This document shows positions 1 through 64,000 of a stretch of DNA of 64,000 nucleotides, piece by piece (the stretch's first letter is position 1; every line of letters begins with the position of its first letter). This stretch comes from Henningerozyma blattae CBS 6284. Taxonomy: Eukaryota; Ascomycota; Saccharomycetes; Saccharomycetales; Saccharomycetaceae. Both the position numbers and the translations under genes were made by a program. The notes beneath the pieces were generated by a model, which worked only from the letters and a program-made list of their open reading frames with translations, had not been told where the DNA came from and did not search any database. The stretch is from NCBI RefSeq assembly GCF_000315915.1, contig NC_020187.1:434001-498000 (forward strand), written 5' to 3'.

Positions 1-734
1 ACACGTGTTGGGAATCTTAATAGCTTGGCAATAATGTTTACCGCATCCATAGTATCTTTATTTTCTTTATGCAATGTGAAATGTAAAAATTCCTTAGTTG
101 GACCATATCCCCAATTTTCGACACCATTAGCATCTTTTGTTCTTTCCACCAATTCTTTCTTGTTTACTCGCGATTTATTATTACTTCTAGCAATTTTAAA
201 ACTATTGCTATCTGTAGTAACAGACTCTAATTCATTATTAAAAGCAGCTCGTAACAAATGATGAATCTTTGTCCTTTCAGTTTTATCATCAAATGTCTTG
301 GTAGTCTCCATTGAAACAGCTTCACGATAAACTTCTTCAATCTTAGAAACATCTTCTTCACCTAATAATTCAACAAGCTGAGCACGAGATTCTGACTCAG
401 GTGTAAATGAATGTCTTTTAGCTAGTTCTTCTTCACGATTTTTCTTATTTTCTTCAGGGCTTTGCTTTGCTTTCTTTGGCATATTAAACCCTTTATCAGT
501 TAGATTAACAACATTACCTTGCTTATCAATTTCATTCACCAAAAAATCAGTGTATCTTTGTTTAATTTGACCTTTGAAACCGCAAATTTCAGGGCTTAAA
601 AAGTAAGTGATACCAACATCAGCTTCTGAAATTCCATTATCCACAACATTTACTCTAGCCTTCTTGCTGACAGAATTCTCGACTTGAGTTTCTTCTAAGC
701 TTCTTTTAGCAGGATTATCTTGAATTTCTGACAT
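1..734 (-). CDS. PUS7: Pus7, tRNA/snRNA pseudouridine synthase (5' part of gene; 3' end outside window)
   Basis: The reading frame starts at an ATG read leftward from 734 and stays open to the window edge, giving about 244 N-terminal residues. It contains the Pus7/TruD-type N-terminal stretch around residues 35-75 (EADVGITYFLS, GFKGQIKQRYTDFLVNEID, LTDKGFNMPKK). Pus7 converts uridine to pseudouridine in U2 snRNA, tRNAs and mRNAs. The catalytic Asp region lies beyond the window, so activity cannot be judged. It is divergent from PRP46, with about 286 bp of shared promoter. In S. cerevisiae PUS7 (YOR243C) lies next to ESA1 and DGA1, both found just to the right, which supports the call. Confidence 0.93.
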   Translation of the reverse strand, partial: MSEIQDNPAKRSLEETQVENSVSKKARVNVVDNGISEADVGITYFLSPEICGFKGQIKQRYTDFLVNEIDKQGNVVNLTDKGFNMPKKAKQSPEENKKNREEELAKRHSFTPESESRAQLVELLGEEDVSKIEEVYREAVSMETTKTFDDKTERTKIHHLLRAAFNNELESVTTDSNSFKIARSNNKSRVNKKELVERTKDANGVENWGYGPTKEFLHFTLHKENKDTMDAVNIIAKLLRFPTR

Positions 735-1020
735 TTATTCTACAGGTATAAGGCGATAAGCTTGAAGATTGTTTCCTTTTTCTTATTTTTCTTCTAGAGA
801 TGAGCATTTGAAAATTTTTCTTAAATATATTATTTTCTTAGGAAAAAAAGCCGCTTTGATATTCAAGCCTTGGAATTTATTAAAAGATCGCAACTAATAG
901 AGAACATTAATAATGAGGAATAAATTAGTTGCTTTGCTAATCATTTAGATACTCACATAGAAAACTAATTGAATATCACAAGTAGAGGTTGTTTTAAGTA
1001 TTCTTAAATTAAATTCCAGC
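735..1020. promoter_or_regulatory. Divergent PUS7/PRP46 promoter region
   Basis: This is AT-rich DNA between the two start codons. It has A/T tracts around 790-850 but no clear factor site or RNA gene that I can recognise. Confidence 0.5.
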
Positions 1021-2292
1021 ATGAATTATGATAACCCTGGCATTGAAGACCTGTACGTAAATACCCGCTGGCATAATCAGTTCAGATATATGGATACATT
1101 GCCTGATCACCTCCAAGAAAAAATTAATAAAAGTTTGCGCCTAAAATCTGCAATTTATCCTGCATTGCAACAAGAATACAGACAAATATCATCTGCACTC
1201 GTTACTACCAAGTCCAATGAAAATAATAATGTGGAGACCATTACACAATTTCAAAACCAGGGATCTGTTTTAAAACGATACCAAACATTAGTATCACAAA
1301 AACCTGACTGGCATGCGCCTTGGAAATTAATGAGAGTGATAAAAGGACATAATGGTTGGGTACGCTGTGTACAAATTGACCCAGTAGACAACGAGTGGTT
1401 TGCTACAGGTAGTAATGACACAACCATTAAAATTTGGGATTTAGCTTCAGGTAAATTAAAAATAACATTGTCTGGCCATGCAATGACTGTTCGAGATATT
1501 GCAATTTCTAATAGACATCCCTATTTATTTTCTGCAAGCGAAGATAAATTGGCTAAATGTTGGGATTTAGAGAAAAACACTGCTATTCGAGATTATCATG
1601 GCCATTTATCTGGTGTTCATACTGTAGATATTCATCCAACTTTAGACTTAATAGCTACAGCGGGTAGAGATTCTGTTGTTAAATTATGGGATATTAGAAG
1701 CAGAGTCCCTGTGGTCACATTGATTGGGCACAAGAGCCCTATAAATAAGGTACATTGTTTACCAGTTAATCCACAGGTTATAAGCTCATCAGTTGATGCA
1801 ACTATTAGATTATGGGATATTGTTGCTGGTAAAGCGTCTAAGGTTTTGACACACCATAAAAGAAGTATTAGAGATATTGCATTTCACCCCTCTGAATTTT
1901 CAATGGCCACAGCATGCACTGATGATATACGTTCATGGAAGTTACCGGAGGGCTCATTACTAACTAATTTTGAAGCTAGCAAGGTCGGTATTATTAATTG
2001 TTTGAGTATAAACCAGGACAATGTTTTATTTGCTGGTGGTGATAATGGTGCCCTTTCCTTTTATGATTATAAATCAGGACATAAATACCAATCTCTAGAA
2101 ACACAAGCGTTACCAGAATCCCCTGATGCTGAACGTAGTATACTAGCAAGTACGTTTGATCAAACTGGCTTACGTTTAATAACTTGCGAGTCAGATAAAA
2201 CTATTAAGATGTGGAAACAAGATACGAACTCAACTGTTGAAACTGCCCCAGGGTTACCATGGAACCCGACCCTTCAGTCTCAGAGATTTTAA
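1021..2292 (+). CDS. PRP46: Prp46, WD40 spliceosome (NineTeen complex) subunit
   Basis: The product is 423 residues, close to the 451 of S. cerevisiae Prp46 (PLRG1 family). An N-terminal segment ([13 protein letters not shown]) precedes the conserved [21 protein letters not shown] junction near residue 95-115. Seven WD40 repeats follow to the C-terminus, with repeated GH...WD spacing such as [20 protein letters not shown] blades and KLWDIRSR. The protein is part of the Prp19-associated complex that activates the spliceosome for the first catalytic step, and it acts in the nucleus. The start is the first ATG of the frame and aligns with the family N-terminus. In S. cerevisiae it is YPL151C, near RRD2 and KIP2, which are also close by here. 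Confidence 0.96.
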
Positions 2293-2376
2293 ACCTTTTT
2301 ATAAATTTGATCCTCCAATATCATTTGTTTCTATATATAAAAGGTATTATTGATAGAATATCCGTTTAAGGCGATT

Positions 2377-2382
2377 CACGTG
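2377..2382. promoter_or_regulatory. CACGTG E-box upstream of ESA1
   Basis: A CACGTG hexamer in the context TTCACGTGATGATCAC lies about 180 bp before the ESA1 start. It matches the Cbf1/Pho4-type consensus; binding is inferred. Confidence 0.35.
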
Positions 2383-2557
2383 ATGATCACTATTTTTGAA
2401 AAATTCTCAAAAAACATCATTGATGAGATAGAAGATTCTCGTGTAAAAAACAATGACAATATTTTAAAGGGCTTATCTAATATGGGATAAAAAAAACATT
2501 CAGGGAATACATTGAATAGATTATTCTACATGAAAAAGGATACGATAAGAAGCAAAT

Positions 2558-3934
2558 ATGGCACCAGAGGAAGAGAAAAAACCTGGGATTCCACGTAAGA
2601 TAGAAAGAGTTGATGAACTTATTGTAAAATGTCAATGCTGGGTAAAGAAAAATGACGAACAACGTTTGGCAGAAATTCTTTCTATCAATTCTAGACGATC
2701 TCCACCCAAATTTTATGTCCATTATAGTGATTTTAATAAGCGTTTAGATGAATGGGTTACGACAGATCGTATTATTTTAGAAAAAGAGGTGATATATCCT
2801 AGACCACCATCACCTGAAGATGAAAAAATACCCAATCGCAAAAAGAAGCAAAAGATTAAACAGAGCCAGTCAACTTTAGATCTTGTGGAATCTGCTACCT
2901 TGAAATCAACCAATGCCTCCAGACCAAATACCCCTGCACCTGGTACTCCAGGTACACCCGGCGAATTAGATCTTGATAACTTGGATGTCCAGGGTTTAAA
3001 AGGTGAATTAATATCACAGGAAGATGAAATCAAAAAATTAAGAACATCAGGATCAATGACTCAAAATCCACATGAAGTTGCAAGAGTTCGAAATTTAAAT
3101 AAAATCATTATGGGTAAGTATGAAATTGAACCGTGGTATTTTTCTCCATATCCTATTGAGCTAACTGATCTAGATATCATATATATTGACGCATTTACAT
3201 TACAATATTTTGGCTCAAAAAAACAATATGAACGCTACAGAAAGAAATGTACACTCCGACACCCCCCTGGAAATGAGATTTATAGTGATGACTATGTATC
3301 ATTTTTCGAAATTGATGGGAAAAAACAACGAACATGGTGTAGGAATTTATGTTTATTATCTAAACTATTTTTAGACCATAAAACATTGTATTATGATGTC
3401 GATCCATTCTTATTCTATTGTATGACAAGAAAGGATGAAATGGGACATCATTTGGTAGGCTATTTTTCCAAAGAAAAAGAATCTGCTGATAATTATAATG
3501 TTGCATGTATTTTAACATTACCACAATATCAACGAATGGGGTATGGTAGATTATTAATTGAATTTTCATACGAATTATCTAAAAAAGAAAACAAGGTTGG
3601 TTCACCTGAAAAACCATTATCTGATTTAGGTTTATTATCATACAGAGCCTATTGGACAGATTCTCTAATTAAACTACTTGTAGAGCATGGTAGTGAGGTC
3701 ACTATTGATGAAATTAGTTCAATGACTTCTATGACAACAACAGATATACTGCATACAGCAAAGACTTTAAATATTTTAAGGTATTACAAAGGTCAACATA
3801 TCATATATTTGAATGATGAGATTATTGAAAGGTATGAACAATTGAAGGCCAAGAAGAGAAGAGGTATTGACGCTGAAAAATTGATATGGAGACCACCAGT
3901 ATTTACTGCATCACAATTAAGATTTGCATGGTAA
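2558..3934 (+). CDS. ESA1: Esa1, MYST-family histone H4/H2A acetyltransferase of NuA4
   Basis: This 458-residue protein (445 in S. cerevisiae) has an N-terminal chromo barrel domain (about residues 20-80), a C2HC zinc finger in the MYST domain ([12 protein letters not shown]...WCRNLC) and the acetyl-CoA loop QYQRMGYGR. The two residues known to be catalytically important in Esa1 are visible: Cys317 in VACILTLPQ and Glu351 in [10 protein letters not shown], with the same 34-residue spacing as Cys304/Glu338 of the S. cerevisiae protein. It is the essential catalytic subunit of NuA4/piccolo NuA4 and acts in transcription and DNA repair. A Pro/Thr-rich linker (residues about 125-140) separates the two domains. 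It is convergent with RRD2, with only 52 bp between the stops. Confidence 0.97.
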
Positions 3935-3986
3935 TATGTAATTGTTTATATATATATTTAAAAGTCGATGTTCTATATAGATAAAG

Positions 3987-5057
3987 CTAGTCAAAGGGAA
4001 TTGGCTTATGAATTTTTGGGCTAGATTTTGAAGCAACAGATGCAGCAATAGCGCTTGGTATTTGAATACCGCAACAATCACCCCAAGTAGAATGGACATG
4101 TGTTTCTTCTATATTACCATCTTTACCATGGATATGCGGTAGTGATACACCTTGAGGACAAGGTAAGAAATCACTAAAATAAAAATGTTGCATAATTGGT
4201 AACTTACCTAGTACTTCAGCACTATACATCTTTATCATACCCTCAGAAACTTTGGACCATTTTTTAACACCACTAATATCATCTAACATTGGTGAATGCC
4301 ATCTTAACGTAGCGGTTGTCTTTATTGAATTAATAAAATCAATGCAGCCGAAGTACATATATTTATCTTTAAACATTTCAACCATTTCTTCATTATGAAT
4401 TGAGATTGGCTTCAGATGCTTATGTTTTGATAATTGAAATGCACCAAATAGGAAAGGTAAGAAATGATAATCATCTAGACCCCAAACACCATGGGACCCT
4501 GCAGGTTCTAACCAATATTTTGTTTCTATTATTCTCATAATATTTATATATTCCATAAAAATTTTTAAGACTAAATTGGTAGAATCTTCTAGTAAATTGA
4601 ATATATTATACTTTGTAAGACCATATAAGAAACATATGAAATTTAGTTCATGCCCAGAACCGTAATCAATACGTTGTCTATTCCCCCATGATTCTACCAA
4701 ATAAATGGATAACTCTTGTATTTGGTTTGGATCTAAACCATTAAAATGAGACTTAATTAACTTTTCCGAATTTTGATTAATGTCATCATAAAAACTTTTA
4801 AATTCGACTTTACCAAACCTTGATTTGGTGCTTTCTATATCAGATTCTACGGGGTATCTTTCGATGATGTCTCTAATATCTTGCAACAATGAGAATGCGT
4901 TATTTATTGAGTCGGATAAAGGTAATGATAATTGTGAATTTTGATAATCAACGATTGAATTTGCTAAAGTTTCAATAAAATCTACTAAATCCTGTTTTGT
5001 TTTAGAATTAATCCAAATAGTTAAATCTTGGCTCGATAATAGTCTTTTTTCTGGCAT
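3987..5057 (-). CDS. RRD2: Rrd2, PTPA-type activator of PP2A phosphatases (peptidyl-prolyl isomerase)
   Basis: The product is 356 residues, the same length as S. cerevisiae Rrd2 (358). Family signature segments are intact: RIDYGSGHELNF at about residues 129-140, YWLEPAGSHGVWGLDDYHFLPF at 181-202, and a C-terminal TWGDCCGIQIPSAIAAS. PTPA proteins bind PP2A-like catalytic subunits and promote their active, metal-loaded form. The short N-terminus MPEKRLLS matches the Rrd2 rather than the longer Rrd1 type. The C-terminus KPIPFD is the family ending. The neighbouring order PRP46/RRD2 is as on S. cerevisiae chromosome XVI, here with ESA1 interleaved. Confidence 0.94.
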   Translation of the reverse strand: MPEKRLLSSQDLTIWINSKTKQDLVDFIETLANSIVDYQNSQLSLPLSDSINNAFSLLQDIRDIIERYPVESDIESTKSRFGKVEFKSFYDDINQNSEKLIKSHFNGLDPNQIQELSIYLVESWGNRQRIDYGSGHELNFICFLYGLTKYNIFNLLEDSTNLVLKIFMEYINIMRIIETKYWLEPAGSHGVWGLDDYHFLPFLFGAFQLSKHKHLKPISIHNEEMVEMFKDKYMYFGCIDFINSIKTTATLRWHSPMLDDISGVKKWSKVSEGMIKMYSAEVLGKLPIMQHFYFSDFLPCPQGVSLPHIHGKDGNIEETHVHSTWGDCCGIQIPSAIAASVASKSSPKIHKPIPFD

Positions 5058-5380
5058 GCTAATCGCCGTTATTTAGAGATAACAACAAAATATGTAAATT
5101 ATTGTGTTAAAATATATATATATACATATATATATATAGTTAGATAGGTTTACAAGTAAAGTTGTATAAAGTAACTGTTTATGTTTTTATATTTATGCAA
5201 TTTTCTAATTATTATTAATAAAGGAAAAAACAACAACTAGTAATGTCTCGGAGACGGGTTTATAAAAAAAGGTATTAAAACAAGTTTAAAAGGGTAATTT
5301 TAATCGGAAATGAAGAATTTCATTAAAAAAATAAAACAAAAAAAAACATAGAAAGATTGCCAGTAGAATGTATTCATACA
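5058..5380. other. RRD2 upstream / DGA1 downstream spacer
   Basis: This spacer holds an alternating TA run around 5109-5140, which could serve as the RRD2 TATA region, and A-rich stretches near 5325-5347. I see no gene. Confidence 0.5.
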
Positions 5381-6454
5381 TTATCCGATAATACGCAATT
5401 CTATATCACCAAAGCCATACTGTTTTCTATTTTCGTAGTACAATTTTTTCAATTGAGTTTCATAAATCTCATGATATTTATTAATCAGTTCTTCAGGAGG
5501 AACTTCATATTTTTCTTTCACCAAGACTGGCTGACCAACTACGACAGCAATTGGTGTTCTAAAAGGTAATAAACCAAAATCGTAATTAAAAAAGCCCCTA
5601 GCATAGAACAATGGGATTGTGAAACCAAAAGTGGATTTGAACCATAATTGAAGCTTATGAATGATTGGCTTAGTCTTTGTATCTACTAGTTTGTAAGCTT
5701 TAGTCTCACCAAATGCAAATACAGGTACTAGTGCTACATTGCCTGTTTGGATAGCTAATTTAATAAACCCCCTCCTTCTATCAAGAATGATATCTGCCGT
5801 CTTCTCGTTAAAGGGAACTAATGATTCTCTTGCACCTCCAATAACAATACAGATAGATTGATTATTACGTAAAGTCTTTAATACGTTTTTTTTAGAAACC
5901 GAAGTAATACCTAGAGATAAAAGATAATCTCTGTGGAAGGGAATAACGAATTGATTAACCAATGTCATCAAACTCATTGGTATCCCGGGAAATTTTTCTG
6001 AATATTGACAACCTTCAGTAGCAAAGGCACCAAAGGCACCTAAAGAACCTACACCATGCGGATGGTAACCGAATAAATAAGTGGGGCCAGTTTTGCTTTG
6101 AATTGTAGTTTTTGTCACTGGGTCTTGTATTTCAGTAAAAGTAGGTTGTAGATCTGTTGTCTTTTTAAGAGAAAGAGGAAAGTAGTTGCAATAATAATTC
6201 CAGATAGGTAATGATCTCATTTTCATAGAATATCTCTTTACGACATTCCCATTTGCAGGAGTTCTATCGTTGAAATAATATAACCCATATGGGATGATAA
6301 AGAAGTAGAATCTTGGATGTAATAGTAGATAGATGGAAAGCATTGTAAAGAGCCCAATGGTGGTGACATGCCACATAACGGCTAAGCCTTCCAATCGTTG
6401 TTTCCAAGGGGTGTTGAGGGGAGTGCAGTTCGATGATAACGTAGGGGATGCCAT
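5381..6454 (-). CDS. DGA1: Dga1, acyl-CoA:diacylglycerol acyltransferase (DGAT2 family)
   Basis: I start at the ATG read leftward from 6454 (MASPTLSSN), giving 357 residues; the frame is open a little further upstream but without an ATG. A hydrophobic membrane segment at about residues 30-62 is followed by the DGAT2 active-site motif HPHG at 131-134 (in YLFGYHPHGVGSLGAFGAF) and by the block GGARESLVPF. The C-terminus RNP-like segment LLPFRTPIAVVVGQP is also typical. Dga1 makes triacylglycerol from diacylglycerol in the ER and on lipid droplets. It is shorter than the S. cerevisiae protein (418) at the N-terminus. The ESA1-DGA1 neighbourhood (YOR244W-YOR245C) is conserved. Confidence 0.95.
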   Translation of the reverse strand: MASPTLSSNCTPLNTPWKQRLEGLAVMWHVTTIGLFTMLSIYLLLHPRFYFFIIPYGLYYFNDRTPANGNVVKRYSMKMRSLPIWNYYCNYFPLSLKKTTDLQPTFTEIQDPVTKTTIQSKTGPTYLFGYHPHGVGSLGAFGAFATEGCQYSEKFPGIPMSLMTLVNQFVIPFHRDYLLSLGITSVSKKNVLKTLRNNQSICIVIGGARESLVPFNEKTADIILDRRRGFIKLAIQTGNVALVPVFAFGETKAYKLVDTKTKPIIHKLQLWFKSTFGFTIPLFYARGFFNYDFGLLPFRTPIAVVVGQPVLVKEKYEVPPEELINKYHEIYETQLKKLYYENRKQYGFGDIELRIIG

Positions 6455-7984
6455 TAAGAATATGGAATGGTGGGTTTTAGAACAAACAAGGGAATGAACA
6501 AATAAATCAATAAGAGACAAGGTACTAAAATAAGAGAATGTAACATGCTTTCATGTTTTTAATCTCCTAAATGATTGATAGTCATTTTGTTCTTGCACAG
6601 TATAAATGCCGAGCGTTGAGAATGCGCGGATATGAAGAATCTCGCTCCTTAAGCTTTCGAGCTTTGTTGTGTCACTGAAATAGATTTTAAGTCGTGTCTG
6701 GACATGTGAAATGAAAAACAAAAACAAAAAAATAATAATAAAAGGAAGAATCAAGTATATTTTCATACTTCAATACTGATGGTACTGTTATTACTTATGA
6801 ATACTCTCTCTAGGAAAATTATTTAGAGTACCAATGATAAATTTCCAGAACTAATTAACAATACATTCATAAAAGTGAAAGCATTTTTATTTAATATTCG
6901 GAGGGCTGAAACCTAAAAATATGTCAAAACTTAAAATCTTTTCTGCAATTGACACAATTATTCTTGAAAATTGTCTAGCGAAAAATTCAGCACGTATTAT
7001 CTACACTTGCCAATTGTTTCGCATAATTATTAGACACTTATTCCCTTGGAGTAACAACGTAAACATTTTGTACCATTTACAAACTTCGGCTTCCCAATGC
7101 TTAGATGACTTTCAAAAATAGAGACCGTATTACTCTGAAAACGTATCCATTCACATATATATATACATATATATATATAATGCGTTAACTATTAATTAGC
7201 AATTTCTAACTTCATTTTTATCATTGCCTAATATACTTGGCATAGCAAAACACAATATTTCCCTCAATGAACACTTACTCGAGCTCGACTCTGTGCTAAA
7301 CCAAATAACTTATGAAAAAAATAAAGTTAACAGCATACAAATACCCTCCACTAGATATATATGCTGTTAAATTTGAAATAACGTCAATATATAGAAACCA
7401 CCAATTGATATGCGGACATGTTTTTTTTTATACGATATATCCAATACTTATATACTTTCTCCTCCCCTTATCTCTTTTTTACTACAGCTCAACTAACTAT
7501 TACTATATTATCCTTGAACTTCCAAAATTAACTAAATAAGAGATTGCTACCCTGTTACTAGTAAAGTTAAGTTAGACTATATCACGAATCTCATCACCCT
7601 TTTAGCATACAAGAAATCATCTCTTCCTATAGAAGTTCATCTGATGCTCAAAAAAAAAATACACCCCGCTTTGGCCTCCACTAAAACCGCGCAGCCCTGG
7701 AGATCCAGGAAGATCTGGCCTTTTTTTTGTACGTTAGTTTTCCGTTTTGGGAATCAGGGAGGTCCGGTGTTTACTGGATTTCCCGTAACAGTGTCTATTC
7801 CAAATCAGGTAATACGGATTAAACATTACGATTCCTTTTCGAAGTAAGATCCGAAGAGAACTTCAATTAGATGTTCTATAATAGTTAAGTAATTGATGGC
7901 ATTAAAAAGAAATCTGGTGAAAAAAATTTTTTTATATATGTTTCATTTGGTAAGAAAGATTAATACATACATCAGTATTGACAA
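6455..7984. other. 1.5 kb DGA1/KIP2 intergenic region
   Basis: The region lies between divergently transcribed genes. It includes TA repeats at about 7158-7180 and a GC-richer patch at about 7660-7780 that probably belongs to the KIP2 promoter. Short ORFs here (71 codons at 6551-6766 on minus, 75 codons at 7312-7539 on plus) are hydrophobic and unsupported. In S. cerevisiae PEP4 and RAD53 sit next to KIP2; neither is present here. Confidence 0.5.
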
Positions 7985-9391
7985 ATGAATAGTCGTCGAA
8001 ATAGTGAGACTGAGAGCCTCAGATACAATAGGCTCAGCAGCACTAGCAGCATGAGCAGTACTAGTAGTGCAGGGAGTACTTGCAGTATTAGCAGTTTTAG
8101 TAGTTATGAAATAGAGGACGAGTTACTGAACGGGAAACTAGCCAAGGTTATTGAACAAAATGTTCCATCGGGACAGACCCATACAGCCGCGGATAAAGAA
8201 CGAATCAAGATCATTATTCGTCCCAGAACCCATGGGCTAGACAATAAGGCATGGAGTATCCACGGTAACACGATTGAGCATGTGGGCAAGAAGGTACGCT
8301 TCCAATTTGCACGTATTGTACCAACACAGGAGAATTCTAATCATGACATATTTGTTCGTGATTGCAAACCTTTAGTGCATCGTGTTGCTACAGATTGTAT
8401 TAGTGGTACTATTATTGCTTACGGTGCAACAGGTTCAGGAAAGACCTATACAATGCATGGCACTAAAGCGGAGGGAGGTATTGTACAGCTTAGTATACGT
8501 GATTTACTAACTCAACTCTCTAAAAATTGTCAAATTACTATCTCATACCTGGAGATATATAATGAACGATTACATGATTTACTATGTGATGGTACTAAAG
8601 AATTACGTATCTTGGACGATTCTGCACCAATTGCATGCCGTCTTCATGGTTTAAAAGAAACTACAATAACCCTTGATGATTCAGAGCAGAGTGTATCTCG
8701 TGTGCTAGAATTAGTGGCACAAGGTAATCGTAATAGGCGTGTTCGGAGCACACAACATAATACAGGTTCTTCGCGTTCGCATGCTGTGTTGAGATTACGT
8801 ATCACTGATTCAATGGGCAGCAAAGCACGAGTATTGACCCTATGCGATCTTGCTGGTAGTGAAAGGGCTTCTGTACATGATCGTGGCTTACGTGCAGAAG
8901 GTGGCGCTATTAATAAATCATTAATGGCCTTAGGGACTGTAGTTCGTCTTTTGAATGAAACTGGTCCCTCTTCTACTCATGTACCATATCGTGATTCAAA
9001 ACTAACGAGGCTTCTCAAGCCAAGTTTGAGTGGTAATGGCCTGGTCACCATGGTTTGTACTGTAAGTTTATCTGGTACAGATTACGAACAGAGTCTTGGC
9101 ACATTACGATTTGCTAGACGTGCATCTGGAGTTGTTCTTGGAAAAGTTCAAGATCATATCCAAGAGCAAGATCATATAATAGATAATGACTCATCCGTTG
9201 CAGAGATACGCGAACTTAGAGCACTAGTAGAACAATTACAACTAGAATTACAAGAGCGCGATATTGCTTTAGAAACGAAGGACCGTGAATTAAGACGAAT
9301 GGAAATGCATTTAGCCAAAGAAGTGGAAGGGTTTGAGAAATTACTTCGACGTAAAGATATTATCATTGGCGTATTACAGAACACTACCTAA
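7985..9391 (+). CDS. KIP2: Kip2-type kinesin motor, unusually compact
   Basis: This is a kinesin motor of 468 residues. A Ser-rich N-terminal tail (residues 1-45) leads into the motor domain: P-loop GATGSGKT at 147-154, switch I with GSSRSHAVL, switch II DLAGSER, and the YRDSKLTRLL block. After the motor there is a short coiled coil (EIRELRALVEQLQLELQERD) and the ending LLRRKDIIIGVLQN, which resembles the C-terminal region of Kip2. Kip2 moves to microtubule plus ends, carries Bik1 and dynein and stabilises cytoplasmic microtubules. S. cerevisiae Kip2 has 706 residues; here the N-terminal extension and coiled coil are much shorter. Context supports KIP2 (YPL155C, near PRP46 and RRD2). Confidence 0.85.
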   Translation: MNSRRNSETESLRYNRLSSTSSMSSTSSAGSTCSISSFSSYEIEDELLNGKLAKVIEQNVPSGQTHTAADKERIKIIIRPRTHGLDNKAWSIHGNTIEHVGKKVRFQFARIVPTQENSNHDIFVRDCKPLVHRVATDCISGTIIAYGATGSGKTYTMHGTKAEGGIVQLSIRDLLTQLSKNCQITISYLEIYNERLHDLLCDGTKELRILDDSAPIACRLHGLKETTITLDDSEQSVSRVLELVAQGNRNRRVRSTQHNTGSSRSHAVLRLRITDSMGSKARVLTLCDLAGSERASVHDRGLRAEGGAINKSLMALGTVVRLLNETGPSSTHVPYRDSKLTRLLKPSLSGNGLVTMVCTVSLSGTDYEQSLGTLRFARRASGVVLGKVQDHIQEQDHIIDNDSSVAEIRELRALVEQLQLELQERDIALETKDRELRRMEMHLAKEVEGFEKLLRRKDIIIGVLQNTT

Positions 9392-9847
9392 AAAGTTAAA
9401 CTGATTTGTACAATAATTATCCACATTGCATTAATCGAAAAAAAAGTAAAGACATTAAAGTATTGACTTTCTAAAATATATCGGGATTATTTTGTGATAC
9501 CCATCCCTATACTTGTCCGAGGGTTTATTATATAATATTTTAAACCTAATAAATTACCATTTATCTACCTTTCATATATAAAGCATACATAAAATATGTT
9601 CGAACCATATTAAAATTTAATTAGTTAGATACTTTCAAAAAATTGTGACAGCATTCTTATAAAAATCAAATATAGTTATGTTTTTATGCAAGTTACAATT
9701 AGAGATTTAATTTTTTTTTAAGGTAAAATTCAAATAATATATTATTTTAATGCATTATTGAGATTTTTTTACAAATCTTCTCTCATCTATAAATTACCAT
9801 TACGATGAGAAGTTGCGTCAAGTGTTATATAATTATACAGTTGTAAT
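9392..9847. other. KIP2/NDC1 convergent spacer
   Basis: This is AT-rich DNA between two convergent stops, with A/T runs suited to 3'-end formation. I see no gene. Confidence 0.5.
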
Positions 9848-11752
9848 CTAGTTACACATATCAAGGACCCAACGACCCAAACGGATCACTTCGCGGTCTA
9901 AATACACATCATTAAGAATTTCATTATAATTCAAAATTATTTCCAAAAATGAATCGATAATTAATTCATATATCACGAAGACATTATCAATTTGATGAAC
10001 AATTTTTGTGCTCTCTTCTTCTCCCATCTCCCATTCTGTAAACTTACCCAATTTCACGATACTCCTTTCAAAAATCTTTAAAATTTCTCCCACTGTAGAT
10101 ATTATACGCCCTTTTGGATCTTCGTTAATGGCCTTATTCAGTATCCCATTCAAAGACAAAATGATATGATAATTAATTTGATATGTTGGAATTAACTTAT
10201 CACTTTCACGCTTCTTATTTAATAGCCATGCTTCAATAATAGTCATATTACTCTTTCTACCATTCCTTAGAGTATGATTACTACTATCTGTATATAATAA
10301 TCCACTTAAAAACTCACGAAGCTCTTGGACAAAATCTTGTAGCTTTTCCACTACGTACAATTTTCGAGTAAGAATGGGCCCGTTAATGGAATTTTGATCA
10401 CGTAAATAGTTCTGAACCCTATTCTTCTTCATCAAGCTGTATTGTTTTCTTAAAAATTTTTCATTCTTGAACAACTTGTATGTTTGACTATCATCTGCAT
10501 TTAAAGATACTTTGCCCATATCATCAGGAATCATAGAATCATATTGTTTACGTCTTTTAATTCTTCTCTTTCTCCTATGTCTAGTAGCAGGATCTGGGTG
10601 GTTCCCAAATAGCATCTTTCCTTCTGTTCCATCATCTTCAAAGCGTGAACGACGATTTAAGGTCATCAAACTGTTATCATATGCATCTTTTAGACTTAAT
10701 TTCTCTTCTATCATTTCCATATATTTGACTACTCCATCATTACTTTCATTTAAAACTTTAAAACATTCATTCAAAATGATATTCCAAATGTGTCCATTCT
10801 TATAGCGTGTTTCATATATTGGCCTTCTATATTTGATATCTGCATGGTTACAACGGAACGATAGTTCTTGGAATGCCGTCAACTTAGTAAACTTCTTTTC
10901 ACTCTGTAATCCATTAATTAATGTTTCCATTGGTGTGGAAGATAAATTAGAGATTGGGATATTTTTATATAAGCATCCCATCATCATATGTGAATTGAAT
11001 AGCAAATTAATACTGTTCAAAATCAAGCTCATAACTAAAACCATTGCATTTATGATAATTATAAGTTTCCAAGATAGACGATTCGATTTATAATCCACCC
11101 ATCTTAAAACTATTTGATTCAATGGTTCAATAAAAACCATCATTACGATTAGAAATTTAATACTGCGAATGATTACTTGATCAAGTAAGTTTTTCCTAAT
11201 AAATTGTTGAGGTTTTTCGTTCGTTAACTGGTGATCAAATTTTAAATAATCAATATCAATTAAATTATGCATTATATTATAAGCAACAGGTAAAAGAAAT
11301 GCCATATAATACCAGAATAAAAAGTTATCATGGAACCCTGAAATTAAATTCTTAATTGATACCAAATCTTTGAATACAAAAGTCAATAAAAGATTATCAA
11401 TAATATAGATCACTTGATAAATAATATTTCTTTTAGAAATAAATTCGTAATAAATTGATCGGATCGGATTCCAATTCTTTCCATTATAACTCTCAATACG
11501 AATGTAATTTTTCCTCGTAATGATTAAAATTAAACTGCAGACATAAAGAGAAATAATTCTAACCGGTAATTTTATTAGAAATTCATACCATACCGATGTA
11601 GTTTTTGAAAAGAGAGTGATTACCATGCTACCTAAGATAGATAGCACTAATAACAGTCTAGTTCCTAGATTGTTAAATCTTTTTCTCAATACATCAGTAA
11701 AGATTGTATTATAACAATAAGCAGAGCTCAATGGGATTGGTTTCTCTAACAT
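9848..11752 (-). CDS. NDC1: Ndc1, transmembrane nucleoporin and spindle pole body anchor
   Basis: The protein has 634 residues (655 in S. cerevisiae). The N-terminal third has about six hydrophobic membrane segments, for example residues 33-50, 60-79, 115-135 and 225-250. These are followed by the family block LISNLSSTPMETLINGL and FTKLTAFQELSFRC, then a soluble nuclear/cytoplasmic domain. The C-terminus contains the conserved EDPKGRIISTVGEILKIFERS and YNEILNDVYLD. Ndc1 inserts both nuclear pore complexes and spindle pole bodies into the nuclear envelope. It is divergent from RAD52, as are YML031W and YML032C in S. cerevisiae. Confidence 0.93.
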   Translation of the reverse strand: MLEKPIPLSSAYCYNTIFTDVLRKRFNNLGTRLLLVLSILGSMVITLFSKTTSVWYEFLIKLPVRIISLYVCSLILIITRKNYIRIESYNGKNWNPIRSIYYEFISKRNIIYQVIYIIDNLLLTFVFKDLVSIKNLISGFHDNFLFWYYMAFLLPVAYNIMHNLIDIDYLKFDHQLTNEKPQQFIRKNLLDQVIIRSIKFLIVMMVFIEPLNQIVLRWVDYKSNRLSWKLIIIINAMVLVMSLILNSINLLFNSHMMMGCLYKNIPISNLSSTPMETLINGLQSEKKFTKLTAFQELSFRCNHADIKYRRPIYETRYKNGHIWNIILNECFKVLNESNDGVVKYMEMIEEKLSLKDAYDNSLMTLNRRSRFEDDGTEGKMLFGNHPDPATRHRRKRRIKRRKQYDSMIPDDMGKVSLNADDSQTYKLFKNEKFLRKQYSLMKKNRVQNYLRDQNSINGPILTRKLYVVEKLQDFVQELREFLSGLLYTDSSNHTLRNGRKSNMTIIEAWLLNKKRESDKLIPTYQINYHIILSLNGILNKAINEDPKGRIISTVGEILKIFERSIVKLGKFTEWEMGEEESTKIVHQIDNVFVIYELIIDSFLEIILNYNEILNDVYLDREVIRLGRWVLDMCN

Positions 11753-12170
11753 GAAAAATTGGAAGTTTATTTTAATGTATTTTTTATCTTCTTAATGGTT
11801 CACAATTCTTGGGGAATCTTGAACCAAATAACTTTTCACTCCTTTATTATCTTTTTATTAACCAACAATAAAATTCAATATAAACTTTTTCACAATTTAT
11901 TCAATCGTAGATCTTCTTTTCTAATTGCTTTTTCACTTAATTATAATATTGCATTTAATTTTTTTTTTATTTTTTTAGGATTGGTAAAATCATCGCCCCA
12001 TTTGAAAAATAACCAATGCTTAGCTTATTTACATTTCTAGCCTAGGGTTATTAAGAAACACCAAACTACATAAAAAAACAATAAAAATACATATAGATAA
12101 TCGTGCTAAGAATATCTACTATCACTAACTGTTTGAAAATAGTAGAGATACACGACTCTGATTACTCGAA
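11753..12170. promoter_or_regulatory. Divergent NDC1/RAD52 promoter
   Basis: This is a 418 bp AT-rich spacer. A TAGGGTTA motif (reverse AACCCTA, Tbf1-like) lies at about 12043-12050, roughly 120 bp before RAD52. No other clear site was recognised. Confidence 0.45.
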
Positions 12171-13736
12171 ATGGAAGAGAAGAAACCATTTATTACCTTT
12201 GATGAGGATATTCAGACCAAATTGGACAAGAAACTTGGTCCAGAATATATATCAAAACGTGTTGGCTATGGTACTAGTAGAGTAGCTTACATTGAAGGTT
12301 GGAGGGCAATCAACTTGGCAAATCAAATATTTGGCTATTCAGGCTGGTCTACTGAAGTTAAAACTGTTACTATTGATTTTCTCGATGAACGCCAAGGTAG
12401 ATTCAGTATCGGATGCACTGCCATTGTTCGTGTCACTTTAGCAAATGGAACTTATCGTGAAGATATTGGCTATGGTATTGTCGATAACGAAAAGAAAGCT
12501 GCTGCATTTGAAAGAGCTAAGAAATCAGCAGTGACGGATGCTTTAAAAAGAGCTCTCAGGGCATTTGGTAACGCATTGGGTAACTGTCTATATGATAAAG
12601 ATTTTCTCGCTAGAATTGATAAAGTCAAATTTGATCCTCCTGATTTCGATGAAGGCAATCTATTTAGACCTTCTGATGAGATTAGTGAGATATCCAGGTC
12701 AAACACTGTAGAACAAATGAATGATTTAAATGGACCTCCACTTAAAAAACGACAACTAACAAAAGTAGAACCAGTCTCGAGACCATCACCGTTACAAAAT
12801 AATTCTGGAATCAACAAACCAGCAGATCAGTTTACAAAACCAACAATAATGAACTCTACTACTAACCCACACCAGAAACCTCAAACAAATTCTCCACAAA
12901 ACAATAATTCCAAATCAATACCTCAACAGATACCAGCCAACAGTGTTAGCTCCAAACAGAACATACCTTCTAATTTACCTACAAAGACTGAACCATTAAC
13001 TAAACAAGAACACGAAGATCTTTTGGATGATTCTTTAATATTTAGTGATGATTTTCAGGATGATGATTTAATTAATATGGGTGGCAAACCCTCATCACCA
13101 CCTCAAAACTCTACTAACCAGAGTTTAGGAAATTTAGTAAATTCTGCATTGATCCAAGATGATCCAGTGGCGTTTGTTACCGCCAAGGCAGCTCCAACTA
13201 TACAGAATGGGAAAACAAGTAATATATCTAAAGATATTCTATTCGATCCCAAATTCAAGGCACAATCTATTAAGCATACACTTGATCAAACGACATCAAC
13301 TCCCGTGCCACACAGCATCCTAAAGGAGAATGGAATTGACAAAAATGTAAGATCAGATTCTTATGAGAGATATGCATCAAAAGGTAAACAATTATCAGAT
13401 GATGTTGATAATACATCTTCAGCTCAAAATAATCTTAGTACCGAGACGGTAAAAAGTAATTCACTATCTATCCCAAATAACAATACCCACCCTTCTCAGT
13501 CACCACAGACACCATCACGCACAACGATGACCACAGCTCCACAATACAATAGTATCAATCAATTCCAAAAGCCTAATAATTCTTCTAGATTTGCACCATC
13601 AGCAGCACCAATTCATCCAAACACTCAATCTAAACCATTAAATAATTTCCCCATAAAACCTATGAGGAGAGAAGTTGGGAGGCCTAAAATATTACCATCT
13701 AATTTCCGTAAACCAGATAATAATAATGGTCCTTAA
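12171..13736 (+). CDS. RAD52: Rad52, recombination mediator and single-strand annealing protein
   Basis: This 521-residue protein has the very conserved ring-forming DNA-binding domain at residues about 10-165 (IQTKLDKKLGPEYISKRVGYG, WSTEVKTVTIDFLDERQGRFS, AFERAKKSAVTDALKRALRAFGNALGNCLYDKDF). The middle region is long, disordered and Asn/Ser/Pro-rich. It contains the acidic RPA-binding type segment EDLLDDSLIFSDDFQDDDLINMG. The C-terminus keeps MRREVGRPKILPSNFRKP, as in the S. cerevisiae protein. Rad52 loads Rad51 onto RPA-coated single-stranded DNA and anneals complementary strands in the nucleus. The ATG at 12171 starts directly before the conserved EKKP segment. Confidence 0.97.
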   Translation: MEEKKPFITFDEDIQTKLDKKLGPEYISKRVGYGTSRVAYIEGWRAINLANQIFGYSGWSTEVKTVTIDFLDERQGRFSIGCTAIVRVTLANGTYREDIGYGIVDNEKKAAAFERAKKSAVTDALKRALRAFGNALGNCLYDKDFLARIDKVKFDPPDFDEGNLFRPSDEISEISRSNTVEQMNDLNGPPLKKRQLTKVEPVSRPSPLQNNSGINKPADQFTKPTIMNSTTNPHQKPQTNSPQNNNSKSIPQQIPANSVSSKQNIPSNLPTKTEPLTKQEHEDLLDDSLIFSDDFQDDDLINMGGKPSSPPQNSTNQSLGNLVNSALIQDDPVAFVTAKAAPTIQNGKTSNISKDILFDPKFKAQSIKHTLDQTTSTPVPHSILKENGIDKNVRSDSYERYASKGKQLSDDVDNTSSAQNNLSTETVKSNSLSIPNNNTHPSQSPQTPSRTTMTTAPQYNSINQFQKPNNSSRFAPSAAPIHPNTQSKPLNNFPIKPMRREVGRPKILPSNFRKPDNNNGP

Positions 13737-14084
13737 CAAAATATGGTTTACTATTTTTCTACTCGCTTAAATTTGCATTAATCATAATTAATTCTTTTGA
13801 TTCTTATTCATTTCTTTTTCTATATATTGAATTATTATTCGTATTTTAGCATTTTTTATAATGATATTTTTTAAATCGATTATTATATATTCGTATATTC
13901 ATTAATATTGATACAATATTGTATAATATGGATACATTTCTATCCTTTATCTACATTGTCGATAATATAGAATATTCATTATAAAAAAAAGAAATTGCAT
14001 GAACAAATGTATCTAAAATATAAATAAAAAAATAATCCATAAAATACAAAAAACTGAGGTCTGGTATAAAAATGTTTTAAAACG
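13737..14084. other. RAD52/SRC1 convergent spacer
   Basis: This is very AT-rich DNA between convergent stops. I see no gene. Confidence 0.5.
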
Positions 14085-17000
14085 TTATGTGTTATTACCA
14101 CAATCATTACTCTCATTATCATTATTTGGAATGCTATTATCATTACTAGGACCTACCCATTCCCAACATTTCATTATTTCACCATGAACTTCATTCAAAC
14201 TACTATTTATATTAGTATTCCCATATTCCACTTTGTCTGATATTCTTTTCCATAAGATATTCTTTTTCTGAATATTGTTCACATCGCTTAAATAAACATC
14301 TCTTAACTGTACCGAACTTAAATAGGGTGGAGTATTCGGATGCAATTGTTCCATTTTCTTCTTCTTTAAACTAGCAATTATATCCGTTGCAATATCGTTG
14401 ATCCTATTTTGCTCTTGAATTGTCCATTTAACTTTTAGATGAAGAATCTTTCCAATTATTACCAGAATGCTACTCGTCCAAATTACAAGTCGATATTTGA
14501 TGTATTTTTGAAATACTTCTCTTTCAAATCTACATTTAATGCCGATATATTTCTTGGATATTGAGCGAATAACCGTGTTTTCTGGTGACCCTGGTTCTTG
14601 TGAAATACATCCTTTTTGTTTTTGAAACCCATTGGCTTGATGCTTGTTCTTGTATGATTTTTGGGATATCTCATTGGCGGATAGCTATAAAGAAAATAAT
14701 ATATGATTATTGTTAGTAAATTAACTTTAAAAATTAGTAAGAAAAAAAAAAATAGGTTACTCACTTGCCTCCATAATATGTCCTTTTGATCTTTCAAGTG
14801 TTTAACAACTTGAGACCAAATTTCTTCAAAATTGGAATCATCTATCCACGCTGGGCGTGCTTCATTGAATATGTTATATAAATCTTGGGAACTAACACCG
14901 CTTTTCAAATCATCAGTACCTTCTCCACAAGAGACAGCTGAATTTTTAGCTCTTAGAAATTCTAATGATTTTTTAACAATTTCGTTTACGATTTTTTCTC
15001 TTTTGTTATCTCTCACGCAGGAATCAGGCAAAGGTAGAGATCCAAAGAGATTAAAAATGTTTTTTCTAATTATATGGTCTGGTTTGCATTTCATTTGCAT
15101 CATTGGATAACAAATTGCATTGTTTGGACATGGAATACATTCTGGCTTATGATCTTCTAACCAGTTATCAATTTTGGATACAACTGGTAAAGTATTGACA
15201 TTATCTGGTAAATATTCAGAGACTGATTTAATAGGTAGTTGATTATCACAATAGCCAACATACATTTTTTGATCACGGTAAATACAAAAACATAAGATCA
15301 TCGGTAATAATAATAAAATTAAAGCAACCAGTTTTAAAAACAATATTAATTTCCGTGTGTCTGACTGTTTTTTATTTTTAATGTCAGATTCAGTAAGCTT
15401 ATCATTATGTACGTTAAAATCATCTATCTTACTGGCTTCAGTAGGCTCTTTAGTAAATTGGGTACTGTTTGATTCATCATCAATATAATCTTCATATATT
15501 CTATCCAAAGTTTGTAAATTCTTAGAGTTAATCATCTCGTCTTCTTTAACATTTGAAGATAAGGTAGTAACCTGCTCATTTTCTGGCTTAGATAGTTGAT
15601 CGTCTTCTGATGATTCTTCTGATAATCCATTACTAATGATAATTGTTTGAGTCTTCGGGTTAATTGCATTAATAGTATTTGGCTGGATTTGATTGGAAAG
15701 ATAGTCATTGTTTTCTTCAATAGCAGTAACAAGTTGATTAGCAAATTCAGGTGAAACATTCAAATTAGCTAAATCAGGAGCCAATCTTTTCTTAAAAGGT
15801 GATAATTTCTTCAAATTTGAATTTTTTGCTAATGGTGAACATAATTTGGGAGTTAAGATCATTTTTGGATCTGATCCTATCTTATTTTCCTCAAGTGTAG
15901 TCACATTCACATCATTTCCATAAATAAATGAATTAGAACTCATTGATGAATCTGATACGTCCATATCAAAATTTTCCATTACAATGGAATTTTCATTTGG
16001 CTTTGTTGGACTCTTTGTAGAGAGTTTTTCTTCTATTAAGCTAGTGGATTTATCTATTTTCCTTTTTTTAGTGGAATTGTTTAATGAAGAATTTTCCTTT
16101 AGAGAATGATCTGATTGAGAATCATCCCTAGGCCTTTTTGAAATATTATTGTCGGATAGATTTTTTGGTATCTGAATATCTATAGCATTTGGTAATTTAA
16201 GAGAATTAGGCTGAATAGATGCTGTTTGTTCCATAGCTGAAAGCTGAGGATTTGTAATGGGCTGAGCATTAGAAATTGTGGAAGTTTCAGTGGTAGAATT
16301 TGTTTGTGGTATTGATACTTTTTTAATCGATAATTTAGTTGTTTTCTTAATCGGAGTGGTTGTTTGAGTAGTATTAGAATAAATTTCAGCTGGGCTAGAT
16401 TTCGAATAAATTTCAGTGGTCTTCTCATAAATCGATGATACGGATTCTTTTGGATTTTCCACTGTATTGGCATCACGCTTATTCATATGATTATCAGCTT
16501 GTTCTGTATTTTTAACTGCATTTTGTAAATCAGCATTTGGGTGTAGTTTTTCTAAGTCCTTTGGTTTATTACTTGAATTAGCAGTTGATGGCACATCTGG
16601 ATATATGCAAGTTTTATTTTTCTTTGTACAATTATTACAATCCGGTTTTGTTCTATCACAGCCTATTTTACTTTTACGACATGTCAAACAAGCTCTTGGT
16701 TTTTTATTCAATTTGGTAAATGTGAGTTGATCAGACGATGTTTTTTCTTTATCACGTTCATTCGAATTAACCTGTTTTTCAACGTTTGCCTTGGTATTAG
16801 GTTTATCTTGTTTATCGTCTTGATTCTTTTCCTGAACTTCTTCTTGAATGTCATCCATATCTTCATCTGAATCCTCTTCTATCTCTTCGTGAATATCATC
16901 ATTATCAACCTCCATATCATCTTGCATGTCTATATCATCTTTACTCACTTGGCTGTTCTGATCCTGTTGGATATCTTTACTCTCTCTATTATCATCAAAG

Positions 17001-17611
17001 CTACGAGTTTCTATTTCCATATCTTTTATCTCAACTTCATCATCGTCCATATTTATTTCCTCCAAAGCATTTCCCCCAATTATACTCTCATCACCATCTT
17101 GTATTTCTTCCTTTTCAGATAAATCTTGGTCTATATCAGAAGAAGCATAATCACTATCCAATATAATAATATCATCTAAAGCAGATGATTGCTTGCTATT
17201 TTTATTTGATAGCTCTGAAAAGCTTTCTTCTTTCAACTGCACATCTGTATCTTTTTCTTCTATATTGGTATCTTGCTCTTTTGTATTGGTATCTACGGCC
17301 TCGATATTTGAACCTGTTCTAGGTTCATTCACATCGGTATCCGATATGTTTGAATCATAATCTTTACTATCAGTAGCCATTCTTAAATCTTGTTCTATCT
17401 TTTCTTGTTGTAACTGGTCTAATCTTGAATTATACTCTGCTCTCAACAAAGGTACCAACGGTTGAAACTCTATCTTATAAGTGTTTAACAGAGTCTGTTT
17501 CTTATTTGTCTTGGGATAAAAGACTTTATGTTCGTCCAAAATACGTTTGATCTGTTTAACTGTTAATGAGCTGGGGTCGAACCCATCTTCTAAATACTCC
17601 AACGAATCCAT
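14085..17611 (-). CDS. SRC1: Src1/Heh1 inner nuclear membrane (LEM/MAN1-type) protein, two exons, alternatively spliced, with a Zn2Cys6 domain
   Basis: Exon 1 runs from 17611 down to 14765 and exon 2 from 14684 to 14085, joining to 1148 residues (834 in S. cerevisiae). The start MDSLEYLEDGFDPSSL is the conserved HeH/SAP-like DNA-binding head; the frame is open further upstream but the homology begins here. Next come an acidic region, a Zn2Cys6 cluster (Cys308 to Cys335), a basic bipartite NLS-like stretch (KRPR...KKRK), TM1 (LILFLKLVALILLLLPMIL), the luminal MAN1-type domain (ECIPCPNNAICYP), TM2 (IWTSSILVIIGKILHL) and the MSC domain ending (HGEIMKCWEWVGP). Src1 tethers telomeres, rDNA and nuclear pores at the inner nuclear membrane. 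The overlapping donor GCAAGTGAGT allows a second splice form that ends at 14483 (1014 residues). Neighbours RAD52 and AMD1 match YML032-035. Confidence 0.93.
14685..14764 (-). other. SRC1 intron with overlapping alternative 5' splice sites
   Basis: Read on the minus strand, exon 1 ends TGGAGGCAA and the intron starts GTGAGT (80 nt, phase 0, joins to the conserved C-terminus). A GC donor, GCAAGT, begins four bases earlier at 14768 (84 nt) and shifts the frame to the short form. A perfect TACTAAC branch point is at 14712-14718, and the acceptor TTTATAG ends at 14685. The same GCAAGTGAGT double donor is known in S. cerevisiae SRC1. Confidence 0.9.
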
Positions 17612-18495
17612 GATCGTCTCTCTCTGAGTTTGCTGTGGTGGTGATATATATATATATATAAACAAATATATATATATATATGTATATGTATATGTATGAG
17701 ATGCCTTAAAGTGGTATGGTAAATATGTCCAGTTCAAGTAATACAACAACACACTCCCAACAATTACCTTTATTTATATCTATCCAATCTAGGAAGTTAT
17801 CGAATCATTTATTATGAAGCCCATCAATTAGCCATTCCAACAGCTTTCCCGTTTCAATTGATTTCTGATATTCGTGTTTGTCACAAAATCCATCTCATCG
17901 CCGAGAATGTGAAAAATAAAGCCGCGAAAAATATTTCACTATAGTGAAAAAATTAATTAATTTGTGACACGCCCCATAAAATTTCCAATATAATTTCTAA
18001 TGACCAATCTCTTTCAAAGAAAAACATCGGTATCTATAACTAAATGTCTCTATATGGCATTTAAAATCATGTATTCCACTACATCAAAAACTTTTAAAAA
18101 AATACAAAAAAAAAAAATTTAATAATAGTAATCACAAATATACATCTCTCTTTCTCAAATCTTCCTAATAGGCCTTGAAAAATGTTATCATTACACTTCT
18201 ACTATGCAAACTTACAATTCTTGTCTCTGTTCCATTGTCACCACGTTTTGTCAAGGTATCTTATTATCTGAAACACGATGGACTCTTCCGTTATGTCTAT
18301 GTCTTTGTCGGCCGGAAGTTTTCCAGGGGAGCCATCGATGGCTTGAGACTCGGCCCTTCAAGGGACACATCAATAAGCTGAAATTGTGGACACACCCTAT
18401 ATAAACGATCTATCATATTATCAATCTAAAAGTAATGTAATGATAACCTGCCAAAAATAAAGCAAAAAAAAGGTAAATAAGCTTTTGTTTGAATA
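17612..18495. promoter_or_regulatory. Divergent SRC1/AMD1 promoter region
   Basis: TA-repeats at 17646-17698 lie just before SRC1 and may act as its TATA region. Two perfect palindromes stand out: 16 bp (TTTCACTATAGTGAAA) at 17934-17949 and 14 bp (AGCCATCGATGGCT) at 18330-18343. The patch 18270-18365 is GC-richer than its surroundings. I recognise no RNA gene. Confidence 0.5.
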
Positions 18496-20967
18496 ATGTC
18501 CAGCCCAGCGCAATCGGTTTCCCGTTCTCGTTCACGCAACGACGTTTACCCTTCCGAGTCAGAATCTAGCTCATCTATCTCTACTGCATCTGCTTCGAAT
18601 GCAAACTTGCCTCAACTTGAACAATTATCAATTAATGGTAATTCTGTTTCTCTCCAACGTAGTGCTCAATTTTCGCTTCGTGATGATTACAACCTTGTAA
18701 GTGCTGATTCTAAGTTGAATGCTCTTCAAGATATTCAAAAAAAGAATATTGCTAGGAGGTTGTCTCAATCCCAAACACAGAACCCTGGAATTAATAAAGC
18801 TGATATTGAGTCAGAAAGTGTAGATCAGACTCCTTTCTGTCCTCAACAAGACGATGCTGACGCTAATGCCATCGCGATGCCCAGGTTCCGTAATCGTACC
18901 TTATCTATGTCAGCGCAAAGTACCATTCCTGATGTTGTAGCACAAGAAAATGATAGCATTGCAAGTTCAAATTCAAGTCAATCGAACAAAAACGGTGCGT
19001 TGGTGAAAGCAACAACTAGCCAAGTGAAAAAGGATGATAGTAAATATAAGATGGGGATGTTGGCTGACGACCCTACTCAGCATATCTTGGAACATCCATC
19101 TCCTGAATTGGTAGAATTGTATTCTAATGTTCAAAAATGTAGAGACTTGAGAAAAAAATATCAAACAGTATCTTTCCAATATGATTCGCAAAATCCTAAA
19201 AATGATGAAGCTAAATGGGAAATATACCCTACACCCCCTAAACCTTCGTATGATCCCGTTTCAAAGACTGTTTTAAAAGTTCAGAATGTTCCCGATCATG
19301 AGATCTTTGATTATGATTCTTGTGAGATACCAGGTATAGATCCTAATTGGGATTTCCAACTGAATTCAGATGATACTTTTTGTGTATTTGCTAAAAATGA
19401 TCCTAATAAAACGTTAATTGATAATAATATCCCCACTTTACGTGATTATTATGTTGATTTAGAAAAAATCATATTAATCTCTTCAGATGGCCCATCTAAA
19501 TCGTTTGCATTTAGAAGATTGCAATATTTAGAAGCTCGTTGGAATCTATATTATCTATTGAATGAATATCATGAGACAAATATATCAAAGAAAAATCCTC
19601 ATAGAGATTTTTATAACGTTAGAAAAGTTGATACTCACGTTCATCATTCAGCTTGTATGAATCAAAAACATCTTTTAAGATTTATTAAACATAAATTAAG
19701 ACATAATGGAGATGAAAAAGTTATCTTTAGAGATGATAAAGTTTTAACTTTGAATCAAGTGTTTGAATCGTTAAATTTGACAGGCTATGATTTATCCATT
19801 GATACTCTAGATATGCATGCCCACAAAGATACTTTCCACAGATTTGATAAATTCAATTTGAAATATAATCCAATTGGTGAATCACGTCTAAGAGAAATAT
19901 TTATGAAAACAGATAATTTCATTCAAGGTCGTTATTTAGCTGAAATTACAAGACAAGTGTTTGCCGATATCGAATATTCAAAATATCAAAATAGTGAATT
20001 TAGAATATCTATTTATGGTAGATCGATTGATGAATGGGATAAATTGGCTACATGGATTATTGATAATAAATTGATTTCTCATAACGTTCGTTGGTTGATT
20101 CAAATCCCTCGTTTATATGGGATATATAAATCAACAGGAATTATATCCAATTTTCAACAGATTTGTACAAATATTTTTAAACCTTTATTTGAGGTTACAC
20201 GTAATCCACAATCGCACCCAAAATTGCATGTTTTCCTACAAAGAGTTATTGGGTTTGATTCAGTGGATGATGAATCGAAAGTTGATAGAAGATTTCATAA
20301 GAAATACCCAATCCCATCTCTTTGGGAATCTTCTCAAAATCCCCCTTATTCATACTACTTATATTATCTATATTCTAATTTGGCTTATTTAAATCAATGG
20401 AGGGCCAAAAGAGGTTTCAATACACTTGTTTTAAGACCGCATTGTGGTGAAGCTGGGGATCCAGAACATTTAATTTCTTCATATTTGGTATCGCATGGGA
20501 TTTCTCATGGTATTTTATTAAGAAAAGTTCCATTTGTTCAATATCTATATTATTTAGATCAAATCGGTATTGCTATGTCACCGTTGTCTAATAATGCATT
20601 ATTTTTAACGTATGATAAAAACCCATTTCCTCATTACTTTAAAAGAGGTTTAAACGTTTCCTTGTCTACTGATGATCCTTTACAATTTTCTTATACCAGA
20701 GAACCTTTAATTGAAGAATATTCAGTTGCTGCACAAATTTACAAATTATCTAACGTTGATATGTGTGAATTAGCAAGAAATTCAGTCTTACAAAGTGGTT
20801 GGGAAACTGAAATTAAAAAACATTGGATAGGTGAAAATTTCACAGTAGATGGAATGGAAGGTAATGATTTGGCTAAGACAAATGTTCCAGACATTAGAAT
20901 TTCTTATAGAGATGACACTTTGAAAACAGAATTAGAACTAGTTAATCATTTTGCAAATTTCACATAA
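18496..20967 (+). CDS. AMD1: Amd1, AMP deaminase
   Basis: This 823-residue enzyme (810 in S. cerevisiae) deaminates AMP to IMP and ammonia, which controls the guanylate/adenylate balance. The N-terminal 180 residues are Ser-rich and poorly conserved. The catalytic TIM-barrel part follows, with the metal-binding HxH in KVDTHVHHSACMNQKHLLRF, the block THRFDKFNLKYNPIGESRLREIF-like segment, RPHCGEAGDPEHL, and the active-site STDDPLQFSYTREPLIEEYSVA. The length and all catalytic blocks are intact. The ATG at 18496 is preceded by an A-rich leader. Its position next to SRC1 matches YML035C. Confidence 0.97.
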   Translation: MSSPAQSVSRSRSRNDVYPSESESSSSISTASASNANLPQLEQLSINGNSVSLQRSAQFSLRDDYNLVSADSKLNALQDIQKKNIARRLSQSQTQNPGINKADIESESVDQTPFCPQQDDADANAIAMPRFRNRTLSMSAQSTIPDVVAQENDSIASSNSSQSNKNGALVKATTSQVKKDDSKYKMGMLADDPTQHILEHPSPELVELYSNVQKCRDLRKKYQTVSFQYDSQNPKNDEAKWEIYPTPPKPSYDPVSKTVLKVQNVPDHEIFDYDSCEIPGIDPNWDFQLNSDDTFCVFAKNDPNKTLIDNNIPTLRDYYVDLEKIILISSDGPSKSFAFRRLQYLEARWNLYYLLNEYHETNISKKNPHRDFYNVRKVDTHVHHSACMNQKHLLRFIKHKLRHNGDEKVIFRDDKVLTLNQVFESLNLTGYDLSIDTLDMHAHKDTFHRFDKFNLKYNPIGESRLREIFMKTDNFIQGRYLAEITRQVFADIEYSKYQNSEFRISIYGRSIDEWDKLATWIIDNKLISHNVRWLIQIPRLYGIYKSTGIISNFQQICTNIFKPLFEVTRNPQSHPKLHVFLQRVIGFDSVDDESKVDRRFHKKYPIPSLWESSQNPPYSYYLYYLYSNLAYLNQWRAKRGFNTLVLRPHCGEAGDPEHLISSYLVSHGISHGILLRKVPFVQYLYYLDQIGIAMSPLSNNALFLTYDKNPFPHYFKRGLNVSLSTDDPLQFSYTREPLIEEYSVAAQIYKLSNVDMCELARNSVLQSGWETEIKKHWIGENFTVDGMEGNDLAKTNVPDIRISYRDDTLKTELELVNHFANFT

Positions 20968-21337
20968 GAATACCCTGAGTTGTTTAGAAAATAAATCTCA
21001 TAGAAGTCGATAATAATAATGTGACCAAACCAAATAAATACAAAAACATTTTTTTCTAATTATAAGTAATTTTTCACACTTTTTTGTATGTATATTTATA
21101 TTTATATATATATATATATATTTATTCTTTATTCTAACTAATTTTATTTACTGACGTTTTGCAATATTTCGGGATTTTTAGTTACATCTTTCGCAACCTA
21201 CATACGCAGGCTTTACATTTTTCAATATACATATTGATAAAAAATAAAAAGATATGTAAGCATACATTTAAAAATGTAAATATAAGATTAAGCCAAGCCA
21301 TCTAAAATAATAGCTTAATCAATTTTAAAAATTAAAA
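20968..21337. other. AMD1/TFB3 spacer
   Basis: This is AT-rich DNA with a TA-alternating run at about 21087-21122 and several A/T tracts. It holds the AMD1 terminator and the TFB3 promoter; I see no gene. Confidence 0.45.
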
Positions 21338-22422
21338 AGTATGTATAAACGACTTTACTATTATTTTTAATTTAACTTTATTTATTTTCTGAATCATATT
21401 TTATTAACAAGCCATAATTATTAGATAATAAGTCTAATAATGTAAAACTTATAAATTTAGTGGATGATTATGAAGAAAATAAGGACATGTGTCCTATCTG
21501 TAAAACTGATAGATATTTATCACCAGATGTGAAATTCTTAGTCAATCCTGAATGTTATCATAAAATTTGTGAATCATGTGTAGATCGTATCTTTAGTTTG
21601 GGTCCAGCTCAATGTCCATATAAGAATTGTAGTAAAATTTTAAGAAAAAATAAATTTAAGACTCAAATTTTTGATGACGTTGCTGTAGAAAAAGAAGTTG
21701 ATATTAGAAAAAGAGTCTTTAATGTATTTAATAAAACGTTAAAGGATTTTGATAACAATTTGGATGAATTCAATAAATATTTAGAAGAAATTGAAGATAT
21801 GGTCTATAATTTAGATCATGGTATTGATGTTGCAAAGACAGAAGAAAAAGTTCGTACATACGAAGAGTTAAATAAGCAATTGATTATAGCCAATATTGAA
21901 AGAAATAAAGAAGATCTAGAAAACTTTCAGCAAAGAGAACAATTCGAAAAGGAAATTAAACTGAAAAAGAGAATGCTAGAGAAACAAATAAGAGAAGAAG
22001 ATCGTTCAAATAAAGAATGGGTGAAGAAAGAAATTGTAAATAGATTGGAAAAGGATGAAAATGAGGATGTGGATGATGTAATTAAAGGTGTTAAAAATAC
22101 TGTTAAATTGAAAAAATCTTCTGCTCGTAGAAAATTGGAGGAATTAAACAGAGTATTGAAGAACAATCCTTACATAAATTCAAATTCTAAAAGCAGAAAT
22201 AAAGATAAAACCCCATTCACACCTTTCAATGGTGATAAGGATATTCACCCAAGATACAAATTAGACAAAGAAGCTTATAATGACCCATTCATTAAAGGGT
22301 TGTCTACAAGAAAGGAGTTTATTGCTTCTGGGTTTAGATCGGAATATATTTACGCAAGAGTCCTTACAGAAGCTTTTATGGGCTTAGGCTGTGTAATAAA
22401 TGAAGAATTGCAAGCAACTTAA
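21338..22422 (+). CDS. TFB3: Tfb3, RING-finger assembly subunit of TFIIH/TFIIK (start codon apparently split by an intron)
   Basis: The conserved frame reads DDYEENKDMCPICKTDRYLSPD from 21463. It has a C3HC4 RING (Cys11, Cys14 ... CPYKNC), a coiled-coil centre and the C-terminal FIASGFRSEYIYARVLTEAFMGLGCV, as expected of Tfb3, which bridges the Kin28-Ccl1 kinase to core TFIIH. No ATG lies in frame upstream; the codon before the conserved start is GTG. A donor GTATGT at 21339, a TATTAAC branch-like site at 21402-21408 and an acceptor TTTAG ending at 21460 would remove 122 nt and join A (21338) to TG (21461), creating ATG GAT GAT. The product is then 320 residues (321 in S. cerevisiae). If there is no splicing, the first in-frame ATG is 21487, losing nine residues. 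Confidence 0.9.
21339..21460 (+). other. Predicted TFB3 leader intron splitting the AUG
   Basis: The intron has a perfect GTATGT donor, a TATTAAC variant branch site 52 nt before the acceptor, and a TTTAG acceptor. The exon-1 frame upstream has a stop (TAA at 21326-21328), so the start is the junction ATG itself. A nearer TAG lies 14 nt after the branch site, so acceptor choice needs testing. Confidence 0.65.
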
Positions 22423-22747
22423 AATATTAAAATTAGAAGCAGCCACTTTTTTAAAACTTTGAGAATAACGAAAATATCTTAGTTATTTCAAACCATTGCA
22501 TGATACGAACATTTTAGCATAGATTTTATATCATAGTATTTATATAATTATATAATAATGAGCTTGGTCGAGCAGGCACTGATATTTGAAAACTGAAGCA
22601 TGAAATGGTTGTAACGATCTTAATGTTCTGTCGTTTATGTAAATATGCCTTCCAAAATAGCAAATTATCAGATATATTTCATATATTAATTAATTTCATA
22701 TATAAAAATATTCTAATTATTAAGTATTCCAAAAACTCCGAGTATGA
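22423..22747. other. TFB3/CGI121 convergent spacer
   Basis: This is 325 bp of AT-rich DNA with a slightly GC-richer centre near 22560-22650. I see no gene or convincing RNA structure. Confidence 0.45.
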
Positions 22748-23386
22748 TTAGAGACCTCTTAACTGAATAGCATTGACAGCGGCCTGGGCAATATCTGAAT
22801 CATCATCAGGTTTGAAGTTAGTATCTAGTTTGTATGCCTTTAGTGAAAAATTAAATAATCATTTTCAAAAAAATGAATGAAAAAAAATGTTTTGTTAGTA
22901 ATTAATCAGATAAACAGTATTGTCGGAATGTTTTAGTTAACATACTTTTCTAATGGCTTTCATATCACAAATTTTTTGCAGATTTTCATTATTTAACTCG
23001 ATTTCTTCACCTTTGAGAAGAGCATTGAATTCTTTATTTAAATCATTGTTAATTTGATTTTCTAAGATGGAAACTATAACTAAATTTTTGGTATTAGCAT
23101 TTATACCAAATTTTTTAAAATTTTGAGTAATATTGGAGTTTTGAGACAGACATAACAATAATTCCGAATTTATTGATTTAGTTTTTATTCTATTAAATTT
23201 ATATTCAACCAATACTCTATATATAGCGGAATAAATTTGTTCAACTGAACAAATTAAAGTAGTATCAATTAAAGAATAAGGTATATTTGCAATATCTTTA
23301 ACTAAATCTTCTCCGTTTTCAATATTTGAAAATAGTGACGCAGAAATAGTAAAATCTGGGAATTGAGGCAACTTTGATACTAGCAT
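22748..23386 (-). CDS. CGI121: Cgi121, EKC/KEOPS complex subunit, two exons
   Basis: Exon 1 runs from 23386 to 22946 (147 codons) and exon 2 from 22837 to 22748 (29 codons and stop), joining in phase 0 to 176 residues (181 in S. cerevisiae). The N-terminus MLVSKLPQFPDFTISASLF, the internal CSVEQIYSAIYRVLVEYKFN and LNENLQKICD-like region, and the spliced ending KLDTNFKPDDDSD...VNAIQLRGL all match the Cgi121/TPRKB family. The EKC/KEOPS complex makes t6A37 in tRNAs and also affects telomeres and transcription; Cgi121 binds the Bud32 kinase and tRNA 3' ends. The intron sits at the same late position as in S. cerevisiae YML036W. It is divergent from the YML037C-like gene. Confidence 0.93.
22838..22945 (-). 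other. CGI121 intron
   Basis: On the minus strand it has a GTATGT donor directly after the AGAAAA exon end, a perfect TACTAAC branch point at 22894-22900 and an acceptor CTAAAG ending at 22838. It is 108 nt long. Confidence 0.92.
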
Positions 23387-23645
23387 ATGAGATATGGTTC
23401 TATGAATGTTTTCTATAATAGATGATTATCTAAATTTCGTTTACCTCATCACTTTGTCAAAGATTCCAATATGTTTTTTCAATAGCCAATAGTACTACCT
23501 TACTCGTTAATTCAAGAACTGGAAAAACGAAAAAAATAATAAAAGCTAGCCGAATCTGGAATTTGGGGTAAAAAGATTGTATAACGAAGAATTAAGTCAT
23601 ATCTTGGCAAGAACTTTATTTAAAATACCAAAATTGAATATAGAT

Positions 23646-24962
23646 ATGGAAACTGGCCAAACTCTAGGGACAATTAATGGATTGTTAGATGATATCTTTG
23701 GCGAAAATTGTAATTTAAAAGAGGATGGCGGTAAAGTCAACGATAATAAAATTCCAGATACATGTACCAAGGAGAATGTTCGAGATAATGAGGAGTATTA
23801 TCTAATAGAGTTGCTAAATAATGGTGCTCATACACGTAGTATTATGAATAAACTATTCTATTCATATCATAAAAATGATTATAATATTGTTGATCCTCTG
23901 CCAAATAATGACGATAGTGGTGGATCTATCAATATCAATAAAGATACTATTCTTACTGATAGAAGCTCCCAAATAGCAAAAAAATGGGCTATTGAAGAAG
24001 AATTTAATACTAGTAATTCAGATACAATATTACAGATGGAAATGCCCTTAATGTTTTCATGGAATTCTAAAGCAGGAGGAATTGGTGATACACGAAAAGT
24101 TAGTAGTCCTACTTCTGATATAGGTTCTAAGTCATTTAATGGTAGTGCTCCAATACAATCTACAAATCAAAAATTATTTGAAGCAGCTACTTGGGGCTTA
24201 CATAAGATTAATCAAGAAAGATTGCGATGGAAACATGACGACAAAGAGGATAGCAAGGGGCTCGGAGAATCCTCCAAAAATGTTAATTCTACTACTAATC
24301 CTGATGTACGTTCATTTTATGATAAGAATTCATCTTTTAAAGTAGATCCCTTACAAGTGTTTGTTCCAAGAGAATTAAAGAAACCAAAGAATTTAGATTC
24401 CACCAAGAATGATGGTAAAAATAAAAAATCACATAAAAAGAAAAGTATATTCTGGTTTGTTGGAGGCGGAAGTGTTAGAAGTAAAAATAAACATAATAAA
24501 AAGAATAAGAATGATGATGATACTACTATATCTGATAATGTAATTGGGACCTCTGAAAACAATTTAGAAATTACTGCAGACGCTACTAATACAGAAAACG
24601 TATTATTTAATCTTGCTAGTGGTGATATGTCACAAGAATATTTAAAAGAAACTGGTATCGAAGTTATTTCGGATGCAGATATACTTGGCCCCAAACAGTC
24701 GCATATCACGGAAAGTATCACTGCTGGTAATTCTGAAGATTCCAAAGTTACCCTCAATTCCTTCCAGTTAACAACTAATCAAGAATTTGAACAAAATAGG
24801 ACTAGATCCTTATCCACTACTAATAACATTCCTCCTCCTCCTCCTCCTCCTCCTCCTCCTCCTCCTCCTCCTCCTCCTCTACCACCAAATATCATAGCCG
24901 ATTTCGAGGCGTTAACATTATCACCTCACAATGAAAATAAATACCACCATATTGAAGACTAA
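23646..24962 (+). CDS. YML037C-like protein of unknown function, poly-proline and basic regions
   Basis: This is placed as the positional counterpart of S. cerevisiae YML037C (between CGI121 and YMD8); no enzymatic domain is recognised. I start at the first in-frame ATG (METGQTLGTINGLLDDIFGE). However, the frame is open back to 23550 and reads YNEELSHILARTLFKIPKLNID just before it, which looks like real protein, so initiation could be at a non-AUG codon (TTG at 23577). A Lys-rich segment follows (KNKKSHKKKSIFW, KNKHNKKNKN). Near the end there is a run of about 16 prolines encoded by CCT repeats (24832-24880), typical of SH3- or EVH1-binding ligands. A coding-like frame continues in +1 after the stop, so the true C-terminus may be longer. 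Confidence 0.6.
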   Translation: METGQTLGTINGLLDDIFGENCNLKEDGGKVNDNKIPDTCTKENVRDNEEYYLIELLNNGAHTRSIMNKLFYSYHKNDYNIVDPLPNNDDSGGSININKDTILTDRSSQIAKKWAIEEEFNTSNSDTILQMEMPLMFSWNSKAGGIGDTRKVSSPTSDIGSKSFNGSAPIQSTNQKLFEAATWGLHKINQERLRWKHDDKEDSKGLGESSKNVNSTTNPDVRSFYDKNSSFKVDPLQVFVPRELKKPKNLDSTKNDGKNKKSHKKKSIFWFVGGGSVRSKNKHNKKNKNDDDTTISDNVIGTSENNLEITADATNTENVLFNLASGDMSQEYLKETGIEVISDADILGPKQSHITESITAGNSEDSKVTLNSFQLTTNQEFEQNRTRSLSTTNNIPPPPPPPPPPPPPPPPLPPNIIADFEALTLSPHNENKYHHIED

Positions 24963-25143
24963 TATTCCACAACCCCCAAGATATGCATCTCAAGGATCTG
25001 ATTCATCTGATTTCTTCAATCTAGATGATACAAATAATACCAGTTCAGATGGAAATAATAGTGCGCCGTCCTATGCGTCATCAACTCCAGCAGGTCTATC
25101 GTTATCCTCATTTGCCGTACTACAACCAAAAAAGAAGACATAA
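24931..25143 (+). pseudogene. Possible frameshifted C-terminus of the YML037C-like gene
   Basis: A 70-codon frame overlaps the end of the preceding gene by 32 bases in the +1 frame. It reads [22 protein letters not shown] and ends LSLSSFAVLQPKKKT. Its composition is that of a yeast protein tail and not of random AT-rich DNA, and Pro-rich content follows on from the poly-Pro run upstream. It could be the displaced C-terminus of that gene (true frameshift, programmed shift or sequencing error). It is not an independent gene in my view. Confidence 0.4.
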
Positions 25144-25453
25144 AAAGAGTAGTACTCCTTGGTTTTTTAAATATATAAATATTCAAGTGTTTACCTAGTT
25201 TTTTTTTTTTATTGTTTTTATTTTTTTATTGTTTTTTTTTTAGTTTTAATGTCGCACTGTTTTATATCTGGCACGAAGTCAGTTTTCGGCTAGGCTTACA
25301 GACTCTAAAGTATTATATATTTTAAAAAAAAAATAAGTGATCTTTATTTATTAATACCAGAAGAAATAAAGGGAAAGGAAAGCTAACTAATAGCCTAGTC
25401 CAATTCACATCAATTTAAGCTAGCACAAACAGAGAAAGATAGTGTCCTTTACA
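25144..25453. other. Spacer before MRPL28
   Basis: It contains long T-runs at about 25200-25242 (terminator-like for the upstream gene) and an A-run near 25323-25333. I see no gene. Confidence 0.45.
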
Positions 25454-25852
25454 ATGTCAAAAGTATTTGTCCGTTTTAAGCGTACTCAGCCGGCCACTGC
25501 AGCCATTTTACATGCCCAGAAGATGGCAACCCAATTGAGTGTTATCACAGCCTCTCGTAAAGCACCACGTCTATTAAAACTTCGCCCTGAAGATCTTATA
25601 CGTCATCAGACTGTAACTAAAGCATGGTCTCTATTTCAAGCAGAAGAACGAGCTGAACAAGAAGCTCAATTACGAAACCAATACCAATCCACACTTGATG
25701 CAGTGGAACTTTTACAGAAAATAAGTCCACGTCTTTACAAGTCTGTCACTACACCAGATAACAATATCACTGTGTTTCCAAGGGGTGGTCTTAGAACACC
25801 TACAGAATACCCTCCTACTATAGTGTGGCGCTACCAAATCAAGCCAAATTAG
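25454..25852 (+). CDS. MRPL28: Mitochondrial large-subunit ribosomal protein Mrpl28 (mL40)
   Basis: This 132-residue, basic protein (147 in S. cerevisiae) has the family core QLSVITASRKAPRLLKLRPEDLIRHQTV, a helical Glu/Gln-rich middle (FQAEERAEQEAQLRNQY) and the ending EYPPTIVWRYQIKPN. mL40 is a structural protein of the mitochondrial 54S subunit. The N-terminus is basic and serves as targeting sequence. The start is the ATG at 25454. In S. cerevisiae it is YDR462W, two genes from TFB3, with the a-factor gene MFA1 between; I find no MFA1-like CaaX peptide here. Confidence 0.9.
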   Translation: MSKVFVRFKRTQPATAAILHAQKMATQLSVITASRKAPRLLKLRPEDLIRHQTVTKAWSLFQAEERAEQEAQLRNQYQSTLDAVELLQKISPRLYKSVTTPDNNITVFPRGGLRTPTEYPPTIVWRYQIKPN

Positions 25853-26742
25853 CACGTGTTCGAGTTGAAGGACGGGTAACCAGACTACTTAATGCCATGT
25901 TCACTTTTTACTCTTTTGGTAACTCATGAAATTAATGAAATTAATGAAATTTTCCAAAATTGTATTCCACTACTGAACTGTAAATTGACCTAGATATCTT
26001 GAAATTTGAAAATTTTGATGAATCGGGTTCTAAATGTTAAGCGTAGTAAATGCAATGAGCAATATAATTTGGATTCAGAAGTTGTAAATCCCTTAGATGT
26101 CTAATAAGATCAATTGAAAGTCACATCATATAATCATATCAACAATGAAATACTTGTATATAAACATTTTTTCTTTATTATGTAGCTTTTACTATTTATT
26201 CTTGTAATTAATTATTGGGTTTGTTTCAGAACTTGAAAAGTCTCGATTGCTTTTTTTTTTTCAGTTTTACCATACATTAATTAGTCAAGAGCTAAGTGGT
26301 ATAATACTAATATCAATTGTACAGTATTATTTCTTTTTCTTACTTTATTGTGCGGTGGCAAATCTCATTTTAGTTATTCTAATAATAAACAGAAGAGGTA
26401 GATACCTTAATTGGATACTCTTTCGTATCAAGTAAATTCGAGTCAGCTTGATTATTATTAGTCCATCTCATTAATTGTTTTAGTATTTTATAAGAAAACA
26501 AAACTAACTAACTAATTACTAAATTATTATTTGTATCTCTAGTATTTTCATTGCAGATCGTTTTTTCAAGAGATATATACAATAAAGTTCCTACCAAACC
26601 TTTGTCTTTGGCAAATCTCAAACTATTATTTACTAAATCAAACGGCATCTCTATAAACAATTTTTTTTTTAATTTTAGGATACTTATTTGTCCCTCTCCT
26701 GTATCCATCACTTGTGTTTCATAAAGTCAATAACAAATCATC
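25853..26742. other. MRPL28/YMD8 intergenic region
   Basis: CACGTG directly follows the MRPL28 stop (25853-25858), and a Reb1-type CGGGTAA lies at 25873-25879; the pair may act in termination or insulation. A triple GAAATTAAT-type repeat is at about 25927-25953. A 66-codon minus-strand frame (26508-26708) begins only 34 bp from YMD8 and is not accepted as a gene. Confidence 0.45.
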
Positions 26743-28350
26743 ATGTCAACAAATCAATTAGCAATATTTATTGCTGGTTGGTATGTTTGTTCAATTTCAT
26801 TGTCATTATATAACAAATGGATGTTTGATCCAACTAAAGGGTTGAAAATACCGTACCCAATATTGATCACATCCTTTCATCAATTAACTCTATGGATTTT
26901 ATCATTTATATATATACGATGGAGAAAATATTATTACACTAATGAAAAATATATCAAGCATCCTAAAAATTATTTGAAATATATTTTAAAATTTATTATT
27001 CCAACAGCTATTGCTACAGCAGGTGATATTGGTTTTTCAAATGTTTCATTTAAATTTATACCATTAACAATTTATACAGTAGTCAAATCTTCTAGTATTG
27101 CATTTGTTCTACTGTTTGGATGTTTATTTAAATTAGAAGTTTTCCATTGGAACTTGGTAACAATTATTATGGGGATGATCTTTGGAGTTGGTTTAATGTT
27201 TTATTCACCATCTCAAAATTCTTCTTCACAAACTACAGATACCAACTCACAGTCACATATAATTATTGGTGTGGTTCTAGTATTGATTAGTAGTTGTCTA
27301 TCTGGTTTAAGATGGGTATATACTCAATTAATTTTACGTAAAGGTTCAATGAATTTACAATATTCTTCTGTACCTGTTGATTCAAGGTCCGAAATTGATT
27401 CTCACCCAGTGCATACAAGAGAAATTAGTCAACATTCATTAATGGATGAAAATGCTTATCTTGAACATGGTCATAATGAAATATCAGAATCCATTAAAGA
27501 TAATGATAAATTCAGTATGTCAACAATAACAAAAAATAATAATAATAATAATACCAATAGTAGCAGTGGTGTATCATCAAAATCCAATTCTAATACTATT
27601 ACTATCACCCCACTAAATGCGGCAAATGAAGAATTACCAAAGAAAAAACATCCAATTTATACAATTAATGAATTGGGACCATATATGTTTTCAATTTTAT
27701 TAGTCACGTCATTAATAATTGAATCACCATTCCCCCATATTTTCCATTCTAATTTATTTAAAAATACCATAGAGGAAGATCATACCTTTTTTTCAATCTT
27801 TAAAGGTATTATTTTATTAATCCTACCTGGGATTCAAGTATTTTTCATGACATTATGTGAATTTGGTATATTACAAATCTCTAAAGTATTAACACTATCC
27901 ATTGCAGGTGTTGCTAAAGAAGTATTAACTATTATTTTCAGTATGATACTTTTACATGAAAAAATTAAAGGTTGGCAAAATTGGATGGGTATATTTATTA
28001 TATTAAGTGATGTTGTTTATTATAATTATTTTAGATATGTGACGGATAAAAAAGATGATAAATATATTAATTCGACAATTATTCCACAAGAAAATCAAGG
28101 ATTAGATGATAGAGAACCTGAATTAATTGTGGAAGAACAAAATAGATATGGTATAAATATGAGTCCAAATCATAGTGGTAGAATGTCTGGTAATAAAATT
28201 GCATCTAAACATAACAATTCGCATTTGAATAGTAATAATTCACCAGATTCAAATAGATCTACAAATTGGGATATTCATTTACAAACTTTAAGCGATAATG
28301 AATTGTTTGATAATGAAGTGAATTCCATTGGACAAAGATTAGAAACTTAA
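26743..28350 (+). CDS. YMD8: Ymd8, triose-phosphate-translocator/nucleotide-sugar transporter family membrane protein
   Basis: The product is 535 residues with about ten hydrophobic segments in two halves. The first half contains WYVCSISLSLYNKWMFDPTKGL and PTAIATAGDIGFSNVSFKFIPLTIYTVVKSSSIAFVLLFGC; the second contains LILPGIQVFFMTLCEFGILQ and the VAKEVLTIIFSMILLHE block. These are hallmarks of the TPT/NST (SLC35-like) family. A hydrophilic Asn/Ser-rich loop (about residues 205-300) separates the halves, and a long hydrophilic tail makes it larger than S. cerevisiae Ymd8 (442). The Golgi/COPI-vesicle location is known for the family member, while the substrate is unknown. Order matches YML038. 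Confidence 0.9.
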   Translation: MSTNQLAIFIAGWYVCSISLSLYNKWMFDPTKGLKIPYPILITSFHQLTLWILSFIYIRWRKYYYTNEKYIKHPKNYLKYILKFIIPTAIATAGDIGFSNVSFKFIPLTIYTVVKSSSIAFVLLFGCLFKLEVFHWNLVTIIMGMIFGVGLMFYSPSQNSSSQTTDTNSQSHIIIGVVLVLISSCLSGLRWVYTQLILRKGSMNLQYSSVPVDSRSEIDSHPVHTREISQHSLMDENAYLEHGHNEISESIKDNDKFSMSTITKNNNNNNTNSSSGVSSKSNSNTITITPLNAANEELPKKKHPIYTINELGPYMFSILLVTSLIIESPFPHIFHSNLFKNTIEEDHTFFSIFKGIILLILPGIQVFFMTLCEFGILQISKVLTLSIAGVAKEVLTIIFSMILLHEKIKGWQNWMGIFIILSDVVYYNYFRYVTDKKDDKYINSTIIPQENQGLDDREPELIVEEQNRYGINMSPNHSGRMSGNKIASKHNNSHLNSNNSPDSNRSTNWDIHLQTLSDNELFDNEVNSIGQRLET

Positions 28351-29059
28351 ACGTTTTATATATATATGTATATATGTATGTCTTCATACATACAGCATAA
28401 TAATACATTATTAACATACTCTATATGATTTTAAAAATAATGATAAAGTTCTTTTTTTTTTTAATATTATATTTTTTGTTTTTTATATAAATGTATGTAG
28501 ATGCATAAAATATGTTAATTTAGTGGGAGGGGGAAGATTGATTAATAGATAAATTGAAATTAATCTATTTGAAAAGTCATCGAATGTAGTAGTTAAAAAT
28601 AATAATAATGATATAAAGTTAAAAATAAAAATAAAAAGATAAAGAGGAAAATTAAACCAAAACCAAATGAAATATGACAAATGTGAAATATGATGGCGTT
28701 AAAAAAAGATAAAATAAACAGAAATAAAATAATATAAAATAATATAAAGTAATGTAAAATAATAAAAATAATAATAATAATAATAGTAATAATTATGGTA
28801 ACAAAATAATATGATCAAAAATGGAAATGAATAATAGAAATATGAATGAAAAGGAAATACGGAATGGATGGAACAGGAAGGGTATGATATGATATGAGAA
28901 TGTTAAAACGCGAAACAGAAAATAATAAAAAAAAAATAAATTATAGGGATGGCGGTTAAAAAAAGATACGTATAGGAATGGCGTTAATAGGAATAGCGTT
29001 TATGAAAGCAATTAATAAGGTTTGGGTTGTGAATTTAATATGGAAAAAAAAATGATAAG
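28351..29059. other. YMD8 / YPL229W-like convergent region
   Basis: This is 709 bp of low-complexity DNA, with AATATAAA/AATAAT-type repeats at 28710-28793 and many A runs. I see no gene. Confidence 0.5.
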
Positions 29060-29848
29060 TTAGAATTTGTTTGGGTTAAAACTTTGAGATAAGTAGGGAT
29101 TATACTTATTTTTATTGTTACAGGTACTTGAAGAAGTATTTACAAACTTGTTTGTTGGTGGTGATCCTGAGGAATGAATATGCAAACTAGAACTGGAATT
29201 AGAATTAGCAGCAAACAAATAATCTATTTTTTGGCATTTGGCTAATTCTTGGTTGTTCAACAAAGATCTTGGACAATAGAATAGATCATCTTCAAAAGAT
29301 CTGGAAAGATCGTTTTTGTCTCTAATGGAAGTCATGCCATTATTATTGTTACAAGTGTTTGAAGAGCATAACAAATCTTCGGAATTGATTTGATTATCAA
29401 TAGGGAATTGTTCATTACGCAAGAATTTGGAAAATACTGGAGAATTTGAAGTAGAGTTTGGGTTTGAACTTGTATCAGATGAGGAGTTCAAAGACATGGA
29501 GTATGGGTTCGAAGATGAAGTAGAGATGGGGGAAGCAGATGTGATTGGGATTGTATTTGGATGGAAGACGTTATTGTAGTTGTTTTTGTTATAATAGCCA
29601 GAATTGTTGTTGTTATAATTATGACTATTGCTACGGGTATTGTTGTTGTTGTTGTTGCTGTTATAGTATACCGATGAGTAGCCAGAGTTTTGATTGTTAA
29701 AAGAAGAAACAGCAGCAGTAGCGGATGGAATGGTATTCTGGCCAGTGGTATTCAACGATGAATGTCTCAACGCTGGGGAGTATTGCGAGTTATAGTTGTT
29801 ATTATAGTGACTATTGTTGTTACTATAGTGTCTTTGTTGATATATCAT
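29060..29848 (-). CDS. Asn-rich protein of unknown function, positional homologue of YPL229W
   Basis: This 262-residue protein is dominated by Asn/Ser/Tyr, with several poly-Asn runs in the first 110 residues. Its best-conserved-looking part is the C-terminal third (SKFLRNEQFPI, DLFYCPRSLLNNQELAKCQKIDYLF). No enzymatic domain is seen. USV1, FAS2 and SSO1 follow in the same order and orientation as YPL230W-231W-232W, so this gene sits where YPL229W (paralogue YMR181C) is expected. Its function is unknown there too. The Asn-rich, disordered nature suggests a regulatory or RNA-related role, but this is only a guess. The ATG at 29848 is preceded by a T-rich leader. Confidence 0.6.
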   Translation of the reverse strand: MIYQQRHYSNNNSHYNNNYNSQYSPALRHSSLNTTGQNTIPSATAAVSSFNNQNSGYSSVYYNSNNNNNNTRSNSHNYNNNNSGYYNKNNYNNVFHPNTIPITSASPISTSSSNPYSMSLNSSSDTSSNPNSTSNSPVFSKFLRNEQFPIDNQINSEDLLCSSNTCNNNNGMTSIRDKNDLSRSFEDDLFYCPRSLLNNQELAKCQKIDYLFAANSNSSSSLHIHSSGSPPTNKFVNTSSSTCNNKNKYNPYLSQSFNPNKF

Positions 29849-30004
29849 TATGAGTATTTTTTTTTATTTATTTTATCGTTGAATGGTCTTATATTAATGG
29901 ATCATAAAAAAAGGGTGGAGCAGTTAATATGAATATAGTCGTTTATACGTTTTCAGTTGTTCTGGGCCTTAGAAAATGCAATGAAAAGAATCGAAAAGCA
30001 AAGG

Positions 30005-30005
<1 letters not shown>

Positions 30006-30041
<36 letters not shown>
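30006..30041. repeat. (GT)n microsatellite
   Basis: This is an uninterrupted GT dinucleotide run upstream of the YPL229W-like gene. It is a likely length-variable locus. Confidence 0.95.
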
Positions 30042-31526
30042 GCAGGTAGGTGAAATGTAAAGAATTTTCTTTTATTTCGTTAAAGTTTAATATTTTAAAA
30101 AGTATTTGAATATTTGTGTTTCCAGTCAGGAGTATGGAAAATGTGTGTGTGTTTTTTCTTTTTTTAATATTTTTAAGTTCGTTCGTTATCGGTCTTGTTA
30201 GGGATGGAATAAGAAATGACGAAATTTTCTGACAGAGAGGAAAAAGAAACAAGAGAAAAAAAAAAGCATATGATGACTATCAATTGAATAATGAAACTTT
30301 TTTTTTCTTTTTACCTAATGGAAAAAATAATAGTTTAAATTCGATTATATTTTATAAGAAATTTAAAACAAGGTTTTCAAGGTCTATGATGATTAAATTA
30401 TTTGGGTACGAGCATGAACTTGAGCATGAGCATGAGCATGGGCATAGGGATGGGGTATAAGAATAGAGTTGCTGGGTATGCCATGCTGGCCCAGAAAATA
30501 ATAGTGAAGATAATAGGGGTTTAAGTGGAGTCGTGGTTTTGCCTTGGTTGTCGTCATTATTGTTGAGTCAAACAAAAAAAGATTGAGTGGGTGGTGGGCT
30601 TACTTTTGCAATGGAGATGGACCAATGAGGAGCCACACCGGTAAAGAAATTGTACAATTTTTGTGCTTGCACTAGGTTATTGCATATTTGCATATTGTAA
30701 ATTGATAAATTTAAAGATTGATTACCATGAAAAACGGAAATTAATTTATTCGATCCCTAATTGGTTGTTGAGAGTTTCTAAAATTAACCAAGTAAAATGA
30801 CCCAAAAAGATATTTTCTGGTTGTTTCTAGAAGGCCGAAAGTTGAAAAAATTTGGCGGGTGACACCGCGTGCGTGCGGGTGGCACAATTTTGTGGCGCAA
30901 TAAATTTTCGATTTAATTTTGAGGTTTCACGGGACATAATTTGTGACCCACGAGAATTAGGGTTGGCAAGTTTGGGCTAGGGCTGGGCTGGGCTAGGGCT
31001 AGGTTAGGGCATCGCTGTTAGGGTTGGCGTGTTGCTTTTGCAATCGGAAATTATAGCCGAGATGGTGATGATGATTTGAAAAAGTCTATTGATAAAAGAA
31101 GAATACATTGAAAAACTGAATATTTTATAAACTTGATGTCTTGTCTTTTTTCACAAATAAACTTGCTGGGTTAGTTTGTTTACATCAATAGTGTATGCTT
31201 GGCAAATATCGATTGGTAATCATTTACTCTGTCATGATCCTTGGCTTGTTTGTGATCGCTAATTGCAAGCACTGATACAAACAAAGATTTGTCCATCTTT
31301 TGATAACCATTACTCTGTTCTTTATTTACGGTTGTATGCATACAATGTTGCATCCCTCGTGATACAGTTGTGAATTCCGTTCGTATAACGAATCTTGAAT
31401 GATGCGGTTACGGTTGCTGCACTGTCGCATTCCATACTTTGATCAAAACATATGTCTAAGGGAATTGTCCTTTCTCCACTCTGTTATGTTACATCTTGGG
31501 TTTTTGTATTACCACTCTGTTATGTT

Positions 31527-31640
31527 GCAATGCAATTGGCAATGCAATTGGCAATGCAAATGGCAATGCAAATGGCAATGTCAATCGTAATGTCAATCGT
31601 AATGCCAATCGTAATGCCAATCGTAATGCAAATTGCAATC
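31527..31640. repeat. 12-bp tandem array (GCAATGCAATTG-type units)
   Basis: About nine degenerate 12-bp units drift stepwise from GCAATGCAATTG through GCAATGCAAATG to GTAATGCCAATC. Stepwise variants in neighbouring units indicate local duplication. Confidence 0.9.
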
Positions 31641-32262
31641 CGTATAAACATCTCATTCGATATCCCTTTATGATTAAAGTTTTAAGTTTCATCTATGGAA
31701 TCACAATAGAATGTAGGGAGCCACCAGAAAAAGAAAAGCAAAAAGGAAAAAAAGTTAAAAAAAATAAAAAAAAAAAAAAGGGGTAAAACATAACCGCATA
31801 AATCCGTAGGAGTAAATCGGGATTGCGATGTCCCGATTTTTCCCCTAAATGGCGATGTGTTTCTTATTTAATCAAGCGGGCTTTCCCCTTTCCCGGTTCA
31901 GGAAAATTTCAATACTAAGCGCGAGCGAGATGCAAAAGCAAAGGCGAGAGCGAATGTAAAAGTGAAAAGCAAATGCAAATGCAAATGCAAATGCAAATGC
32001 AATGAAACATTCGCGACGATAGAATCTGATATACGTCATTCAATGTTTCGAAATGGTAACACATCCGAGAAAACAAGCAAGTTTCTTTTTTTCTAATTTC
32101 TGTTATTATTTATAAAATATGTAAATAGGGGAGTGTAAATGATATCTAAATTTGTAAAAATGATAAATATGTGTAAATATTTAGAATTATGGGAAAAAAT
32201 TACAAAACTATAATAGTATAGAGTGGTGTATGTGAAGTGCGAGTGTGAATGCGGGTGGGTGA

Positions 32263-32316
32263 GTGCCAGTGCCAGTGCCAGTGCAAATGCCAGTGCAAGT
32301 GCCAGTGCAAGTGCAA
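32263..32316. repeat. Hexamer array (GTGCCA/GTGCAA) abutting the USV1 stop codon
   Basis: Nine hexamers end within five bases of the USV1 TGA (32321-32323). In the USV1 frame past the stop they would read as Leu-Ala repeats. Confidence 0.9.
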
Positions 32317-32320
32317 ACAA

Positions 32321-33190
32321 TCATGTGAGTAAAAAAGCCACTTTCAATCTCGATGCTCTTTCCTTTGTATTGTCACTTGATCTTGAAGGAGTAATCGGTT
32401 CTGAACTCAACATCATTCTTGAACTTGTAGGGATTTGGCGGGTTGCCATGGAGGAGGAGGTGGTGGTGGATAGAGGTTGTTGTAAAGTGGGTTGTTGTAA
32501 AGTGGGTTGTTGTAAAGTGGGTTGAACTATACTGGTAGGTCTGCTATTTACAGGTGTCAACGAAGTTGTATAGTTTAAAGAATGGGAATTGAGATTTGTG
32601 TGGTAGAGTGAAGAAGTCGAGTTTGTTGTTATATAGTTTGAGGAAGTATCGTTCCACCATTTCTGGGATGGAGATATGGATGTTGGAGTGGGCAATTGCA
32701 AAGGAGGTAATTTATCAGGGATCTTGAACTGTAATTGTTTGGGGAAAGAGAAGTTTGGTTGAGAAGTCGAGACGGGTGTAGGGATCAGAGAGGCTGTGGG
32801 AGGAGTTGTGACGGTGGGTTGAGGTATTTGTATCGTTTGAGGGATGGACATGGAAGTTGGGGATGGTGATGGGGCCGAGGCAGAGGCAGTGGTAGCGGCA
32901 GAGGCAGTGGTAGCGGCCCTACGGCGTCTTCTCTTGATTTCGTTCTTATTTTTCTTGTTTGCAGAATGAACACAATCGGTATGTTGTTTTAAGTTGTCTA
33001 CTCTACTGAAATTCTTGTTGCAAATGAGACATTTGTAAGGCTTTTCACCGGTGTGTTTCCTGCGATGGCGAGTGAGATGTTCGGCACGAGTGAAGACGAC
33101 GTCGCAACCTTCGAAGCCTGTGCAACGGTAGGTTCTCTTGGTCGAGGATCTTTTCTTTGTGATGATTTGAGTGGGGGATTTAGAATGCAT
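32321..33190 (-). CDS. USV1: Usv1-type C2H2 zinc-finger transcription factor
   Basis: The protein has 289 residues. Two adjacent C2H2 fingers lie near the N-terminus: finger 1, [22 protein letters not shown] (about residues 20-46), and finger 2, [19 protein letters not shown] (about 52-76). The spacing and the [17 protein letters not shown] wording are those of the USV1/RGM1/COM2 subfamily. The remainder is Ser/Thr/Pro-rich with a basic patch (KRRRRRAA) and a short three-copy LQQPT repeat. Usv1 regulates genes for growth on non-fermentable carbon, salt stress and cell wall. Order with FAS2 and SSO1 points to USV1; the paralogue RGM1 lies by SSO2 without FAS2. Confidence 0.85.
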
Positions 33191-33764
33191 AAGCGAGGGA
33201 CAGCGAGTGGAGTGGGAGTGGGAGTGGGAATGTATAAATGAATGAATGAATGGGAAAAAAAAAAAGATGCAAAGATGTAAGATGCAATTGGGGCTGGGAT
33301 TAAATGAATGAGCAAAATGTAGAAAGGTCTTGGAGTACTAAAAAAGAATTAAGATTAGAGAGAATCAAGATTATTCGGAATCAAGATTACGCAGATTCGA
33401 AACATATCTTTGGAAGAAGGTTGTGTATATATATCTATCGCTGTTTGCCTGGGTATATCAAGAAATTCTTGGGTCATATATAAAAATAGCTTTGGGAACA
33501 CTGCCCAACTAAAAATATACACACGCATATACGCATGCACATAACGCATAGATATGTGCTGAGATATGTGCTTAGATATGTGCTGAGATATGTGCTCAGA
33601 TGCAATAGAGATATACTAAATATACTAAAAGAGTACTAAAATATGCTAGAGCATTAGAGTGTAGAGTACCGGTTGCCTTTGTCCAGAAGAGTGTGCACAA
33701 CACACCGATCAGATAAAGGAGAAAGGGTTAGGCGTGTCTTGGTTTCCCAGACAGGAGGCCAGAG

Positions 33765-33870
33765 CCAGAGTGAAAGTGAAAGTGAAAAAAAAAGAAAAAG
33801 AAAAAAAGAGCAAGAAAAAGAAAAAAGAAAGACGAAAGGACGAAAGGACGAAGGACGAAGGACGAAACGG
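33765..33870. repeat. Polypurine tract with GGACGAA repeats
   Basis: The plus strand is almost only A and G for about 100 bp and ends in repeated GGACGAA units. Such tracts can form triplex (H-DNA) and exclude nucleosomes. Confidence 0.85.
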
Positions 33871-34648
33871 AACGGTAGGACGACGTCGCGTGCGAGAGAG
33901 TTACTTGTTAGGCGTAACGGTACGGGGGGGGGGGTTAGGTTGCGCCCAGCACAGTGCCGTATTTGGGGAGGGGCCGAGATACAGTGAAATGTCCAATTGC
34001 AATGGAATGTCTTCGAGCACCGGAATGTCCCTGTTTCCGTTTGCGGCGCAGAGACATTCCTCGGAACAACTGCTCAGAGAAGTTGCACAGAACATGGCGG
34101 AGGGTGCTGGTAGCCGGATCGGGTAGCAGCGCAGAACGACCCCCGCCCAGACTGCCCCGCAGCACAGGTACAATCGCAGTCACGCCTGCCGGGGCAACTG
34201 AGGCGCACAGAGAGCGGCGCACTGCCCGAATCTGAGCCCAGATCCCGGAGAAACACGACTCGTCCCAAAACGGGCGCCAACAATCGTGCCTATGTGTTGC
34301 AGCTAGAGTGAGCGTGAGCGTGAGCATGCTTTCTTTTTCCATGACACTATGCAGTGCTATGTAGAGTGGAAAAAGAACCGTGCGGTGTGGGGCGAATGTG
34401 GGCTCCCACGTGAAACAGGAAATCTTACGGTGCAGTAGCGTTTTGGTTTGGCCTGGGCCTTGTTGCTGCAAAATACCATGCAGGCCTGTTTGGGCCTCGG
34501 AATGTGGAATTGGCAGATTACTCTATTGCCAGAAATAGTAGAACCGAGTGCTGTCTAATTCTGTTTCGGGCAGGCTTGGCGGCTGTCACGTGTGGTGTGG
34601 TGTGGTGTGGTGTTAGTGCAAACGCAGTAGCAGTTGCTACTGCGTTGC

Positions 34649-34690
34649 GCTTGCCATTGGCTCTGCCATTGGCTCTGCCATTGGCTCTGC
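34649..34690. repeat. 12-bp tandem repeat GCCATTGGCTCT
   Basis: Three full units and a partial one are near-identical. Confidence 0.9.
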
Positions 34691-35100
34691 CCTGACGCCC
34701 ACAACTCTCCGCACCGATCGCTCCTGCTGCCCAAAACAGCAACACACATTGCCCCGGGAGACCAGGCGAGATCTCTTCCGATCCTGGCAACACCCCCAGA
34801 ACAGGCCGCACCGCCTGCGTTGCTGCTTCCCGAACGGGACGCCGCGAGTCGGCCAATGCGGCAATATCTCTGGCCGCCTCGACGTTCCAAGTTCGAATCT
34901 TTTGCTAGATCCAATTGGATCTCAAATCTCGAATCTCAAATCTCATATCCCAATATCTCATATCTCGCAGTCCAAACTGCGTATTTTGCGTAGCGTGTGG
35001 ATTCCTTTCCCTATAGGGTGTGTTTTCCTGGCCGTTCCCCTTTCCGGACACCGCCCAATATCTCCTTCTTTCCCAGGTTTTTCCGAGTCGGCCTAAGCAT

Positions 35101-35198
35101 CTGCGAATGAATCTGCGAATGAATCTGCGAATGAATCTGCAAATGAATCTGCAAATGAATCTGCAAATGAATCCACGCATGAATCCACGCATGAATCC
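35101..35198. repeat. 12-bp tandem array (TGCGAATGAATC type)
   Basis: Eight units change stepwise from TGCGAATGAATC to TGCAAATGAATC to CACGCATGAATC. Confidence 0.92.
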
Positions 35199-35988
35199 AA
35201 AGTCATCCTGTTTGCAGCAAATGCGCTAATTGTCAAATGTACCAATCCGTAAAAATTCACAAAGCAACGTAGATCCTAAACGACACATACTGGGATGATT
35301 TATTTTAACTTCATAATTTAACTTTGCTTTGTGTTTCAGGTTTCATTGTTGTTTTTTCCCACTGCGTCTTTTTGCCACACACAGCTGCTGTGTCTATGGT
35401 GTTCCATTCCGCGCCACAAATGGAATTTACACGACATAATACATTCTCCTGCGCAACTGCGCAACTGCGTAACTGCGTCCCAGCATGGCCCTACCGAAGG
35501 CACGTTGTACTCATCTGTCATTCAAATATGTACAACACATCTTTCGACTCTCGACTCGCCCTTTTTCGTATCGTCAACAATACCTTATTGGCTCCTCTAT
35601 TGTGCAAGATTCCCAGCCCGTTTCATATATATATCCCTTAAAAGTATCCACTTCCGAACTGCACTTTATCGTGTTGTTTATTTAAACTTCTCATTGTTTG
35701 CAAACCCAGCATTTTTATCCCATGTGTTATCGGTTCTCCCATTGCCTTTGCATTTGCACTGGCAGTTACATTTCTTTCCTTTATAACAAAGTGTCAATAT
35801 ACAGAGTGGCGTTTACATATTTCTTGCCTACGTAACTCAATCTTCCCTCCCGTAGCTTTCTAAAAATAAGATTCACCTCTAGGCAACGACTCAAAAATCT
35901 CTTTTACTTTTCTAAATAAAAAAAAAACAACTTGATTTATAGGAAACAAAAATATCTATTTACTTACCTACTTACCACACGCAATCCT

Positions 35989-38900
35989 CTAATTGCCCTC
36001 GCTCACTGCAACAGCCACCGCTTGAACATCGTCGTGAGATATAGATACCTTCACTTGCTTAACACCAGCCTTCTCAGCTGCAATCTTGGCTTTTCCATGC
36101 AACACAACTTCAGGTCCCTTGCCTTGTCCCTCACGAACAATTTCAATATCTTTCATCGCAGCACCACCCCCACGACTCATAACACCTAATGATTTGAAAA
36201 CAGCCTCTTTGGCACACCAGATTCCTGTGTACGAACTTCGTTTGTCACTACTGACATTTTCACAATAAGAAATTTCCTTCGCAGTATAATTACGTTCAAT
36301 AAATGTCTCATTGGTAATGTTGATACCATTCAACAATTCAACATCTATCCCGACATTATGTAAGGCCTTCTTTTTGTCTCCTTCCTCGTTACCTAAAATA
36401 CCTTCCAACATGGTTCTTACTCCATTTCCTTCACCACTGCCAAAATAGTTTCCACGTGCCTGGATGTCCTTCTTTTGGAAAATCAAAGTATTATCAATCT
36501 TTTCCTTCTTAGTGGCCTCCACAACACGTACAGTAGGGTCCAAATAAACATCTTGTTCCAATTCATCACTGTATGGTGCATGTTCCTTGCTAATAAATAA
36601 TTTATTATACAACATACCATGATGGAAAAATTGATACGCTTGCCTTTCTCTAATTTCCACTCTCTTACAATAATCATTGTATCTTTCTTCATTAATAGCA
36701 CCAAGAACATAATCCGGATGGATAACAATAGCTTGAGCACCTTTTTGACCAAACCCAAAAGATGTAACACTGACAGCTTTAATACCATCACTCAACATCG
36801 ATTTACTTGGGAATAAAACATATTCAAATTGTTCCAAGATCTTGTCGATATTATCAGCATTCTTGTTACCAGGGACAATACCACTGTTCAAGATTTGTAA
36901 CGCACCATTCAACATCCAAGAACCAGCTGCACCCTTGGGGTGACCAGTCAAGTATTTTTGGAAAACACCAATAACTGGGTTACCTTCAGATCTACCAAGA
37001 TGTTTCATCATACTGTTAATTGTAGCACTTTCATTCTTATCATTAGCATCTGTTGAAGTACCATGGAAAGATGCAACACCAATATCATCAATAGTTAAAT
37101 CAAATGCAGCCAAGGCACCACGGATAGGTGCAATTCTCTTGTCACCTTTAAAGAATTCATTACCCCATTGGTTTTGAGCAACTCTCAATTCTTTATCACC
37201 TTCCTTCTTGATTAATTCAGTTCTTTCCTTGATAAATTCAACTCTTTCCACTGGATCTTCAATTGTTTTACTTTCTTCTTGTAATTCCATTAATTCCTCA
37301 CTCATCCATTCTTCAATAGAGCGTTGTCTACGCAACACTTGTTTCTTACGGTATGAAATATCCATGATACGGTTACCAAATTTCAAATCCCCATGGTATT
37401 CTCTAGCAGTAGTCAAAATACCTTTACCTGGAGCTGGAACTGATCTACCAGTCTTATCAGTTGCAGTAGCAGTCATACCAACAACACCATAAATTGGAAC
37501 ACCCATTTGTAAAGCTAATTCCGCAGGCATTATGATTTGAAGACCTGCACCTTGAGATTCCATAAACCCATTACGAGACGTGGTGGCTGGTCTAGACATT
37601 TCAGCTGGTGTACGACCTTTTTCAAATTCTTCCAAAGTATTGGAAGTGGCTTTCATATTGGCAAATTCATATGAACCTTCTTCTTGGAAATCATCATAAC
37701 CACCAACAATACAAATCTTAGCTTTACCACTCAAAATAGTTTCCACACCAATATCAAGAGATTCCACAGAAGTGGCACATGCACCAACTGGAGTCTTGAT
37801 TGGACCACTTGATGAAATTAATAACATATTAACCCAAGCTGACATGGTATTAATAAAAGATTCTTGTAAGATATCATTTTGAACAGGTTGATCTTGGTAT
37901 CTATCTTTAAACATACCACGTAGGGCAGAAACACCACCCATACCAGAACCAGAACAATTACCAACTTCTGAAACATGAACATATTTATACATTTCATATG
38001 GATCAGTAATACCAGATGAAATAAAAGTTTCCACTACTGTCACCAAAACAAATAAGGTAATTGGATCCACTTGAGAAATAATATCATCAGAAATACCATA
38101 GGTCTTGGCATTCCAACCAGTTGGAATTTGACCTGCAACCAAACGATCGAATCTTAAAGCCTTTGGAATGTATAAAGTAGCACCCTTTAATAATTTAACA
38201 GAAAATTCACCAGTCTCAGCAATTTCAAAGACATCAACTTTATCACCATGTTCAAGTTTAAATTGTTCAGCAGTTTCCTTAGATGTTTCAAAAGGTTCTA
38301 AATCTTCTTCCACAATGATTTCTTGAATCATGTTTTTCTTTTCAGGGTTGTAACCATTAAATAATTCAGGTTCAATTAATCTGATACCACTGTGTTCCAA
38401 AATTTGAGCTTCATATTTGGTCTTAATAGCCTTATCATCGATTGGTTGATTAGTCTTAGCATCAACCCAACCGGTATACAATTTACCCTTGATGTTACCG
38501 TTATGGTATTTGATTAAACCCATCATCCAAGCCATTTCAACACAACCTTCCAAGGAAAATTCACCAAAGGCTTCCATTTCCCATCTAGTTCTAGAATTAC
38601 CCCATGGACCAACTTCAGAGAAACCAGTGACAACGATAACTCTTTCTAAATCTAATAAACCTTCCAAATCTTTAGAGACGTTCTTCTTAACTTCAGAATA
38701 TGGTTTTAATTTAGGGAAGTTCATTTGAATATTGGCTCTTGGTTGAATTTCTACTTGAGTATAAGCAGCATCAGCTTTGTCACCATTGATAGCCTTGTGT
38801 TCCAAAGCAGTTTCAATAGAAACTGCCTTTCTAACTTCAGAAGTTTCAGTCAATTCACGACGCAATTTAACAGTAAATTCTTTCAAATCAGGTAAGTATT

Positions 38901-41709
38901 GTAAACCACCATTCAAATCAGCCATAACTGGGGATTTTTGGCATAAATCAACAACATCTGGTGTTAATAAACCTAATAAATTGAAAGCCATTTCCTTTTG
39001 AGAGAAAGTTCTAACACCTGCTTTTTCAATACCTTCAGCAATAATATTGTTAGCACTCATCAAACCAGTACCTCTGGTCCAACCAATAATAGCACCACAG
39101 ACAGTCAATTGACTAGCCCATGATTCAGAATGCCATTTGTTGAATAAAGTTTCCAAAGAAAGTTTGGATTCAGAATACATACCGTCACCACCAAAAGTAC
39201 CATGGTTTGGTGACATTGGTAAGATCACTTGAGCAGGTCTAGTTTCAATACCTCTAGCAGATTTTTGTTTCTTAACACAACCCATCATTCTTAAAATGTT
39301 AGTTAACATGATTCTATGAGCAAATTCAGATTTGGAATCAATATTTTCTAATTCAATACCATTTTCTGGAATAGCAGCAAATGGGATAATGGCATCCAAA
39401 TCCCAGCCTAAACCGCCATTCTTAACATCATCATAAATGTATTCAATTAAGGCTTCGACATCTTGTTTAGAACCTTGGTTGAAAGGAACAACCATTAAAG
39501 TAGAACCTCTTGCACCGTATTTGGCATAAAGGGATTGATAGTAATCAGTAACTTGTTTAGAGAAACGAGATGTAGTAACAATAACCTTGGCACCACCTTG
39601 TAATAAACCCTGCAAGACTTCAGAACCGATTGAACCACGACCAGCACCGGTAATTAATACATATTTATCAGTAAATGTAATACCATTTAAGGCAGCTTTT
39701 TCTAAACCATCCAAAAATAGAGATGATAATTGACGATCGTATTTCCATTCACCTAAAGGTAATTGTTTTCTCAAATGTAAGAATGGAACGGTGCTCTTTG
39801 GAATAGTAGATGAAACATTTTGAGAAATTTTAGAAATAGTTGGTAAGGAAGCGACTTCTTTGGTAGAATCCTTATCCAAATCATCATCAATAACACCAGC
39901 AATCTTTGTGCTTGCGGAAGCATCAATTTCGGCAGAATTCTTCAAGAATTCCATTAATTCGCCATATAATTTTTCAAATTCCGCTTGAGTGGAAGGTGAA
40001 AAGCCTTGATCGTTAGCTTGTTGGCTAATAGCGTTATAAACAAGAGTTAAATCATCTTTAATGGAAGTAGACGAGGTATCCTTTGTTAATGGACCACCAA
40101 GAGCCATTTCTTGGACGTATTGTGATAATTTTCTAACTTTTTCTCTTGGTTCTTCAGAATATTGAATATTACCATTCTTATCAATAACTGTCTTTGGACC
40201 TGTTGGTTTGGAGATATCTCTATAAACAGGATCGATATCAATAACTTGTTTACAATTTTCAATCAATTGTTCACCTAAAGTTTTAACCAATTGGTAGTTT
40301 TCACCTTTTGAAGTATCAGTATTTGAGACGTGATATTCCATAAATTTAATCAAACTGGCATTAGATCTATTCATAATATTGATAGCTTCAGCAACAACTT
40401 CTCTATCAACATTTTTCAAGACACCATGAATAATTTCGAAATATAATGATAATAGGGATTGTTTAGCCCAATTCCATGAAGAATCAAAAACTCTAGCCTT
40501 CTTTCTAGAGAAACTAGAAGTAACACCATTGACAAAAAAGTCACCTAGTTCAGCAGTCAATATATCTAATTGATCTTGTAACTCTTTAACGGTATCTTTT
40601 TCTTTCAAGTATTTTCTTTCACCATTATTCAAGTCCATCTTCAAATAACGAGCCAAGACTTGTAATTGTTGACGAGCCAAAACTTTTGAATCCTTAGTTA
40701 AGGCATCAAAAGCTGCAGCATCAATGGTGGCACCACCAGTAGCTGCACCAGCACCAGCACCAGCACTAGCAGACGAGGCAGATAAATCTAAGCCAACAAT
40801 TGAGGCGTATTTTTGAGCCATGGAGTCCAAAAAGGACTTAGCATCTGGTTCAGCACCTAAACGAGCAGCTGGTTCGTTTGCTAAAGCAACTAATAAAACA
40901 CCGTCTTGTCTACCAGTTGGTAAACCCCAGCGTGTTTGTAAATATTTTCTAGCAACAGTTATAGTGAAACCACCTGGCATTTTGGATGAAATCATTCTTG
41001 AGATTAATGAAGAGGATTGCTTACCCAATTGACCACTGAAAGTGTCTTGGAATGTTTCAGATAATTCTTCTAATGGAGTTTCTTCTGGTTTTTCTGGTGT
41101 ATTACCAAATTCCTTACCCAAATCACCTAAGATTTCATTTTGAACAGTAGATTTACCATTAACCAAATCTTTAATTGTCTTAGACATGGAGATAGATTCT
41201 AGTGATTTCTTCAATTTATGAGCAACCAAGACATGTAAGACTAAACCTGCCTTAATTGGTTCATCAGCGACTTCAGAGACAGGGCCTGCTGGAGCGGCAG
41301 CGGCTGGAGCAGCAGCTGGAGCAGCAGTAGCTGCCGGAGTAGCTGCCGGAGTAGCTGCAGCTGGAGCTGAAGGTGTAGCTTGAGAAGCAGCTTCTGCTTC
41401 TTGTTTGGCAGCTAATTCAGCAGCATCTAGGGTATAGTAGATTTCCTTTGGATCCTTGCTGTAACATAGGATTTGTCTTTGTAGAGATAAAGCAGCATCA
41501 TAAGACTCATATTTGTTTTTCAAAGTTCTTTGAGCCATACCAGCTAAGGTTGGAGAAGGACCAATTTCAACAACTCTTTCAGTGTTGAAATCTTTTAACA
41601 AAACATCTTGAGTTTCAATCCATCTAACAGGAGATGCAAACTGGTAAGATAACAGTTCAGTTAATAGCACATGAGCTAACTCTTGCTCAACTTCGGGTTT
41701 CATAACCAT
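35989..41709 (-). CDS. FAS2: Fas2, fatty acid synthase alpha subunit
   Basis: This 1906-residue protein (1887 in S. cerevisiae) is complete. Domains in order: the N-terminal part of the malonyl/palmitoyl transferase ([16 protein letters not shown]), an Ala/Pro-rich linker, the acyl carrier domain with the phosphopantetheine-bearing Ser in [16 protein letters not shown] (about residue 190), the ketoreductase ([15 protein letters not shown]; Tyr in [11 protein letters not shown]), the ketoacyl synthase with the active Cys in [15 protein letters not shown], and the C-terminal phosphopantetheine transferase ([13 protein letters not shown]). With Fas1 it forms the cytosolic fatty acid synthase. 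Initiation could be at 41709 (MVMKPE) or two codons later at 41703, where the S. cerevisiae protein begins. Codon use is strongly biased, as in highly expressed yeast genes. Confidence 0.99.
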
Positions 41710-42083
41710 TTTTTTTTTTTGGATAGTACTCTTGTTAATTGATAGTGAATATACTTAAATAAAAATGACTACCAGGTATAAATAGCAGTGTTAATAACTT
41801 AATAGAAGCAATTTGATCAAAAACAAAGATGATTGATTGTTTAATTTCTACAAGATCAATTGTGAAGAGAAAAAAGTTGATAAGAAAAATAAATTGTAGT
41901 GCCACCTTTCTTTTATTTGTTGCCGTTACAGCCTTTGAAAGAAATTTACCATGGTATACTAAAGTTCTACAGGCATTTTACCGAAAACACGATTTTCGGT
42001 TGGACTTTGGTGGGCCCGGAAATAACTACCAAGGAAATAAATAAATAGGCAAATAAAGCGTAATGTGATTATAGGGGAAAATG

Positions 42084-42102
42084 TATCACATGAATATCAC
42101 AT
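42084..42102. promoter_or_regulatory. Twin ATCACATG boxes, candidate Ino2/Ino4 sites of FAS2
   Basis: Two ATCACATG copies are 11 bp apart, about 380 bp upstream of FAS2. FAS genes of S. cerevisiae are activated through the CACATG-core inositol/choline element; the flanks here match that element only partly. Confidence 0.4.
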
Positions 42103-44036
42103 GATATAATTTTATTATTAAAACTGTAACAATTTATTGTAGTTAACAAATATATGGATTCATAACTCTTCTGATTTTAATAAATATTCTATTTGGAGGT
42201 TATAATTTGAATTTGACTTTTTGATTTTTTTTAAGTTTTGTTTACAAAAATATTGTGTTAACAAGGAATCCTTTTTAATGATAATTAAAAAAATACTAAA
42301 CTCAAACTAAATAAAAAAGATCTATTTAATGAAGTTATTTAATAATTTATCAGAAACTTTTGTAATGGTGTTATTTCTAGTCATATTCAAGATAATAATT
42401 CTGATTAATAAATTGTTATAAGTATAGAAACCTCCCACCCTATTTAGTTAGAATAAATTGTATATAAAAATCAATAAAATACAAAAAATAGATATTGAGT
42501 AAGCGTTTATCAATTTATATATTTCGGTTTGGACAAGAAGAGTCAATTCATTGTTATCTATAAAATTTTTTTTTCATCCAATTAACCCTACAAATGTCGT
42601 CTGGCTCTTCTGCTTAGTATGCGCTATAACATTTACATAATATACGAAAATTGGTGATTAATATAACGATAAACTATAGTTTAACTAGTTTAAAATGAAT
42701 AATTAAATTCTTCTAATTTATTTTACCAGATATTCAAACCTATCAATTTACAATTGGTAAAAATATTATAAATTAGCTTTCATTCTAAAGATATTATTTT
42801 CAATTACAAAAGTAGTAAATATATGTGTAAAGAAAACGTGTCCGAATATATAGCAATCCATAGATATAAGAAAATAACGTTTGAGGATATAATTTTGCTT
42901 ACCAGAAAATTTTTTAATATAACCTACAGCATACACTATAAGAGTTACAAATATAACTTATGTTAAAATACTTTAATGACGTTAATACAAAATTATATCT
43001 CCATTTTTACGATTGCAAACCCCCATTAAAATCTGAAAAAAATTTACATACCGGGAAATTTCCGACACGAAAATTGACGCGAAAAAAAAAAAATTTTATA
43101 AAATTAAAATTTTTTCAGATTGAATGTCGGAGAGGTATAAAAACGAGATGAATTAGGATGTAAATGTTTTCAGCTATTCCAGGTTTGAAATAAACAACAA
43201 CAAATCTAAATAATAATAAGGTAGATTAGACACATGTGAGTAGTTGATGTTGAGAATAATGTGTATTTAATTGTTTCGATTATAGTAATAATGATTCGAA
43301 TATTTATACTATTATTTATTAATCTACTTGTATGCTAAGCTTTATTATTTATTCAGAATATCCAAAATATCAAGAAATAAGCCTTTTAATTTATTCAGAA
43401 TATTTTTATTAAAATGTTCACCATAGTTTTAATTACCGTGATTGCGATTACAATTATTAATTCATTACCCCTAGAGTAAATTAAAAACTACATTTTGGAA
43501 GAAAAACGTCGCCCTATTTCCACCCTAATTTACATTGAAATGATATCTATTCTGTAGCTTTCATCTCAACTTTTTTAATTTGTTTGTAAAATTGGGACTA
43601 ATATTTAGGGATACAAATGTATATACTATATTACATACAATCTTGAACAGCGAATAGTAGCACAATAATATTATGAGAATTTCAGTAATGTAGAATTTTT
43701 TTTATTTTTGGTGAGAAAAACTAATTATAAATGATATTGTAGGGTTATAGTATAAAACAGTAAAGTAAAATATAAAAAGAAAATAAAAATATAAAATAAA
43801 GGAAAATAAAGAAATTAATTATGATGAAGTAATTATTTTTTACTTTCTTTCAAATGTTACATTGTCTCTTGACTTCTTCGACCTCTGTTGTCCCATCTCT
43901 TCAATTCTTCACTAGAATTTAGTTTACTTTTACTATCATTCTAGTATATTCATATTTTTTTGCGATTTCAAAAATAGATTAATAATACATCCCAAGCAGA
44001 GAAACATTCAATTTTGATAAAATTAAACAATTCAGT

Positions 44037-44071
44037 TTTATTTTATTTTATTTTATTTTATTTTATTTTTT
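44037..44071. repeat. (ATTTT)n pentamer repeat
   Basis: About six ATTTT units downstream of SSO1 are followed by a T run. Confidence 0.9.
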
Positions 44072-44242
44072 TATTTTTTTTTGATTTTGCAAGTAGAATA
44101 ATAGAGGCTGAAGAAATAAAAAAAGTAATGTAGCTGTGGTTAGAATAAAACAAAGACAGAAGAAGAAGATGAAGAAGAAAAGTGAAGGTATACGATGACT
44201 GAAATCAAGCATATAGAGAGGAAAATAAATAAAAATGCGGGA

Positions 44243-45355
44243 TTATACTTGAGTTGCCACAACGGAAGGAACAACAGAAGCAATAATAATGACTAGAATA
44301 ATAGCAGCTATAATGATATAACATCTCACCTTATTCTTTCTTGCCTTTCTTGCGGAAACAACAGCCTTGTTTGTATGGCCTACACCTTGTTCTAAATCTT
44401 GTTGAGCATTTTCTACGTGTTGATCAATAGCTTCGATGTTTTCTTGTTGTTCAATGACTAATTGTTCCATATCATTAAATAATTGGGTCAATTCCGCCAT
44501 AGTCTTTTCTAATTGTAACAATTCTTGATGTCTTGCTTGAACTTCAGTTAAAGTGGATTTAGCTTGACCACGTCTGTTAGCATTTAATAAAGCTTGTGAG
44601 AAGATTTGTTGGCCACCAGCATCTGTAATAGCAGCTTCTACTTCTTCATCAGTAGCATCGGGTTGAATAATTTTATATTGTCTCATAGCTTGTTCTTTAT
44701 TTTGATCTTTATAATCTGAATCAATGATTCTATAGTCTTGAATTAATTTTAAGAATTTTTGTCTTGATTTTTCAGCTTGAGCTTCTTTTGAAGAATCTCT
44801 CAAACCTAATCTTTGAACATTCTTAATCTTGTCCTTTAATAGATATTGTAAATTTGTAGCTTGAGAGGTCAAGTCATCCAAATCTCTTCTCAATTGATCT
44901 TGTTCATCTTCATTAACTTCTGCTAGTAAAGATCTATGGTAATTATCAATTTGGTTTATAATAGTTTCATAATCATTTAAATTTGAATTGATATCATTAA
45001 TTTGTCTCATGAAATCTACAAAATCATCATTATCATTACGATCATTTGTAGTTGTTGTTACTGGATTTTTAGAATATGATAAAGTTGAAGTATATGTTTC
45101 GTTATTTTTGTATGCATCATTAATATCATTGTTTGATGGCGGAGAATAAGTATGTTCTGGTTGTTGTATAACTGTATTTGTATGATTATTATGCGCATAA
45201 GGATTATTTGAATTATAATCTTCGATAACACCTTTGTCTGTGTTTATAGTGTTATCGACGGTTGGAGGAGCATTGAAATCTTGGTCATCCAGTTCATATT
45301 CATCATTTTCATAAGGATTCCCTTGAGCATAAGGGTTATTACGATTGAAACTCAT
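44243..45355 (-). CDS. SSO1: Sso1/Sso2-type plasma-membrane syntaxin (t-SNARE)
   Basis: The protein has 370 residues. Residues about 105-230 form the Habc domain (FVDFMRQINDINSNLNDYETIINQIDNYHRSLL, FLKLIQDYRIIDSDYKDQNKEQAMRQY). The SNARE helix follows (ARHQELLQLEKTMAELTQLFNDMEQLVIEQQENIEAID), and a C-terminal membrane anchor (CYIIIAAIILVIIIASVVPSVV) ends the protein. It pairs with Sec9 and Snc1/2 to fuse secretory vesicles with the plasma membrane. The N-terminus before Habc is about 75 residues longer than in S. cerevisiae Sso1 (290) and is rich in Asn/Asp/Tyr. The position next to FAS2 favours the SSO1 name over SSO2. Confidence 0.95.
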   Translation of the reverse strand: MSFNRNNPYAQGNPYENDEYELDDQDFNAPPTVDNTINTDKGVIEDYNSNNPYAHNNHTNTVIQQPEHTYSPPSNNDINDAYKNNETYTSTLSYSKNPVTTTTNDRNDNDDFVDFMRQINDINSNLNDYETIINQIDNYHRSLLAEVNEDEQDQLRRDLDDLTSQATNLQYLLKDKIKNVQRLGLRDSSKEAQAEKSRQKFLKLIQDYRIIDSDYKDQNKEQAMRQYKIIQPDATDEEVEAAITDAGGQQIFSQALLNANRRGQAKSTLTEVQARHQELLQLEKTMAELTQLFNDMEQLVIEQQENIEAIDQHVENAQQDLEQGVGHTNKAVVSARKARKNKVRCYIIIAAIILVIIIASVVPSVVATQV

Positions 45356-47379
45356 TTTGAAATAGTATCAGTTAAAAGATATGAATGTGTAAATGTGTGT
45401 ATTAAAGTGTGTGAGAAAGAGTGTGTGTAAATGTATGTATAAATAAAGTTTGGTCAATATAGTACAATAAACCCAACGATAGAAATGCTTGTTAGATTTT
45501 TTTTTTATTTCTTTTTCTTTGAGGTATAAGTCCTGGCGAGTAACGGTAGAATTAGAAAGGTATTGATAAGTTGTAGTTATAGGTATAAGCTCGCTAAAAT
45601 GTGCTGCTACAATGGATCTATCTAATCTGTTATCGTGTACGTAGAACTGTTGTCAAATATATTTGGTTTCTACTATTATTGTATCTTTTTAAAAGTTAAC
45701 GTATTTTTATTATTTTTCTCCTTTGTGGGTTTGTTGTTTATACGAGATGGAAAAAAAATTAAAAATCAAATTTCAAAAATATACAGAATAATAAAAATAA
45801 TAAATAAACAAAAATAGTTGATCAAAATTGAATTTAAAAAAGAAATTTTTAAAATTGAAAAAGGAAAAGTAATGAAGTATTTCAATCGATCGGTACAGGA
45901 GCTGTTTTTCTTTCTTATTTGCTTAAAAATATGAAATGTGAAAAAACAAACAAACTGAGTCTTTACGTGAAAGTGAATTTGAATATAATAATTGTAATTA
46001 TTTGACGTGTAACACAGAGTGAGAGAAAATAATGTCCTATAGGTACGAATGGTATATAGTGTCTTAGCAATTTATTGATTTTTTATTTTTAATTTTTTAA
46101 TTTTTTTTGCTTGTTTTTCTTCTTTTATCTCTTTTACTCTATTTTCTCTTACGGATATAAACGAAAGGCTAGAGTATGTTTATACGTGCTTAGAGTATTG
46201 TATGTTTATGGGTACGTAGAGTATGGGTTACTTTGGTATAGGATCCGTTGGTGAATTATGGCAAAGTGACCAGGCTTTAGGTATTGGAAGTTGGGTATGT
46301 CGAAGTTACTTGAAATTGTTTGAAAGAAAATAGAACGAACAAGATAAGAATAAATAAGTTTGAAAGTAGAAAATTGGAAAATATTAAAAATGCACACACA
46401 CAGAGAAGATAATAGAATCAAAGCAATTGAGACTTAGTTCTATTGGTTAAAAACAGAAAAAAAATCGAAAAACAAGCCTTGAAACTCGTGGATGAGACAC
46501 AAGAAAGTTCAAAAATAGAAACCTAATGGACACCACCACTCAATGGAATCTGAACCTATATGCTATACCGCAACAACAACCCTCGAGTGTGTCCTAATGC
46601 CAATTTGTTTGTTTTGATAGAACTATAAGGACAAGACGATTGTTGATGACACAGCCATTGGTAAATTAAAAAAAAAATAAAAAATTAACAATAGAAATAA
46701 AGATAAATGGCAGTTAAAACGAAAAACGACGCGTCCCAAACCACAAATAAATGAGAGAAAGAGGTAAATTATCTGAGCTGGCTAAGCCAATTTAGTAAAC
46801 AAGGTCATTTCAGCACCTTTAGAAATTGATCTAGTAATTCTTTTAGTTATGAGGCCAATTGCTGACCAGCAAGAGGCAATGAGGTTCAGTGCCCAAAAAA
46901 GAAATTTCAAAAAGTGGGGACTATTACCGAGGAGGCTTTTTATTGACGAGCCGCGGGACGGACAATACCACCGTACCGCGGACCAATGACAGTTGGCGGG
47001 CCCGCTGAATTTCCGGTTTGGTACATTGACGGGTATGGCTCCTGGAACTATACTTTCCTTTTTATGGCAATTTCGGCTGGTATTTCTAATTTCCGTATTA
47101 GGTATACATAGCCACGTGCGAAAGGGTTATCAAATGATATTAGGGTTTACACATGATGTAGGGTTTTTGCAGTATTGAGGGTTGTGATGCAGTTAAATTA
47201 GGGTTAACATTGTAAAAATGTGGTGATCTGATGGAACTGGAGATATTCTTAAAGGGAAGTGATGTATATACATATACTATAATTATGGTGATTATAGTGA
47301 TAATTACCTATATACATATATACACATACATATATAAACTTTCTCTCTCTCTCTGTCACACACACACACACACATTCTA
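45356..47379. promoter_or_regulatory. 2 kb SSO1 / unknown-gene divergent region
   Basis: TG-rich repeats lie at 45385-45440 near SSO1. A 67-bp inverted-repeat element is at 46528-46594. CCGCGG appears twice at about 46951 and 46976. CACGTG lies at 47113-47118, and an array of five AGGGTT motifs occupies 47123-47205. A (CA)n/CT tract sits just before the downstream gene (47340-47375). I see no further protein gene. Confidence 0.5.
47123..47205 (+). promoter_or_regulatory. Array of five AGGGTT (Tbf1-like) motifs
   Basis: AGGGTT starts at 47123, 47142, 47160, 47178 and 47200, i.e. at spacings of 19, 18, 18 and 22 bp. Two copies are TTAGGGTT. TTAGGG/ACCCTAA is the recognition core of yeast Tbf1, which marks snoRNA and some protein-gene promoters. 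The array ends about 175 bp before the ATG at 47380. Confidence 0.6.
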
Positions 47380-48594
47380 ATGCGATACACGTATCCTTGG
47401 CATAGATGTTGTAAGAGGTATATTACGTTCAATTTAGTCAAGTGTAAACAACAACACTCCACAAGGATTTCCAGGATCAATTCTAACACGGATACAAATT
47501 CGAAATCTAATGATATAAGTGATTCTCAAAAAAATAAACGTCTTCAAGAGACTCTTAGATATTTAGCCAAGAATTCGAGTAAATCTGTTTCGTTTTCAGA
47601 TTTGGTCCGAGGTTCAATAAAGGATACGTCTACAGACAATAATTATCAGCACACAAACGTTAGCAATAACCATATTGAAAACATCTTAAGTCTGTATAAT
47701 ACAAATACCCTGGATGGCAAGAATAATCATACACGTAATACACAGACAGATCATCGGTTCGATTCGTATTATAATGAATTGTTGAACAATTTGAAAAAAA
47801 TCGTGGTACCAACAAATACGACAACTTCTATTAAATCCAATACAAATAATAACGCAATAGCAGATCATTTGATTTCTTATAAGGAAAATGTCAATTGGAA
47901 TTTCATTAGAAAATCAATCTTAAACAATAAATCAATCTCTATGGAAGATTTCCAATCGTATATCAAACTAATAAATTCAAAAGATTCACATTTAAATAAA
48001 AGAATCATTACAAAACTATCAATCATATTTTATTACGGTATAAAAGATTTATCGATTTATAACGATTATCATGAAAATTGGCTATTTTATTATCCTTATT
48101 TAGAACCAGCATTCAAGAGGTTGGTATTAAGAGATTTCTTATTATTCAATAAGGATAACAAAGCAAATTTATGGTCCCTACTGGGATCAAATTCAAGAAT
48201 TTTTTTAAATACTTCTTCCGATTATATCTTATTATATCAAACTTTCTATTCTTTTGCAAATCGATTACCATTACCAATAGATCCAATATCATTAACCAAA
48301 AATCAATCGTTATTTATAGAAACGTTAAAACTTGCATCTGAATTTCAACCGCTGAACCATGTATTATCTGATATTTCGAAATTATCAGTTAAATACAAAC
48401 TACATTCCAATGTTTCAAATGGATTTGCCATTGATGATTACCATTTCATTAGTTCTCTGAAAACTTTATTAGAAAAAAATGACAAACATATCTTAATGAC
48501 CAGCTCTCCAAATTATCTTGAATTAAAATCCAAAATTGTTCAACATTATGAATTGATAAAGAATACTGTCTACAAGAAATTTACTTCACTTTAA
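47380..48594 (+). CDS. Probable mitochondrial protein, function not recognised
   Basis: This 404-residue protein begins MRYTYPWHRCCKRYITFNLVKCKQQHSTR, a basic, hydroxylated, acid-free N-terminus typical of a mitochondrial presequence. Residues about 40-150 are Asn/Ser/Thr-rich. The C-terminal 240 residues look helical (DFQSYIKLINSKDSHLNKRIITKLSIIFYYGIKD, FKRLVLRDFLLFNKDNK) in the manner of pentatricopeptide-like or translational-activator proteins of yeast mitochondria, but no repeat can be defined by eye. By gene order the S. cerevisiae mitochondrial gene YJL147C (MRX5) is one candidate, since TFA2 and INO1 regions are interleaved here; I could not confirm this from the sequence. Confidence 0.7.
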   Translation: MRYTYPWHRCCKRYITFNLVKCKQQHSTRISRINSNTDTNSKSNDISDSQKNKRLQETLRYLAKNSSKSVSFSDLVRGSIKDTSTDNNYQHTNVSNNHIENILSLYNTNTLDGKNNHTRNTQTDHRFDSYYNELLNNLKKIVVPTNTTTSIKSNTNNNAIADHLISYKENVNWNFIRKSILNNKSISMEDFQSYIKLINSKDSHLNKRIITKLSIIFYYGIKDLSIYNDYHENWLFYYPYLEPAFKRLVLRDFLLFNKDNKANLWSLLGSNSRIFLNTSSDYILLYQTFYSFANRLPLPIDPISLTKNQSLFIETLKLASEFQPLNHVLSDISKLSVKYKLHSNVSNGFAIDDYHFISSLKTLLEKNDKHILMTSSPNYLELKSKIVQHYELIKNTVYKKFTSL

Positions 48595-49225
48595 TACGCA
48601 GAGAATTTATTTTAGATTTGTACCAAACTTCAGGTCATCACCATTTCATGGATCGCTTAACTATCGAAGATAGAAGCAACCTCTAATAGCGATGGTTTTA
48701 AAAGTTGGAATATAACCTCATCTCCAGGAGACAAAATTATATGGTGTTTTATCTCATGACAAATAAATTAATAACAAACAATAACCTCTTCTTTCGAAAA
48801 GATAATCATCCATTAATTATGATAAATAGAAGAAAAGATTTCAATAATAAAAAAAGTTCCACCCTCTTCAATTTACTCAAAATTGCCATTACTTTTTTCT
48901 CATTAAGGTCTTGATAAATCAAATAAAATATTTTTCAAGCTGCTTTTTATATGCATATTTTTTTCTTTTTTTTTTTTTTTCCCGTCACCTTTTGCCCGCA
49001 TTTCCGCTCGCACTTCCATAATCCAAATTAACCTGACCTCATTATTGAATGTGGTGATAGGCTAAATAATGTATTAAATAAATACATTTTAATCAGGGTT
49101 AACAAAACTTGAACTTTATTTTTTAAAAGCAGAAGGAGAAAAAAACTCCAGGTTTATTAAAAGAACTTCAAACTTGATTGTATTAGGAGGAGACTCACAT
49201 TGATATCAGCACAAGTTACAAGAAA
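48595..49225. other. Spacer before TFA2
   Basis: A nested stem-loop (outer ATCGCT/AGCGAT at 48652-48657/48688-48693, inner CTATC-GAA-GATAG at 48661-48673) is followed by poly-T (48962-48981). The patch at 48985-49022 is GC-richer and probably belongs to the TFA2 promoter. I see no protein gene. Confidence 0.45.
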
Positions 49226-50275
49226 ATGAGTAATAATGACCCTTTGTTAGCAAACTTGAATGCATTCAAAAGTAAAGTCAAATCTGCCCCAATAATACCT
49301 TTGAAAAGATCTAATTCAAATTTAAATAGTACATCTTCCTCAGCTAATACAAGTCCCAAGAAAAATAAAAAAGTTTCAAATCCAAATTCTAATAAAAGTA
49401 GTCCCTCAAAGAAAAAACAAAAATCAAATAATATAAATTCTACTTCTAAAAATAATTTAGATCAATCATTAGAAAATGATAGTCAATCCAAGATTAAAAC
49501 TGAAAATGGGATCAATGAAGATGAAGATGAAGAGGAAGAAGAAGAAGAAGAGGAAGATGAAGAAGACGACGATGATGAATCCATTAAAAAAGTTAGACCA
49601 GGCTCTATTGCTGCTCAAGCTTTACAAATAGGACAAAATAATATTTCCAAGAGTCATGATTCATCTAAATTATTATGGGCTACGGAATATATTCAGAAGA
49701 AAGGGAAACCTGTTCTTCTAAATGAATTAACTGATTATATTTCAATTAAAAAAGATGATAAAATTATTGATTTATTAAAAAAATTGGAAAAAATTCATTT
49801 TGATCCCAAAAAAAATTCTTTTAAATATATTTCTACATATGATGTTCATTCACCACAAGAATTATTAAATCTACTAAGAAAACAAGTCACTTTTAAAGGT
49901 ATATCATGTAAAGAATTAAAAGATGGTTGGCCACAATGTGATGAAACAATTAATAGTTTAGAAGAGGATTCTAAAATCCTGGTTTTAAGAACCAAAAAAG
50001 ATAAAACGCCAAGATATGTTTGGTATAATAATGGTGGGGATTTACATAGAATTGATGAGGATTTCATCAATATGTGGGAGAATGTTCAACTACCACAATT
50101 TGCAGAACTACCAAGAAAATTACAAGAATTAGGTTTGAAACCTGCATCTGTTGATCCTGCCACAATTAAGAGATCTACAAAGACAGTTGAAGTTAAGAAG
50201 AAGAAACAAAGAAGAGGTAAGATTACAAATACTCATATGACTGGTATATTAAAAGATTATTCAAATCGTGTATAA
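49226..50275 (+). CDS. TFA2: Tfa2, TFIIE small (beta) subunit
   Basis: This 349-residue protein (328 in S. cerevisiae) has the conserved N-terminus DPLLANLNAFKSKVKSAP and a Ser/Lys-rich tract. An acidic run of about 20 Glu/Asp follows (residues 97-118). The tandem winged-helix core begins at KVRPGSIAAQALQ and includes DSSKLLWATEYIQKKGKPVLL, YDVHSPQELLNLLRKQVTFKG and WPQCDETINSLEEDSKILVLR. The basic C-terminus ends KITNTHMTGILKDYS. TFIIE recruits and stimulates TFIIH at RNA polymerase II promoters. Together with TFB3 in this window it belongs to the same pre-initiation machinery. It is convergent with LAS1, as YKR062W-YKR063C. Confidence 0.96.
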   Translation: MSNNDPLLANLNAFKSKVKSAPIIPLKRSNSNLNSTSSSANTSPKKNKKVSNPNSNKSSPSKKKQKSNNINSTSKNNLDQSLENDSQSKIKTENGINEDEDEEEEEEEEEDEEDDDDESIKKVRPGSIAAQALQIGQNNISKSHDSSKLLWATEYIQKKGKPVLLNELTDYISIKKDDKIIDLLKKLEKIHFDPKKNSFKYISTYDVHSPQELLNLLRKQVTFKGISCKELKDGWPQCDETINSLEEDSKILVLRTKKDKTPRYVWYNNGGDLHRIDEDFINMWENVQLPQFAELPRKLQELGLKPASVDPATIKRSTKTVEVKKKKQRRGKITNTHMTGILKDYSNRV

Positions 50276-50512
50276 TCTCTAGTCAACCAATGCACATTTA
50301 CTCATTTTTTACAAATAAAAAATACAAAAAATAATAAATCACAAATTATATATACCTTAATTAATTAATCCATAGATTTCTTCATATATATTCTATAATA
50401 GATAAGGGAATAATATAATATAAATCATTTTAGGATAACCTAATGAAAAAATAAATAAAAAGTAAACTGGAATCAATGTGTAGAATAGTTCAGACATCCC
50501 GCTTTTCCTTGT

Positions 50513-50618
50513 AAACCCTAATTTTTTTCAACATTTCAAAACCCTGATTAGAAATTTTTTCTTTAGAAAAAGAAAAAAATGAAAAATTTTAATTTTCAAA
50601 ATCCGGGACATATAAAAG
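50513..50618 (+). promoter_or_regulatory. Candidate small-RNA promoter: Tbf1-like site, A/T tracts and TATA box
   Basis: AAACCCTAA (50513-50521, Tbf1 consensus) is followed by a T run, a second near-match AAACCCTGA (50539-50547) and TATAAAAG at 50611-50618. The TATA lies 336 bp past the TFA2 stop and points into the TFA2/LAS1 gap. Tbf1 site, poly(dA:dT) and TATA is the layout known for S. cerevisiae snoRNA promoters. Confidence 0.5.
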
Positions 50619-50639
50619 GAGTTGATATTCCAATATTAA

Positions 50640-51090
50640 TAATTTCTTCTCAGATATAGAGTAACAATCCAGTATCAATGAATCCAATAGAAAATAGATC
50701 AATAACAATTTCAGACTGTATTATTAATTGTTCAAGGATGAACAACTTCATTGAATGAATATTTGAATTCCAGAATAAAGAAATTTTATAATACATAATA
50801 TTTGGCCAGGATGATAACGATGATCTTCTTTCCCAGTCCGATTCGACCATGACGATATGGGTGCTATCACGTCTGTTTTTTAAGCAGACTTTTCTTGCCA
50901 GTGCATTAGATTGCACATTCAACAAGTATCTGAGCCTTTTTTTGAATTCAATTTTTATTTTCTAATGAAGTTTGATACAATGATTATTTTTTTGTTCACG
51001 ATGATGAAAAAATGTACCAACATTCGCAGTTTCCACGGTAGCAATACGCTTAGAACCCATCTTACAGTATTGCCGGTGACCGCTCTATTT
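50640..51090 (+). ncRNA. Candidate small non-coding RNA (snoRNA-like), boundaries unknown
   Basis: The span lies downstream of the TATA box and has no coding frame of note. It contains GATGATAACGATGATC (50813-50826, box C-like), hairpins GTCTG/CAGAC (50871-50889) and GTGCA/TGCAC (50900-50915, followed by ACA), a CTGA at 50931-50934 before a T run, and a longer hairpin at 51036-51082. I cannot tell C/D from H/ACA type or name the guide target. It could also be several elements or none. Confidence 0.3.
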
Positions 51091-51184
51091 TAGAGACCTT
51101 CCATGGATGTCTGAGTGATCAAAAGAGAAATATTATTTGTATAAAAATCTTGTTTTGTATCTTGTATTATTAAATCTATAAAAT

Positions 51185-52696
51185 CTATAAAGTACCGAAA
51201 GGTTTAGGAGTCCAATTCTTATGTAATTCCCAAATTACTTGAGAATTTTCTTTTGTATGTCTGTTAAGCATTCTTTTTTTAAGATTAGCTAGATCGTCTA
51301 ATATATTAGTGATATTTTTATCCTTTGGAAGTTCCTTATTGTTTGAAGCTTCTTTATTAGTGGAAAGTGGTTTAAGTTGTGGATCAATTGAAATCAAATC
51401 ATACATTCTAAATTCACCATCATTATAAACATTGGAATAATTTTTAACATAATTTTGTAATTCAATTTGTAATTCTTGATCAGTTAATTTTAAATTTTGC
51501 TTTTGCTTTTTCTTTTTTTTGGAATTATTTAATGATTCAATTTCAATTAATTTAATTAATTTAGCACTGATCCATATACTTAGATAAGAAGAATTCTTAA
51601 TTAATAATTGATTCCAATTTTCCCATTCCATTTGCAGAAGTTTAATATTAATTTTGGATAATTGTTTTTTCAATAATTTTGATTTTAAAATTTGCCAATT
51701 GGGGAATTTTTTTTTCAAAAGTTTAATTTGATCAATCAAGACTTGATTTTCCATTTGTAAAATTTCATCTGAATCACTAGTATTTAATAGATGAATATTT
51801 TTAAAACAATTTAATAACCAAGAAATAAATTCGAAATCAAAATTATTTAATTTCATCATAAAGATTTGGAAAATTAAAGGATCATAATTATAGATACATC
51901 TTTCAATGAATAAATTTTTATCTTGACAAAATTTCCAAATTTTTTCAATTTGTTCAATTAAATTGGTAATAACCTCATAAGGTGATAATTCAATTTCATC
52001 ATGTTTTCTTTTTGAACCTGTGGTATTTTTTTGGATTTCAAAATTTGTACTTGAAATAATATTAGTTTTTTTATTATTTTCCCAAATCCAAGAATTTTCT
52101 AGTAATAAAAATTTTTCATTTAACCATGATTGTAAAACTTTATCTAATTTTTCAATCTTCAATAATCTTTCATGATCTATTTGCAAATCGACATCTTCAT
52201 CATCTTGTAATTGATCATCATTCCAATAATGATCCCATAACCAATTCAATACATCTTTAGAGGCTAATCGTAACATATCTAATGAAGGTAAATCTCTTTC
52301 ATGAGTACCTGAATGTCTTAAATCCACAAACCATGATGCTAACCCGATATTTTTAGCCAAAGTATGTAATGGGATAGCAAATTGAGATTGTTGTGTGGGA
52401 TCTAATAGCCCATTGACAAATCTAATAAGAACCATTGTATAGGATAATCTAATAGATAGAGTGTCTTGCAGATTCGATTGATCTTGTAATATGATATTTG
52501 TTAATTGAGCAGTGGAATCGATGACATGTGGTAAATATTGAGAACCTTTAATATGATAACTTTTCACTTTTGCAATAGCTCTTAAACGAGATGAATCATC
52601 GGTTGAGTTAAATTTTTCAGGATAAAACCATTTTTTCAAATCATCCAATTCTTTTACATTTTTCCAGGGGACGATTCTTATATAAGGAATGACCAT
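51185..52696 (-). CDS. LAS1: Las1, HEPN endonuclease for rRNA ITS2 processing
   Basis: The start is the ATG read leftward from 52696 (MVIPYIRIVPWKN), matching the short family N-terminus and giving 503 residues (502 in S. cerevisiae). The frame is open 25 codons upstream as Lys/Asn repeats but without an ATG. The N-terminal HEPN domain contains SYHIKGSQYLPHVIDSTAQL, VNGLLDPTQQSQFAIPLHTLA and the catalytic RHxxxH motif in VDLRHSGTHERDLPS. The C-terminus ends NWTPKPFGTL, as in the family. Las1 with Grc3 cleaves ITS2 at site C2 during 60S ribosome maturation in the nucleolus. Confidence 0.95.
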   Translation of the reverse strand: MVIPYIRIVPWKNVKELDDLKKWFYPEKFNSTDDSSRLRAIAKVKSYHIKGSQYLPHVIDSTAQLTNIILQDQSNLQDTLSIRLSYTMVLIRFVNGLLDPTQQSQFAIPLHTLAKNIGLASWFVDLRHSGTHERDLPSLDMLRLASKDVLNWLWDHYWNDDQLQDDEDVDLQIDHERLLKIEKLDKVLQSWLNEKFLLLENSWIWENNKKTNIISSTNFEIQKNTTGSKRKHDEIELSPYEVITNLIEQIEKIWKFCQDKNLFIERCIYNYDPLIFQIFMMKLNNFDFEFISWLLNCFKNIHLLNTSDSDEILQMENQVLIDQIKLLKKKFPNWQILKSKLLKKQLSKINIKLLQMEWENWNQLLIKNSSYLSIWISAKLIKLIEIESLNNSKKKKKQKQNLKLTDQELQIELQNYVKNYSNVYNDGEFRMYDLISIDPQLKPLSTNKEASNNKELPKDKNITNILDDLANLKKRMLNRHTKENSQVIWELHKNWTPKPFGTL

Positions 52697-52965
52697 TTTT
52701 GTGATGTTTTTGTATGCGATGAGGTTTTCAATGCTTTTTTTATTTTTATTTTTATTTTTTTTTTTTGACAATAAGATTATGATTACGAATATTTTATTTT
52801 TTTAAATATTCACGGACGAAAATGAAGAATGTAATTTCTAATTTCGGAATGGTGGTATAAATCTATCTATATCCAAAATTTTGATGAGAAGAGAATAGCA
52901 GTTAAAATGCGCGCACACACACACACATACATAATAGATCACTGTGTAAGGACGATCAACTTGTA

Positions 52966-55920
52966 ATGGATACTCCAATATCATTCCCACCTATCAAACG
53001 ACGCGCCCGATTGACGGTTGTTTGTACGAATTGCAAGAAACGCAAGAGTAAATGTGATCGAGCCAAACCATGTAGTCATTGTATTCGATTAGGAATCGCC
53101 AATGAATGCACTTATTTAAATGCAGTGACACCAAGAAGAAAGCATGGTGGTAATGGTGGTGGAAATGGCAACAATAGCGGCGTGACTAATAGTAATAGTG
53201 GGATCACGTTTGGCGGAACAGAAATGAATAATTTCCTCAAGATTATACCGAAAGAAGATTGTACAATTGATAATGAAGTAGTTGGAAGTGGCGGTACATT
53301 GGATATGGGGACAATCAATGAAGAACCTTTGCCACCTACCAATTCATATATTCCCCCACCTTTAAATGAGACTCCCTTGAATGAAACTCCGATGAATGAA
53401 GTTCCAGAGGTATCATATAAGGCCACCGTTCGAAGTCCTAGTGTATTTTCCAATCATCCAATAACATTCACCCCAATGGATTGCAGCATGACGACTCTGG
53501 AAGAGAATGTTGTGACAGAGAGTGTGTTACCCACAGCGAATCATCATGAAGTCGATGAAATAATTAACTTGATCCCCAACAAGAGATACGTTACGTTCAA
53601 GAGATCTGCAATCTCACTCGTTTCATTATTTAGCGACACTGCTATTGAACAACGAGACATCTATTTGAAATGTATGATTGCATTTCGAAGCATTGCAATC
53701 AAAATGACAACAAGCAAACTTAAACCCAGTGGCTTAGAATACAACCAGAATTGTCTACCGAAATCGTTTGTTCCCTTGAGTGTGTTTGATGCCGATGGCG
53801 ATCCACTTTCACCAGAGACGTTTGTCAAACAACAGAAATCCATACATAAGAAATTATTGGATAAATTTGGAGAATATCGTAAGAATTCCAATTTCAAGAT
53901 CATAGAAGGTGTGAAATTACCTGGAGTGCATTTACCCAGCAAATATTTATTTATGAATGAGATATTGCCTATTTTCGAAAAACATGTTTATAATATGGTC
54001 CCAATTTTCAACTTGCATGCATTACGTTGGGATATTGTTAAATTCTATGAAGGATTGGAGAAAAATGGTGGCGAGATGAGCTTGAAACAATTTGATCATC
54101 TTGTGTATTGCGTGGTGTTGTTGATTTGTAAATTATCACAACTATCGATTCATTTTTGTAAAAGCAATGAAGCCAATGTCCAATCGAGAATCTTACAATT
54201 GGATTCGTCGAAATATATTGCCATTGTGAACCATTATCTCTCTGATTTGAAAATGTTACGGAAATGTACGTTGATTCAATTACAAACGATGATCCTGTTG
54301 CGATTCTATTATTGGTGTGCCCCAGAAGATGGAGACGGGGCAGAGCTTCAACAATCTCAAATCCTGATGGGGGCGATCATAGCGTCGTGCAGAGAGATTG
54401 GTGCGTCATGGGGGGTGTTGATAGACCGTGAGAATTATTATTTGAAAATACAACATCAAGTGAGACCACCGCTGAGTATAATGAACCAAGGAGATTATAT
54501 GCGGTTGTTTCAGAAAATATGGAGTTTCGTGCTATTTTGGGACCGTAAGATGTTTCTAATCAACGGACAAGAATGTGGAGTGGAGAAATCGTTTGTCTAC
54601 AACTATGAACGGTATGTTCGACAAGATGAAGAGAATAATCGGGTGTCATGGTATGAAAAAATGGTCAATATAGATTTACTGATGATGAAGATGAATGATT
54701 CGATCCATGACATGCCATCACGAGTGAATGTGAGACAAGTGCAAGGGTATTTGAAAAAACTGAATTCGCAATTCCAATTCTTGTCTATGAAATGGAACCA
54801 TGAGACACATTTGAACCTAGAGTTCCAATTGATGTTGGGATTGTTCAACGTATCGTTATTACATTGCCAAATGGTCCATTATGAGACAAGTGTCCATACC
54901 GTATGCTATTACGACTCATCACAAAAACTATGGGACGAACTTGTCTCGCTGTCATCCCTATGCTATGATTATTTCTACGGGGAAGGGAAACGCTTCCTCA
55001 ACCCGTACACCCGCTTCTACACTAACAAAATCATCGGCATAGTCTCTGATAAAGTATGTGTTCTCTTGCCCACATTCATTCTCCGATCGAATCTGATCAT
55101 GGAGCCGACGCGCCAAGAACAAGAATATTCCAGACGACAAGCAATGATCCAGTTCCTATACAACGTGTCGTCCATGTATTTCAACGAACTGGGCTCCGAC
55201 TATTACCGCTGTTTCAAGAAAATGTTTACAGCCAAGATCAGCTACAAGATCTTGAACCGGCCAAGTTCCCGCAACACATGGGCCACCATCTTGGAATTTC
55301 TTGTATATGAGATAGAGACCTCCGATGATAAAATCATATACAAGAGCGAAGGTGCTCGCTTGAGTGTGAAACTACCTGAAATAAGACAACTGGTTGAAGC
55401 AATAGCATCTCATAGAGCAAGAGGAAATGTTGCAGTCGATCCAGTATATCTATGGAAACATGAACTTGTTAAGAGGGGAGATGTATTGGATGATTGTGTC
55501 ATAGATATCCATGAACGCGAATTGCAAGAGTTATTTGCAGAACAGCCGCGCCACTTGCGGCACGGCAACATGTTTTCGCGTTTCTACGATTACACCAGTG
55601 GACAATTGGCCAAATCGATCGATGCGATCGGCGTTGCCAGCGGAACGGCGGAGACACAGACAGAGGCGCAGACGCTGCCAACGGAGTCTGAAATGCAGGG
55701 GCGATTCCAGGCAGAAGCGGAAGCGGAGGCGGGCGTGCAGGCAGACGGGCAGACAGACGGGCATACAGACGGGCATACAGGCCAGGCAGAGTCCTCTTCG
55801 CATGCTGTGCCTGGACAGGCTCAACAGGGTCAGCCTGCAAACCAACAGGCTTCTCCCTTTGACAGTCTGGAGCTGTTGCAGGATATGTTCGAGCCGTTGG
55901 ACTTTCTGTCGTTTTTCTAG
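52966..55920 (+). CDS. OAF3: Oaf3-type Zn2Cys6 transcription factor
   Basis: The protein has 984 residues. The binuclear zinc cluster is at residues 20-48 (Cys20, 23, 30, 36, 39, 48) within RLTVVCTNCKKRKSKCDRAKPC. A Gly/Asn-rich linker follows, and a fungal-specific middle homology region spans about residues 320-780 (YLFMNEILPIFEKHVYNMVPIFN, LLRFYYWCAPEDGDG). The last 100 residues are of a different style: Gln/Glu/Ala-rich with QTDGHTDGHTG repeats, encoded by noticeably GC-richer DNA. Oaf3 is a negative regulator in the oleate response of S. cerevisiae (863 residues). Position beside LAS1 (YKR063C-YKR064W) supports the name. Confidence 0.9.
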   Translation: MDTPISFPPIKRRARLTVVCTNCKKRKSKCDRAKPCSHCIRLGIANECTYLNAVTPRRKHGGNGGGNGNNSGVTNSNSGITFGGTEMNNFLKIIPKEDCTIDNEVVGSGGTLDMGTINEEPLPPTNSYIPPPLNETPLNETPMNEVPEVSYKATVRSPSVFSNHPITFTPMDCSMTTLEENVVTESVLPTANHHEVDEIINLIPNKRYVTFKRSAISLVSLFSDTAIEQRDIYLKCMIAFRSIAIKMTTSKLKPSGLEYNQNCLPKSFVPLSVFDADGDPLSPETFVKQQKSIHKKLLDKFGEYRKNSNFKIIEGVKLPGVHLPSKYLFMNEILPIFEKHVYNMVPIFNLHALRWDIVKFYEGLEKNGGEMSLKQFDHLVYCVVLLICKLSQLSIHFCKSNEANVQSRILQLDSSKYIAIVNHYLSDLKMLRKCTLIQLQTMILLRFYYWCAPEDGDGAELQQSQILMGAIIASCREIGASWGVLIDRENYYLKIQHQVRPPLSIMNQGDYMRLFQKIWSFVLFWDRKMFLINGQECGVEKSFVYNYERYVRQDEENNRVSWYEKMVNIDLLMMKMNDSIHDMPSRVNVRQVQGYLKKLNSQFQFLSMKWNHETHLNLEFQLMLGLFNVSLLHCQMVHYETSVHTVCYYDSSQKLWDELVSLSSLCYDYFYGEGKRFLNPYTRFYTNKIIGIVSDKVCVLLPTFILRSNLIMEPTRQEQEYSRRQAMIQFLYNVSSMYFNELGSDYYRCFKKMFTAKISYKILNRPSSRNTWATILEFLVYEIETSDDKIIYKSEGARLSVKLPEIRQLVEAIASHRARGNVAVDPVYLWKHELVKRGDVLDDCVIDIHERELQELFAEQPRHLRHGNMFSRFYDYTSGQLAKSIDAIGVASGTAETQTEAQTLPTESEMQGRFQAEAEAEAGVQADGQTDGHTDGHTGQAESSSHAVPGQAQQGQPANQQASPFDSLELLQDMFEPLDFLSFF

Positions 55921-55968
55921 AGGGGTGTTTCTAGAGGGGTGTTTCTAGAGGGGTGTTTCTAGAGAGGG
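55916..55968. repeat. 14-bp tandem array TCTAGAGGGGTGTT starting at the OAF3 stop
   Basis: Three near-perfect units and a partial fourth are present. The TAG stop of OAF3 (55918-55920) is part of the first unit. Confidence 0.92.
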
Positions 55969-56092
55969 CGCCTCTAGAGAGAGTCTGTCTGCAGTCTCTG
56001 CAGTCTCGGCTGTCTCCAGACCGCCCTGCCACACTCCAGATACATAGGGCTGGTGGAATTACCCCATAGGTGCTTGCGTCCGGCTCCCTCCT

Positions 56093-56103
56093 TTTTCACA
56101 TGC
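56093..56103. promoter_or_regulatory. UAS-INO (Ino2/Ino4 element) of INO1
   Basis: TTTTCACATGC is an exact match to the inositol/choline-responsive element consensus TYTTCACATGY. It lies 377 bp before the INO1 ATG, where such elements control INO1 in S. cerevisiae. Confidence 0.8.
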
Positions 56104-56278
56104 ACCGCGAGATTCCCGTGGGTTTACCAATTGGTGGGTTGGCCCAAACGCCGCTAGCCGCCCGGAGTCAAGTGGGCCAGGCTCGCCAGGCAAATGAATG
56201 CTAACTGGTTGGACCTTTGGACAGGGTGGCGGTGGCAAATCCGTTGGTAAACATCTTATTATTTGCTGTCGGTCACAG

Positions 56279-56286
56279 TATAAATA
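56279..56286 (+). promoter_or_regulatory. INO1 TATA box
   Basis: TATAAATA lies 194 bp upstream of the start codon and downstream of the UAS-INO. Confidence 0.7.
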
Positions 56287-56353
56287 CCCATACGCCGTGG
56301 ATCCGTATCGTCTTTGTTTTCCCTTGTTATTTGTCGTATTTATATCTAGCAAG

Positions 56354-56427
56354 TTCTGTTCTGTTCTGTTCTGTTCTGTTCTGTTCTGTTCTGTCCTGTC
56401 CTGTTTTGTTTTGCTTTGCTTTGCTCT
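56354..56427. repeat. TTCTG pentamer array in the INO1 leader
   Basis: About eight TTCTG units pass into TCCTG, TTTTG and CTTTG variants, ending about 50 bp before the ATG. The array is probably within the 5' UTR. Confidence 0.93.
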
Positions 56428-56479
56428 ACTCTTGCTTTAAGCTCTACAAGCCTTGCCTATACTCTCTCTCTGCCTCGTC

Positions 56480-58090
56480 ATGACCGCCCAAACTTTCGTC
56501 CCTGCTGTTAAAGTTCAAACAGATAAATGTCGTTACACTGAAGACGAATTAATCACTAAATATACTTATAAGAACGTTCTTGTTGATTCCAATCAAGCCA
56601 AGACTTCGTTCGATGTCAAGATCCAAAATGAAGATTACGAGTTCAAGACTGATTTGAAGATCCCTAAGGTGGGGGTCATGCTCGTAGGGATGGGTGGTAA
56701 CAACGGTACCACCTTCGTTGCCTCTGTTCTGGCCAACAAGAAGAAGTTGAAGTTCCGTACCAAGAACTTCAAAGGCTTGAAAGACGCCAACTATTACGGG
56801 TCTGTCACTCAAGCGTCCACTGTCAAGTTGGGTGTTGATTCCGAAACTTTGAATGATGTTTATATCCCATTCAATTCTTTGTTACCAATGGTGAATCCAA
56901 ACGACTTTGTTGTTTCTGGTTGGGATATCCAAGATTACAACTGTTACGACGCCATGGTGGAATCGCAAGTCTTGGAATACGATTTGATCCAACAGTTGAA
57001 ACCCGAAATGTCTCAAATCAAGCCTTTGAAATCCATCTATTACCCAGATTTCCTGGCCATGAACCAAATTGAAAGGGCAAACAATTGTATCAATAGAAAG
57101 GATAATTCCTCCGAGGTCATTGATATCAAGAATAAGCAAAGTGATCTTGACCATATTAGAAATGATATAAAGACTTTTAAACAAGAAAACCATCTAGACA
57201 AAGTCATTGTTCTTTGGACTGCCTCCACTGAAAGATATGCGGACATCATCGAAGGTGTTAACGACACTGCTGATAACTTGTTAAACTCCATCAAGACTTC
57301 TCATGAAGAAATTGCTCCTTCCACCATTTTCGCCGTTGCCTCGATCTTGGAAGGTGCTATTTATATCAATGGTTCTCCACAAAATACTCTTGTTCCAGGT
57401 GTAGTGGACTTATCCAAGAGAGAAAATACAATCATTGCTGGTGATGATTTCAAGACTGGTCAAACTAAATTGAAGTCTGTCTTGGCTCAATTTTTAATCG
57501 ATGCTGGTATTAAACCATTATCTGTTGCCTCCTATAACCATTTGGGTAACAACGATGGTTACAATTTAAGTGCTCCAAAACAATTTAGATCCAAAGAAAT
57601 CTCCAAATCTTCAGTCATTGATGATATGATTGAATCTAATGAAATCTTATACAATGCCAAGACTGGGGCAGAAGTAGATCATTGTATTGTTATTAAATAC
57701 ATGCCTGCTGTCGGTGACAATAAAGTTGCCATGGATGAATATTACAGTGAATTGATGCTTGGTGGTCATAATAGAATCTCTGTTCATAACGTTTGTGAAG
57801 ATTCCTTGTTGGCTACTCCAATCATGATTGATTTGATGGTTATGGTTGAATTCATTTCAAGAATTTCTTACAAGAGAGTAAATTCCAGAGATGATGAAGA
57901 ATTGGAATACAGCACCTTTAATTCCACTTTATCCTTCTTAAGTTATTGGCTAAAGGCTCCAATGGTGAAGAAGGGTTTCCAACCAATTAACGGGTTAAAC
58001 AAACAACGTTTAGCTTTAGAAAATTTCTTGAGATTATTGATTGGTCTACCACCAAACGATGAATTAAGATTTGAAGAAAGACTTTACTAG
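56480..58090 (+). CDS. INO1: Ino1, myo-inositol-1-phosphate synthase
   Basis: This 536-residue enzyme (533 in S. cerevisiae) converts glucose 6-phosphate to inositol 3-phosphate with NAD+, the first step of inositol and phosphatidylinositol synthesis. The NAD-binding glycine loop [10 protein letters not shown] is at about residues 75-84. Core motifs [33 protein letters not shown] and [32 protein letters not shown] are intact, as is the ending LRFEERLY. I start at the ATG at 56480 ([10 protein letters not shown]), which matches the family. A UAS-INO and a TATA box lie upstream. A 12-bp repeat array begins at its stop codon. Confidence 0.98.
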
Positions 58091-58196
58091 TGTGCTGTTC
58101 CTAGTGCTGTTCCTAGTGCTGTCCCTAGTGCTATCCCTAGTGCTATCCCTAGTGCTTCACCCAGTGCTTCACCCAGTGCTTCACCCAGTGCTGTAC
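58087..58196. repeat. 12-bp tandem array CTAGTGCTGTTC starting at the INO1 stop codon
   Basis: Nine units drift from CTAGTGCTGTTC to CTAGTGCTATCC to CCAGTGCTTCAC. The TAG stop belongs to unit one. In frame, the region after the stop encodes repeated Ala-Val/Ile/Ser-Pro-Ser and stays open to a TAA at 58220-58222. Confidence 0.93.
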
Positions 58197-58388
58197 CACC
58201 ACTGCCTTCTTTTTTTTTTTAATACTTTTCTATGTAATCTTTCTCTTTTTTTATATATATATATGTATATATATTTATATCCTTATTATCTTCTATATAA
58301 ATATTTTAAAATAAAAATATACCATTATTTCTCGGAAACACGCATCCTTCAAAAAAAGAAAAAAAAGAATTAAAATAAAATAAAATTG

Positions 58389-58419
58389 CAAATCCAAATC
58401 CAAATCCAAATCCAAATCA
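58389..58419. repeat. CAAATC hexamer array upstream of VAM6
   Basis: Five CAAATC units lie 27 bp before the VAM6 ATG. The frame is open through them (Gln-Ile repeats) into the gene, but without an ATG. Confidence 0.9.
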
Positions 58420-58445
58420 AAAAAAGGCAATGCAAAGACAAAAAA

Positions 58446-61182
58446 ATGTTTAAACCCTCACTCATACAAACAATCTCTTCTCCAGAAACTACGTCCCACA
58501 TCTTCATCAACAATTCAAATAAATTGATAATATCCAAAAAAAATGGTGATATAGACATCTACTCCAAACAATCCCACCATTCTTTTAAATTCTCCCAAAC
58601 CTATTCCAAATTATTACAAAACCCGACCCTTTTGCAACAATGGTACCATTCCAATGAACTCTCCATCATAATCGCAAGATACGACAATTCATTGTATTTT
58701 TTCAATTCCACAAACCTACAACTGTTTGATACAATCCATGATAAGAGAGGAATTCAAAATTGTTGGTTCATCAATTGCAACCATTCTTCTTCCATCACAC
58801 ACTCCCCCATTGTCTCATCCTCCTCCCCCCCCTCCGATGATCAATTCATCGTATTCATTTACTCCATGAAATTGAAAGCTCGTCTAAGATTGATCATTTG
58901 GCAAAATAACTCATACAAAAAAATGATCGAATTATCATTATCCAATAATAAAGAAAAAATCATATCCATCGATCATTCATCACAACTGGGCTTGATCATC
59001 GTCACAAACATCTCCATCTATTATTATTCATTAACCGATAACAACACAACTCTAACCAAGATTAATACCATTTGGAAAAAAAAAATAGATTCCACTGATA
59101 TGATCCAATCGTTACAGAATTTACAAGATTTGACAAACGTTGCTTCAAATACTACTACTCTAGATAATCAATCGTATCTTTCCATAGGAAGATTATCCAA
59201 GAAATCCTCAATTACAAATTTTTGGCAAAGAAGACATCGTATCACTATCCCCATGGCAAATCAATTAACCTCTAGATTTGTCTTTTCCAATGGTAATGAT
59301 GTGATGGTTATTGATCCAATCTCGAAAAACTTGCTTTTTTTAAACCATGATGTCACTTTGCCAAGTTTCACAGCAAAATCACATTCACAATTTGTAGAGA
59401 GAAATAAAGATTTCAATTCTATTAAACTTTGTTTTGGTAATTTCCTTTTACTTTACAACTCTCAATTCATTAAAATTGTAGATTACAAATATGGATTCAA
59501 TTATGGTAAATTTAAACTAAATAATTCAAATATTAAATCTGTTTCAATATTATCAAATAATTTAATTGCAATTTATACTGAAAATAATGATATTCAAATC
59601 ATTGAACTTAAATTGGTAGATTGTATTATGACGAACGATTTAACAAGTGACGAACTTTCCATCGATTACGAAGAAGAAGAAGAAGAAGAAGATAATGACA
59701 ATGACGACGATGAAGAATTCATCAAGCTTTGGAAAAAAGTCATCTTTTATACAGAGTTTCTAAACTTATCAAATTATCATTTATTTCTACATAACAACAA
59801 CAACAATAGTTCTACCAGTTTCGAGATTTGTGCTATAAAACTAAGAGATTTAACCGTATTGTGGTGTTTAAACATTTTTGATAAATTACAATCATGTTTA
59901 AATGTCATTCATAATCAAGATTCAGACCCTCAAATTATTCAACTACAAAATATTATATTAAGTTTAATTTTCGAAAATTTTATTAAATTTTGGGCTCCAC
60001 CACAATTAGTCATCTTAAGAACTTTCCCTTTTAATATTTCAAATTTAGTAAAATTTTTAACAAACCAAAATTTTTTCACTCATATAAAGATTTCTAAAAT
60101 CTCAAATCAATCTTTACCATTGGAAACTGTTCAAAAATGGATCATACCGTATTTAACAGATACTAGAAGACATTTGAAAACTTTACTCCAAAAGGATAAA
60201 AGTAGCAGAAATGGTGATGGTGTAATAATTTGGAATTATAATTCTCATTCTATTGAACAATCTAAAGATTTCTTTATGATGGATGATCATGATGATGTCT
60301 CTTTAGAAAATCTATTAAAATTAATTGATACGACACTATTTTTAATGTATTTGAATTATATCCCATCAATGGTAAGTACATTGATGAGAGTGGAAAATTC
60401 TTGTGATTTTAAAATCGTTTATGATCAATTATTTGAAAGGAAAATGTTCAAAGAATTATTAGATTTTTATTATCAACATGGTGAACATGAACAAGCTTTA
60501 AAATTTTTAATTGGTTTGAAATCTCATTTAAATGATCAAGATAATTATTCATCATCAAATTTACAATTCCAATGGTCTCAAAATATTCAATATTTAATTT
60601 TAAATTATTTAAAACAATTACCTTTGAGTCTTTTAGATATCATTATTAATTATGCAAATTGGTTAATGGAAAATGTTAAAGATGATGCGAAGTCCAATAT
60701 TTTGAAAGAAATCTTCCTCTTAAGAGCAGAAAATTTCTCTTATCAAGATCAATTAAAAGTTTATCAATATATTGATAAATTTAATTCAAAATTATCTTTA
60801 AATTTTTTAGAAATCGTGGGTGCAGAATCTAAAATTATAAATCCCAATATTCATATTAAATTAATTGAAAGATATTTATTTGATTTTAATAATAATGATA
60901 ATAATTCAATGACAAAATTGAAATTAAATAGTTTCTTAAGAACAAATAATAAATATAATCCTGAAACTATTTTGAAAATTTTACAAAATTATTTAAATGA
61001 GGGGAAAATTCCAAAAGATCAAGAAAATTCATTCAAATATTTATTAATTTCTCCTTTACAAAGATTGGGGAAACATGAAACTTCGTTGGATATCTTATAT
61101 GATCAATTAAATGATTTTAAAACTTGTTCCAATTATTGCCTTCAAATTTTAAATTCAAATTCAAATTCAAATAATGATAATA

Positions 61183-61215
<33 letters not shown>

Positions 61216-61748
61216 GCAATGGTAATGATAAAAATTCTCAAAATGTTTTATTATATTTTTTTCAAAAAATTATTGATTCTTATCTTTTAAATAATATAAC
61301 AACAGAAATAATATTCTTCTTACAAATACATGGTAAAAATATCGATACAATTACACTTTTAGAATTAATACCAAAAAACTTTAAATTATTTGATTTAAGT
61401 TTGACCTTATTCAATTCAATAAATAAAACTTCATTTCAAAAAGATTATTCAAAATTAAAACAAAACTTATTACAATTAGAATTAATTAATATTTCAAATG
61501 ATATTAATCAACTCTCTGCATCGTATAGCATATTGGATGAAACTTATTCTTGTCCTGTTTGCAGAAAAAATTTCCCAATTTATACTACTGGTACAATTTT
61601 ATGGTTTAAAATTGGTCATCGTAATGTGGCCACTCATTATAATTGTGGGAAAGTATTACAAAATAGAATTAATGAGAAGAAAAAATTGACAACCCATCAA
61701 AATTTGAAAACTATTCAAAGTCTTAGAAATCAAGATAATACAGCATGA
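58446..61748 (+). CDS. VAM6: Vam6/Vps39, HOPS tethering complex subunit
   Basis: The 1100-residue protein (1049 in S. cerevisiae) begins MFKPSLIQTI. It has the N-terminal CNH/beta-propeller part (residues about 10-400; DIYSKQSHH, RGIQNCWFINC), acidic inserts, the marker segments ICAIKLRDLTVLWCLNIFDKL, KFWAPPQLVILRTFP and IPYLTDTRRHLKTLL, and an alpha-solenoid/CLH region. The C-terminal Vps39 zinc motif is CPVCRKNF...NVATHYNCGKVLQ. The protein tethers vacuolar membranes through Ypt7, and vacuole-mitochondria contacts (vCLAMP) are also known. Poly-Asp and Asn stretches near residues 910-935 are locally repeated (GATGAC). It is convergent with UTP21. Confidence 0.95.
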
Positions 61749-61830
61749 ATTTATTAATATTATATCTTACGATTTTCACTTATTATACAGAATTTATAAA
61801 ATTTTTTTTTTTTTATTTTTTTTAAATATG

Positions 61831-64000
61831 CTATTTTGTTACGCTTTTTCTTTTTTTTTTTTTTTTAATTTTTATTACACTAGATATAAAATTAATGACA
61901 CCAGAACAATATTTAACTAATTCATCTAATGATTGATCTTTTTTATGAATCTTTTCCCATTCAGATAATGCAGCAGAAATTTTTTCATTAGTATTATTAT
62001 TATGTAAGACATCGCCATGTGCCTTAAATAATAAACTCATGAAAGCTTCGTATAATTCGAAATTTTTCTTAGATTCAAGACCAGCAGTCAATGCTTCAAT
62101 AAACCATACAATTTCATCAAAAGGCTCAAATGAATATAATGATCTTATTTCTAAATCAATAGATCCAGGCGTTAATACAATTAAAGTATCAAGGAATTTG
62201 GAGAAATCTCCGCTATTACCACCTTCTCTTAATAATCTGGTAAAATTAGATTCAAAACCTAAACGACCATTAGGTTTAAATTTAGTTAATTCTTCTTTAG
62301 CAGCTTCTTCATTAGCAATTGATTCTTGTATTTTAGCAAGTTCCTCTGGAGTTTCATGAATAACACCCTCTCTACCTGAAGCTTCATCACCAACTTTTTC
62401 ACCTGCTAAATGTAAGAAAAATGGTGTCTTTTCAGGTTTCTTAGGGGCTTCCTTTGGCTTAGAACGTTTTCTAATCACATCTAAATGCAATAATGTATTC
62501 ATTTTATTTCTTGGTCCAATAGACAAAGTTAATAGATCTTCATGGATTTGATCCACTGATTGATAATTGTTGAAATTTAAATCTTCATCAAGTTCAGTAT
62601 CAAGTGCACCTTCTAAAAGTGATCCTGTATTAGAAGATGTACCATTTGGCATTAAAATTTTTTCAAATTGTTCTTCTGGAATCGTCTTTGTAGATATTGG
62701 TTTAAATTGTGCTTTATTAGTCCAAATGAATATACCATTACCACTGACATGAGTAGTGGCTAATATATCACCATTGGGAGAAAATTTTAAGTTAGTTATA
62801 ACAGAATCTAATTTAACACCATCAATACAACCACCTGTTGGCAAGTCCCATGTTCTCATTGTAGAATCTAATGAAGCTGATACAATCCAACGACCGTCTG
62901 GTGAAAAATCGAATGCTGTAATTCTATTGCTGTGACCCCATAATTGACGGACTACTTTTTGTGTTACTGTATCAATTACGCAAATAGATAAATCATCCAA
63001 TGCCACTGCAAATAAATCAGAAGAACGATGGTAAATCATAGAAGTAATAGGAGCATCTAATTGCAGCTTACCTAATAGAGTTGATTTATTGAAATCATAA
63101 AAACCAACAATACCATCTAAACCACAAGAAACCATTTTACGATTCATACCATCCAATGCAATACCAGTAACAGCTCTCTTATGTAATTTATATTTTTTTC
63201 TAATCAGACCACTTTGCATGTTATATATAACAATAGAACCATTAGAAGAACCTATAAAACCAAAATTACCACATTGCGAGATTGCAACAGATTTAACAAA
63301 TCCATCATCAGTAGTATCAAAACTCCATCTACCAACCCTTTTATTACGCATATCCCATGTACGAGCCAATTTTTCATCTTTATGCGCTGTAATAACATTT
63401 TCCCAATCACCTAATCTTGCATTCTCAACTGCCATAGCAATAACTTCAGGAAATTTTTCTCTAATTGTGCTACCACTTTTTCTATTACCATCTTGACTCT
63501 TATGAGCTCTTTGAGATAATTCTTGTGATTGTGCATCCTTTCTTAATGAAAAGCCCCATACTGTTCTATCTCTTGAGGCGGAAAGAAGAAAATGAGAATG
63601 GGAATCAGCAAACGTTAGACAAGATGGAGGTTGAGAATGACCACCTCTAGAACGCAAAAATCTTGGGCGTTGAACAACAATTTCACCATCGTCTTGGGAT
63701 AATGATGGGTCAAAAACATATTCCTTTAACTTGTTATCTCCACCAGATGTAACTACAATGGGCTGACCATTTAAGAAAGTAGCTTTCGTAATACCACCAA
63801 ATTCTTCTTCATGAACTGATTGCATGACGTGGATACGTGTCTTACGATTTAAATCGTAAAATACTAGATCACCACTACTTGAACCTACACATAAATGTGA
63901 TTCACCATCTGTTCTAAATGATATAGTAGATATTCTAAATTGGGGAAATTTAATTGTACGAATTATCTTAGCTTTCTTTAAATTATATAATAAGATATCA
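61831..64000 (-). CDS. UTP21: Utp21, WD40 protein of the SSU processome (5' end outside window)
   Basis: The frame runs from the window edge (DILLYNLKKAKIIRTIKFPQ) to a stop at 61831, about 722 residues of an expected roughly 940. WD40 blades are clear (GGHSQPPSCLTFADSHSHFLLSASRDRT-type, LWGHSNRITAFDFSPDGRWIVSASLDSTMRTWDLPTGG). The C-terminal Utp21-specific domain follows (RPLGFES-type GRLGFESNFTRLLREGG, LIVLTPGSIDLEIRSL). Utp21 is part of the UtpB module needed for 18S rRNA processing in the nucleolus. No start codon is inside the window; the ATG at 63825 is internal. The Lys-rich tail comes from a long T run. Confidence 0.95.
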   Translation of the reverse strand, partial: DILLYNLKKAKIIRTIKFPQFRISTISFRTDGESHLCVGSSSGDLVFYDLNRKTRIHVMQSVHEEEFGGITKATFLNGQPIVVTSGGDNKLKEYVFDPSLSQDDGEIVVQRPRFLRSRGGHSQPPSCLTFADSHSHFLLSASRDRTVWGFSLRKDAQSQELSQRAHKSQDGNRKSGSTIREKFPEVIAMAVENARLGDWENVITAHKDEKLARTWDMRNKRVGRWSFDTTDDGFVKSVAISQCGNFGFIGSSNGSIVIYNMQSGLIRKKYKLHKRAVTGIALDGMNRKMVSCGLDGIVGFYDFNKSTLLGKLQLDAPITSMIYHRSSDLFAVALDDLSICVIDTVTQKVVRQLWGHSNRITAFDFSPDGRWIVSASLDSTMRTWDLPTGGCIDGVKLDSVITNLKFSPNGDILATTHVSGNGIFIWTNKAQFKPISTKTIPEEQFEKILMPNGTSSNTGSLLEGALDTELDEDLNFNNYQSVDQIHEDLLTLSIGPRNKMNTLLHLDVIRKRSKPKEAPKKPEKTPFFLHLAGEKVGDEASGREGVIHETPEELAKIQESIANEEAAKEELTKFKPNGRLGFESNFTRLLREGGNSGDFSKFLDTLIVLTPGSIDLEIRSLYSFEPFDEIVWFIEALTAGLESKKNFELYEAFMSLLFKAHGDVLHNNNTNEKISAALSEWEKIHKKDQSLDELVKYCSGVINFISSVIKIKKKKKRKSVTK

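Follow-up and report, generated by a model that had tools for sequence, protein, structure and literature searches.

A zinc cluster of the Rsc3/Rsc30 type in the inner nuclear membrane protein Src1/Heh1 of Tetrapisispora blattae: a candidate DNA-reading membrane tether

Introduction

In Saccharomyces cerevisiae the inner nuclear membrane protein Heh1 (Src1) tethers rDNA indirectly, by means of Nur1 and cohibin, and a perinuclear tether built with the Gal4 DNA-binding domain (a fusion to Heh1, judging by the context), used there as a control, left growth unaffected (PMC8363623; statements from the literature refer here and below to excerpts of the sources cited). For Src1 and Heh2, targeting to the inner nuclear membrane uses a nuclear localization signal (NLS) and a linker, and sorting of Heh2 reporters requires both elements (PMC4695851). 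Tandem overlapping 5' splice sites in the S. cerevisiae SRC1 gene lead to two products, Src1-L and Src1-S (PMC8431670). The zinc clusters of Rsc3 and Rsc30 bind CGCG, a motif located preferentially at promoters (PMC6959994), and depletion of Rsc3 affects only a subset of promoters (2025, PMC12541377).

How LEM-type proteins of the inner nuclear membrane choose the chromatin that they hold is the question touched by the present analysis, which is centered on the SRC1/HEH1 gene of the yeast Tetrapisispora (Henningerozyma) blattae CBS 6284 (genome of 14.04 Mb, 10 contigs). The zinc-cluster label on this protein was known before, as the UniRef name of the public record TBLA_0C01910 starts with 'Zn(2)-C6 fungal-type'. 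In the open-licence literature no report on the zinc cluster of T. blattae Src1 was found, nor one on a Heh1 with a zinc cluster or on a zinc-cluster factor with a membrane anchor at the nuclear envelope, and none of the matches listed joined Zn2Cys6 with the inner nuclear membrane and a LEM domain. The excerpt of PMC3597508 treats SRC1 as an S. cerevisiae gene and discusses T. blattae for PTC7, while the match for T. blattae zinc clusters concerns HAP1 and that for Henningerozyma blattae concerns centromeres, as far as the matched excerpts go.

The SRC1 locus of T. blattae and the domain layout of its product

Positions are those of the window, that is, the whole stretch of 64,000 nucleotides that was analyzed. 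The features of the locus are the following.

14483..17611, minus strand: SRC1/HEH1 open reading frame; 1042 aa unspliced, 1148 aa when spliced as in the public record TBLA_0C01910
17486..17575, minus strand: HeH/LEM head, residues 13-42 (PF12949, 31.0 bits, cut-off 28.9)
16712..17134, minus strand: acidic stretch by composition (38% Asp+Glu), residues 160-300, part of the expanded arm from HeH to NLS
16595..16696, minus strand: Zn2Cys6 cluster, residues 306-339 (PF00172), with a Rsc3-like block at about residues 303-342
16046..16141, minus strand: putative NLS, residues 491-522 (KRPR...KKRK), whose motif and placement correspond, by eye, to those of the NLS in S. cerevisiae Heh1
15269..15364, minus strand: first transmembrane segment (TM1), residues 750-781, by hydropathy (peak 2.98)
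14756..15313, minus strand: first part of the Man1-Src1 C-terminal domain (MSC), residues 767-952 of the unspliced product (PF09402, 188.1 bits, cut-off 29.7)
14685..14764, minus strand: intron, with 5' sites GCAAGTGAGT at 14759-14768 and TACTAAC at 14712-14718, as judged from the spliced product
14085..14684, minus strand: second exon, encoding TM2 (residues 1014-1034 after splicing) and the remaining MSC, by hydropathy and Pfam

The protein has the features of the Src1/Heh1 family, with HeH and MSC over their cut-offs and two transmembrane segments by hydropathy, TM2 being the weaker one (peak 1.68 vs 2.98). TBLA_0C01910, spliced at the 3' intron, contains the same three Pfam domains, zinc cluster included, and its MSC scores 332.6 bits; the last three residues of the MSC match in the unspliced product are intronic. 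The surrounding genes are AMD1-, RAD52- and NDC1-like according to Pfam, an arrangement that we take to be the gene order of S. cerevisiae as well.

The intron retains overlapping 5' splice sites, as known from S. cerevisiae SRC1. Use of the upstream site gives a predicted isoform with one transmembrane segment (1014 aa, stop at 14483), comparable to Src1-S of S. cerevisiae. The cluster lies in exon 1 and would be present in both predicted splice products.

Assignment of the cluster to the Rsc3/Rsc30 type

The Zn2Cys6 family has the spacing C-x2-C-x6-C-x5-12-C-x2-C-x6-8-C and a fold in which a pair of short helices packs about two zinc ions. A sequence-only reading of this DNA had pointed to residues 308-335 of Src1, CLTCRKSKIGCDRTKPDCNNCTKKNKTC, with the spacing C-2-C-6-C-6-C-2-C-6-C and IYPD after it; this stretch was recovered exact to the base (window 16690-16607), its six cysteines are residues 308, 311, 318, 325, 328 and 335 (window 16607-16690), and their spacing fits the family pattern. 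In the domain search that had been suggested as a check, PF00172 matched residues 306-339 with 32.4 bits (cut-off 21, E 1e-07), which is far beyond chance. With PF00172, HeH and MSC all over cut-off in one protein, the earlier claim of a true Gal4-class cluster within a true Src1/Heh1 holds. No fungal transcription-factor middle region scored in Src1 with Pfam. A single-sequence AlphaFold2 model of 58 residues, made with no alignment, was of low confidence (pLDDT 65.6) and contained no helix of four residues or more, where the helices of the fold were expected.

Lysines 17 and 18 of Gal4 are DNA-contact positions. The Src1 cluster has Lys at the position of K18, as in 37 of the 60 clusters compared, and Ser at that of K17, where Rsc3 has Arg. 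This Ser, found there in six of the 60 clusters, is compatible with binding but may alter the specificity.

Among solved structures, S. cerevisiae Rsc3 was the best match to Src1 (E 5.8e-12, 47.8 bits) and Rsc30 the next (40.5 bits), whereas Hap1 and Lac9 matched the cluster with 24.0 bits at most. The T. blattae genome has at least 59 PF00172 matches; all 59 were extracted and 58 fit the Cys pattern, the exception (L056; contig C7 of genome G000, 609764-609910) falling outside the spacing range and being left out of scoring and tree. When aligned to the Src1 cluster, the two RSC3/30 genes scored 145 and 138 and the next cluster 113 (57 other clusters, among the matches listed). The proteins of these two genes (L071 and L072) are identified as RSC3/RSC30 by their best solved match, Rsc3 at 3.2e-129 and 2.2e-69, respectively. 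A second Zn2Cys6 protein, of 984 aa, is encoded in the window at 52966-55920 (plus strand), with a cluster in its N-terminal region (35.9 bits) and a gene for myo-inositol-1-phosphate synthase adjoining it.

A FastTree analysis with 150 bootstraps was carried out on an alignment of 60 sequences and 42 columns, made up of 58 clusters from T. blattae and two from S. cerevisiae. Src1 and the four Rsc3/30 clusters formed a clade in 124 of the 150 bootstraps, and the nearest neighbor of Src1 was one of these four in 138. The signatures GCDR and YP[DN]xP are confined to the same five sequences out of 60. Since the four Rsc3/30 clusters without Src1 form a clade of their own (132/150), Src1 branches outside them. 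The cluster is, by its sequence, of the Rsc3/Rsc30 type, known from DNA-reading subunits of the RSC remodeller, and this assignment is new here, beyond the Gal4-type label given earlier. In the solved-structure search no credible similarity to Rsc3 was found outside residues 302-342 or so, the alignment running to residue 453 and being weak there; Src1 is without the large RSC-joining region of Rsc3/30, and the true RSC3/30 genes of this yeast are the two named above.

Occurrence among homologues and placement on the nucleoplasmic arm

Two homologue searches (20 and 44 matches) provided 46 distinct Src1/Heh2 proteins. Those named are from Tetrapisispora phaffii, Naumovozyma, Kazachstania, Maudiozyma, Saccharomyces, Lachancea, Zygosaccharomyces, Kluyveromyces and Eremothecium, with no Vanderwaltozyma and no further Tetrapisispora species among them. 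At E <= 10, HeH and MSC were matched by Pfam in all 46, and PF00172 in T. blattae Src1 only (1/46). PF00172 was thus not matched in the T. phaffii homologue, nor was a cluster found in HEH2 of T. blattae itself (L074, 848 aa), in which HeH and MSC were matched. According to the sequence-only reading, S. cerevisiae Heh1 and Heh2 are without such a cluster. For Heh1 this agrees with the scan, in which neither S. cerevisiae Src1 nor the other 44 homologues matched PF00172; S. cerevisiae Heh2 is not known to have a zinc cluster either. In the part of the protein that ends with TM1, T. blattae Src1 has the six Cys of the cluster and three elsewhere, compared with zero to three in 37 other homologues (8 of the 46, in which the search pattern located no TM1, were excluded from this count, while the Pfam scan took all 46). 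Because the cluster is absent from the homologues scanned and from the organism's own HEH2, its gain is most simply placed in the T. blattae lineage. A search for the Src1 cluster region in other proteins returned only the same protein among five candidates; its strict word filter missed Rsc3 too, so uniqueness is unproven.

The HEH2 gene of T. blattae (L074:2161-4707; contig C5 of G000, about 704.7-707.2 kb) is peculiar in other respects. Its MSC is strongly diverged, and several Cys and motifs that are otherwise conserved are missing from it. Ahead of the usual TM1 there is an additional, long hydrophobic stretch (residues 437-490). These features suggest an altered topology or fold.

The S. 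cerevisiae chain in PDB entry 4xzr comprises Src1 residues 170-223, which we take to be the Heh1 NLS. From the KKRK motif to the best TM1 window there are 239 residues in S. cerevisiae (KKRK at 216) and 240 in T. blattae; given this near identity, the length of the linker is kept and the extra length of the T. blattae protein sits between HeH and NLS. This arm measures about 125 residues in S. cerevisiae vs about 450 in T. blattae, i.e., about 325 extra, and the cluster is located in the lengthened part, after the acidic stretch. With the linker kept and the extra length between HeH and NLS, a flexible arm would be expected to carry the cluster into the nucleoplasm. The acidic stretch itself, 141 residues N-terminal of the cluster, could bind histones or coactivators.

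Proposed role and candidate DNA targets

According to the mechanism proposed, Src1/Heh1 of T. blattae would have gained an Rsc3/Rsc30-type Zn2Cys6 head between HeH and NLS, most simply in its own lineage. Importin-driven sorting would carry the protein to the inner nuclear membrane, the NLS-like motif, the linker and the transmembrane segment having been kept, and the cluster, borne by a long flexible arm, would then face the nucleoplasm and bind DNA of the Rsc3 kind, namely CGCG/CGG-like half-sites. Src1 would thereby have a direct, sequence-selective grip on chromatin, added to the indirect CLIP-cohibin tether. A probability of about 0.62 is assigned to the reading that the captured DNA-reading head makes Src1 a membrane-anchored tether, probably for CGCG/CGG-related sites and on top of CLIP-cohibin, DNA binding and target both being inferred. 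The target specificity is likely related to that of Rsc3 or relaxed with respect to it, because Lys is kept at the position of Gal4 K18 but Ser replaces the Arg of Rsc3. A zinc-cluster head on Heh1 would be tolerated by the cell, given that the perinuclear Gal4 DNA-binding-domain tether left growth unchanged (PMC8363623).

Within the window, CGCG occurs at 0.76/kb outside open reading frames of at least 200 aa (a fraction that takes in genes of less than 200 aa) and at 0.26/kb inside them, with no special enrichment over the control GCGC (0.94 vs 0.31). Long CGCG runs are scarce in the genome, with six CGCGCGCG sites as opposed to two sites of the reversed control, and all six are at least 240 kb away from the contig ends. 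The CGCG counts neither locate targets of Src1 nor support CGCG as the target.

Components of the CLIP-cohibin tether were matched in T. blattae: Csm1 with 83.1 bits, PF10332, presumably the Nur1 family, with 69 bits and, weakly, Lrs4 with 22.5 bits, or 34 with in-frame neighbors (cut-off 24.2). This tether seems to persist in T. blattae. The idea of the zinc cluster as a replacement for a lost CLIP-cohibin tether was dropped in view of these matches, and since they are present, direct DNA binding would be an addition to the old tether.

A further and more tentative proposal, itself rather unlikely, is that Src1 binds promoter elements of Rsc3/Rsc30 through the captured RSC head and positions remodeller-dependent promoters at the envelope, or competes for them, as a membrane-anchored, sequence-specific chromatin tether that evolved naturally. 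If Src1 does have a natural DNA-reading head, its target would be definable and the head removable by Cys mutation, and the effect of sequence-specific anchoring at the envelope on gene position and expression would become addressable. Two chromatin systems would then clearly have a DNA-binding module in common by way of a flexible arm; HEH2 of this lineage is itself strongly diverged in its MSC.

Alternative explanations

The cluster segment might be spliced out of SRC1 or be part of another gene. The frame, however, runs without interruption from the start codon past the cluster and through TM1, and in the signal lists scanned, 5' splice sites occur only at codons 222, 783 and 950 and branch points only at codons 958 (TACTAAT) and 965 (TACTAAC), both of them in the known 3' intron. 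The earlier statement that no neighboring gene model is fused here is upheld by this continuous frame with no listed splice signals flanking the cluster; judged by sequence, the segment appears to be retained in the mature mRNA, and an artefact of annotation or splicing is highly improbable. Neither of the two refuting conditions named in the sequence-only reading, a PF00172 model that fails to score and a segment removed by splicing, is borne out by the sequence. A piece of an RSC3-like gene that inserted into a tolerant arm and has no function would be in keeping with the length-variable arm in which the cluster sits and with its presence in one genome only. Against such a passive relic, the Cys are intact and no stop has arisen in spite of saturated synonymous divergence from both RSC3/30 genes (pS 0.80 and 0.74; pN 0.25 and 0.29), values similar to those between the two RSC3/30 genes themselves (pS 0.78, pN 0.26). 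In a simple neutral-decay simulation with the base composition of the window (20,000 runs per level), six Cys and no stop survived in 1.4%, 0.2% and 0.005% of the runs for 0.2, 0.3 and 0.5 substitutions per site, respectively, and the low Cys numbers of the 37 other homologues likewise speak against a relic. Saturated synonymous change together with limited protein change therefore suggests selective retention as the simplest reading, and a functionless remnant is improbable; with one T. blattae genome compared, identical values would also be expected in the absence of selection if the segment had been inserted recently and came from an unseen RSC3-like gene that had diverged beforehand.

A retained cluster need not read DNA in a sequence-dependent manner. 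It could be a basic patch, that is, a non-specific binder of nucleic acids or a second NLS that aids chromatin contact or import with no choice of sequence, as might be argued from the 26% Lys+Arg of residues 300-345 and the changed residue at the Gal4 K17 position. For a patch, however, six in-register Cys together with GCDR and YPDVP, preserved through saturated synonymous divergence, are unneeded, and a separate NLS-like motif exists at residues 491-522, so that this explanation is unlikely. Slightly less so is action of the folded zinc module by protein contact, in which it would pair with Rsc3/Rsc30 or dock RSC at the nuclear periphery. The Rsc3/Rsc30 type of the Src1 cluster and the reported dimerization of Rsc3 and Rsc30 with each other (PMC6959994) are in its favor, but just about 40 residues are common with Rsc3, with no credible similarity further on, and the cluster is not established as the dimer contact. 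The reading as a DNA-reading tether on a flexible arm is preferred to all of these.

Comparison with known systems

Src1/Heh1 of S. cerevisiae (YML034W; P0016) is like the T. blattae protein in its HeH, its linker of about 240 residues from KKRK to TM1, its MSC and its two transmembrane segments, and unlike it in having no PF00172 match and only two Cys in the region that ends with TM1. Rsc3 and Rsc30 have in common with T. blattae Src1 a Zn2Cys6 cluster of about 40 residues with the GCDR and YP[DN]xP signatures; their cluster, however, is N-terminal in a soluble remodeller subunit, whereas Src1 is membrane-anchored. Gal4-class transcription factors resemble the Src1 cluster in the standard spacing of six Cys and in the Lys at the position of Gal4 K18, but they are soluble, and the T. 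blattae cluster is inside a membrane protein. The CLIP-cohibin system (Heh1-Nur1 with Csm1-Lrs4) uses Heh1 to anchor chromatin at the inner nuclear membrane (PMC8363623), although its grip is indirect, by way of rDNA-bound proteins, with no DNA-reading domain known in the arm of Heh1. The same logic of a zinc cluster on Heh1 is found in the engineered perinuclear tether with the Gal4 DNA-binding domain (PMC8363623; a Heh1 fusion by context), which was a man-made control, whereas the cluster of T. blattae is natural and lies within the arm.
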